From NCBI GenBank assembly GCA_023511915.1, contig JAIMAN010000020.1, positions 1-41,982 on the forward strand: 41,982 nt of DNA. The letters run 5' to 3'. Source of the stretch: Armatimonadota bacterium (GTDB lineage Bacteria; Armatimonadota; Fimbriimonadia; Fimbriimonadales; GBS-DC). Under the pieces are notes generated by a model. That model saw nothing but the letters and a program-made list of their open reading frames with translations, ran no database searches and was not told the origin of the DNA. Of the stretch, positions 1 to 41,982 are shown piece by piece; position 1 is the stretch's first letter, and each line of letters starts with the position of its first letter. Both the position numbers and the translations under genes were made by a program.

Positions 1-10
1 GGGGAGGTTG

Positions 11-186
11 GGAGCTTAAAGGGGTAGTTTTTTTGCGAGCATGCCTACTCGCGGCGTTGACGAGCAGGGTATTTCTGCTGTCATGCGAGCGAGACGCTCG
101 CGTTCCCAGCACGCGCGACGCTGGGAACGCGGGCGTCCCGCCCGCCATCCCAACCGCGCGAGAAAAAACCTACCCCTTTAAGCTCC
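11..186. repeat. Nested palindromic element (family C)
   Basis: A perfect 16-base outer inverted repeat (11-26 against 171-186), extended by T-rich and A-rich stretches, encloses an imperfect palindrome. Positions 85-110 and 120-145 are reverse complements with three mismatches. Each half folds further: 85-101 (GCGAGC/GCTCGC) and 129-145 (GCGGGC/GCCCGC) are perfect small hairpins, and 101-110 pairs with 120-129. I see no protein-coding gene here. The right arm abuts a family A copy. It looks like a small non-autonomous mobile element or a structured RNA; only one copy lies in the window. Confidence 0.6.
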
Positions 187-303
187 CACGCGGTGGGAGA
201 GGGGAGCCGTGCGCCAACCCCTTTGGAGTGCTGAAGCGCAGCTTCAGCATCAGGCGGAAGCGGAGCCTCCGCACTCCATAATCCCTGCTGGGGTGAGGGC
301 AAA
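183..303. repeat. Family A dispersed repeat, copy 1 (partial)
   Basis: This copy has the family A hallmarks: the hairpin CTCCCACGCGGTGGGAG, the GGAGTGC...GCACTCC core containing GCTGAAGC and GGAAGC-type hairpins, and the terminal GGGGTGAGGGCAAA. The left terminal arm seen in complete copies is missing, possibly because element C lies there. It ends 4 bases before the -10 box of glnD, so it forms the upstream boundary of that promoter. Confidence 0.75.
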
Positions 304-307
304 CAGG

Positions 308-313
308 TACACT
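308..313 (+). promoter_or_regulatory. -10 box of glnD, leaderless type
   Basis: TACACT lies 8 bases before the glnD ATG with no Shine-Dalgarno sequence between. Transcription starting about 7 bases after the box would begin at or next to the start codon. Confidence 0.5.
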
Positions 314-321
314 ACTTCCCG

Positions 322-2877
322 ATGCGCGCCGCTGTCCCCGAAACGCACGAGCCGATTGCGCAGCAGTTGGTGCAGGCGCGTCGCCATCTCATCGACGCGC
401 TGTTTGCGACCGACGCGCCCATCGAAGCGTGGATGCGCCAGTACGCGACCGCGCTGGACAACACGCTGCGCGCCCTGTACCAACGCGCGTGGGCGCAAGC
501 CTCCCAAGAAATCCCCGCGCCCGCGAAACGCCCGCTTGCCGTGTTCGCCACAGGCGGCTACGGCAGGCGCGAACTCGCCCCCTTCTCCGACATCGACCTG
601 ACCTTCACCCCCGCGCAGGAAGACGCCCCGTTCACCGAACGGCTGGTCAAACGGCTGTTCCAGGCGATGATGCAGGTGTTCTACACCGACGCCAAACTCA
701 AAGTCGGCTACGCCTACCGCCTGATGGATGACTGCGACGCGCTCGATCACAAAACGCGCACAGGGCTGCTGGAGATGCGCCCCATCGAGGGCGACCCCGA
801 ACTGGTTGAGGCATTCACGGCGCGCTTTTGGCGGAGTTTAGATCCCACAGGCTTCACGCTGGAACGCTACCGCGAATGCCAGTCGCGCTGGGCGCGGCTG
901 GGCGAGGGGGTGCTGCGCACGGAGCCGAACCTCAAGGAGGGGCGCGGCGGGCTGCGCGACCGCCACACGCTGAACTGGATGACCGAAGCGCGCTACGGCG
1001 TCGCCCCCGACCAAGTGCTGGAGACGCTGGTCGCCGAGGGGGTGCTATCGCCCGCCGAAGCCGAGACGCTCGAACACGCCACGCGCACCCTGCAACGCTA
1101 CCGCGCCTACCTGCACGCCATTAGCGGCGAGGCGCGCGAGCAGCTGACCCTGACCAAGCAGGGCGAACTCGCCGAGCGACTGGGCATCGAACGCGCCGCG
1201 CTGATGCACGCCCTCTACACCGCGCTGGCTGACCACGCCCGCCTGACCGAACGCGCCATCGAACGCCTCGTGAACGCGCCGCTGGTGCTGGGCGTCGGGC
1301 TGGACAGCATCCACCGCGAGATTACGCCCGCCCCCGCGCTGGAACGCGAGCCGCCCGAATGGCGCCTGCTGTGCTTCCTGCTGGCGCAACGCTACCAACT
1401 GGGGCTGAGCCGCGCGATTGAAACCCGCTTGGAAGAGTCGCTGCCCCACACACCGCCGCCCGACCCGCGCGCCGTCGGCGACGCCCTGCGCGAGATCCTC
1501 AGCCGCCCCGGCGAGGTGTACCGCGTGCTGGAGCCGATGGCAAGACTGGGCATTCTGGGCTGGGCGTTCCCGCCGTTCGCGCCGCTGATGAGCCTGCCTG
1601 CAGGCGACCCCACCCACGACTACACCGTCGGCGAACACACGCTGCAAGCCATCCGCCTGCTGGACGGCTACGCTCGTGGCGAGGGCAACGCGCTGTGGCG
1701 CACCCTGCTGGAGCAACTCGCCGCGCCCGAACTGCTGTATATGGCGCTGCTGCTGCACGACGCGGGCAAGCAAGACCCCACCCGCCCGCACGCCGACGCA
1801 GGCGCAGACCTCGCGCGGCAGTGGCTGCCCCAACTCGGCTGGAGCGACGCCGAAACCGACGAAGTGGCGTTCCTCATCCAGCACCACCTGCTGATGGCGC
1901 AGACCGCCCGCCAACGCGACCTGCACCTGCCCGAAACCGTCCGCGAGTTCACCCGCATTGTAGATACGCCCGAACGCCTGCGGATGCTGTACCTGCTGAC
2001 CTGCGCCGATACACAAGCCGTCGGCGAGCGCATCTGGACGCCCGCGCAGGCGAGTTTCCTGCAGGAACTCTATCGGCGCAGCATGCGTGCGCTGGAGGAG
2101 GGGCTGCCCGACGAGACGCCTGCGCTGACCGCCGTGCGCAAGCGACTGCAACGCGCCCTCGCCAAGCACCCCCTGCCCGACGCGCTGATTGCCAAGCACA
2201 TCGAGCAGATGCCGTCGGGTTACCTACTGAACACCCCGCCCGAACAAATCAGCCTGCACCTGCACTACATCGAGCGCGTGCGGGCAGGCGAGGGACCCGT
2301 CGTGGAGTTCCACAACGCGCCTGACCTGCCCTACACGGAACTGACGCTGTGTACCTTCGACGACCCGCAGCCTGGCTTGTTGAGCAAGATTGCGGGCGTG
2401 CTGTATGCGTATGATGTAGAGGTTGTCTCGGCGCGGGTGCTGACCCGCGAGGACGCGCCGCGCGTCGCGCTGGACACGCTGGGGCTAACCGTGCGGTCGC
2501 GCCCGCTGCTGCCCAACCAGTGCGCTGTGCTGGAGCGCGCCCTGCAACGGGTGCTGCGCGGGGAGCAGGCGGTCGCCGACCTGCTGCGCGAACACGGCAA
2601 AGACCCCGACGCCCCCCTGCGCGTGAACCAACTGCAGATTCACGACGACGCCTCCGACGCCTACACAGTAGTAGACCTGCACACCGCGCCCGACTTGGGG
2701 GCGTTGTATCGCGCGGCGTATGCGCTGTCGCAACTGGGCTGGAACATCCACAGCGCGCGGTTTGGGCAGTGGGCAGGGCGCGCCGTGCTGAGTTTCTACT
2801 GCACCGACGCGCACGGACGCAAACTTGCGCCCGACCAGCACAACGCCCTGCGCCGCGCGATTGCGCAGGAGGGATAG
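322..2877 (+). CDS. glnD: Bifunctional uridylyltransferase / uridylyl-removing enzyme (PII regulator)
   Basis: GlnD senses glutamine, adds UMP to the PII protein when nitrogen is scarce and removes it when nitrogen is plentiful. The 851-residue protein has the family's full architecture: a nucleotidyltransferase domain with GGYGRRELAPFSDIDL at about 78-93, a middle helical region, an HD phosphohydrolase domain (HD at 479-480, HH at 521-522) and two C-terminal ACT domains from about 673 and 780. Length is close to the E. coli protein (890). The ATG at 322 is preceded by a TACACT box and no ribosome site. It is followed 27 bases later by the YmdB-type gene. No glnB or glnA is in the window. All key motifs look intact. 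Confidence 0.95.
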   Translation: MRAAVPETHEPIAQQLVQARRHLIDALFATDAPIEAWMRQYATALDNTLRALYQRAWAQASQEIPAPAKRPLAVFATGGYGRRELAPFSDIDLTFTPAQEDAPFTERLVKRLFQAMMQVFYTDAKLKVGYAYRLMDDCDALDHKTRTGLLEMRPIEGDPELVEAFTARFWRSLDPTGFTLERYRECQSRWARLGEGVLRTEPNLKEGRGGLRDRHTLNWMTEARYGVAPDQVLETLVAEGVLSPAEAETLEHATRTLQRYRAYLHAISGEAREQLTLTKQGELAERLGIERAALMHALYTALADHARLTERAIERLVNAPLVLGVGLDSIHREITPAPALEREPPEWRLLCFLLAQRYQLGLSRAIETRLEESLPHTPPPDPRAVGDALREILSRPGEVYRVLEPMARLGILGWAFPPFAPLMSLPAGDPTHDYTVGEHTLQAIRLLDGYARGEGNALWRTLLEQLAAPELLYMALLLHDAGKQDPTRPHADAGADLARQWLPQLGWSDAETDEVAFLIQHHLLMAQTARQRDLHLPETVREFTRIVDTPERLRMLYLLTCADTQAVGERIWTPAQASFLQELYRRSMRALEEGLPDETPALTAVRKRLQRALAKHPLPDALIAKHIEQMPSGYLLNTPPEQISLHLHYIERVRAGEGPVVEFHNAPDLPYTELTLCTFDDPQPGLLSKIAGVLYAYDVEVVSARVLTREDAPRVALDTLGLTVRSRPLLPNQCAVLERALQRVLRGEQAVADLLREHGKDPDAPLRVNQLQIHDDASDAYTVVDLHTAPDLGALYRAAYALSQLGWNIHSARFGQWAGRAVLSFYCTDAHGRKLAPDQHNALRRAIAQEG

Positions 2878-2891
2878 CTGCGCCCGCAAGG

Positions 2892-2897
2892 TACACT
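2892..2897 (+). promoter_or_regulatory. -10 box of ymdB-like gene, leaderless type
   Basis: TACACT ends 7 bases before the GTG start at 2905, in the short gap after glnD. No Shine-Dalgarno sequence is visible. Confidence 0.5.
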
Positions 2898-2904
2898 TTA
2901 CCCC

Positions 2905-3687
2905 GTGCGGATCCTGTTTCTGGCGGACATCGTGGGGCGCACGGGGCGTCAGGCGGTCGCCAAGACGCTGCCCGAATGGCGCGAACGCTACGCGCCCGAC
3001 ATCATCTTAGCCAACGGCGAGAACGCCGCAGGTGGCAAGGGCATCACCGCCGCCGTCATGCACGACCTGCTTGCGCTGGGCATCGCGGGCTTCACCACAG
3101 GCAACCACATCTGGGACAAAAACGACATCTACCCCACGCTGGACGCTGACCCGCGCATCGTGCGACCCGCCAACTACTCGCCGCTTGCCCCAGGCAAAGG
3201 CGTCGCCCACTTCGAAGTGCTGGACAAAACGCTGGCGGTCATCTCGCTGGCGGGGCGAATCTTTATGGAGAACGCCGACTGCCCCTTCCGCAAGTTCGAC
3301 GAGATTTACGCGCAGTTGCAGACGCCGTTCGTGTTCGTGGACTTTCACGGCGAGGCGACCTCCGAGAAGGCGTGCTTCGCCTACTATGTGGACGGGCGCG
3401 CGAGCGCGGTCGTCGGCACGCACACCCATGTGCAGACCGCCGATGAGCGCATCCTGCCCAACGGCACCGCGTTCATCACCGACGCGGGCATGTGCGGCGC
3501 GTTGCACTCGTCCATCGGCATGGAACTGGAGCCGTCCATCCGCCGATTCCTCACGGGCATGCCCGCCAAGAGCGATGTCGCCAAAGGCGCGGGCGTCGTG
3601 TGCGGCGTGCTGATCGACTTAGACCGCACCACTGGCAAGGCGCTGGGCATCCAGCGCCTGCAGAAACGCTTCACTGAGGGCAGCTGA
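2905..3687 (+). CDS. YmdB-family metallophosphoesterase (TIGR00282)
   Basis: A 260-residue calcineurin-like phosphoesterase of the YmdB/TIGR00282 type; characterised members hydrolyse 2',3'-cyclic nucleotides and affect biofilm or RNA turnover. Visible metal-binding motifs are LADIVGR at the N-terminus, ANGENAAGGKGI, TGNHIWDKND and GTHTHVQTADE near the C-terminus, in the family order. The GTG start at 2905 gives the expected N-terminus (MRILFLADIVGR), and 260 residues is the usual family length. In many bacteria this gene lies near rny, which is not seen here. The gene is probably cytoplasmic because no signal peptide is present. Its stop is followed directly by family B repeats. Confidence 0.9.
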   Translation: MRILFLADIVGRTGRQAVAKTLPEWRERYAPDIILANGENAAGGKGITAAVMHDLLALGIAGFTTGNHIWDKNDIYPTLDADPRIVRPANYSPLAPGKGVAHFEVLDKTLAVISLAGRIFMENADCPFRKFDEIYAQLQTPFVFVDFHGEATSEKACFAYYVDGRASAVVGTHTHVQTADERILPNGTAFITDAGMCGALHSSIGMELEPSIRRFLTGMPAKSDVAKGAGVVCGVLIDLDRTTGKALGIQRLQKRFTEGS

Positions 3688-3690
3688 TGA

Positions 3691-3821
3691 CCCCCTTCCC
3701 CCTGCCCGCAGGGGGAACCGAGTTGGCGCATGGCTTGGTTCCCCTCGCGAAGCGGAGGGAACCGTGCGGGCGCTTGGCTTGGTTCCCCTCGCGCAGCGGG
3801 GGGAACCTAAAGGAGGGGGGC
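3691..3821. repeat. Family B palindromic repeats, locus 1
   Basis: Three GGTTCCC-type palindromes follow one another: 3698-3719 (partial left arm), 3737-3763 and 3781-3807. The last is followed by TAAAGGAGGGGGG. The units are GC-rich inverted repeats such as GGTTCCCCTCGCGCAGCGG..GGGAACC. The terminal AAAGGAGG resembles a ribosome-binding site but lies too far (over 50 bases) from the photolyase start to serve it. The family recurs at 22262-22410 and 33222-33256. Confidence 0.8.
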
Positions 3822-3875
3822 GAACAAAACTCTGCCCACGCGATTAGTAAGACTGAACGATATGGAGGAACGCTT

Positions 3876-5309
3876 ATGAAAACGACCGTTGTGTGGTTCC
3901 ACAGCGACCTGCGCGTCGCGGATCATCCTGCGCTGCATGCGGCGGCGCAGCGCGGCGCGGTTGTGCCCGTCTTTATCTACGCGCCCGAAGAGCAAGGCGA
4001 GCGCGCCCCAGGCGCAGCGCGTCAGTGGTGGCTGCACCACTCGCTTGAGGCGTTGAACCAGTCGCTACAGCGGCTGGGCGCACGGCTGATTATCCGCCGC
4101 GCCCAACAGAGCCTGCCCGCGCTGGAGCAGATTCTCGCCGAAACGGGCGCGGACGCCCTCTACTGGAACACGCGCTACGAACCGCAACTGTGGGCACGCG
4201 ACGAGCGCGTCCACAAGACCCTGCGCACGCGGGGCATCGAGACGCGCGAGTTTCCCAGCTACCTGCTGCACGACCCGAACGCTGTGCGCACCGACGCGGG
4301 GCAGCCCTACACGGTGTTCACGCCGTTCTGGAAGCGGATGCTGCAGGCGGTGGATGTGCCCGACCCGCTGCCCGTCCCAGAGACGCTGCGCCCGCCTGAG
4401 CGTATGCCCGCCTCCGAGCCGATCGAATCGCTGGAACTGCTGCCCACCATCGATTGGGCGGCGGGTTTCCGCGCGACTTGGCAGGTGGGCGAGGCGGCGG
4501 CGCACCGACGGCTGGAGTGGTTCCTGCGCAACGCCGTAGAGGACTACCACGCCCTGCGCGACCGACCCGACTTAGACGCCACCTCGCGCCTCTCGCCCCA
4601 CCTGCAGCACGGCGAGATCACCCCGCGCCAAATCTGGCGCGCGACCCTGCGCCACAGCAACGGCAAGTGGACGAAAGGCGTGGAGCATTTCCTGCGCGAG
4701 GTCGGCTGGCGCGAGTTCGCCTACCACATCCTGTACCACCACCCCTACACCCAGACGCGCGCCCTGCGGTCGGAGTTCGACTCGTTCCCGTGGAGCGCGG
4801 TGGAGACGCCCGCCTACAAAGCGTGGACGCGCGGGCGCACAGGCATCCCGATGGTGGACGCGGGCATGCGCCAACTGTGGCGCATCGGCTGGATGCACAA
4901 CCGCACGCGCATGATTGTCGCCTCGTGGCTGACCAAAAACCTGCTGCACCACTGGCGGCTGGGCGAGGCGTGGTTCTGGGACACGCTGGTCGACGCCGAC
5001 CCCGCAAGCAATGTGCTGGGCTGGCAGTGGACGGCGGGCTGCGGGGCGGACGCCGCGCCCTACTTCCGCATCTTCAACGCCGTCATCCAAGGGCGCAAGT
5101 TCGACCCCGACGGCGCGTATGTGCGCCAGTGGGTTCCCGAACTGGCGAACCTACCGACGCAATACATCCACGCGCCGTGGGAAGCCCCTGAAAGCGTGCG
5201 GCGTCAGGCGGGCGTGGCGCTGGGCAAGGACTACCCCTACCCGCAGGAGCCGCTGGACACAAGCCGCGAGCGCGCCTTGCAGATGCTGGAGCAGTGGGCG
5301 AAGCGTTAG
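3876..5309 (+). CDS. phrB: Deoxyribodipyrimidine photolyase
   Basis: A 477-residue photolyase/cryptochrome protein that repairs cyclobutane pyrimidine dimers with blue light and FAD. The N-terminal antenna domain begins KTTVVWFHSDLRVADHPAL. The C-terminal FAD domain carries the hallmark stretches GRTGIPMVDAGMRQLW, GWMHNRTRM, ADPASNVLGWQWTAG and PYFRIFNA. I chose the ATG at 3876 because GGAGGA lies 6 bases upstream; the frame stays open further upstream only through repeat DNA. The stop overlaps that of convergent rplY by 4 bases. A class I CPD photolyase is most likely; a cryptochrome-like role cannot be excluded. Confidence 0.93.
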   Translation: MKTTVVWFHSDLRVADHPALHAAAQRGAVVPVFIYAPEEQGERAPGAARQWWLHHSLEALNQSLQRLGARLIIRRAQQSLPALEQILAETGADALYWNTRYEPQLWARDERVHKTLRTRGIETREFPSYLLHDPNAVRTDAGQPYTVFTPFWKRMLQAVDVPDPLPVPETLRPPERMPASEPIESLELLPTIDWAAGFRATWQVGEAAAHRRLEWFLRNAVEDYHALRDRPDLDATSRLSPHLQHGEITPRQIWRATLRHSNGKWTKGVEHFLREVGWREFAYHILYHHPYTQTRALRSEFDSFPWSAVETPAYKAWTRGRTGIPMVDAGMRQLWRIGWMHNRTRMIVASWLTKNLLHHWRLGEAWFWDTLVDADPASNVLGWQWTAGCGADAAPYFRIFNAVIQGRKFDPDGAYVRQWVPELANLPTQYIHAPWEAPESVRRQAGVALGKDYPYPQEPLDTSRERALQMLEQWAKR

Positions 5310-5899
5310 CCCTCGCTGGCGGCTTCGGCAGTCTCTTCCGCTGCGCCCTTCGGCGGCGCGACCGACGCCAGCGTCGTGTCGGGGTCGTCCAGCACCTGCA
5401 CGCCCGCAGGCAACTGGAGGTCGCGCAGGTGAATCGAGTCGCCGAAGTTCTCCAGCGCCGCGAGGTTCACATGAATCGCTTCAGGAATCTGCGTCGGCAA
5501 GCACTTGACGCGCAGTTTCTCCAGCGAGTGTATCAGCACGCCGCCCGACTTGAGCGCGAGCGACTCGCCCTCCAGCACGATGGGCACTTCGGTCTCGATG
5601 GGTTCGTCCATCGCCATCGCCCACAGGCTCACATGGCGGATGCGCGCGGTGATCGGCTCGCGGTCAACCTCGCGCAGCAGGGTGCTGAGCCGCTCGCCGT
5701 TCAGTTCCACCTCAATCAGGTGCGTTGTGCCTGCGTAGTGCAACACGCGCCCCAGCGTGCGTTCATCGAACTGCACGGGCGTTGACACGCCGTTGGAGCG
5801 GAACACCACGCCGGGCACATGCCCCTGTCGGAGCAGTTTTCTCGCCTTCTTGCCTAACAAAGTGCGCGGTTCTGCCTTGATGGAATAAGTTGTCGCCAT
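5306..5899 (-). CDS. rplY: 50S ribosomal protein L25 / general stress protein Ctc
   Basis: A 197-residue two-domain L25 (TL5/Ctc type) that binds 5S rRNA in the large ribosomal subunit. The N-terminal L25 domain (MATTYSIKAEPRTLLGKKAR, then RQGHVPGVVF) is followed by the longer beta-rich Ctc domain (LTPRDR-type region, then IHVNLAALENFGDSIHLRDL). An acidic Ala/Glu tail ends the protein. The ATG at 5899 has a GAGGAGG ribosome site and a TATAAT box farther upstream. The stop codon shares bases with the photolyase stop (TTAG), so the two convergent genes leave no room for an ordinary terminator. Confidence 0.95.
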   Translation of the reverse strand: MATTYSIKAEPRTLLGKKARKLLRQGHVPGVVFRSNGVSTPVQFDERTLGRVLHYAGTTHLIEVELNGERLSTLLREVDREPITARIRHVSLWAMAMDEPIETEVPIVLEGESLALKSGGVLIHSLEKLRVKCLPTQIPEAIHVNLAALENFGDSIHLRDLQLPAGVQVLDDPDTTLASVAPPKGAAEETAEAASEG

Positions 5900-5933
5900 C
5901 GGTTGCCTCCTCTATACACGGTGTCGGATGCGA

Positions 5934-5939
5934 ATTATA
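5934..5939 (-). promoter_or_regulatory. -10 box of rplY
   Basis: A consensus TATAAT on the minus strand lies 34 bases before the rplY ATG, giving a short leader that contains GAGGAGG. No convincing -35 box is visible at the standard spacing. Confidence 0.45.
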
Positions 5940-5968
5940 CCCAAGCGTTCCGTTGCATCCCTCGCGAC

Positions 5969-6820
5969 TTACGGATTTAGGCTGTAGTAGCCGACCTCTT
6001 CCACGAGCGACTGTCCCTCTTTGGAAAGCACCCACTCAATGAACTTCGCGATCTCGCCGCGCGGTTTGCCGTTGGTGTAGAAGTAGAGGTAGCGCCAGAT
6101 GGGGTACTTGCGGCTGCGCACATGCTCTTCGGTAGGCAGATATGCCGTATCGCCTTCCTTTGCAGCGATTTTGAGGAGCTTGATGCCGGGGCGGTTTTTG
6201 AAGTACGCCACGCCGCCATAGCCGATACCGCCAGGCGTGCGGGCGACCTCACGCGCCTCCTCGCTGGTGGAGGGCATAAAGCGCACGCCGCGCCCCCAGT
6301 TCTGGTTCCGCAGCACACGCTGCTGGAAGAAGCCGTAGGTGCCCGAATTGCTGTCGCGGCTGAACACCACGATGGGCAAATCGGAACCGCCAACCTGACG
6401 CCAGTTGGTGATTTGTCCGATGTAGATGCGGCGCAGCTGATCCATCGTCAGCGACTCGATAGGGTTCGACTCGTTCACACACACGGCGAGTCCGTCCAGC
6501 GCGACGGGGATTTCGTTGACCACGACGCCCCGACTGCGGGCGCGGTCGACTTCCGACTTGCGCATCGGGCGCGACGAGGCACAGATGTCTGTTACCCCGT
6601 TGATGAGCGCGTTGATGCCGATGCCCGACCCGCCGCCCGATACGGCGACACTGACGCGCGGGTTCACGCGCCCATACGCCTCCGCCCACCGCTGATTCAA
6701 AATCAGCATCGTGTCGGAGCCTGTGATTATGAGGCTTCGTTGGCTCACGGCGGACGCGGCGGGCGCGCCCGCCGCCACCGTCAGCCTGCCCAGTGATGCC
6801 TTTCCTGCGTGGCGTTTCAT
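5969..6820 (-). CDS. pstS: Phosphate ABC transporter substrate-binding protein (PstS-like)
   Basis: A 283-residue periplasmic binding protein of the PstS family. Ligand-loop motifs are visible: SLIITGSDTM near residue 30, SGGGSGIGINALINGVTDI and ASSRPM, then SRDSNSGTYGFF, which matches the phosphate-binding serine/arginine loops. The protein ends with the typical YFYTNGKPRGEIAKFIEWVL region. The ATG at 6820 has GGAGGAGG just upstream. The N-terminus is Ala-rich and only weakly hydrophobic, so the signal peptide is atypical. It lies 19 bases after the porin gene in the same direction, suggesting a phosphate-uptake unit. No pstC, pstA or pstB is present here. Confidence 0.88.
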   Translation of the reverse strand: MKRHAGKASLGRLTVAAGAPAASAVSQRSLIITGSDTMLILNQRWAEAYGRVNPRVSVAVSGGGSGIGINALINGVTDICASSRPMRKSEVDRARSRGVVVNEIPVALDGLAVCVNESNPIESLTMDQLRRIYIGQITNWRQVGGSDLPIVVFSRDSNSGTYGFFQQRVLRNQNWGRGVRFMPSTSEEAREVARTPGGIGYGGVAYFKNRPGIKLLKIAAKEGDTAYLPTEEHVRSRKYPIWRYLYFYTNGKPRGEIAKFIEWVLSKEGQSLVEEVGYYSLNP

Positions 6821-6839
6821 TGGCTTACCTCCTCCCAGC

Positions 6840-8147
6840 TTAGTAGCGGTATTGCAAGCGAACCGTCCACTGGTCGTTGCGAACTTCGGAACCCTCTTCA
6901 TCAGGGGTCTCGAAGGCAACGGTGAGACGCACATCAAGGTTGATGAAGTAGTTGTAGGCGAAGCCCCAAGTGCGCGTGCTGTCGCCGCCGCGCCCCGTGT
7001 CGGGGTCGAACACATCGTAGCGCACGGTCAAAAAGTTGCGGTAATTCAAGCGATAAGTGCCCTGAATCTGATAGCCCACAATATTGGCGCCGCGCGTAAA
7101 GCGTGGGACATTCACTCCGCTGACCGTGCGGGTAGTAGGCACGCGGTCTTTGCCCAGCATTAGCTCACCGCGTAGCGTAAGCCCTGAAACGAGCGCGTCC
7201 AGCACAGCAGCATCTGCGAAGATAAACTCACGGTTCACGCTGGGCACTTGAACGGGCTGATTGTTATTGGCAGGGTCGTTGAAGGTAAAGCCAGGACGCT
7301 TGCCAAAGAAGCCCGAAAGCCCGAACTCGTAGCGCTGCGTGTAGTAGCGAATGCCCGCGTGCCACGCAAGCGAGCTGCCCAGATTGCCGAAGGTGTTCGC
7401 GCTCGTCTGTTGCGGGTCTTGGAAGGTGAGGCTGTTCCACACACCGAAGTGCGCGAAAGCGTTATCGCCCAGTCCGTAGCGTAGGAACACACCGCGACCG
7501 CGCTCGCCGCCGAACATCGTGCGGTTATACAGCGCACGCTCGGGCAACTCCCGATCCGTGGAGGAGCGCTCCAACTCGTAGCCCAACGGCAACCGCTGTT
7601 GACCCGCCAGAAGCTGAATCCCCACGCGCTCCACCGTCGGCTCGATGTCCCAAATCAGCTGGGCGTCGCGCAGCTCCGCAGCAATCCGCTGGGAACCCGC
7701 AGAGACATCGAACGCCAAGCGCATCTGCGTGCGCGGGTCAACCACATTCGTCTGGCTGATGCGGAACCGTCGCAACTGGAAACCTTCGTTCGCGCGGTTT
7801 TCCTGCGAATCGAACCACTGGAACTGGATGTAGTTGCCGGGGCGAACCCGCAGCGCCTCAGCCAAGTTCGTCTGGATTGCGGGGATAGTCTCTTGAGTCT
7901 GCTCTTCGATATAGAGGCGCATCTCCTGCATCTCCCGTTGCAGCGATTCGAGCTGTTGTTGCAGCGCCTCGATGCGTTGTTGTAGCTCGTGCAGGCGTTG
8001 CGGGTCTTGCGGCTTCGCGCCGTTATGGGCGCGTGCGCGTGCAGATGCGTCTGTGGTCGTGCTGTCGGCGAACGCCGCGCCGCCACCCACAAACACGATA
8101 CAACCCACGATAAGCGTTGCGCAACAGTACCTCCATGTCCCATACAT
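6840..8147 (-). CDS. Phosphate-selective porin O/P family outer-membrane protein
   Basis: A 435-residue outer-membrane beta-barrel resembling OprO/OprP. It starts with a signal peptide (MYGTWRYCCATLIVGCIVF...AFA). A Gln/Glu-rich coiled coil follows at about 50-90 (LQQRIEALQQQLESLQREM), the sort of segment that forms the periplasmic trimer stalk. Then comes a barrel with many aromatic, alternating strands. It ends in RLQYRY, a C-terminal aromatic typical of barrel-assembly substrates. The ATG at 8147 has GGGAGGC upstream. It is followed by pstS, so it likely passes phosphate or other anions to that binding protein. It shows that the organism has an outer membrane. Confidence 0.85.
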   Translation of the reverse strand: MYGTWRYCCATLIVGCIVFVGGGAAFADSTTTDASARARAHNGAKPQDPQRLHELQQRIEALQQQLESLQREMQEMRLYIEEQTQETIPAIQTNLAEALRVRPGNYIQFQWFDSQENRANEGFQLRRFRISQTNVVDPRTQMRLAFDVSAGSQRIAAELRDAQLIWDIEPTVERVGIQLLAGQQRLPLGYELERSSTDRELPERALYNRTMFGGERGRGVFLRYGLGDNAFAHFGVWNSLTFQDPQQTSANTFGNLGSSLAWHAGIRYYTQRYEFGLSGFFGKRPGFTFNDPANNNQPVQVPSVNREFIFADAAVLDALVSGLTLRGELMLGKDRVPTTRTVSGVNVPRFTRGANIVGYQIQGTYRLNYRNFLTVRYDVFDPDTGRGGDSTRTWGFAYNYFINLDVRLTVAFETPDEEGSEVRNDQWTVRLQYRY

Positions 8148-8245
8148 AGGCTGCCTCCCTGATGAACCGAGTCAGTCGCTCGAACACCGAACCGCCACGC
8201 AGCCGCATGCGCTCCCCATTCCACAAAGTGACCCAATCGCTCATG

Positions 8246-9754
8246 CTACGGCGTCTCGCCAGAGGGTTCCGTGCGTGGCTCTACAGTGATGGTCACCTTC
8301 GCCTGCGCGGGGCGTCCTTCGGCGTCGTAGGCAGTGAGGGTGTAGGTGGTGGTCGCTGTGGGGGACACCGTGATCTCGCCCTGCTTGGGGTCGATGCGCC
8401 CGACGCCGTTGTCGATCTCGGCGCGGATGGCGTTCACTATCTCCCAGCGCAGCACGACGCTCTCGCCTGCGGTAATCGTCTCGGCTTGCGCCGTGAAGCT
8501 CAGAATCTGCGCTTGCGAGGGGTCAATCACTTCCACCTTGATTTTTTTGCTGACCGATTTGCCGACGGCGTTGCGGGCAATCAGCTCGTACTCGGTGGTG
8601 CGCGAGGGGCGATGCTCAAAACCAGGCATCGCGGGGTCTAACTTCTGTCCGCCAGGCGGGGTGAGGATGAGTTCGGTGGCGTTCTGTACTTCCCAGCGCA
8701 GCAGCACCGATTCGCCGCGCTTGATTTGGGGCGGCTCGGCGTAGAAGCGGGTAATCACGGGCGCGGGCGGTTCGGGCGCGTTCTGCACAATCACGACCAC
8801 CTCGCGCAGCTGCTCGCCGTAGCGGTTGCGGGCGATCAGGCGGTAGGTCGTGGTGGTCTGCGGCTGTGCCTGCACCGAGCGCGTCTGGTTCGGGTCGAAC
8901 TCGCCGAGACCGGGTTCAATCAGCACTGTGTCGGCGTTGCGCACGATCCAGCTGAGGGTGGTCGTCTCTCCTGCGGTGATTTGGGCGGGCTGCGCGATGA
9001 ACTCTTCGATTTCGACGGGTAGCGGGCGCGTGTACGCCCACAGCGCGAGCAGCAGCCCCAACACCGCCAGAAAGCCCAGCACGAGCGGGCTAACCAGCCC
9101 GCGCCGCTCCAGCTGCGCCTGCACAGAGGCGGAGCGCAGGGGGTCTTCGACGCTGCGCGCGGTGGCGGTGAAGCTGAACAGCGCAGGGTTCGCCAGAGTC
9201 GGCATCCGACGCGGCTGCGCGTAGACCAGCACGCTTTGCGTCTCGCCTGGCGCCAGCGGCACGCGCTCGCGCTCCAGTTCGAACACCACCTCGTCTTCGG
9301 GGTCGTGGGCGTGCAGTTGCACCGTCTGCTCCGTGTTGCCGTAGTTGGCGAGGGTGAGTTCGTAGGGGACGCGCTTGCGCCAAGGGGACGCAATCCCCCG
9401 CTTGGGCGCAATCTCCAGCGAGAGCATGCTGTAGGGGCGAATCGTGATGCTGGCTTGCGCGACGCCTGAGCCGCCGTTTTCGAGCGAGCGGGCGCGCACC
9501 AGAATCGGGTAGGTGCCCGCGCGGCTCTCGGTGTTGCGCGGCGGGCGGATGAGAATCCGCTCCTGCACCTCTTCGCCTGGCGCAAGTTGGAACGACGGGA
9601 TAGGAATGGCGCACCACTCAGCGTCGACGCCTTCCACTTCCAGCGCGACTTGGTCGGGCGCGTCGCCCTCGTTGCGCACCACTGCCAGCAGTTGCGCCGA
9701 GCCGCCCGGCTCGACTTGCACCTCGTCCTGCCCCAACCTGACGCGAATCGCCAT
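8246..9754 (-). CDS. Membrane protein with three tandem Ig-like repeats
   Basis: A 502-residue protein of unknown function. The first ~210 residues form beta-sandwich modules of the CARDB/NEW3 kind (EPGGSAQLLAVVRNEGDAPD; then a second unit). One transmembrane segment at about 219-241 (SPLVLGFLAVLGLLLALWAY) follows. After it come three homologous Ig/PKD-like repeats, each with an AGE(S/T)..LxW(E/I)xxNA core and TTTYxLxAxN. There is no N-terminal signal peptide, so the first modules may be cytoplasmic and the repeats outside, or the reverse. ATG 9754 was used; TTG 9757 is possible and sits only 6 bases from a TACAAT box. Confidence 0.75.
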   Translation of the reverse strand: MAIRVRLGQDEVQVEPGGSAQLLAVVRNEGDAPDQVALEVEGVDAEWCAIPIPSFQLAPGEEVQERILIRPPRNTESRAGTYPILVRARSLENGGSGVAQASITIRPYSMLSLEIAPKRGIASPWRKRVPYELTLANYGNTEQTVQLHAHDPEDEVVFELERERVPLAPGETQSVLVYAQPRRMPTLANPALFSFTATARSVEDPLRSASVQAQLERRGLVSPLVLGFLAVLGLLLALWAYTRPLPVEIEEFIAQPAQITAGETTTLSWIVRNADTVLIEPGLGEFDPNQTRSVQAQPQTTTTYRLIARNRYGEQLREVVVIVQNAPEPPAPVITRFYAEPPQIKRGESVLLRWEVQNATELILTPPGGQKLDPAMPGFEHRPSRTTEYELIARNAVGKSVSKKIKVEVIDPSQAQILSFTAQAETITAGESVVLRWEIVNAIRAEIDNGVGRIDPKQGEITVSPTATTTYTLTAYDAEGRPAQAKVTITVEPRTEPSGETP

Positions 9755-9763
9755 CAAGGGCTA

Positions 9764-9769
9764 ATTGTA
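9764..9769 (-). promoter_or_regulatory. -10 box, leaderless type, for the Ig-repeat protein
   Basis: TACAAT on the minus strand ends 9 bases before ATG 9754 and 6 bases before TTG 9757. No ribosome-binding site is visible. Confidence 0.45.
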
Positions 9770-9790
9770 CCCTGTGGCTGGGGGCTAACT

Positions 9791-9903
9791 TTGGAAGCGA
9801 AGCTTCCGCCCACGCTGAAGCTGACGCTTCAGCACTCCAAACAGGTCCGCGCGTGGCTCACCCCTCTCCCGCTGTGTGGGAGAGGGGCTGGGGGTGAGGG
9901 CAA
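9791..9903. repeat. Family A dispersed repeat, copy 2 (partial)
   Basis: The copy contains GGAAGCGAAGCTTCC, the GCTGAAGC/GCTTCAGC hairpin, ACTCCAAACAGGTC, a CTCTCCC...GGGAGAG hairpin and the terminal GGGGCTGGGGGTGAGGGCAA. The left third of the full element is missing. It fills the space between the Ig-repeat gene's promoter and the recA stop; nothing else is seen there. Confidence 0.8.
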
Positions 9904-9936
9904 AAAACGCAAACTGCCCTTGCAAAGTGAACCCGA

Positions 9937-10995
9937 TCAGTCCACTGCCTCTACCGCATGGTCAGCGTCGCTGGCGGCGGCGACGACGGCGGTCGGCGTC
10001 ATCTGGGCGCGCACCTGCTGTTCAATCTGCTGCGCCAGTTCGGGGTTCTGCTCCAGATAGGCGCGGGCGTTCTCGCGCCCTTGCCCCAAGCGCGTCTCGC
10101 CGAAGCTGAACCATGTGCCCGATTTCTGAATCACGCCCAGCGCCAGCGCTTGGTCAATCAGGTCGCCCAGCCGCGAGATGCCCTGCCCGAACACGATGTC
10201 GAACTCCGCCTGCCGAAACGGGGGCGCGACCTTGTTTTTGACCACCTTGACGCGCGTGCGCACGCCGATAATCTCGTTGCCCTGCTTGATATTGTCCACG
10301 CGGCGCACCTCCAAGCGCACCGACGCCCAGAACTTGAGTGCGCGCCCGCCAGGGGTCGTCTCGGGGTTGCCGTACATCACGCCGACCTTCTCGCGAATCT
10401 GGTTGATGAACACGACGGCGGTGTTGCTCTTGGCGGCGGACGCGCCCAGCTTGCGCAACGCCTGCGACATCAGGCGCGCCTGCGCCCCGACCGTCACATC
10501 GCCGATGTCGCCTTCCACCTCTTGGCGCGGCATCAGCGCGGCGACCGAGTCCAGCACGGCGATATCGAACGCGCCGCTGCGAATCAGCGTGTCCATAATC
10601 TCCAGCGCTTCGTCGCCTGTGGACGGCTGCGAGATGAACAGCCGATCGACATCGACGCCGATGGCGCGGGCGTATTCGGGGTCTAAGGCGTGTTCCGCGT
10701 CCACAAACAGCGCGTTCCCGCCGAGTTTCTGCGCTTCGGCGATCATATGCAGCGCGAGGGTCGTCTTGCCCGACGATTCCGTGCCGTAGAGTTCAATAAT
10801 GCGCCCGCGCGGGATGCCGCCCACGCCCAGCGCGGCGTCCAGCGCGGTGCTGCCCGTGGGGATGGCAGACACCTGCATACGGGTCGCCTCGCCCAGACGC
10901 ATCACGCTCCCTTTACCGAACTGGCGCTCCGCCTGCGCAATCGCGGCTTCCAGCGCCTTCTGCTTGTCTGCTGCCGAGATGTTGTTCGTCGCCAT
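9937..10995 (-). CDS. recA: RecA recombinase
   Basis: A 352-residue RecA that forms filaments on single-stranded DNA, drives strand exchange and triggers LexA self-cleavage. Walker [10 protein letters not shown] lies at 71-79, with DSVAAL and the DNA-binding loop region around [18 protein letters not shown]. The C-terminal tail is acidic and short ([12 protein letters not shown]), as in most RecA proteins. The ATG at 10995 has GGAGGCG upstream. A near-perfect sigma70-type promoter and a small dyad lie within 62 bases upstream. There is no recX directly downstream. Confidence 0.97.
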
Positions 10996-11010
10996 CGTCG
11001 CCTCCTGAAG

Positions 11011-11057
11011 GTAGATAAGTGTCTACAGGATTATACCCGACGATGGGCGTTTGTCAA
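11011..11057 (-). promoter_or_regulatory. recA promoter with overlapping dyad (possible operator)
   Basis: On the minus strand TTGACA (11057-11052) and TATAAT (11035-11030) are separated by 16 bases, a consensus promoter. Just downstream, over the expected start point, is the dyad GTAGATAAGTGTCTAC as read on the plus strand (11011-11026; arms GTAGA/TCTAC). Its position suits a repressor such as LexA, but the sequence is not a textbook SOS box. Promoter call is strong; operator call is inference. Confidence 0.7.
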
Positions 11058-11066
11058 GGGGGGGGG

Positions 11067-12263
11067 TCACGCCACCTGCACCTGCTGTGTGGGGTCTATG
11101 GTGTGCGCGTCATCGGCGGGCAGGAACACCGAGAAGCGCGCGCCCTTGCCGAGTTCGCTCGCGACGCGGATTTCGCCCCCATGCTCTTCGATAATCTGCT
11201 TGGCGATGGACAGCCCCAGTCCCGTGCCGTGCTCCTTGCGCGTGTAGAACGGCTCGAAGATTTGCTCAAGGGCGTCGGGGGGGATGCCCTCGCCTGTGTC
11301 TTCCATATGCACCCACACGCCTTTCGGTTGCTCGGCGCGTTCGGTGATGACGCGCACCGTGCCGCCGCTGGGAGTGGCTTGCTGCGCGTTAATCAGCAGG
11401 TTCGTGAACACATGCTGCAGGCGCGCCGAGTTGCCCCACACGGGCGGCAGCTCAGGCGCGAGGCGCTTCTCCAGCATGATTCCGTGGCGCAGCAGCAGAT
11501 GCTCGGTGAACACAAAGGCGTCGCGCAGGGTCTGGTTGATGTCGACGAGGGTGCGTGCGTCGGGCTTGGTGGCGCGTGCGAAGCGCAGCAGGCTGCCCAC
11601 AATATCGCGCGCGCGGTGCGCCCCCTGCACGAGGTTCTCCAGCGCCTGCTGGGCGCGCTCGTACTCGGTGTCGCTCCAGTTGGCGGGGCGGCTCGCTTTC
11701 AGTTTTTCGGCGATCATCTGCGCGAAGCCGACGACGGCGGTCAGCGGGTTGTTCAACTCGTGCGCCACGCCCGCCGCCAGCACGCCAATCGCCGACATCT
11801 TCTCGTTCTGGACGAGCATCTCCGACTTCTGGCGCAGTTCCTCGTAGGCGCGCTGGAGTTGCTCGAACAATTCGCGGTTGTGCTTGCGCAGGTTGCGCCG
11901 TTCGATAGCGCGGGCGACGACGGTGTTGAGGACGCCGATGTCGTCTAAGGGCTTCAGCAGATACTCGAAGATGTTGCCCGCTTTGAACGCCTGCAGCGCG
12001 TTTTCGAGCGAGCCGTGCCCCGTCAGCACGATGATTTCGGCGTCGGGCAGGTGTTCGCGTGCGGCGGCAATCACTGCCAGCCCGTCTTTGCGCGGCATGC
12101 GCATGTCGGTCAGGATGACGGCGTATTCGGTCGCGCGAATCTTCTCGATGGCTTCCTCGCCGTCGGCGGCGGTGTCCAACAGGTAGCCGTCGCCCCGCAG
12201 TTGCCGCGTGTAGACATAGCGCAAATCTTCCTCGTCGTCCACAATAAGCACCCGCTCGGTCAT
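11067..12263 (-). CDS. Response-regulator / histidine-kinase hybrid
   Basis: A 398-residue soluble signalling protein. An N-terminal receiver domain has the acidic DDEED pocket at 9-13, phospho-acceptor D53 and K104. A coiled-coil linker at about 120-155 leads to a dimerisation domain with H168 in AGVAHELNNPL. The HATPase domain shows NLLINAQQAT, DTGEGIPP and GTGLGLSIAKQ. No membrane segment or signal peptide is present, so it is cytoplasmic and probably takes its signal by phosphotransfer to the receiver. The ATG at 12263 has AAGGAG. No separate partner regulator is adjacent. It lies 51 bases after the sugar-binding protein gene and may be co-transcribed with it. Confidence 0.9.
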   Translation of the reverse strand: MTERVLIVDDEEDLRYVYTRQLRGDGYLLDTAADGEEAIEKIRATEYAVILTDMRMPRKDGLAVIAAAREHLPDAEIIVLTGHGSLENALQAFKAGNIFEYLLKPLDDIGVLNTVVARAIERRNLRKHNRELFEQLQRAYEELRQKSEMLVQNEKMSAIGVLAAGVAHELNNPLTAVVGFAQMIAEKLKASRPANWSDTEYERAQQALENLVQGAHRARDIVGSLLRFARATKPDARTLVDINQTLRDAFVFTEHLLLRHGIMLEKRLAPELPPVWGNSARLQHVFTNLLINAQQATPSGGTVRVITERAEQPKGVWVHMEDTGEGIPPDALEQIFEPFYTRKEHGTGLGLSIAKQIIEEHGGEIRVASELGKGARFSVFLPADDAHTIDPTQQVQVA

Positions 12264-12314
12264 AGACTTCTCCTTGTGGGTATTATCGGCACGCGGCGGC
12301 GATTGACTCAGAGG

Positions 12315-13622
12315 TCAGCTGTTTTGCCAGCGTCGGTACTCGGCAAGCAGGCGCGTCTGCACATCGCGCAGCGCTTGTTCGGGCGTTTTGTTGCCGCTAA
12401 TCAGATAGTCCTGCGCGGTGTAAAGCTCGCTCAGGTACAGCGCGGCAATCGGCGTGATGGGGAAATAGCGTGCGTTGGGGCTGTCCAGCAGATCCAGAAA
12501 CTTCGCATAGCCGCGTTTCCACGCCTCGTCGGGCTGGCGCACGGTGCGCAGGCGGGGGTGCTGCAGCATGCGCCGAATGTTGGGCAGCCCGTGCATTGTC
12601 TCCGCGAACAGCAGCTGCGCCTCCTCGCGCTGCATCCAGACGAAAAAGTCCCACGCCTCGCGCGGGTGGCGCGACTCGCGCGGGATGCAGAACATGTTCT
12701 GCCCGATCCATGTGGGTTGGCGCAGGCGCGGCTTGTCGGCGGGGTACGGGATGGGCGCAATCGCGTAGGGCACACGCGGCGCGTATTTCTGGAACCAGTA
12801 GGTGTTCCACTGCCCGTTAATCATCATCGCGATTTTGCCCAGAAAGAAGGGGTTGTTCGTGCCCTGCTCGTTGCCGAAGCTCATCGTGAAGGCTTGCACC
12901 GTTTTGCCGTCGCCCATCGCTTCAATCAGGGCGCGGTAGTAGCGCGCGGCGTCGAGGTTCGTGGGGTGGTCGACGGTGGGCGCGCCTGTGCGCGGGTCAA
13001 TAAACTGCCCCCCAAACGCGCCGATGATGTAAATCAGGTCGGGCGGGCGCATGCCCAGCGTGCGGATAGCGCCGTTCCGCTCGCGCACTGTCAGCCGACG
13101 CGCGTAATCGAGCATCTGCTCCAGCGTTTCGGGCGGGCGGTCTGGCGGGAGACCCGCGCGGCGGAAGTGGTCGGGGTTGTAAAACAGCGCCATCGCATCC
13201 AGCAGGTAGGGCATCGAGTAGAGTTTGCCCTTGTAGCGTCCCAGTTCCAGCGCGCCCGGTACGAAATCCGCCTCACGGAAACCCGCTGCCCGGAACCAGT
13301 CATCTAAGGGTAGCAGCGCGTCATTAGCTGCCAGCGGCGCGAGGTAGCCCGGCTCGCGCAGGGTGAAAAAGTCGGGCGGCGCGCCCGCCGTGATTGCCCG
13401 CAGAATCTTGTCGTCCGCCGCCGCGCCCAAGTTCTGCAGGTACACCCTGTCCTGAATGCGGTTGTAGTAGTCCACCACGCCTTGGAACACCTTCTCCTCG
13501 TCGCCTGTCCACATGCTCCACACGCGCACAACCGTGCGTCCGTGCGCGGTTGGCTCGCGCCGTACCCCGCACCCGCTCAGAACCGCTGCGCCAACGCCCA
13601 GCCCGCCGAGTGGGACTCGCAT
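12315..13622 (-). CDS. Extracellular sugar-type solute-binding lipoprotein
   Basis: A 435-residue ABC-transporter substrate-binding protein of family 1 (sugar type). The ATG at 13622 gives a short signal ending in a lipobox (VLSGC, Cys at about 19). The mature part shows VRVWSMWTGDEEKVFQ, then YKGKLYSMPYLLDAMALFYNPDHF, GKIAMMINGQWNTYW and a Trp/Arg-rich C-terminus, all typical of the family. It is anchored on the membrane and should deliver a sugar or oligosaccharide to a permease. No permease or ATPase gene is nearby, so its transporter lies elsewhere. The start has no ribosome site but a TATACT box 9 bases upstream. Confidence 0.88.
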   Translation of the reverse strand: MRVPLGGLGVGAAVLSGCGVRREPTAHGRTVVRVWSMWTGDEEKVFQGVVDYYNRIQDRVYLQNLGAAADDKILRAITAGAPPDFFTLREPGYLAPLAANDALLPLDDWFRAAGFREADFVPGALELGRYKGKLYSMPYLLDAMALFYNPDHFRRAGLPPDRPPETLEQMLDYARRLTVRERNGAIRTLGMRPPDLIYIIGAFGGQFIDPRTGAPTVDHPTNLDAARYYRALIEAMGDGKTVQAFTMSFGNEQGTNNPFFLGKIAMMINGQWNTYWFQKYAPRVPYAIAPIPYPADKPRLRQPTWIGQNMFCIPRESRHPREAWDFFVWMQREEAQLLFAETMHGLPNIRRMLQHPRLRTVRQPDEAWKRGYAKFLDLLDSPNARYFPITPIAALYLSELYTAQDYLISGNKTPEQALRDVQTRLLAEYRRWQNS

Positions 13623-13631
13623 CGAACCTGC

Positions 13632-13637
13632 AGTATA
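13632..13637 (-). promoter_or_regulatory. -10 box, leaderless type, for the sugar-binding lipoprotein
   Basis: TATACT on the minus strand ends 9 bases before ATG 13622. Only 10 bases separate it from the -10 box of the divergent epimerase gene. Confidence 0.5.
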
Positions 13638-13647
13638 CCGCGTGCGG

Positions 13648-13653
13648 TACAAT
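13648..13653 (+). promoter_or_regulatory. -10 box, leaderless type, for the epimerase
   Basis: TACAAT ends 9 bases before ATG 13663. Its upstream promoter half must overlap the opposing promoter, so the two probably share or compete for RNA polymerase. Confidence 0.5.
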
Positions 13654-13662
13654 TCCCCGCGT

Positions 13663-14751
13663 ATGGACACAGTGCTGATTACCGGCGGCGCGGGCTTTTT
13701 GGGCTACCATTTGGCGCACCACTTCGCCCGCAACGGCGTGCGTCCCGCGCTGTTGGATATTGCGCCCTACGAGGAATCGGAGTACCCCGACGGGACGCTG
13801 TTTTTGAAAGGCGATGTGCGCAACCGCGACGAGGTGCGTGCGGCGTTGGAAGCGTCGCGCCCGCGCTGGGTCGTTCACGGCGCAGCCGCGTTGCCCCTGT
13901 GGAAACGCGCCGACATCTTCAGCGTGAATGTGGACGGCACGCGCACCGTACTGGACGAGTCGTTCCGCGCAGGCGTTGAGCGCGTGGCGCATGTGTCCTC
14001 GACCGCCGTGTACGGCGTGCCCGAAAAGCACCCGATTGAGGAGACCGACCCGATGATTGGCGTCGGTCCCTACGGCGAAAGCAAGATTCTGGCGGAGCGC
14101 GTGTGCGAGGAGTTCCGCGCCAAAGGGCATATCGTACCTGTGATTCGCCCGAAGACCTTTATTGGGCAGGCGCGATTGGGGGTGTTCCAGATTCTGTACG
14201 ACTGGGTGGAGTCGGGGGCGCGTATCCCGATGATTGGCAACGGGCGCAACCGCTACCAGTTGCTGGAGGTCACCGACCTCGCGCGGGCGTACTGGCTGGC
14301 GTGTACGGTGGACGCGGCGCAGGCGAACGACACCTTCAACATCGGCGCGGAGCGGTTCCAGACCGTGCGCGAAGACATTCAGGCGTTGTGCGACTTCGCG
14401 GGGTCGGGCGCGCGTCCGATGGGCACCCCCGCCGCGCTGGTCAAACTCGTGCTGCGTGTGCTGGAGGCGCTCAAACTCTCGCCGCTGTATAAGTGGGTCT
14501 ACCTGACCGCCGACAAGGACTCGTTCGTGTCCATCGAGCGGGCGAAGGCGCAGTTGGGCTGGCAGCCTGTGTATAGCAACGCCGAGGCACTGATTCGCTC
14601 GTACCAGTGGTACTTGGAGCATGCGTCGGGCTTGGAGGTCGGCACGGGCGTGACGCACCGTGTGGCGTGGGAGCAGGGCGCGCTGAAGGTGTTCAAGTGG
14701 CTGCTGGGCGGGCGCAGGAAGCCGCGCCGCGCCTCCGCGCCAACGCGCTGA
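13663..14751 (+). CDS. NAD-dependent epimerase/dehydratase
   Basis: A 362-residue extended short-chain dehydrogenase. The Rossmann motif TGGAGFLG lies at 7-14. HVSSTAVYG and the catalytic YGESK follow near residues 109-140, then VIRPKTFIGQ and DLARAYWLA, as in nucleotide-sugar epimerases and 3-beta-hydroxysteroid-type dehydrogenases. The C-terminus is basic (GGRRKPRRASAPTR). Substrate cannot be decided from sequence; a nucleotide-sugar role is likely. The ATG at 13663 is 9 bases from a TACAAT box. It is divergent from the sugar-binding lipoprotein and ends 3 bases from the convergent transglycosylase. Confidence 0.85.
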   Translation: MDTVLITGGAGFLGYHLAHHFARNGVRPALLDIAPYEESEYPDGTLFLKGDVRNRDEVRAALEASRPRWVVHGAAALPLWKRADIFSVNVDGTRTVLDESFRAGVERVAHVSSTAVYGVPEKHPIEETDPMIGVGPYGESKILAERVCEEFRAKGHIVPVIRPKTFIGQARLGVFQILYDWVESGARIPMIGNGRNRYQLLEVTDLARAYWLACTVDAAQANDTFNIGAERFQTVREDIQALCDFAGSGARPMGTPAALVKLVLRVLEALKLSPLYKWVYLTADKDSFVSIERAKAQLGWQPVYSNAEALIRSYQWYLEHASGLEVGTGVTHRVAWEQGALKVFKWLLGGRRKPRRASAPTR

Positions 14752-14754
14752 CGC

Positions 14755-15294
14755 CTACCCCAAAATCCGCTCGATGTAGCGCTGGGTTTCGGGGAAGGGG
14801 GGCACGCCGCCGTACTGCTGTACGCGCCCAGGTCCAGCGTTGTACGCCGCCAGCGCAAGGCGCAGGTCGCCGAACCGTTGCAGCAGGTGGCTAAGGTACC
14901 GCACGCCGCCCTCGATGTTCTGCACGGGGTCAAATGGGTCGCTGACGCCGAGCGCGCGGGCGGTTTCGGGCATCAGTTGCATCAGCCCCATCGCGCCTTT
15001 GGGCGAGACGGCGCGCGGGTCGCCCCCCGACTCCGCCTCGATGATACGCAGCACCAGCTCCGTGTCCAAGTTGTAGCGGGCGGCAATCGGGGCGACCACA
15101 GGCGCCCACTCGCGCGCGCGAATCTGCATGCCGGGCGGGGGCGTCCCGCCGACGGGGAAGCCCACAGGCGCGACAAACGCCGACTCGAACGGCTGCGCCG
15201 CACTCGCGGGCGGCTCGCCCCGCAGCGACTGCAAGCGCGCTTCAATCGCCTGTACCCGCTCCAGAGTCCTCTGAAAGGCGTCGCTGATACGCAT
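14755..15294 (-). CDS. Lytic transglycosylase (SLT domain), likely flagellum-linked
   Basis: A 179-residue protein with an N-terminal coiled segment and a C-terminal SLT lysozyme-like domain. The catalytic Glu is in IIEAESGGDPRAVSPKGAMG, followed by LMQLMPETA and ALAAYNAGPGRVQQYGG, the standard motifs. It would cut the glycan strands of peptidoglycan. There is no signal peptide, which is unusual for a wall enzyme and suggests export through another route, such as the flagellar secretion system. I chose ATG 15294 (GAGG upstream); it overlaps the end of the fliJ-like gene by 53 bases, implying coupling. Confidence 0.88.
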   Translation of the reverse strand: MRISDAFQRTLERVQAIEARLQSLRGEPPASAAQPFESAFVAPVGFPVGGTPPPGMQIRAREWAPVVAPIAARYNLDTELVLRIIEAESGGDPRAVSPKGAMGLMQLMPETARALGVSDPFDPVQNIEGGVRYLSHLLQRFGDLRLALAAYNAGPGRVQQYGGVPPFPETQRYIERILG

Positions 15295-15694
15295 AGACGG
15301 CAGCCTCGTCGATGGCATACTGCATCAGGCGGCTCATCTCCTGCTGGTGCTGCTCGTAAGCGCGGATGCGCAGTTGGGTGAGCGCTTCGCGCTCGCGCCG
15401 CGCCTGCAGGTAGACCTCCCGCGCGTGCGCCTCTTGTTCCAGCAGCAGCGGCAGCGTATCCTGCAGGCGTTGCAGGCGGGTCTGCAGCGCGTCGAGGGTT
15501 CGCTCGCGCTGCGCCCACTCGTTGGGATGGAGGGCTGTGCTTGCCAGCTGGCGCATCTGCTCGGTCAGCGCGCGGATCTGCTCTTGGAGTTGGGCGCGTT
15601 GGCGCGCCGCCTCCTGCACCGCGCGGTAGGCGATTTCTTCGCGCGTCTCCCGATAGCGCAGCACCCGCTCCAGACGAAACCGAAAGCGTCGCAT
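15242..15694 (-). CDS. fliJ: FliJ-like flagellar export chaperone
   Basis: A 150-residue, almost wholly helical and charged protein (MRRFRFRLERVLRYRETREE start, then RQRAQLQEQIRALTEQMRQL). FliJ proteins begin with FxLExVLxxR and form an antiparallel coiled coil that stimulates the FliI ATPase in flagellar export. Length matches the family (about 147). It lies 50 bases after ispE and overlaps the lytic transglycosylase gene. No other flagellar genes are in the window, so the assignment rests on the N-terminal pattern, size and neighbour. Another coiled-coil protein is possible. Confidence 0.72.
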   Translation of the reverse strand: MRRFRFRLERVLRYRETREEIAYRAVQEAARQRAQLQEQIRALTEQMRQLASTALHPNEWAQRERTLDALQTRLQRLQDTLPLLLEQEAHAREVYLQARREREALTQLRIRAYEQHQQEMSRLMQYAIDEAAVYAYQRRLSEDSGAGTGD

Positions 15695-15744
15695 CCTCGC
15701 GATTCAGTATCGGTGTATAGGACGATTTTCTGCACAGGCGCTGC

Positions 15745-16812
15745 CTATTCGTTTCGCGTGACGGCTGTCCAGTAGCCATGCGTTCGTAGCGTGTTCGCAA
15801 GGGCTTTGGCGTGGTCTTCCGACTCGCACAGGGCAGCTTGCGCCGCGCCGCTGCCACACAGAATCACGCGTAGCGCGCTGCCCTGCTCCAGAAGCGTGCG
15901 TAGCTCCGCCAGCGCGGGGATGGCTTGCAGAATCGGCGCGTCGAAGTCGTTGTGCAGCAGCGGGGCGAGGTCGCGGGGCGTGCGAATGGTCGGTAGCAGG
16001 CGCATGAGGCGTTCGGTGTGGTCGGCTCGTGCGTTCGGGCTGACTGCGCCGCGTCCGAGTTGCGTATACGCCCAGCCTGTGGGGACGCCCACCCCATACG
16101 GCTTCGCCAGCACCCACCAGAAGGGGGGCAGCGTCGGCAGGGGGTGCAGCTGCTCGCCTCTACCCGTCGCAAGGGCGCACCCACCTTTCAGAAAGAAGGC
16201 GACATCCGCGCCTAACGCGCGGGCGAGGGCATACAGCGCGTCGTCGGGGAGGGCGCGCTCGTATCGGGCTGCCCAGTGGTTAAGCAGGCGCAGGGCGCAC
16301 GCGGCGTCGCTGCTGCCTCCGCCCAGCCCCGCCTGCGACGGGATGCGCTTGAGGAGTGTTGCGCGCCACGAGGGATTGCCCTCACCCCCTGTGTCCCCCT
16401 CTCCCCCCACGCGGGAGAGGGGGATATGGAGTGCGGAAGCTCCGCTTCCGCAAGCCGCTGAAGCTGACGCTTCAGCACTCCAAAAGCGTTGGCGCGCGTC
16501 TCCCCTCTCCCACAGCGTGGGAGAGGGGCTGGGGGTGAGGGCAACAAACCGCGCCACCGCCTGCCACACCAGATTGCGCGAATCGGTCGGAATCGCCTCG
16601 CGCAGGGGCGGGCTGTCGGACGGCTCTATGATGTGAATCGCGCCGCGCGCGGGGTCAAACGATTCGGGCGGGGGCAGCTCCAGCGTTAGCGTGTCGCACA
16701 GGCTGAGGGTGTGCATGACGCTGGCGACCTCGTGGTAGCCGTCGGCGCGACGCCCCAGCACCTCCAGCGTCAGGTTCAGTTTCGCGGGCGCGCGCCCCTC
16801 AAGCCTCATCAT
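15745..16812 (-). CDS. ispE: 4-diphosphocytidyl-2-C-methyl-D-erythritol kinase carrying a repeat-derived insert
   Basis: IspE phosphorylates CDP-methylerythritol in the non-mevalonate isoprenoid pathway. GHMP-kinase motifs are present: [21 protein letters not shown] at the N-terminus, [16 protein letters not shown] (ATP loop) and [13 protein letters not shown]-type C-terminus. The protein is 355 residues, clearly longer than typical IspE (about 280-300). The excess is 56 codons from a complete family A repeat (16377-16544) inserted in frame between the second helix (WQAVARFVA) and the ATP loop. ATG 16812 (or 16809) overlaps the end of aspS by 14 (or 11) bases, so translation is probably coupled. 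The enzyme is essential in this pathway, so the insert is presumably tolerated. Confidence 0.9.
16377..16544. repeat. Family A dispersed repeat, copy 3 (complete, inside ispE)
   Basis: A full element with terminal inverted repeats TTGCCCTCACCCCC and GGGGGTGAGGGCAA. Between them lie CCCCTCTCCC..GGGAGAGGGG, the GGAGTGC/GCACTCC core containing GGAAGC/GCTTCC and GCTGAAGC/GCTTCAGC hairpins, and a CCTCTCCC/GGGAGAGG hairpin. Length is 168 bases, a multiple of three, with no stop in the ispE frame. Read from ispE it encodes a Pro/Ser/Gly-rich peptide beginning [13 protein letters not shown]. Confidence 0.9.
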
Positions 16813-18583
16813 CGGGCACAATCCGTAGGTGCAACTCGCGCAGCTGCTCCTCGCTCACGGGCGAGGGCGCGCCGAACATCAGATCCACCATCGCCGTGTT
16901 TTTCGGGAAGGCGATCACATTCCGTATCGTCTCGTCGCCCGCCAGCAGCATCACGAGGCGGTCAATCCCAGGCGCAATCCCGCCGTGCGGCGGCGCGCCG
17001 TACTCGAACGCCTCCAGCAGGTGTCCGAACCGCTCCTGAATCTCGGCGTCGGAGTAGCCCAGCAGGTGGAAGATTTTATCCTGTAGGTCGCGCCGATGGA
17101 TACGGATACTGCCGCTGGCGAGTTCGTTGCCGTTGCACACGAGGTCATAGCAGTTGGCGCGTACCTTGCCGGGGTCGGTCTCCAGCAGCGGGATGTCTTC
17201 CTCACGGGGCGAGGTGAACGGGTGGTGCGACGGGTTCCACCGCTGCTCTTGTTCGTCCCACTCCAGCAGGGGGAAGTCGACCACCCACGCGAACGCCATC
17301 AGGTTCGGGTCTGCCAGTCCGAGTTCTTGTCCCATGCGGTGGCGCAGGCGGCTGAGGCACTCGTTGGCGACCTTCGGCGTATCGGCGACGATTGCCAGCA
17401 GGTCGCCCACCTGTGCGCCTGTGCGCTCGCGAATTGCCTGCAGCTCGCTCTCCGCGAGGAACTTCGCAATCGGCGAGCGCACCCCATCGGCGGTGAAGGC
17501 GATTGTTGCCAGCCCCTTCGCGCCGAACCGCTTGACGAACTCGGTCAGCTCATCAATCTGTTTGCGCGAGTAGTCGGCGCAGCCTGGCAAGCAGATGGCT
17601 TTCACAATCCCGCCCGCTTCGATCACGCTTCGGAACGCCTGAAACTCCGTCTGGCGCAGCAGGTCGGTCAGGTCGTGCAGTTCCAGTCCGAAGCGCAGGT
17701 CGGGCTTATCGGTGCCGTAGCGGGTGACGGCTTCGGCGTAGGTTAGGCGCGGGAAGGGCTTCAGCACGCGCTTGTCCGTGCAGGTCTCAATCATCCCGAT
17801 GTAGAGTTCCTCGATGAGGTTGAGGATGTCGTCTTGGGTGACGAACGACATTTCGAGGTCGAGCTGGGTGAATTCGGGTTGGCGGTCGGCGCGTGGGTCT
17901 TCGTCGCGGAAGCAGCGGGCGATTTGGAAGTAGCGCTCCACGCCCGCGACCATCAGCAGTTGCTTGAGTTGCTGGGGCGACTGCGGCAGCGCGTAGAACT
18001 TGCCCGGATAGAGGCGGCTGGGCACGAGGTAGTCGCGTGCGCCTTCGGGCGTGCTTTTGATGAGGATGGGCGTTTCGATTTCCAGAAAGCCGCGCGCCGA
18101 CAGAAAATCGCGGATGTATTTCACGATGCGGTGGCGCAGTTCGAGGCGCTGGTACATCACGGGTCGGCGCAGGTCTAAGTAGCGGTAGCGCAGGCGCACG
18201 CTCTCGTCCACCTCAAGGTTCTCCTCGTTGAGTTGGAACGGGGGCGTTTTGGAGGGGCTAAAGAGATGCAGCGCGTGCGCGAAGACCTCGATGTCGCCCG
18301 TGGCGAGTTTGGGGTTTTCCGCGCCCGCGCGTCGGCGGCGCACCGCGCCTTCAACCGCGACGCAATATTCCACGCGCAGGTCGCTCGCTTGCGCCACCAG
18401 CGCGGGGTCAATCGCGGGGTCGAACACCACCTGCACCAGTCCCGTGCGGTCACGCAAGTCCACAAACACCAGTCCGCCCAAGTCGCGAACGCGATGTACC
18501 CAGCCGTTCAGGCGCACCGTCCGCCCGATATGTTCGGGGCGCAGGACGCCGCACTCGTGTGTCCGCTGCCAAGTCGCCTTCAT
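16799..18583 (-). CDS. aspS: Aspartyl-tRNA synthetase
   Basis: A 594-residue bacterial-type class II synthetase that charges tRNA-Asp (or also tRNA-Asn if non-discriminating). The N-terminal OB-fold anticodon domain contains [22 protein letters not shown]. Catalytic motif 2 is in [19 protein letters not shown], and motif 3 in [15 protein letters not shown]. The GAD insertion expected in bacterial enzymes lies between them, consistent with the length. It heads the aspS-ispE-fliJ-transglycosylase string. The ATG at 18583 has a TACAAT box 11 bases upstream and no ribosome site. Confidence 0.96.
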
Positions 18584-18594
18584 ACGCAGGCAAG

Positions 18595-18600
18595 ATTGTA
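18595..18600 (-). promoter_or_regulatory. -10 box of aspS, leaderless or very short leader
   Basis: TACAAT on the minus strand ends 11 bases before the aspS ATG; no Shine-Dalgarno sequence is present. Confidence 0.45.
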
Positions 18601-18652
18601 CCCGTTCGGGCGAATTTGGGGGCGAATTTTGGAAAATTGTCCCGTCCCCCCC

Positions 18653-18682
18653 TTGACAACCCCCTGTAAAATGTGCTATAAT
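18653..18682 (+). promoter_or_regulatory. Consensus promoter of the PEP-CTERM gene
   Basis: TTGACA (18653-18658) and TATAAT (18677-18682) are separated by 18 bases. The leader to ATG 18744 is about 55 bases and carries AAGGAGG. It is one of two full consensus promoters noted here; the other is at recA. Confidence 0.75.
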
Positions 18683-18743
18683 ATGGTCACGCTGCGTTGG
18701 TTCGCCCCAGCGCAGTAGTCCACCCTCAGAAAGGAGGATGTCT

Positions 18744-19406
18744 ATGACGCGATGGAATAAACTGGTGATGAGCGTAGCTGCGGCGGTCGCCGTCGCAAGT
18801 GCATACGCATCGGGCTGGAATGTGACGGTACTGACCAGCGTTGGCGTGCTGAATCCAGGAACTGTTGTTTCAACGGTGCCGACGACGATTATCTCGAACC
18901 CGCTGCCTCAAGTGACTTTCAACACGGCTGGTGGCGTGCCGAACCCGATTCTGGTCGGCGACGGTACCAATTTCACCAACGGTACTTTCACGGGCGTTTA
19001 CTCGATTAACGACCCGACGAACTCTAAGAACGCCCTGACGGGCTTCAACTTCGTTGTGAGCGGCTTTGTGCAGGGCACAGGTCGCATTGTCTGGTTCAAG
19101 AAGGTCGTAGACCGCGACACGAGTGCAGTTCTCTACGACGGTACGGGCGTCTTTCTCGGCGGCGCGTATCCGGGCGGTAGCGACGGCTCGTTCAGCGTGA
19201 ACACCTTCATTCCGCTCAGCATGCCGTCCAGCAACTTCACCGTGTTCGAGGTCTTCATTCTCGACATCGCGGGCGCAAACGCGCCTGGCTTCGACACGGC
19301 AGGTCTGCTACTGGTAGAGCAGGACTGGGTGCCTGAGCCTGCGAGCGTGCTCGCGCTGGGCGCGGGTCTGGCAGGTCTGGTCGGGCTCCGCCGCCGCAAA
19401 AAGTAA
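18744..19406 (+). CDS. Secreted PEP-CTERM sorting-signal protein
   Basis: A 220-residue exported protein. An N-terminal signal peptide ([15 protein letters not shown]) is followed by a Thr/Asn/Gly-rich beta-type domain without recognisable enzyme motifs. The C-terminus is a classic PEP-CTERM signal: [20 protein letters not shown] then RRRKK, i.e. a Pro-Glu-Pro motif, one membrane helix and a basic end. Exosortase normally processes such proteins for display or release with exopolysaccharide. ATG 18744 has AAGGAGG 6 bases upstream; ATG 18738 lies too close to it. A strong promoter and terminator bracket it as a single-gene unit. The exosortase is not in this window. Confidence 0.88.
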
Positions 19407-19438
19407 TATCCGACTTCCTTTCCGGGCGTAACAGAATA

Positions 19439-19470
19439 GGGCTGAGGGGTTGCACCCTCAGCCCATTTTT
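19439..19470 (+). terminator. Rho-independent terminator of the PEP-CTERM gene
   Basis: Stem GGGCTGAGGG (19439-19448) pairs perfectly with CCCTCAGCCC (19455-19464) across a 6-base loop, followed by ATTTTT. It stands between two convergent genes; the T-run favours plus-strand termination. Confidence 0.88.
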
Positions 19471-19495
19471 ACTGCCTGAAGCGCGTGTCGCACGC

Positions 19496-21988
19496 TTACT
19501 GCATTGCCGCCGTGGTCAGGTCGCTCTCGCCTGCGGGGGGCAAGTTCTCGCCCTTGACGAACGCGATTTCGTTGTTCTCGTTCAGGCGCGCGACGATGGT
19601 GTCGCCCTCCTCGAAGCGTCCCAGTAGCAGTTGCTCCGAGAGCGGGTCTTCGATCATCTGCTGCACCACGCGGCGGAGCGGGCGCGCGCCGTAGTTCGGG
19701 TCGTAGCCCTTTTGCGCCAGCAGCTCTTTGACGGCAGGCTCCAGCACCAGGCGCATGTTGTGCCCTGCGAGTTGCTCTTGCACACGCGCGACCATGATGT
19801 CGACAATCTGCAGGATCTCGTTGCGCGTGAGCGCGTGGAACACAATCACCTCGTCCACACGGTTGAGGAACTCTGGGCGAAAGAGTTTCTTCATCTCTTC
19901 CAGCACGCGGTTGCGCATCGCTTCGTAGGCGCGCGGGTCTTCAGGGTCGGTCTGCTTATCGCGGCGCAGCCCGATGCCGGCATCGTCCACGACGGAGCGC
20001 ACGCCCACATTGCTGGTCATGATGATGATGGTGTTGCGGAAGTCCACCACATGCCCTTGCGAGTCGGTGAGTCGCCCGTCTTCCATCACCTGCAGCAGCA
20101 GGTTGAACACATCGGGGTGCGCTTTCTCGATTTCGTCCAGCAGCACCACGCTGTAGGGCTGGCGTCGCACCGCTTCGGTCAGCACGCCGCCCTCCTCGTA
20201 GCCGACATAGCCCGGCGGCGCGCCAATCAGGCGGGAGACATTGAACCGCTCCATGTATTCGCTCATGTCGATACGGATGAGGTTGTTCTCGTTGTCGAAC
20301 AGGTAGCCCGCCAGCGCGCGCGCGAGTTCGGTCTTGCCGACGCCTGTGGGACCGAGGAAGATGAAGGTGCCCATCGGTCGCTTGGGGTCTTTGAGCCCCG
20401 ATCGGGCGCGGCGTAGGGCGCGCGCAACGGCGGAAACGGCGTCGTGCTGCCCAATCACGCGGCGGTGCAGTTCGTCCTCGATGTGCAGCAGCTTCTGCGT
20501 CTCGCTCTCCACCAGTCGGGCGACGGGGATACCTGTCCAGCTCTGCACGATGTGAGCGACATCGTGTTCGGTGACCAGCGTGGTCATCTCTTGGCGCGCG
20601 GCAGCCCACTCATCCTCCATCGCCTCGATGCGCTCCTGCAGGGCGACCTTGCGATCTTCCAGTTCGTCCACGCGGTCGAACTCGTTCTGTTGGCGTGCGC
20701 TGGCGATCTCTTTTTGGAGCATTTCCAGCTCGCCTTTGGCTTTGCGCAGTTCCATCGGCGGCAGCGTCTGCTGCAGCTTCACGCGCGAGGACGCCTCGTC
20801 GATGAGGTCAATCGCCTTGTCGGGCAGGAATCGGTCGGTGATGTAGCGGCTGGAGAGTTTGACCGCCGCTTCGACCGCGCTGTCGGTGATAATCACGCGG
20901 TGGTGCGTCTCGTAGCGGTCGCGCAGCCCCTTGAGGATTTGGATGGCTTCCTCGACCGACGGCTCGCGCACCTGTACGGGCTGGAACCGTCGCTCTAAGG
21001 CGGCGTCGCGCTCGATGTATTTGCGGTACTCGTCTTGGGTGGTCGCGCCGACGCACTGCAGTTCGCCGCGCGCGAGGGCGGGCTTCATGATGTTGGAGGC
21101 GTCGATCGCGCCTTCCGCCGCGCCCGCGCCAATCAGCGTGTGCAACTCGTCGATGAACAGCACGACATCGCCTTGCGCCTTGCGCACCTCGTCCAGCACG
21201 CGCTTCATGCGCTCTTCGAACTCGCCGCGATACTTCGTGCCCGCGACCAGTCCCGCCAGATCGAGCGAAATCAGCCGTTTGTTGCGCAGTTGGTCGGGCA
21301 CATCGCCCTGCACGATGCGCTGCGCCAAGCCCTCAACGATAGCGGTCTTGCCCACGCCAGGCGGTCCGACCAGCACGGGGTTGTTCTTGGTGCGTCGCGC
21401 GAGGATTTGCATCACGCGCTCGACCTCGTTGTGGCGTCCGATGACAGGGTCGAGTTTGCCCTGTCGCGCCATCTCGGTCAGGTCGCGTCCGAACTCGTCG
21501 AGGGTCGGGGTGCGCGAGCGTTGCGGGCGCGAGGCGGGCGCAGGCTGCCCCTCATGCTCTTGCAGGTTCATCACCTCGCGGCGGGCGCGATCGAGTTCGA
21601 CGCCGAGTTTGTGCAGCACGCGCGCCGCCAGACCCTCACCCTCCCGAATCAGTCCCAGCAATAGGTGTTCCGTGCCGATGTAGTTGTTGTTCAGTTGCCG
21701 CGCCTCATCGTAAGCGAGGTCAATCACGCGCTTCGCGCGCGAGGTGAGTTGCATCTCTGCGCCGAACCGCGCGTCGCTGCGCGTGGCGTAGCGTTCAATC
21801 TCGTTGCGGATGCGCTGTAGGCTCACCCCCATCCGATCCAGGATGCGCGCCGCGACGCTGTCCGACTCGCGCACCAGCCCCAGCAGCAGATGCTCGGTGC
21901 TGACCTGAGACTCACCCAGCCGCTGCGCCTCTTCTTGCGCATAGAAGATGACCTTCCGCGCACGCTCTGTAAAGCGTTGCCACATCAT
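19496..21988 (-). CDS. clpC: AAA+ unfoldase ClpC
   Basis: An 830-residue Clp/Hsp100 ATPase that unfolds proteins for ClpP. Two N-terminal Clp-N repeats (residues ~1-145, each with STEHLLLGL or [10 protein letters not shown]), a first AAA domain with GPPGVGKT, a UVR/middle coiled coil ([20 protein letters not shown]) and a second AAA domain with GPTGVGKT are all present. This arrangement is that of ClpC rather than ClpB or ClpA. ATG 21988 (or 21985) has GGAGGG 6 bases upstream. No mcsA, mcsB or ctsR is adjacent, and I saw no CtsR or CIRCE operator upstream. Confidence 0.95.
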
Positions 21989-22196
21989 TCTCGACCCTCC
22001 AGCGCGGCATACATGCCGTCATTGATTTGGACAACATCGTATCGATAGAATGTTTCCATACCGTCTCCAGTAATTCACAGGGAGTCGTCGTCAACCGAAT
22101 TATCGGCGACAGAGTCCGATTTCTCCCCGCCTATATTGTAGCACAATTCGGGGGGTGGAATGCAAGGGGTTCGGGGCGTTTTGGGGAGGCGCAGGG

Positions 22197-22202
22197 TATA
22201 CT
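22197..22202 (+). promoter_or_regulatory. Possible -10 box upstream of the lipoprotein
   Basis: TATACT lies 45 bases before an ATG at 22248 that has GAGAGGA in front. That ATG now leads only into repeat DNA, but it would fit as the ancestral start of the lipoprotein gene at 22441. Confidence 0.35.
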
Positions 22203-22261
22203 CGCGGGCGGGATTATGGCGAGAGGCGCACAAGCACGAGAGGATCTATGCCCATCCGTAA

Positions 22262-22410
22262 GGTTCCATCCGCTGCGCGAAGGGAACCGAGATGGCACAG
22301 GCACAGTGTGCAGTTGCCCCCCTCCTTTAGGTTCCCCCCGCTGCGCGAGGGGAACCGCGCTGCACGCCCGTTCGGTTCCCCCTGCGGGCAGGGGGAACCT
22401 TAAGGAGGGG
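22262..22410. repeat. Family B palindromic repeats, locus 2
   Basis: Three GGTTCC...GGAACC palindromes are seen: 22262-22288, 22330-22356 and 22374-22399. The last two sit inside a larger inverted repeat whose arms are CCCCCTCCTTTAGGTTCCCC (from about 22317) and GGGGAACCTTAAGGAGGGGG (to 22410). The rest of the 452-base gap between clpC and the lipoprotein (21989-22440) holds a small GGCAT/ATGCC dyad next to clpC and a possible promoter, but no other gene. Confidence 0.82.
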
Positions 22411-22440
22411 GTTCGTCGCGGTTCTCCCGCAGTTTACGCT

Positions 22441-23373
22441 GTGCTTGCCCCCATGCTCTGCCTTGCCCTAATGCTCTCCGCCTGTCAGGGTCGGCAGTCG
22501 CCGCGCGTGCGGGTGGACTTGGCGCGCGCGGCGCAGGCGGTTGCGTTGTCGCCCGTGCTGCCGCCGTCGGCGCCGTTGCCCGCGCAGGCGGTCGCTGTGC
22601 CGCCCGACAGTGCGACGCTGCAGGGGCTTGAAGCGCCCGTGCCCGCCGAATCGCTGCGCCAGCGACGCGCCCTCGCGCTCGCGAGCATCGCGCAGCAGCG
22701 CGCCGCCGTGCGCGAGCGACTGCTGCAGGCGCGCCTGCAGGGCTTGCCCGAACTGGAAGCGCGCTGGGCTGCCGAACTCCGCGCCGAGTACGACCTGGAC
22801 GCCATACGCGCCGAACGCGACGCCGCATGGCACGAAGCGTTCCAACAGCACGGGCAGGCGCGCTTCCCGCTGCTGGTCGCCCTGATTTTCACCGCGCCCG
22901 ACAGCGACGCGCGACGCGAGGCGCAGGCACGGTTAGACCAGCACGACCGCGCATGGCAACAACGCGAGCAGGCGATTGAGGCGGCGTACCAAGCGCGGCT
23001 TCGGCGCATCGAGCAGGAAATCGCCGTGCGCCTCAACGCCCGCAGGCGCGAGTTTGTGCGCAACGCGGAGCAGGAGATTCAAGCGCAACTCGCCGCGCAG
23101 CCCGACCCCGCCGACCTCTACTTGCCGCCGCCGCAGACGCCGTCGCCCGCGCCCCCACGCAAGGCGTCCTTCCCGCCCGTGCGCGTCAGCATGCCCGCGC
23201 GCGCCCCCCACAACGCGCCCCGCACCCGTCTCGCTGCCGCCCAACAGACGCGCCAAGCGATTCTGCGCCAACTCGCCGAGGAGTGGGCGCAATCCAACGG
23301 CTACACGCTCACCGACGCCCCCCGCGCGCCTGACTACACCGACACCTTCATCCGCTACCTGCTCGCCAGATAG
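22441..23373 (+). CDS. Coiled-coil lipoprotein with repeat-disrupted start
   Basis: About 310 residues. The likely signal LAPMLCLALMLSACQG ends in a lipobox (LSAC). The body is Ala/Arg/Gln/Glu-rich and strongly coiled-coil (about 65-230), reminiscent of OmpH/Skp-type chaperones but without a firm match. A Pro-rich linker and a short C-terminal domain follow. The GTG at 22441 or ATG 22453 is the usable start, yet neither has a ribosome site nearby and the signal lacks its positive N-region. Deleting 148 bases between GTTC copies (22263 and 22411) would join MPIRK at 22248 to VRRGSPAVYAVLAP in frame. The stop overlaps the convergent GH2 gene by 19 bases. Confidence 0.7.
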   Translation: MLAPMLCLALMLSACQGRQSPRVRVDLARAAQAVALSPVLPPSAPLPAQAVAVPPDSATLQGLEAPVPAESLRQRRALALASIAQQRAAVRERLLQARLQGLPELEARWAAELRAEYDLDAIRAERDAAWHEAFQQHGQARFPLLVALIFTAPDSDARREAQARLDQHDRAWQQREQAIEAAYQARLRRIEQEIAVRLNARRREFVRNAEQEIQAQLAAQPDPADLYLPPPQTPSPAPPRKASFPPVRVSMPARAPHNAPRTRLAAAQQTRQAILRQLAEEWAQSNGYTLTDAPRAPDYTDTFIRYLLAR

Positions 23374-26033
23374 TGCAGCATCGCCCACAGCCAGTATTGC
23401 CCCGCAGGGTGGTAGCGCAGGGTAATCGGCGTCTCACCGTGATGCCCCGCAAAGTGCAGTGTGCAAAGCAGCAGCCTGCCCGCGCCGTGCGTCGCCTCCG
23501 CAAGGTAGGCGTGCGTGTAGCCTGTGCGCGTGTCGACGCGCTGCCAAATCGGCTGAAGCGGCACGCCCTGCCACGCCTTGCCCTGCAGCGCGAAGTCGGT
23601 GCTGAATGCCAGCAACCGCGCGTCCAGATGCGCTGGGCGCGGGATGTGTTCCCACAGCGGGTGGGGCAGAAACCGATGCGCCGCCTCGCGCCAGAAGGGC
23701 AGGCGCACGCATTCGGGCGTCGGCGCGGTCAGCAGCCACAGCGCGCGCCCACCCTGCGTTATGAACGCCGCGTGCGACGGCTCTAAGTGCGTGGTCAGCA
23801 GGATGCTTTCAGGCGGGGGGGCGTTGTTGGCGGTCAGGCGCACAAAGTTTTCGGGCGCGGGCAGCCCCCACAGCGCGTCCGTCGGGTCGTACACGGCGAC
23901 CTGCCCCAGTGCGTCCCACACAGGCGCGGGGTAAACGCCCCACTGCCACTCGTTCGCGCTGATAATCGCGCCCGACGGGGCGACCAGTTCCGCGACGAAG
24001 CGCACGCTCGTCGGCGTCGGCGCGTCGGGCAGGGTCAGTTCCGCCTGCGCGAGGAACGCGACGCCCGCCGTGATGCGCCCGATGTGCGTCTCGCCTGCCT
24101 GCCACGCGCCGTGTTCGGTCTCCAGCCGCCAGCGTAGCGTTGCGCCCTCCAACGGCGCGCCCGCGTGCGCTGCCGACAGGCGCGGGTAGACCACGCACCC
24201 CGCGCAGTGGTTGTACGGGTCAGGATTCGCCGCGCGGTCGCCACCAGCCACCCACTCGCGCCGCCGATGCCAGTCCACCAGCAGCACCGTGTCGGCGTTG
24301 AACGCGGCGTACTCGTCGGGCGCGATTTTCAGTTCCCCGCGCTCGTCGAGGATGCCCGCCGTGCTAATTGGCGTGTCTTTTAGCCCCGTGACCACATAGC
24401 CCGATGTGCCGTGCAGACGGCGCATGGTCTCCAGCACCAGTTTGTGGTAGGCGGTCATCTCGCGCCGCGAGGTCTGCACGAGGTCAGGGATAGCCTCCGT
24501 TAGTCCCGCCTCCTGCAGTCGCGCCTCCACAAACGGCGTCTCGTAGAACCAGCGCACGCCTTGCGGGTTCACGGCGGGGTCTTGCGACAGCCACCAGAGT
24601 TGCTCGGCGGGCACGCTTCGGCGCAGGGTGGGGAAGTCGCGCATCGTGTCGTGGTCGGCGAACTCGCCCTGCAGCCACGGGGCGGGCGCGCGGGGCGTCT
24701 CCAGAAACGCGCGGAAGGTCGCCCCCGTAAAGTGCGCGTCGCCGTACAGGTGGTAGTCGGCGAAGTCGGCGTACTCCTGTAGCGCGCCGCCGTAGCATTC
24801 GCCCCCGCCGCTGTTGTCGCGCACCAGCGGGCTGCCCGTCAGCCGCTTGACCAGCGCATAGAGTTCCCCAAGCGCGTCGCTGGGGAACCGCGCCGACAAC
24901 TCGCAGCCCAGCGTCCACAGCACAATCGACGGGTGGTTGCGCACTTGGCGCACAATCGCGGCGTACTCGCGCATCGCGTGGGCAATCTGCGCTGCGTCCA
25001 TCTGCGGCAGCCACAGGGGCAACTCCAGCCACACCAGCATCCCCAGTCGGTCGCATAGGCGCATGTACTCACGGCTGGGAACCCATAGGCACGCCTTCAG
25101 CATGTTGAACCCGCACTGCTGGGCGGCGCGCAGTTCGCGCTCGGCGGTCTGCAAGTCGGGGTTCGGCGCGTGCGTGTGCAGGTACCAGCCCCAGTGGAGG
25201 ATGCCGCGCGGGTATATCGGCTGCCCGTTCAGCAGAATCGTTGCGCCCTGCACGGCGACGGCGCGCAGCCCGAACGCGGTTTCCGTGCGGTGGCTGAGGC
25301 GTCCGTCGTGCCACACTTCGGCGACGAGGCGGTACAGGCGCGGCTGCGCGGGCGACCACGGCTGCGGCTCGGCGAGTTGGAACGCTTGCGTCCACTGCGG
25401 GGCGTCGGCGTCGAAGCGCGCTTCGGCGACGAGGCGCCCGTCGGGGTCGTGCAGGGTCAGCCTGACGGTTGCGGGCAGCGCGCCGCCGAGTGCGCCCGTG
25501 ATTTCGACGCGCCCGTCCGCTTCGCCGCGCGCCCACAAGTCGCACAGCCACGCCGCGCCCGTCTGGAACCGATGCACCGCCTGCCACAGCCCCCCAAACG
25601 CGCACGACACATAGGGCAGAAAGCCGCTTAGCACTTTGGGCACGGGGTAGGTCGCGTCGCCGTTTTTGATGACCTGCACGCGCAGGCGGTTCTCGCCCGA
25701 TTGCCGCGCGTCGGTGATGTCCCAGCAGAAGCTGTCCCAGATGCCCCGATGCACGCCGACGGGCGCGTCGTTCACGAAGCCCCGCGCCTCATAACTCGCG
25801 CCGCCGAAGTGCAGCCACTCGCGCGTCCCCGCTTCGGGCGTCGCCGTGAACGCGCACAGGTAGTCGCAGGGTCCTTCGAACGCGCGCGGAATGCCGTAGT
25901 CTTCACACGCGCTGGGCACGCGCACGGGGATGCGGTCGCCGTCCCACGCCAGCGTCCAGTCGCTTAGGGGAACGGCGCGCGTGTCCCGCAGCGGGCTACC
26001 ATCGGCAAGCAGGGCGTCGTGCGTCGTTATCAT
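23355..26033 (-). CDS. Glycoside hydrolase family 2 protein
   Basis: An 892-residue enzyme with the GH2 layout: N-terminal sugar-binding jelly roll (EWLHFGGASYEARGFVNDAPVGVHRG), Ig-like domain, TIM barrel beginning near LNGQPIYPRGILHWGWY, then C-terminal beta domains. The probable acid/base is E378 in LWTLGCELS and the nucleophile E457 in WLQGEFADH. The usual Asn before the acid/base Glu is Cys here, so specificity (galactosidase, glucuronidase, mannosidase) cannot be assigned and activity should not be assumed. No signal peptide is visible. ATG 26033 lies 7 bases from a TACACT box; the longer open frame upstream has no support. Confidence 0.85.
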   Translation of the reverse strand: MITTHDALLADGSPLRDTRAVPLSDWTLAWDGDRIPVRVPSACEDYGIPRAFEGPCDYLCAFTATPEAGTREWLHFGGASYEARGFVNDAPVGVHRGIWDSFCWDITDARQSGENRLRVQVIKNGDATYPVPKVLSGFLPYVSCAFGGLWQAVHRFQTGAAWLCDLWARGEADGRVEITGALGGALPATVRLTLHDPDGRLVAEARFDADAPQWTQAFQLAEPQPWSPAQPRLYRLVAEVWHDGRLSHRTETAFGLRAVAVQGATILLNGQPIYPRGILHWGWYLHTHAPNPDLQTAERELRAAQQCGFNMLKACLWVPSREYMRLCDRLGMLVWLELPLWLPQMDAAQIAHAMREYAAIVRQVRNHPSIVLWTLGCELSARFPSDALGELYALVKRLTGSPLVRDNSGGGECYGGALQEYADFADYHLYGDAHFTGATFRAFLETPRAPAPWLQGEFADHDTMRDFPTLRRSVPAEQLWWLSQDPAVNPQGVRWFYETPFVEARLQEAGLTEAIPDLVQTSRREMTAYHKLVLETMRRLHGTSGYVVTGLKDTPISTAGILDERGELKIAPDEYAAFNADTVLLVDWHRRREWVAGGDRAANPDPYNHCAGCVVYPRLSAAHAGAPLEGATLRWRLETEHGAWQAGETHIGRITAGVAFLAQAELTLPDAPTPTSVRFVAELVAPSGAIISANEWQWGVYPAPVWDALGQVAVYDPTDALWGLPAPENFVRLTANNAPPPESILLTTHLEPSHAAFITQGGRALWLLTAPTPECVRLPFWREAAHRFLPHPLWEHIPRPAHLDARLLAFSTDFALQGKAWQGVPLQPIWQRVDTRTGYTHAYLAEATHGAGRLLLCTLHFAGHHGETPITLRYHPAGQYWLWAMLHYLASR

Positions 26034-26040
26034 GGCAGGG

Positions 26041-26046
26041 AGTGTA
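26041..26046 (-). promoter_or_regulatory. -10 box of the GH2 gene, leaderless type
   Basis: TACACT on the minus strand ends 7 bases before ATG 26033, within a 50-base divergent spacer shared with the ATPase gene. Confidence 0.5.
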
Positions 26047-26071
26047 CCTGAGTTGCCGAGAAGGGGCAAGG

Positions 26072-26077
26072 TAAAAT
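26072..26077 (+). promoter_or_regulatory. -10 box of the ATPase/PIN pair, leaderless type
   Basis: TAAAAT ends 6 bases before the GTG start at 26084. It should drive both overlapping genes. Confidence 0.5.
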
Positions 26078-26083
26078 ATCTGT

Positions 26084-27382
26084 GTGATCCTGCGACTGCA
26101 ACTGCGCAACTTCAAGTCGTGGCGCGAGGCGGACATAGAGTTCGGCTCTATCACTATCTTCTTCGGCGCGAACAGTTCGGGCAAAACCGCGCTTTTGCAG
26201 TTTCTCTTACTGCTCAAGCAGACGGTGGAACATCCCGACCCGACGATTCCGCTCTTTTGGGGGGATGAGCACAGTCCCGTCGAACTGGGCGGCTACTTGG
26301 ACGCGATTTATCGCCACGATGCTGAACGGAAGTTAGAGTGGCGACTGAGTTGGCAGCTGGAGGACGCCATCGAGCTGCTAAACGCCACAGGCAATCAACT
26401 GAGCCATCGTGCTTTGGTCGCTTACGCAAGCGACACAGCAGTTGTGGAGCATGTGGCGTATACATTCGCTGAGGTTGAAGTCGGGCTTCAACGCGCTGAA
26501 GACGCTTATGAGGTGGTGTGTAAAGGCTACGCACTGAAACGCACACGCGGACAGCCTGCCCGCATTTCGTTACCCGTCAAGTGCTATGGCTTTCCAGAGC
26601 AGGCGATTAATCGTTATCAGAACGCTGATTTCCTCGCTCGGCTTGGCTTGGAGTTCACGCGCCTGTTCAAGCGCGTTTACTACCTCGGACCGCTTCGTGA
26701 GCATCCCAAGCGTCAATACCGTTGGGCTGGCGCGAAGCCGCGCGATGTCGGGTTCAAGGGGGAACTCACCACGGACGCGCTGATTGCCTCCCAACAGATG
26801 GGTAAAACTGTGCGTCGTAAGGGGCGCCGGGGCAGCCAAACGGTGCAAGAGGCAGTGGCGGAACAGTTACAACGGATGGGGCTTGTCAGCCAGTTTCGGC
26901 TTCGCGAGATTGCGCCCAAGAGCCGCGTCTACGAAGTTCAGCTGCGGCGTACACCCGACTGCCCTGAGGTGGCGTTCACGGACATCGGCTTCGGCGTCTC
27001 GCAGGTGCTTCCCGTAATCACGCTGTGCTACTATGTCCCAGAACGCTCGATTGTTATTCTGGAGCAGCCTGAAATCCACCTGCATCCCGCGGTGCAGATG
27101 GCGCTTGCCGATGCGATTATCGACGCGGTCAAGACACGCTCGATTCAGGTGATTATCGAGAGCCACAGCGAGCATTTCCTCCTACGCCTCCAGCGACGGA
27201 TTGCAGAAAAAGAGCTAACCCCAAATGACGCCCGCCTCTACTTCTGCGAGCTTCAGGGGGGCGAGTCGCATCTGATACCTCTGCAGGTGGACAACAGCGG
27301 CAACATCCTGAACTACCCGCCCGACTTTTTCGGAGACCCGTTGCAGGAAACCCTCGAACGGCGCAAAGCGGCTCTAAAATGA
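26084..27382 (+). CDS. AAA/SMC-like ATPase with DUF3696-type C-terminus
   Basis: A 432-residue ABC/SMC-type ATPase. It begins ILRLQLRNFKSW, the typical start of OLD/RecF-like ATPases. Walker A FGANSSGKT lies at 27-35. An insertion region is followed by a signature-like DIGFGVSQVLPVI (about 298-310), Walker B SIVILEQPEIHLHP (about 321-334) and the H-loop IIESHSEHFLLRL near 356-368. The C-terminus NYPPDFFGDPLQETLERR fits DUF3696. Such ATPases often drive paired effectors in anti-phage systems. Here the partner, overlapping by 4 bases (ATGA), is a PIN-like protein. The DNA is visibly richer in A/T than neighbours, suggesting transfer. GTG 26084 follows a TAAAAT box. Confidence 0.85.
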   Translation: MILRLQLRNFKSWREADIEFGSITIFFGANSSGKTALLQFLLLLKQTVEHPDPTIPLFWGDEHSPVELGGYLDAIYRHDAERKLEWRLSWQLEDAIELLNATGNQLSHRALVAYASDTAVVEHVAYTFAEVEVGLQRAEDAYEVVCKGYALKRTRGQPARISLPVKCYGFPEQAINRYQNADFLARLGLEFTRLFKRVYYLGPLREHPKRQYRWAGAKPRDVGFKGELTTDALIASQQMGKTVRRKGRRGSQTVQEAVAEQLQRMGLVSQFRLREIAPKSRVYEVQLRRTPDCPEVAFTDIGFGVSQVLPVITLCYYVPERSIVILEQPEIHLHPAVQMALADAIIDAVKTRSIQVIIESHSEHFLLRLQRRIAEKELTPNDARLYFCELQGGESHLIPLQVDNSGNILNYPPDFFGDPLQETLERRKAALK

Positions 27383-27912
27383 AGCTCGACTCGTATCGCG
27401 TAATTGTTTTGGAAACGAATGTGCTGATGACCGCCTCTGAACACGCCCCACAAGCCAGCGACGAATGTGTGCAACAGTGTGTAAGCGTTATTGAGCAGGT
27501 CAAGCAAGGCGCGCCTACCCTTGCTTTGGACAACAGTGGGCTTATCCTCGACGAGTATCAGAAACGCTTGAGAGCCTATCCCGACAGCGTAGGATACATG
27601 TTCTTGCGCAAGTGGTTGGACAGCAATTGGCACAACATCGTTCGGGTCGACATCCGACCTGTAAACGCCGAACAGGGGCGATTTGGCGTCCTGCAAGGGC
27701 GTGTCCTCAAGGGGTTTGATCGCGGCGACAAAAAGTTCGTAGCGACGGCGGTGGCTGCCCAAAATAAATTGGATAATACAGTGCCCATCGTGAACGCTGT
27801 CGACAGCGACTATGTAGAACATTTCCATGCGCTGCGGGCATTAGGCGTCCGCGTAGAGTTTCTCTGCCCAGAGATGCAGCCGCCTAATGCCGAAAGTGCC
27901 GAATGCCCGTAA
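27379..27912 (+). CDS. PIN-like nuclease, partner of the ATPase
   Basis: A 177-residue protein with a PIN-domain pattern. The first strand is RVIVLETNVLM, where the usual catalytic Asp is Glu (E12). Further acidic positions fit the fold: D58/E59 in LILDEYQKRL, D114 and D117 in FDRGDKKFVATA, and D142/D144 in NAVDSDYVEH. PIN domains cut RNA with metal ions, so an RNase effector is likely. The ATG overlaps the ATPase stop (ATGA), which indicates coupled translation and joint function. Its end overlaps the convergent purH stop by 29 bases. Weakly conserved; a nuclease-dead variant is possible because of the Asp-to-Glu change. Confidence 0.68.
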   Translation: MKLDSYRVIVLETNVLMTASEHAPQASDECVQQCVSVIEQVKQGAPTLALDNSGLILDEYQKRLRAYPDSVGYMFLRKWLDSNWHNIVRVDIRPVNAEQGRFGVLQGRVLKGFDRGDKKFVATAVAAQNKLDNTVPIVNAVDSDYVEHFHALRALGVRVEFLCPEMQPPNAESAECP

Positions 27913-29440
27913 AGACCATCGCAACGCCGAGTTCGTTTGCAGCGGCGACGACTTCGGGGTCTTTTTTCGAGCCGCCGGGCTGCACAATCGCGCGGACGCC
28001 CGCCCGCGCCGCCAGTTCAACACTGTCGGGGAAGGGGAAGAAGGCGTCCGACGCCAGCGACGAGCCACGCGCGTGTTCGCTTGCCTGCTCCAGCGCAAGC
28101 CTGACCGATCCGACGCGGTTCATCTGCCCTGCGCCGACGCCCCGCACGACGCCGTCTTTAGCGACCACAATCGCGTTGGACTTCACATGCTTGACCACGC
28201 GCCACGCGAAGTGCAAATCGCGCCACTCGTGCTCGCTGGGCACGCGCTCCGTGACGACCTGCAGCGCGTCGGGGTTCCAGTCCAGCGTATCGCGCTCGGT
28301 ATACAGCGCGCCCCCCGTGAGGCTGCGCAGCGCGTAGCCGCGCATCTGGTCGGGCGGCAAAAGTTGCCCCGTGCGCAACAGGCGCACATGCTGCCCCCAG
28401 CCCTTGCGCTCCTGAAACACAGGCAGCGCGTCGGGGTCAAACTCGGGCGCAAGGATGACCTCGAAGAACGCGCCGGGCGCGACCATCGCTTCTGCCGCCT
28501 CGCGGTCTATCGGGCGGTTGCAGGCGACAATCCCGCCGAACGCCGACACGGGGTCTGCCTCCAACGCCCGCAGGAACGCCTCCACAAGGCTTGCGCCCAG
28601 CGCGACCCCGCACGGGTTCGTGTGCTTGATTATCGCGCAGGCAGGCTCGGTGAACTCGCGCACTAACTCCAGCGCGGCGTCGGCGTCCAGCAGGTTGTTG
28701 TACGAGAGTGCCTTGCCCCAGAGTTGTTCGGCGGTCGCGATGCAGCCTGCGGGGGCGAACGGCTCGCGATAGAACGCCGCCTGCTGGTGTGGGTTCTCGC
28801 CGTAGCGCAGGCGTTGCACGAGGCGGAAGGTCGGCGTGAGGCATTCGGGCAGCGCGCCGTCGGGGTCGTAGCGACGGAACCAGTCGGCAATCAGCGCGTC
28901 GTACTCGGCGACATGCGCAAACGCGCGATACGCCAGCAGGGCGCGTTCGTCGCGCGTCAGCCCGCCCGCCTGCAGCCGCGCCAGCACCCAGTCGTAGTCC
29001 GCAGGGCGCACGACCACCGCCACATGCTCGAAATTCTTCGCCGCCGCGCGTATCAGCGTCGGTCCGCCGATGTCGATCTGCTCAATCTGTTCGGCTTCGG
29101 ACGCGCCTGCCCGCAACGCCCGCTCGAACGGGTAGAGGTTCACCACGACCAACGCAATCGGCGCGAGGTTCAGTTCGCGCAGGGTCTGCTGGTGGTCGGG
29201 CAGGTGGAGGTTTGCCAGCAGCGCGGCGTGGATGCGCGGGTGCAGCGTCTTGACGCGCCCGTCCAAGATTTCGGGGAAGCCTGTCCAGTCGCCGACTTCC
29301 TGCACGGGCAAGCCCCACTCGCGCAGGGCGCGCGCCGTGCCCCCTGTGGAGAGGAACTCGAAGCCCAGCGCGTGCAGCCCGCGCACGAACGGCTCCAGAC
29401 CGCCCTTGTCCGAGACGCTGACGAGTGCGATTCGCGGCAT
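27884..29440 (-). CDS. purH: Bifunctional AICAR transformylase / IMP cyclohydrolase
   Basis: A 518-residue PurH that performs the last two steps of IMP synthesis. The N-terminal MGS-like cyclohydrolase domain shows ALVSVSDKGGLEPFVRGL, FLSTGGTARAL and DGRVKTLHPRIHA. The C-terminal transformylase domain has the catalytic KHTNPCGVA, DPVSAFGGIVACN and SDAFFPFPDSVE. Length is normal. The ATG at 29440 has no ribosome site; TATCCT lies 7 bases upstream. It stands alone among purine genes in this window. Confidence 0.97.
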   Translation of the reverse strand: MPRIALVSVSDKGGLEPFVRGLHALGFEFLSTGGTARALREWGLPVQEVGDWTGFPEILDGRVKTLHPRIHAALLANLHLPDHQQTLRELNLAPIALVVVNLYPFERALRAGASEAEQIEQIDIGGPTLIRAAAKNFEHVAVVVRPADYDWVLARLQAGGLTRDERALLAYRAFAHVAEYDALIADWFRRYDPDGALPECLTPTFRLVQRLRYGENPHQQAAFYREPFAPAGCIATAEQLWGKALSYNNLLDADAALELVREFTEPACAIIKHTNPCGVALGASLVEAFLRALEADPVSAFGGIVACNRPIDREAAEAMVAPGAFFEVILAPEFDPDALPVFQERKGWGQHVRLLRTGQLLPPDQMRGYALRSLTGGALYTERDTLDWNPDALQVVTERVPSEHEWRDLHFAWRVVKHVKSNAIVVAKDGVVRGVGAGQMNRVGSVRLALEQASEHARGSSLASDAFFPFPDSVELAARAGVRAIVQPGGSKKDPEVVAAANELGVAMVFTGIRHFRH

Positions 29441-29447
29441 GCGAATC

Positions 29448-29453
29448 AGGATA
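29448..29453 (-). promoter_or_regulatory. -10-like box of purH, leaderless type
   Basis: TATCCT on the minus strand ends 7 bases before the purH ATG, in the 15-base gap after the upstream gene's stop. It is a weaker match than the TACAAT boxes. Confidence 0.3.
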
Positions 29454-29455
29454 CC

Positions 29456-31348
29456 TTATGGATTCGCGCTGCGTCGGAAGAAGCCCCCGCCGCCGCCCCG
29501 ACGCCCGCCGCGAAAGCCCGTGCCCTCCTCGCCGATAATGTGCAGGAACGCCAGGCACATCTCGTCCTGCGTGCGCTCGCCCCAAGTCACATCCTTGGGC
29601 GGCTTGTTGGGGTTGTTCGGGTTCTTCTCCGAGTTGTCGTAGAAGGCGTAGACCATCACGCGCGTGCCCCGCGGCAACTTGACGGGCGTTTTGTAGTGGT
29701 AGGTGTCCTGCCACTTGAAGTCCCAGTCGTTGATCCAGATGAGGGTCTTCTTCGTGCCGTCGGGCAGTTCCGCGTCGATGCGCATTTCGCGCCCCAGCAG
29801 GTGCATATGGGGCGTGATGGCGACCACTTCCACATCGCGCGGGGCAATCCACATCGCGCGCACCTCGTGCCGTTCCGCGCCCGCAGGGATGCGGAAGATG
29901 GGGTTGATAATCCACGCGATGCCCACTGGCTGCGGGTTCGGTTTTTTCTCGAGGTAGATGCCGACGCGCGTGCGGTCTTTTTCGGGCTTGCCCGTGCGGT
30001 AGTAGTGAACCTGCAGCACGACATCCGCGCCTTTGGGCAGGCGGTAGCCCGTGCCGTCGGGCAGCACGCTGGGGGTCATGCCCGGCGCCCAGCCGCCCAG
30101 CATCCCCGCAGGTACGAATCCCGGCCAGCCGAACGCCTCGTAGCCTGGCTTGGGGTCGGCGGCGTCCAACTGGCGCGCCGTGCCCGTCGTGTCCAGAAAC
30201 ACAATCACATGGTGTACCGTGTTGCGGTTGCCGGGCTGGATGTCAATCGCCCGCACGAACACATCCTCGTCGAAGTTGGTCGGGATGACAAAATGGCGGT
30301 ACTCGTCGTCGCCTGTGGGACCGACCTCGTACTCCGTGGGCATCTCGAACACCACATCAGGCTCGCCCAGCGCCCAACCGTTGCTGAACTGTCGGGGCGG
30401 GGGCATGTCGTTCGGGTCGCCCATCGGCGCGCCCGTCTCCGCCCACTGCAAAATCATCGCAATCTGCTCGTCGGTCAGCCGTCGCTCGCCCTGAAACTCG
30501 CCGTAGCCGTGTACGGGCTTCCACGGGGGCATCTGGCGCGCCTTGACGACCGCCGCAATCTCCTTGCGCCAAGTGTAGGCGTCGCGATAGGTCAGCAGCG
30601 AGAAGGGCGCGACCTCGCCAGGGCGGTGGCACGGCTGGCAATACTCCTGCAGGATTGGCGCGATATGCTTGGCGTAGGTGATGGGCGCGCTTGCGGCGGC
30701 TTCCTCGCGGAACCGAATGGTGCAGCCGAAGGTCTCGGCGGAGGCGACTTTGACGGGCTTGCCCGCCAGCGTCGCATCGAGCGCGTTTTTCAGGTAGTGC
30801 GTGCGCACGCGCGTCTCGTAGCGGTTGTCGTCAATCGCGCCGCGATAGCGCAGCAGCATCTTTTTGTCCACCAGCACGGCTTGCGGGGTCATCGTCGCGC
30901 CCAGCGCACGCGCCAGCGCGCCGTCGGGGTCATGCACCGCAGGCGGCTTCAGCCCGTACTCGCGCACATGCTGCGCCACCGCCTCGCGCGTATCGTCATA
31001 GTTCGGGTAGACCACAAACACCTGCACGCCCTTTTTGCGGTAGGTTTCGTACAGTTGGTTGATGCGCACGGTGTACCGCTGTGCGGCGGGGCATTTCGTG
31101 GCGGTGAAGATGAACACCACAGGCGCGCGCTGGGTCAGTTGGCTCAGCGTGTAGGCGCGCCCTTGTAGGTCGGTAAACTCAAGGTCGGACACGCGGCGGT
31201 TGACTGCGCCCGATTTCGGCGCTTCGGTCAACACGCGATGCTTCAGCGTCACGGTACGCTCGGCAGATTGGTCGTAGAAACTCGGCGCGGCGTTCCAACT
31301 CAGAACGCCCAGCCCACTGAGCAGCCCCAGCATCCATACGGCTCTCAT
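29456..31348 (-). CDS. Redoxin / cytochrome c / copper monooxygenase-like fusion
   Basis: A 630-residue secreted protein with three modules. After a signal peptide, a thioredoxin-like redoxin domain carries a single active Cys (C86, FTATKCPAAQ). A c-type haem motif CQPCH lies at 237-241. The C-terminal half resembles peptidylglycine/dopamine monooxygenases: copper ligands H379-H380 (NTVHHVIVFL), H448 (QVHYY), H514 and H516 (TPHMHLLGREM) and M597 (QDEMC). It ends in a Gly/Arg-rich tail. Related fusions are known from Planctomycetes and Acidobacteria; the substrate is unknown. The protein should act in the periplasm, linking thiol, haem and copper chemistry. Confidence 0.85.
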   Translation of the reverse strand: MRAVWMLGLLSGLGVLSWNAAPSFYDQSAERTVTLKHRVLTEAPKSGAVNRRVSDLEFTDLQGRAYTLSQLTQRAPVVFIFTATKCPAAQRYTVRINQLYETYRKKGVQVFVVYPNYDDTREAVAQHVREYGLKPPAVHDPDGALARALGATMTPQAVLVDKKMLLRYRGAIDDNRYETRVRTHYLKNALDATLAGKPVKVASAETFGCTIRFREEAAASAPITYAKHIAPILQEYCQPCHRPGEVAPFSLLTYRDAYTWRKEIAAVVKARQMPPWKPVHGYGEFQGERRLTDEQIAMILQWAETGAPMGDPNDMPPPRQFSNGWALGEPDVVFEMPTEYEVGPTGDDEYRHFVIPTNFDEDVFVRAIDIQPGNRNTVHHVIVFLDTTGTARQLDAADPKPGYEAFGWPGFVPAGMLGGWAPGMTPSVLPDGTGYRLPKGADVVLQVHYYRTGKPEKDRTRVGIYLEKKPNPQPVGIAWIINPIFRIPAGAERHEVRAMWIAPRDVEVVAITPHMHLLGREMRIDAELPDGTKKTLIWINDWDFKWQDTYHYKTPVKLPRGTRVMVYAFYDNSEKNPNNPNKPPKDVTWGERTQDEMCLAFLHIIGEEGTGFRGGRRGGGGGFFRRSANP

Positions 31349-31388
31349 TTTATCATCCCCGTGCGCCAGACTGACTAACTGGCGATTC

Positions 31389-31394
31389 AGTATA
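31389..31394 (-). promoter_or_regulatory. -10 box of the redoxin fusion gene
   Basis: TATACT on the minus strand, with a weak TGAAAA 18 bases farther upstream. The leader to ATG 31348 is about 40 bases, so this gene is not leaderless. Confidence 0.4.
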
Positions 31395-31433
31395 CCATAC
31401 CTATAGACGCCATTTTCAGGGGAGTGTTCGACA

Positions 31434-32735
31434 CTATCGCAGCCAAATGGGGGCGACTAGCGGCAGTTGCTCGCGGCGCACGCCTTTCAGGTAGTCGGGC
31501 GCGCGCACGCTCACAGGCGAGAGGTCGCCCCGCGATTCGGGCGCGCCGCCGTAGGGCGACTGCCCGCCGTCGTCCACACGGTTCTCGCTCACCGAATACA
31601 GCAGGAACCCGAAGCGCGGGTCGGTCTTGTAGACGAACGGCTTGCCTGAAAACGGGTCGATAATCATCTCGCCCAGTTGCAACGCCTCCAGCGAGGCGGG
31701 GTACTTGCCCGTGCGCAGTTTGTGCAGCCGAATCGCCGCCGTGCAGCCCACCAGACGCATCCAAGCGACCTCAGTTGTCTCTTTCTCTGATGCATCGAAC
31801 GAGATGGGAATCATTAACGCATTCAGTAAGTGGCGGGCGCTCTTTTCTGGATCCATCTTTTCAGGGCGTCGCTGGTGAAAAGGCAACTTGCTCTCTTCTA
31901 CGGCTTGCGTCATCAAGCGGTTCAATTCGGGCAAGGCGGTCTTGACGAGAAGTTGATAGGGCAGCATATCACCTCTCGAGGCGCTTGTCTGCGGAGTAGA
32001 ACCAGAACCGGTGAGTTGGTCGATGCTGGTGCGCCCGTCCAGCAGTTCTTGATATACGCTGAGTATAAAGTAGTATTCCTCCTGCAGGCACTTCCACAGG
32101 GGTACACGCCGTTTCTCGTAGTCGCGGGCGAGTTTCAGCAGGGTTTCCAGCGCGGCGCGGTCTTGGATGCGCGGCAACTCCTCGCGAATCGGCTGCAACG
32201 CGATAGCGTGGATGGCTGTGCCGACGAGGTAGTGGATTAGTGGTCCGCCGTTGCGCGCCTGTTCAGCGAGACGGCTTAGGCGGTCGGCGCGTGCGATTGC
32301 CCCGCGATAGCGCTTCTGGCGCAGTTCCTCGCGCATCAGGTACGACTCGGCGCGCGCGATTCGGCGCATCCCTGCCAGTTCAGGGAACAGCGTCTCCGCG
32401 CTGCGCTCGGAGGTGACCACGCTGGGGCGTTGCACCAGCCGCTCATAACGACGCAGGTACGGCTCCATGCGTTGCAGGTAGTATGCGCGGTCGGCGGCGG
32501 AAAGCGTCTGTCTCGCAGCAGCAGCACTCTCAATCTGCTTGAACCGTGTGTCTGGGTTTAGCCGCTGCCACATCTCTTCCGCCATCGCGCGATACTCATC
32601 GTAGGCGTTGTTCGGCGGCAGTTGGCGCGGCGGAATCTCAATCTTCGGCGGCGTGAACGCCCACACCAGTACGCCGATGCACAGCACCAGCACGACGCCA
32701 AACAGCACCCCACAGCCAATCAGCCACTTGCGCAT
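31434..32735 (-). CDS. Single-pass membrane protein of unknown function
   Basis: A 433-residue protein with an N-terminal membrane helix (LIGCGVLFGVVLVLCIGVLVWAF) and a mostly helical extracytoplasmic region rich in Arg and Glu. The last ~100 residues have the pattern RLHKLRTGKYPASLEAL, DPFSGKPFVYK, GFLLYSVSEN and VDDGG, which recurs in large uncharacterised protein families of Planctomycetes-like bacteria and resembles the C-terminal part of some type II pseudopilins. ATG 32735 was chosen because it places the helix directly at the N-terminus; the frame upstream has no support. No enzyme motif is recognised. Confidence 0.75.
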   Translation of the reverse strand: MRKWLIGCGVLFGVVLVLCIGVLVWAFTPPKIEIPPRQLPPNNAYDEYRAMAEEMWQRLNPDTRFKQIESAAAARQTLSAADRAYYLQRMEPYLRRYERLVQRPSVVTSERSAETLFPELAGMRRIARAESYLMREELRQKRYRGAIARADRLSRLAEQARNGGPLIHYLVGTAIHAIALQPIREELPRIQDRAALETLLKLARDYEKRRVPLWKCLQEEYYFILSVYQELLDGRTSIDQLTGSGSTPQTSASRGDMLPYQLLVKTALPELNRLMTQAVEESKLPFHQRRPEKMDPEKSARHLLNALMIPISFDASEKETTEVAWMRLVGCTAAIRLHKLRTGKYPASLEALQLGEMIIDPFSGKPFVYKTDPRFGFLLYSVSENRVDDGGQSPYGGAPESRGDLSPVSVRAPDYLKGVRREQLPLVAPIWLR

Positions 32736-32784
32736 GGATGCGTGATTCGCGCCGACGGGCGCGACTCCTGCCCGCCGTTTGGGG

Positions 32785-32790
32785 TACACT
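32785..32790 (+). promoter_or_regulatory. -10 box of the zinc-ribbon gene, leaderless type
   Basis: TACACT ends 9 bases before ATG 32800, without a ribosome site. Confidence 0.5.
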
Positions 32791-32799
32791 CCTGCCGTT

Positions 32800-33135
32800 A
32801 TGAAGTGCCCTGTGTGCAACACGGAACTGCAGATGGCGACGCGGGCGGGCATCGAAATCGACTACTGCCCGACCTGTCGGGGGGTCTGGCTGGATCGCGG
32901 CGAACTGGACAAGATTATCGAGCGCCATGTGCAGGAGACTCAAAGCCTCTCGCGGGGCGCGCCGCCCGCCTACACGCCCGAACCGCCTGCGCCGACGCCG
33001 CCCCCGCGCCCGACGGCGCGTCCCCAGCCGCGCTACGACGACGATGACGACGAGTACTATTATGACCCGCACCACAAGCGCAAGCGACGCAAAAAGCGCG
33101 ACTGGTTCGAAGACCTGTTCGACATCTTCGATTGA
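32800..33135 (+). CDS. TFIIB-type zinc-ribbon protein
   Basis: A 111-residue protein. The N-terminal zinc ribbon has MKCPVCNTEL and YCPTCRGVWLDRGELDKII, i.e. two CPxC knuckles, as in the zf-TFIIB family of small bacterial proteins. A Pro-rich stretch, an Asp/Tyr run, a basic KRKRRKKR patch and an acidic amphipathic end (DWFEDLFDIFD) follow. Function unknown; the family is common and may bind nucleic acid or protein. ATG 32800 was chosen because the zinc ribbon normally starts the protein and a TACACT box lies just upstream. It is divergent from the membrane protein gene. Confidence 0.85.
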   Translation: MKCPVCNTELQMATRAGIEIDYCPTCRGVWLDRGELDKIIERHVQETQSLSRGAPPAYTPEPPAPTPPPRPTARPQPRYDDDDDEYYYDPHHKRKRRKKRDWFEDLFDIFD

Positions 33136-33221
33136 GCGGAACGCTTCGGAGATTTCACACTCTAAGGGACATGCTATGCGAACCACTGAAGCGCACTTCG
33201 CGAAGACACGGGCGATTGACT

Positions 33222-33256
33222 ACCCCCTCCTTAAGGTTCCCCCTGCGTGCAGGGGG
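33222..33256. repeat. Family B palindromic repeat, locus 3 (fragment)
   Basis: CCCCCTCCTTAAGGTTCCCC followed by CTGCGTGCAGGGGG: the left arm and first palindrome of a family B unit, without the right GGAACC arm. Confidence 0.7.
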
Positions 33257-33342
33257 CTGATAAGGGTACATCGGTTCGGCACTGAGTCGCTGAGGCAGAG
33301 ACGATTTTCCCCGCGCAGGCGAGAACGGGCAGGCGCGCCTTT

Positions 33343-33513
33343 TTGCCCTCACCCCCTTTGTCCCCCTCTCCCGCCTCGCGGGAGAGGGGGATTATGGAGT
33401 GCGGAAGCGAAGCTTCCGCCCATGCTGAAGCTAACGCTTCAGCACTCCAAATAGGTCAGCGTGCGGCACACCACTCTCCCACAGCGTGGGAGAGGGGCTG
33501 GGGGTGAGGGCAA
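33343..33513. repeat. Family A dispersed repeat, copy 4 (complete, intergenic)
   Basis: A complete 171-base element bounded by TTGCCCTCACCCCC and GGGGGTGAGGGCAA. Inside are CCCCCTCTCCC/GGGAGAGGGGG, GGAAGCGAAGCTTCC, GCTGAAGC/GCTTCAGC within TGGAGTGC...ACTCCA, and CTCTCCC/GGGAGAG. It closely matches the copy inside ispE. The 528-base stretch 33136-33663 holds only this repeat, the family B fragment and a TATACT box at 33620; no gene is seen. Confidence 0.9.
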
Positions 33514-33663
33514 AAAGCACCTGCACCCCGCATACAGCAAACTCAAGCGGTGTATCCTCAGTGTGTCCGCTCCCGCTCGCCTGTCGAGACCATATCGCGC
33601 AGACACTTATTACTCAGGGTATACTTCTTGCGAAGCCGAAAACCCTTACGGAGTGGTGGCGGG

Positions 33664-33864
33664 TTGAAGCGAGGTTTTCAGGCAGGGCTTCAACAAGGTC
33701 TTATTCGCGCCACGCTACGCCTGCTGCAGACGCGATTCGGCGAGGACGCCCTGCGCCTGCAACCGCGCCTCAATCAAATTGAATCCATCGAGCAGTTAGA
33801 GGCGCTTACCGCCGAAGCCGCGCTTGCGCCCAGCCTTGAGGCGTTCGAGCAGAAACTGGGCTAA
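33664..33864 (+). pseudogene. C-terminal remnant of an Rpn/PD-(D/E)XK transposase-like nuclease
   Basis: About 66 codons remain. The reading frame shows GFQAGLQQGLIRATLRLLQTRFG, then LQPRLNQIESIEQLEALTAEAALAPSLEAFEQKL. This is the Gly/Gln-rich repeat and helical tail that end Rpn/DUF4351-type recombination-promoting nucleases. The catalytic N-terminal domain is absent. A TTG at 33664 is in frame and TATACT lies at 33620, so a small protein could be made, but a decayed gene next to repeats is more likely. Confidence 0.55.
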
Positions 33865-33928
33865 TCCCTGCCGATAGGAATCTGCCCCCGCGCGTCGAAC
33901 CTGCCTCCTGAACCAGGAGGAGACGACG

Positions 33929-35464
33929 ATGTTGCTACACCAGATTATCGAGCGCGGCGCGGCAAACCATCCCGACAAGCCCGCGCTGATCTTCCGCGAC
34001 CAACCGATTTCGTATGCGCAGCTGTGGGGCGCGGTGAACGCCTTCGCACGCGGGCTGCGCGAGGAACTGGGCATTCAGGCAGGCGACCGCGTGGGGATTA
34101 TGCTGCCGAACCTGCCCCAGTTCGTGATTGCCTACCACGCGCTGGGCAGGCTGGGCGCAATCGCTGTGCCCGTGAACCCGCTGCTGAAAGCGCCCGAAAT
34201 CGCCTACATCTGGAACGACGCAGGGGTCAAAGCCGCCATTACCTTCCCGATGACGCTGGAGACCGTGCTGCACGCCAAACCCGAAATCCCCAGCATGCAG
34301 ACCGTGCTGGTGGTCGGCGCGGAGGGCGACCTGCCCGACGGCGTGCGCCCGTTCGACAGCCTCATGAAGCCCACTGGCGACCCGCTGCCCCCCGCGCCCG
34401 TCAGCGTCCACGACCCCGTCGTCTTCATCTACACCTCGGGCACGACGGGCTTCCCCAAAGGCGTGATGCTCTCCAGCGACAACATCCTGTTCGATATCGA
34501 GGCGTGCCAAGCGCTGCTGGAGTTAGACCCCGACGAGCGGTTCCTGAGCGTACTGCCGCTGTTCCACTCGTTCGGACAGACGGTGTGCATGAACTTCTGC
34601 CTGTGGCTGGGCGGAACCAGCGTGCTGATGGAACGCTTTATGCCCCAGCAGGCGTTGGACACGATCGAGCGGCATCGCATCACGCTGTTTCCTGGGGTGC
34701 CCGCGATGTACGCTGCCATCCTGCAAGTGCCCGCCGAGCGCGAGTACGACCTGAGCGCCCTCAAGTACTGCGTATCGGGCGGTGCGCCGATGCCTGAACC
34801 CATCCAACGCGCGTTCGAAGCGCGATTCGGCTGCGCCATTTTGGAAGGCGACGGACCCACCGAGTGTGCGCCCGTCACCAGCGTGAACCCGCCCCCACAC
34901 AAGGGCGTGCGCAAAATCGGGTCGGTCGGCATTCCGCTGCCTGGCGTTGAAATTAAAATCTTCGACGAGAACGACAACGAACTGCCGACGGGCGAAATCG
35001 GCGAAATCGTCGTGCGCGGGCGCAATGTGATGCTGGGCTACTACAACAACCCCGAAGCGACCGCCGAAGCGATGCGCAACGGCTGGTATCACACGGGCGA
35101 CATGGGCAAGTTCGACGAGGACGGCTACCTCTACATCGTCGATCGCAAGAAGGATATGATTATCGTCGGGGGCATCAATGTGTACCCCAGCGAGGTGGAG
35201 CGCGTGCTGATGGAGCATCCTGCGGTGGCGATGTGCGCGGTGATTGGCAAGCCCGACCCCGAACGCGGCGAGGTGCCCGTCGCCGTGATTGTGCCCAAGC
35301 CCGACACGCAGCCCGACCCACGCGAGATCATCCGCTTCGCCCGCGAGCGACTGGCAAACTTCAAAGTGCCCCGCGAGGTTATCTTCCGCAGCGAACTGCC
35401 CCTCTCCAACACGGGCAAGGTGCTGAAGCGTCTGCTTAAGAAAGAGTTGGAGCTGGAGGCATGA
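33929..35464 (+). CDS. Long-chain-fatty-acid--CoA ligase (AMP-forming)
   Basis: A 511-residue acyl-adenylate synthetase. The phosphate loop is FIYTSGTTGFPKG, followed by EGDGPTECAPV, the YHTGDMGKFDEDGYLYIVDR hinge region, IIVGGINVYPSEVE and the catalytic lysine in NTGKVLKR. It activates fatty acids with ATP and CoA for degradation or lipid synthesis; chain length cannot be read from sequence. The ATG at 33929 has AGGAGG. The stop overlaps the next gene's ATG (ATGA at 35461), so the two are translationally coupled. Confidence 0.92.
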   Translation: MLLHQIIERGAANHPDKPALIFRDQPISYAQLWGAVNAFARGLREELGIQAGDRVGIMLPNLPQFVIAYHALGRLGAIAVPVNPLLKAPEIAYIWNDAGVKAAITFPMTLETVLHAKPEIPSMQTVLVVGAEGDLPDGVRPFDSLMKPTGDPLPPAPVSVHDPVVFIYTSGTTGFPKGVMLSSDNILFDIEACQALLELDPDERFLSVLPLFHSFGQTVCMNFCLWLGGTSVLMERFMPQQALDTIERHRITLFPGVPAMYAAILQVPAEREYDLSALKYCVSGGAPMPEPIQRAFEARFGCAILEGDGPTECAPVTSVNPPPHKGVRKIGSVGIPLPGVEIKIFDENDNELPTGEIGEIVVRGRNVMLGYYNNPEATAEAMRNGWYHTGDMGKFDEDGYLYIVDRKKDMIIVGGINVYPSEVERVLMEHPAVAMCAVIGKPDPERGEVPVAVIVPKPDTQPDPREIIRFARERLANFKVPREVIFRSELPLSNTGKVLKRLLKKELELEA

Positions 35465-38067
35465 GGCGAATTTTCGCGCTGTGCGGGCTAATGATTGGGG
35501 TCGGCGTTGTGTTCGCCCTCACCCCCAGCCCCTCGCCCACTGCGTGGGCGAGGGGAGCCGCAATCGCCCTCACCCCCAGCCCCTCTCCCACACAGTGGGC
35601 GAGAGGAGCCGACTCCCCCTCTCCCAACTCGTTGGGAGAGGGGGACAAAGGGGGTGAGGGCAAATCCGTAATCTCCCCATCGCCGTCGGAAACTGTACCA
35701 TCGTCGATAGAAACTGTACCATCGCCATCGGAAACTGTACCATCGACGATAGAGACCTCGCGATCGGCGATCGCGACCATACAATCGGGAAACGCGACTG
35801 CCCAGCCTTCCAAGTCGCACACACTGGGCGTCGTGCTGGACTACCCTGCAGGCGACCTCGCCGCGCAACTAAGCCAACTCAAGGCGCAGGGCGTGCAGGA
35901 GGTGGTCATTCGCCTCGATGCGCTGCCCAGCCGCGAGGCGTGGCAATCGCTGCTGGAGACGGCGGAGGCGTCAGGGCTGGAGTGGCGACTGTGGCTGGCG
36001 AGCCTGCCCCGCACGGATGGCTGGACTATCGCGCCCGAACGCTATCGGATGGCAGGCAACGCCGACGGGGTCTACACGCTGATTGCGCCCGACGCGACGC
36101 GCCTGATGCTGGCGGTCTCGCCGCGCGAGACGCCGTACCTGCACCTGAGCAGTCTGCTGGAACTCAGCAACGGGCGCGCGACGACCGCCATCGGCGACAC
36201 CGCCGAGAGCGTGCTGCTGCTGTACCCCCTGCGCAAAGACGCCATGCCCGACCTGTGGGAGGGCTGGGACGCCTATCGCGACGCGCTGCTGCACCTGCTG
36301 ACGCACCGCGCCCCCAAGCAGGGCTTTCGCGGGTGGCTGCTGCAGAGCGACTGGGACATCCTGAGCGTCAGCACGCTGCCGACCAGCCCGCTGGCGCAGG
36401 CGGAATGGCTGGCGCACCTCAAGACGCGCTACCCCGACCTGACCGAACTGGAACGCGCGTGGGACACCAGCACGAAACTGGAGCGCCACGAGCAAGCCAC
36501 GCGGCTGATGCCCCTCTGGCGCGAGGGGCGCGGGCTGCCGTACCTCGTCGCGCCCGACGAGTCGGTCAAACCGCAGGAGTTAGACCCCAACCGCAGCCGC
36601 TTCTGGGACGACTGGCGGGCGTTTCTGGCGGAGCGGTGGCGCGTGCTGTTGGCGGGGCTGCGCACGATGCTGACGCGCCACACGCCGAACGCCGAGTTCA
36701 CCGTGCTACAGACCGCGCCCGACCCCGCCGAGTTGCCCTTGCCCGACGCCTTCGCCGACCCGCAGTTGCCCCTTGGCTGGTATCTGCCCGCCGCGCGACG
36801 CGACCAGTGGCGGACGCACCTGCTGCTGGAGACCCTGCGCCGTGAACGCACACTGGAGCCGCTAAGCACGCTGATTGCGGAGTGGTCAGCCGACGACGCC
36901 GAACGCGCCAGCATGTTCCAGACCTTCGCGCGGGAGATGGGCATCGAGCGCGTCTACTGGCGCGGGCGCGTGCCCGAAGAGGCGTGGCGCACGCTAACGC
37001 AGACCGACGCCCCGCCCGACGCGCTCACCCTGCAGCCGTTCCCCGCGACGCTGTGGGGGCTGACCGAAATCCGACGCTACCGCAGCGGCTGGTGGGCGCC
37101 CAGCGCGCAGCCCGACCTGCAGCCGCTGCTGTGGGGCTTCGAGATTCACGGCTTCCAGAAGGCGACCGAGGTGCGCACGCTGGACGCGCAGGGCAGGATG
37201 GAGATTACGCGCCAGCTGGAGCTGTGCCTGTGGGTGGACGAAGGCGAGCGGGAGATTACCCTGCGCCGTTTTGACCGCGCGCCGCTAACGGCGTTTGACC
37301 TGAACGGGCAGGCGGTTCGGCTGGATGTGCGCGGCGACCGCGTGCGCCTGCGCGTCGGCGCGACGCCTGTGCGCATTCGCGGCTTCCAGAGCGAGCCAAT
37401 CTGCGAGACCAGCGCGGAGGCGTGGACGGCGCGGGTCGCCGACCTGTTCAAGCGGGGCAACCCGACAGGGCAGGACGCGCGGGTGCTGAAGTTCAACTTC
37501 GACAACGCGGTCAGCCTCTATCGGCGCAACCCATCGCAGGGCTTCGCGCTGCTGCGCACCAACTGGTTCGAGTTCGAGCGGGCGTTTCAGCCGTATCGCT
37601 GGATTGAGGCGGAGAGCGCGCGCCAGCACGAGTTCGGCACGGTTCGCCGTGACCCCGCAATGAGCGGCGGCGCAACGCTGTGGCTGAACACGCCGATGCC
37701 TATCGAGAGCGCGTCGGCGACCTATGCGTTTAGCCTGCGCGAGGCGCAAGCCTACACGCTGTGGCTGGCAGTGCGCGGCGTCCCGTCGGGCAGTGTGGAG
37801 TGGCAGATTGCGCCCGCAGGCGAGGCGGAAGCGACAGCCCCAGCGGAGGGCACAGCGACTCTGTCTGCCGAGCGCGCCGTCGCCCGCTACGCCGACCAGT
37901 GCTACTGGCTGCCGCTGGGTGTGGCGACGCTAAAAGCGGGCGAGTATCGCCTCACGCTGCGCTGGAAGCCGAGCGCGCCCCAGCCGCCGCACTATGCCGA
38001 GTGGGACGCGATTCTGATTGCCCCGCCCAGCGTGCAGCCGAAGCACATCCTGCCGCCGACCTATTGA
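35461..38067 (+). CDS. Secreted protein with GH42-like TIM-barrel features and repeat-derived linker
   Basis: An 868-residue exported protein. A signal peptide (MRRIFALCGLMIGVGVVFA) is followed at once by ~50 residues encoded by family A repeat DNA ([13 protein letters not shown] and [13 protein letters not shown]), then six 7-residue tandem repeats (PSPSETV type). The folded part starts near TLGVVLDYPAGDL and looks like a (beta/alpha)8 domain; LTELERAWDTSTKLE and FWDDWRAFLAERW resemble GH42-type galactosidases. Catalytic residues cannot be placed with confidence. C-terminal parts look beta-rich, like carbohydrate-binding modules. It is coupled to the upstream ligase gene by an ATGA overlap, although a functional link is not obvious. 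Confidence 0.72.
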   Translation: MRRIFALCGLMIGVGVVFALTPSPSPTAWARGAAIALTPSPSPTQWARGADSPSPNSLGEGDKGGEGKSVISPSPSETVPSSIETVPSPSETVPSTIETSRSAIATIQSGNATAQPSKSHTLGVVLDYPAGDLAAQLSQLKAQGVQEVVIRLDALPSREAWQSLLETAEASGLEWRLWLASLPRTDGWTIAPERYRMAGNADGVYTLIAPDATRLMLAVSPRETPYLHLSSLLELSNGRATTAIGDTAESVLLLYPLRKDAMPDLWEGWDAYRDALLHLLTHRAPKQGFRGWLLQSDWDILSVSTLPTSPLAQAEWLAHLKTRYPDLTELERAWDTSTKLERHEQATRLMPLWREGRGLPYLVAPDESVKPQELDPNRSRFWDDWRAFLAERWRVLLAGLRTMLTRHTPNAEFTVLQTAPDPAELPLPDAFADPQLPLGWYLPAARRDQWRTHLLLETLRRERTLEPLSTLIAEWSADDAERASMFQTFAREMGIERVYWRGRVPEEAWRTLTQTDAPPDALTLQPFPATLWGLTEIRRYRSGWWAPSAQPDLQPLLWGFEIHGFQKATEVRTLDAQGRMEITRQLELCLWVDEGEREITLRRFDRAPLTAFDLNGQAVRLDVRGDRVRLRVGATPVRIRGFQSEPICETSAEAWTARVADLFKRGNPTGQDARVLKFNFDNAVSLYRRNPSQGFALLRTNWFEFERAFQPYRWIEAESARQHEFGTVRRDPAMSGGATLWLNTPMPIESASATYAFSLREAQAYTLWLAVRGVPSGSVEWQIAPAGEAEATAPAEGTATLSAERAVARYADQCYWLPLGVATLKAGEYRLTLRWKPSAPQPPHYAEWDAILIAPPSVQPKHILPPTY
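35514..35663. repeat. Family A terminal-arm array, copy 5 (coding)
   Basis: Two tandem left arms (GCCCTCACCCCCAGCCCCT plus a GCCCAC/GTGGGC hairpin each) and one CCCCCTCTCCCAAC/GTTGGGAGAGGGGG hairpin end in GGGGGTGAGGGCAAA. The central GGAGTGC core is missing. The 150 bases are in frame with the surrounding gene and lie directly at the signal-peptide cleavage region. Confidence 0.85.
35677..35802 (+). repeat. Six 21-base tandem repeats (7-residue units)
   Basis: Units start at 35677, 35698, 35719, 35740, 35761 and 35782, with consensus CCATCGNCGNNNGAAACTGTA. Units 1 and 3 are nearly identical, as are 2 and 4, so growth was probably by 42-base doublets; units 5 and 6 have diverged. Encoded heptads read PSPSETV, PSSIETV, PSPSETV, PSTIETS and so on, forming a flexible linker. 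Confidence 0.85.
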
Positions 38068-38073
38068 GCGAGG

Positions 38074-38079
38074 TACACT
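38074..38079 (+). promoter_or_regulatory. -10 box of the small membrane protein gene
   Basis: TACACT lies 27 bases before ATG 38107. Unlike the leaderless genes, the leader here includes a weak ribosome site (GGTAGGTGA). Confidence 0.4.
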
Positions 38080-38106
38080 TACGCCAGCAAGGGTAGGTGA
38101 GACGCT

Positions 38107-38664
38107 ATGCCGCGCTACGAAGGCATGACGGGGCTGATGCTGCTGTGGCTGGCGATGATGGTGATTGGCGGGCTGGTGGCGGGGCTGTGTACGCTGGGCG
38201 GCGTCGCCAACTTCGCCAAGTGGGGCGACTCGTCGCTGCTTGCGATTGCCATCACAGGCTACATCGTGCTGTTCGGCGGGATGGCGATTGTCGGGGGCGT
38301 GTCAGCGTATGGCTTGTGGAAGCACCGCAACCGCTTTCGGGGCGAGCCGCGCACGATTGAAAACGCCTATGTGGTCGCCTGCACCGCCGTCGACAAGCAA
38401 ACGGGCGAGACGGTCTACTACTGGCGCGATTACCCTGACCCGCTGGTCTACTATGTGCGCCTGCGCGAGCCGAACGGTAGGGAGAACGAGTACGAGACCG
38501 CGCGTGAGGTGTTCGAAACCGTCACGGAAGGCGCGCGGGGCACGGCGGTCTGTCAGGGGCAGTGGCTGTGCCGATTCGAGGCGTATCGCGGGGGCGCGAC
38601 GCCCCATGTCGCCCGCGGCGGAGAGTGGGAACCTCCTGGAACTTTTGACAGGAGCGAATCGTAA
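38107..38664 (+). CDS. Small two-helix membrane protein, function unknown
   Basis: A 185-residue protein. Two membrane helices (LMLLWLAMMVIGGLVAGLC at about 10-28 and LLAIAITGYIVLFGGMAIVG at about 44-65) precede a ~110-residue soluble domain with many Tyr, Arg and Glu (YYVRLREPNGRENEYETARE). The layout resembles DUF3592-type proteins, but I cannot confirm the family. ATG 38107 follows GGTAGGTGA. The end lies 11 bases before the darT start. Confidence 0.7.
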   Translation: MPRYEGMTGLMLLWLAMMVIGGLVAGLCTLGGVANFAKWGDSSLLAIAITGYIVLFGGMAIVGGVSAYGLWKHRNRFRGEPRTIENAYVVACTAVDKQTGETVYYWRDYPDPLVYYVRLREPNGRENEYETAREVFETVTEGARGTAVCQGQWLCRFEAYRGGATPHVARGGEWEPPGTFDRSES

Positions 38665-38667
38665 TAT
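38662..38667 (+). promoter_or_regulatory. -10 box of darT, leaderless type
   Basis: TAATAT ends 8 bases before ATG 38676. A TTGACA at 38645 lies only 11 bases upstream, too close to act as its -35. Confidence 0.4.
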
Positions 38668-38675
38668 GGCACTGT

Positions 38676-39299
38676 ATGAGAATAATCCTGTATCATATGA
38701 CCCACATTCAGAACCTACCGAGCATCATCGATGCGAAGGTTCTTTACTGCGACCAGCGTGTGCAAGCGATAAAGGCGCGTAGCATCGCTTATGTCAACTT
38801 CAAGGAGAAGCGTCGCGGCAAGCCTGTGCCCGTGCCGCCTGGAGGCGTCATCGCCGACTATGTGCCGTTCTACTTCGCGCCGTGTTCGCCGATGCTGTAC
38901 GCAATCCACACAGGTTGTGTCGACTCCAGCCTCACGCAGTCGGAGATTGTGTACCTAACGACCACTATCGAGGCGATTGCCAAAGCGGGCAAGCGGTTTG
39001 TGTTCACCGACTGCCATCCGCTAAGCCCTGTGGCGCACTTCAACAACGACCTGGACCTCCTGAACCGCTATGTGGACTGGAATGTGATGCGCTCGGCATA
39101 CTGGCACGACACCCCAGAGTACCCTCATCGCAAGAGCCGTCGCCAAGCGGAGTTTCTGGTGCATCAGACCGTCGAGTGGACGCTCATTCAGCACATCGGC
39201 GTGTACGACCAGGCGCGCTTGCTGCAGGTGAACGAATTTCTGGCGCCTGCGTCTCATAAGCCCCTCGTTTCCGTGCAGCGCGAGTGGTACTACCGATAG
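38676..39299 (+). CDS. darT: DarT-type DNA ADP-ribosyltransferase toxin (DUF4433)
   Basis: A 207-residue toxin that transfers ADP-ribose from NAD to thymine bases of single-stranded DNA and blocks replication. Family landmarks are ILYHMTHIQNLPSI at the N-terminus, RSIAYVNFKEKRR, VPVPPGGVIADYVPFYF with APCSPMLYAIHTG, and the catalytic region RRQAEFLVHQTVEW, where E159 matches the DarT catalytic Glu. Length is normal (about 210). It is followed by its macrodomain antitoxin, 21 bases downstream. ATG 38676 restores the conserved N-terminus. DarTG acts as a toxin-antitoxin and anti-phage system in other bacteria. Confidence 0.92.
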   Translation: MRIILYHMTHIQNLPSIIDAKVLYCDQRVQAIKARSIAYVNFKEKRRGKPVPVPPGGVIADYVPFYFAPCSPMLYAIHTGCVDSSLTQSEIVYLTTTIEAIAKAGKRFVFTDCHPLSPVAHFNNDLDLLNRYVDWNVMRSAYWHDTPEYPHRKSRRQAEFLVHQTVEWTLIQHIGVYDQARLLQVNEFLAPASHKPLVSVQREWYYR

Positions 39300-39307
39300 C
39301 ATCGAGG

Positions 39308-39313
39308 TATCAT
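39308..39313 (+). promoter_or_regulatory. -10 box of darG, leaderless type
   Basis: TATCAT ends 7 bases before ATG 39321 in the 21-base gap after darT. It could allow the antitoxin to be made independently of the toxin. Confidence 0.4.
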
Positions 39314-39320
39314 ACATCTG

Positions 39321-40322
39321 ATGGAGGCGACGCGCGTGATTCGGTTCATCCAGGGCAACCTGCTCGATTCCGACGCTGAGGCGTTGGTGAACACCGTCAA
39401 CATGCAGGGCGTGATGGGCAAGGGGATTGCGCTGGAGTTCAAAAGGCGATTCTCCGAGAACTACAACTTCTACCGCGAAAAGTGCAAGCAGGGACAGGTA
39501 CAAATCGGCAAGATGCTGGTGTTCCCCACTGGGAGTCTGCAGCCGCAGTATATCATCAACTTCCCGACCAAGCAGCACTGGCGCGGCAAGTCTAAAATCG
39601 AGTATATCCAGCGCGGTTTGGAAGACCTTGTGCGCGTGGTGCAGGAATATGGGATTCGCTCGATTGCGCTGCCGCCGTTGGGGTGCGGGCATGGCGGGTT
39701 GCGCTGGGAGCAGGTCAGACCGCTGATTGAGCGGGCGTTCGCCGCGCTGCCCGATGTGGAGGTGCAGGTCTACGAGCCGCGCGAGCCGTCGCTTGCGCCC
39801 CACGAGGCGTTCTTGCTGCACTTGATTGCCGTCTACAGCGAGATTAGTCCCGCGCCCACCCAAGAGGAACTCGAACTTCTGGCGGAGATTGCGCTACTTC
39901 AGCACGGCGACGCGCTGTTGCCCAGCAAGCCGAAGCGGCGCGGCTCGCCTGCGAAGCGACTCGTCAAGCAACTCATCGAGGCGTCCTTACTGGAAAGGGA
40001 CAAGATGGACAAGACGCTTGTTTTCGGCGTTGCGCCCGCGCAGCGACGCGAGCAAGCGCGTCAGGTGCTGGAAACGCACCCCGACTGGCAGTCGCGCGCG
40101 GAGCAGACGCTCGAACTTTTAGAGGGGTGCGATGGGCTGGCGGCGTTGCAAGCGGTGTCCGATGTGCTACGCATCCAATCGGATCCGATTCGCCGCCGCT
40201 ACTTCACCGCCGTGTGGCAAGCGTACCGCGAGCGGATGGCGGGTACAATTACGCCCGATGGACAAGATCCCGCGCATCGTGGTCGCCAAAGTGGGCTTAG
40301 ACGGGCACGATCGGGGCGCTAA
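39321..40322 (+). CDS. darG: DarG-type macrodomain antitoxin
   Basis: A 333-residue antitoxin whose macrodomain (about 1-155) removes ADP-ribose from thymine. Visible motifs are IQGNLLDSDAEALVNTVN, GVMGKGIALEFK, NFPTKQHWRGKSKI (with the conserved catalytic-type Lys, K84) and ALPPLGCGHGGLRW. The C-terminal half (APHEAFLLHLIAVYSEI onward) is the part that in other DarG proteins binds and blocks DarT. The last 21 codons overlap the following B12 gene in another frame, so the tail is probably accidental. ATG 39321 has TATCAT 7 bases upstream. Confidence 0.92.
   Translation: MEATRVIRFIQGNLLDSDAEALVNTVNMQGVMGKGIALEFKRRFSENYNFYREKCKQGQVQIGKMLVFPTGSLQPQYIINFPTKQHWRGKSKIEYIQRGLEDLVRVVQEYGIRSIALPPLGCGHGGLRWEQVRPLIERAFAALPDVEVQVYEPREPSLAPHEAFLLHLIAVYSEISPAPTQEELELLAEIALLQHGDALLPSKPKRRGSPAKRLVKQLIEASLLERDKMDKTLVFGVAPAQRREQARQVLETHPDWQSRAEQTLELLEGCDGLAALQAVSDVLRIQSDPIRRRYFTAVWQAYRERMAGTITPDGQDPAHRGRQSGLRRARSGR
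40244..40249 (+). promoter_or_regulatory. -10 box of the B12-binding gene, leaderless type
   Basis: TACAAT ends 8 bases before ATG 40258. It lies inside the darG reading frame. Confidence 0.5.
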
Positions 40323-40674
40323 AGTCGTCGCCCGCGCCCTGCGCGACGCCGGCTTCGAGGTCATCTACACGGGACTGCGCCGCACCCCCGAAGATGTCGT
40401 GCAAATCGCCATCCAAGAGGACGCCGACATCATCGCAATCAGCATCCTCTCAGGCGCGCACATGACGCTCGTGCCCAAAGTGCTGGAGGTTCTCAAGCAG
40501 CGCGACGCCGAAGATATTCTGGTGATTGCGGGCGGCACCATCCCCGACGACGACGCGGAAGCCCTCAAGCAAATGGGCGTCAAAGGCGTCTACCCCCCAG
40601 GCACGCTGATTGAGGATTTCGTCGCAGACATCCGCCGAATCTTAGCCGAGCGCGACCAGGCGACCGTGCGCTGA
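40258..40674 (+). CDS. B12-binding subunit of methylmalonyl-CoA mutase
   Basis: A 138-residue stand-alone cobalamin-binding domain. The signature DGHDRG (with the cobalt-ligating His), SILSGAHM and AGGTIPDDD are present. It pairs with a separate catalytic subunit to interconvert methylmalonyl-CoA and succinyl-CoA in propionate metabolism. The N-terminus IPRIVVAKVGLDGHDRGAKVV is standard, so ATG 40258 is firm; it overlaps darG by 65 bases. The catalytic subunit is not in this window. Confidence 0.93.
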   Translation: MDKIPRIVVAKVGLDGHDRGAKVVARALRDAGFEVIYTGLRRTPEDVVQIAIQEDADIIAISILSGAHMTLVPKVLEVLKQRDAEDILVIAGGTIPDDDAEALKQMGVKGVYPPGTLIEDFVADIRRILAERDQATVR

Positions 40675-40715
40675 TTGCCCCCTGCTGGCTGGCAGGAATC
40701 TGCCGCTGGGTGGGG

Positions 40716-40721
40716 TACAAT
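40716..40721 (+). promoter_or_regulatory. -10 box of the secreted protein gene at 40743
   Basis: TACAAT lies 21 bases before ATG 40743, followed by a GGAGG ribosome site, giving a short leader. Confidence 0.45.
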
Positions 40722-40742
40722 CGAAGCGTGGAGGCGAAATTG

Positions 40743-41982
40743 ATGATGAAGCGTGCAGCGATTGGGTTGCTGATGCTGTGGAGCGCGGCGGCGGTCGCGC
40801 AAGCGCCGTTTACGATTGTGCGCCCACAAGACGGCGCGCGCGTGCGCGAGGTAGTGCAAATCCGATTCCCTATCCGTAGCGTGCCGCAGGGCGGGTTCAT
40901 CGGCGTGAGCATCAACGGCAAGTTCGTGGAGGCGGTTGCGCCCGCCGCGTTGGACACCGACCGCGAGCGCGGACACTACATCTACCGCTGGGACACCAAG
41001 CGGCTGAATGTGCCCGACGGCGAACACACAATTGAACTTACCCTCTACAGCAATCCCGAAGGTGGGAGCAGCGCGCGCGTGCTGGGGCGCAGCTCTGTGC
41101 GCGTGCAAGTGGAGAACGAAATCAAAGTGCCCGCTGAGGGCATTCCCCTGCGCTACCGATGGACGCCCGGCAAGACCTACCGCTACGACCTCAAGGCGAC
41201 CATCAAAGAGATTAACGAAGTGCAATACTCTGGCTTGACGCCCGAAGAGACCATCCTGAACGACTTCAGTTTCAAGGGCGACCTTGCGGTGCTGGACTTC
41301 CGCAACAGTTTGGGGCTCATCTCGTGGACGCCTGTGCCGCCCGGTATCGAGATTGAGGGCGGGCAGGTGAATGTGATTACCTCCGACCGCATGGCGCCTG
41401 TGTATCAAGAGGTGGAGACCACGGGGCGGGTGCGCTATCAGGTCTCGCGCGCGGCGGATTCGCAGCAGGCGGAGGTCTACTACTACTGGGTGGAAGACCT
41501 GCCGCTGTTGCCCCCGCGCCGCTACAAGCCAGGCGACCGCTGGAGCGCGACCATCGCTATCAACAACCCCCTGCGCTCTGGGGAAGCCTCCGAAATTGGC
41601 AACCAAATCCCCGTCGCCGCGCGACTTGAGCGGTTCGAGTGGGAGCAGGGCTACAAGTGCGCCAAAATCGTCTACGAGTTCACGGGCAACATTCCCATCA
41701 CGCTGGACTTGGGTGGGGTGCAGTTGGAGAAGCCCAAGAGCATCGTGCGCCGCGAGGTCTACTTCGCCTACGATCTGGGGCAGGTGATTCGCGTCAAGAC
41801 CATCACGCAGCTGGAGGGGCGCGTGCGTCAGGAGTCGTTCGGCGGCGGGTTTGGCGCACCAGGCGGCTTTGGCGCGCCGCCGGGCTTTGGGCGCGGGCAG
41901 GGCGGCTTCGGCGCGGACGATGAAGGCGAAATGCGCGGCGGCCCGCGCGGCGCGCCGCGCGGCGGACCAGGCGCACCGGGCG
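40743..41982 (+). CDS. Secreted protein with Gly/Arg/Pro-rich tail (incomplete at window edge)
   Basis: The frame runs from ATG 40743 through at least 413 codons without a stop and is cut by the end of the window. A signal peptide (MMKRAAIGLLMLWSAAAVAQA) leads into a beta-rich domain beginning PFTIVRPQDGARVREVVQI, an Ig-like start found in extracellular proteins. The middle is unrecognised. From about residue 365 it becomes low complexity (FGGGFGAPGGFGAPPGFGRG, then RGGPRGAPRGGPGAPG). GGAGG precedes the start. Confidence 0.8.
   Translation, partial: MMKRAAIGLLMLWSAAAVAQAPFTIVRPQDGARVREVVQIRFPIRSVPQGGFIGVSINGKFVEAVAPAALDTDRERGHYIYRWDTKRLNVPDGEHTIELTLYSNPEGGSSARVLGRSSVRVQVENEIKVPAEGIPLRYRWTPGKTYRYDLKATIKEINEVQYSGLTPEETILNDFSFKGDLAVLDFRNSLGLISWTPVPPGIEIEGGQVNVITSDRMAPVYQEVETTGRVRYQVSRAADSQQAEVYYYWVEDLPLLPPRRYKPGDRWSATIAINNPLRSGEASEIGNQIPVAARLERFEWEQGYKCAKIVYEFTGNIPITLDLGGVQLEKPKSIVRREVYFAYDLGQVIRVKTITQLEGRVRQESFGGGFGAPGGFGAPPGFGRGQGGFGADDEGEMRGGPRGAPRGGPGAPG

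Follow-up and report, generated by a model that had tools for sequence, protein, structure and literature searches.

The repeat at positions 33343-33513 lies in a window of 41,982 nucleotides, the whole stretch of DNA analysed, which is contig 113 of a 2.73-Mb Armatimonadota metagenome-assembled genome (MAG; 122 contigs, 98% complete) whose RecA is 84% identical to that of 'Bacterium HR15' and 80% identical to that of a Fimbriimonadia MAG. The repeat is the core of a larger element of 305 bp (33257-33561, plus strand), delimited by flanks that are alike in ~15 copies far past the TTGCCC/GGGCAA tips, to CTGATAAGGGTACA on the left (33257) and TGTACCCTTATCAG on the right (...CCTCAG, 33561), and by terminal repeats that match a resident insertion sequence (IS). 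The inverted tips of the core, TTGCCCTCACCCCC/GGGGGTGAGGGCAA, which a sequence-only reading had taken for the ends of the element, are real, but the shared sequence runs out beyond them. From the outside inwards, the plus-strand element consists of a MITE with a left end (33257-33282), a left arm (33283-33342), which is mostly 83-95% alike across other copies, and a right arm (33514-33561), the terminal repeat of which has decayed in the window copy (TGTATCCTCAG); of a middle layer between the two tips (33343-33513), which is an inverted pair of intrastrand-triplex motifs (TM); and of an inner layer of 55 bp (33395-33449), a REPIN built from two different REPs in inverted orientation (TGGAGTGCGGAAGC... 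/ ...GCTTCAGCACTCCA). The left TM unit (33345-33390), recognized by covariance model R1, reads CCCCCTCTCCC-loop-GGGAGAGGGGG-ACAAA-GGGGGTGAGGGC on the minus strand, and the right TM unit (33471-33511) is on the plus strand. This arrangement is very probably a nest of three non-autonomous mobile DNAs, with the MITE outside, the TM pair in the middle and the REPIN at the centre.

The four other loci of the window that had been assigned to the same modular element are all present, but they carry different assortments of the modules, so that the single 'family A' gives way to three nested families that would have different movers. At 16376-16544 (plus strand), a TM-REPIN-TM composite without MITE arms adds ~56 codons in-frame to ispE, the gene for 4-diphosphocytidyl-2-C-methyl-D-erythritol kinase (15745-16821, minus strand), which stays open through the insert. 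Three TM units at 35513-35663, with no strand assigned, are read in-frame as part of a hypothetical protein (ORF 35461-38067, plus strand), close to its N-terminus; a 21-bp tandem repeat coding ETVPSPS-like units (35677-35781) follows directly in the same protein. The two remaining loci are shortened copies, one with a REPIN that lacks its 5' end, the linker and the right TM unit (9791-9903, plus strand), the other with a REPIN and decayed TM ends (183-303, minus strand); that partial copies break at hairpin boundaries is roughly, though not exactly, true. Searches of the genome, from which all copy counts outside the extracted stretches derive, recovered many copies with common ends: the tip TTGCCCTCACCCCC/GGGGGTGAGGGCAA has 43 exact matches in the 2.73 Mb (reversed control, 0), and BLAST found ~20 relatives of the 171-bp copy near full length at 84-93% identity, plus dozens of partial ones. 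The earlier description of a repeated, terminally inverted and non-autonomous element holds, and the anatomy points to movement in trans.

The outer layer is tied to a resident IS by its ends and by its target duplication. With up to two mismatches, the 14-mer end of the MITE has 49 matches in the genome versus 2 in the control. Among the 11 copies with both ends, the identity between the two flanks at exactly 11 bp is 0.59 versus 0.34 for shuffled partners, a value reached in 0 of 2000 shuffles, and no other duplication length between 4 and 14 bp rose above shuffles in the same paired copies; at the window copy itself (33257-33561), a target duplication is not detectable. A longer element with MITE-like ends is collapsed at contig ends in the assembly, its left part at three of them and its right part at three. 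Joining one left and one right part via an overlap of 77 bp gives an IS of 1174 bp with inverted ends of ~27 bp, and the MITE matches it in 22 of 26 positions left-to-left and likewise right-to-right. The IS shows a target duplication of its own, identical at 10 of 11 positions (GAGGTTAGGAG/GAGGTTGGGAG, at two contig ends). Its transposase is IS4-like by a match to NF033591 that lies below the cut-off (E 2.2e-17, 63 bits, cut-off 152), and the assembled copy, which is frame-shifted near the C-terminus, gave no Pfam match. A target duplication of ~11 bp is characteristic of IS4-family insertion sequences. The relatives searched contain no close homologue of the IS, the best being 50-59% identical in G012, and no homologue was found in viral contigs. 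In being short and non-coding, with ends in common with a resident IS and a duplication of ~11 bp, the outer layer resembles MITEs of IS4-family ISs, from which it differs in that two other repeat families are carried inside it. Yet another repeat family (CCCCCTCCTTAAGGTTCCCCCTGCGGGCAGGGGGAACC; 33222-33256, 22378-22412, 3696-3821 and 22316-22397 in the window) adjoins the MITE at 33256 and borders other MITE copies, and the MITE may often insert into this repeat.

The inner layer likewise has a candidate mover in the genome, as a search for a REP-associated transposase, proposed from the sequence alone, was successful. A RAYT gene at ~C111:34348-34894 is preceded by four forward REPs and followed by four inverted REPs, which are the same REPs as those in the element; its product matches NCBIfam NF047646 (REP_Tyr_transpos) with 100.7 bits (E 6.6e-29, cut-off 80) and Pfam Y1_Tnp above the cut-off. 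REP heads have 178 exact matches in the genome (control, 0), and 51 REPINs are dispersed as inverted REP doublets in the sequence examined. A RAYT gene bordered by inverted REPs and REP doublets dispersed genome-wide are the hallmarks of known REPIN/RAYT systems (Nunvar, 2010, PMC2817692; Bertels and Rainey, 2011, PMC3116915), for which Nunvar (2010) found no homologues outside gammaproteobacteria, whereas the host here is an armatimonadote, with TM pairs and MITEs as vehicles of the REPIN. The REP sequence (TGGAGTGC) has the head TGGAGT(G) rather than GTAG; the REPs are accordingly not placed in the GTAG superfamily, and the general REP/RAYT assignment still fits.

The middle layer is, by its sequence design, an inverted pair of intrastrand triplex motifs. 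Each half, CCCCTCTCCC-loop-GGGAGAGGGG-CT-GGGGGTGAGGGC, matches the motif TM, and the two halves face each other; 74 distinct units combine a pyrimidine-purine hairpin with a following mirror-symmetric purine third strand in the form given in Table 1 of Holder et al. (2015; PMC4666352). TM was described as CCCTCTCCC-loop-GGGAGAGGG-CC-GGGGTGAGGGC, sometimes in inverted pairs and in high copy, and is known from >260 bacterial genomes; for the E. coli motif, triplex formation has been shown (Holder et al., 2015). The covariance model finds at least 157 TM units in this genome, at least 155 in G010 and at least 171 in G009, all lower bounds as the first scoring pass took a limited number of candidates, and 0 in two genomes from this order. 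What lies between the two halves varies: a short spacer, a GGGCGCACCGCCGTGCGCCC hairpin or a REPIN. While sequence design, inverted pairing and high copy number are common to TM-ECO and the TM pairs described here, TM-ECO was found to be always intergenic and never near mobility functions (Holder et al., 2015), whereas the pairs of this genome are cargo of a MITE with an 11-bp duplication and also stand in-frame in essential genes.

The best overall explanation, to which we assign a probability of roughly 0.85, is a MITE carrying TM-REPIN-TM with the IS4-like transposase and the RAYT as movers. The IS transposase, as the shared ends and the duplication suggest, would move the whole 305-bp package and leave the 11-bp target duplication. 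The TM pair would have entered the MITE, most simply once as the junctions are alike across copies, and would then have been amplified with it, and a REPIN of the resident RAYT would have inserted in the middle of a TM pair. As most full copies share the REPIN, the same left junction and a similar linker, the TM-REPIN-TM composite itself appears to have been amplified. Two of the three layers probably have their mover elsewhere in the same genome; that these transposases do the moving is read from the anatomy of the element.

TM pairs outside the MITE would have had to move by a route other than the MITE. A tentative proposal, which we consider possible rather than probable, is that TM pairs move independently, by means of a mover of their own. 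Such a unit would enter loops of essential enzymes that tolerate it (ispE in most of the species tested in the genus), write a stereotyped peptide there and account for the presence of TM in hundreds of unrelated bacterial genomes. Alternatively, TM pairs might not be mobile themselves, lone copies being old MITEs that have lost both arms or products of gene conversion between hairpins. The junction and linker sequences common to MITE-borne and lone copies are consistent with such an origin, and so is the fact that neither a mover nor, with 66 combinations of end and length (best p 0.02), a convincing target duplication was found for lone TM pairs. However, lone copies stop sharply at the same tips and show no remnant of an arm, and TM pairs are abundant in species that lack a close homologue of this IS, which makes immobility of the pairs rather unlikely. 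A second Y1_Tnp gene (C111:22861-23181) was considered as a possible mover of TM pairs, and neither TM nor REP sequences are located near it or near its counterparts. These counterparts occur in most genomes of the genus, NQVHLV replaces the usual HUH motif, and the gene looks like a domesticated transposase.

Composites or TM-only units without MITE arms are located in open frames of the conserved genes ispE, lplA, ybeY, dapF, apbE, pabB and a gene for a GCS2-like ligase, while the in-frame insert in a uvrD-like helicase gene consists of REPINs only. An outer-membrane-like protein has an insert in its N-terminal part with a possible MITE right arm, and a tamB-like gene holds one whole MITE. 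The host enzymes gain 30-60 residues as a low-complexity loop. TM and REP sequences lack stop codons in several of their frames, so that a copy landing in a gene would be retained if it adds whole codons. All five copies in ispE, lplA, ybeY, dapF and apbE have a core length divisible by three, compared with 7, 5 and 11 copies in the length classes 0, 1 and 2 among those not validated as intragenic, proportions that are biased as the copies examined were gathered by similarity to the composite. Pfam domains lie on either side of the insert or run across it in ybeY, dapF, apbE and the uvrD-like helicase gene, and ispE with its insert scores 159 bits with TIGR00154 (cut-off 138.7). The sequences suggest that the enzymes stay functional and that the inserts are translated.

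In IspE, alignment to a solved structure (4dxl) places the insert in the gap from chain residue 92 to 105, immediately ahead of the conserved glycine-rich motif. At the same loop, within the genus, G000, G009 and G010 retain an intact TM insert, G004, G006 and G008 have an eroded one and G005 has a relic tip, with no TM sequence in G001. The ispE gene of G009 contains two TM pairs. While G010 has a TM pair without REPIN, the genome under study has TM-REPIN-TM with the same right-hand boundary; the two pairs are in opposite orientation, so that they may be separate insertions or a single one that was inverted or converted; the simplest reading of the order of events is that the TM pair came first and the REPIN later. 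A different repeat coding SSAGTPTVR units also stands in-frame in ispE of G008 (L216, L229). The dapF genes of G003, G004 and G006 have a longer loop at the site of the insert with no TM sequence where readable, which makes the dapF insert look particular to this genome. That the copies in genes are pseudogenes or assembly chimeras rather than translated inserts is conceivable for a MAG with contigs that end in repeats; yet the frames are open over hundreds of codons with Pfam/NCBIfam matches on both sides, independent MAGs of other species have TM at the same ispE loop, eroding there by in-frame deletions, and genes of this kind are normally single-copy and essential, which makes this explanation very unlikely.

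The presence of a RAYT with cognate REPs and the invariably central position of the REPIN in full copies could also be accommodated by one single element, a large REPIN/BIME moved wholly by the RAYT, in which the outer arms would be degenerate REPs. Matches to the REPs of the RAYT are limited to the inner 55 bp, though, and an 11-bp duplication and the ends of an IS4-like IS do not fit the single-strand insertion of HUH enzymes. Moreover, other genomes contain TM without REPIN, and also REPIN without TM in quite different elements with terminal inverted repeats: in G010 (loci L294-L313), the same REPIN is centred in at least two such elements (TAAGTGCCTTTGC/GCAAAGGCACTTA ends and TACCAATCTGC..AGTTCGTAA ends), and no target duplication was found for the REPIN-carrying terminally inverted element of G010. 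Together with a copy in the present genome that consists of MITE and REPIN without TM (C50:8606-8778), these elements indicate that REPINs ride several vehicles, and a single RAYT-moved element is highly improbable. Least credible of all is a structured RNA or a regulatory element, such as an mRNA stabiliser or attenuator, maintained because of its cloverleaf. A single strand does fold very stably (-119.8 kcal/mol, z = -11.9 versus shuffles), and several copies are intergenic near gene starts, but transposon ends and REPs, being inverted repeats, give rise to such stability by themselves, the arms present differ between copies, an Rfam search gave no match and covariation among the 16 full copies does not exceed shuffles (2 pairs changed on both sides versus 1.8 expected), so that the cloverleaf is best understood as a side effect of inverted repeats lying inside one another.

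For the nested MITE with its two candidate movers, the single components are known: MITEs, REPINs with RAYTs and TM motifs, and also in-frame insertions of palindromic repeats into unrelated genes that apparently still work, namely Rickettsia palindromic elements and intragenic GTAG/CGTC REPs (Di Nocera, 2013, PMC3733652). The likeness to the Rickettsia elements is in the mode of insertion, in-frame and in unrelated genes, the function of which is inferred here; the elements are not filed as RPE. What is inserted here is a TM pair or a TM-REPIN-TM composite, and candidate movers exist for two of the three layers. Three features are new with respect to the literature searched: the nest of three layers together with its two candidate movers, the carriage of TM pairs by a transposon and the repeated presence of in-frame TM pairs in essential genes. 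That TM motifs occur both inside a transposable element whose target duplication is defined and as stand-alone units makes their spread testable. The nest also shows how small repeats hitch-hike on one another, the REPIN riding in TM and MITE here and in other terminally inverted elements in a relative, and the ispE series is a natural record of mobile DNA that was turned into protein sequence and then eroded in-frame.

Elsewhere in the genome, the tip of the element provides the stop codon (TGA/TAA) of the upstream gene at C61:73775-73940 and in C34 near 174-392, and the two proteins stopped in this way have a near-identical NFGSGC end. A poly-G run at a contig end (C116:6570-6661) is an assembly artefact.
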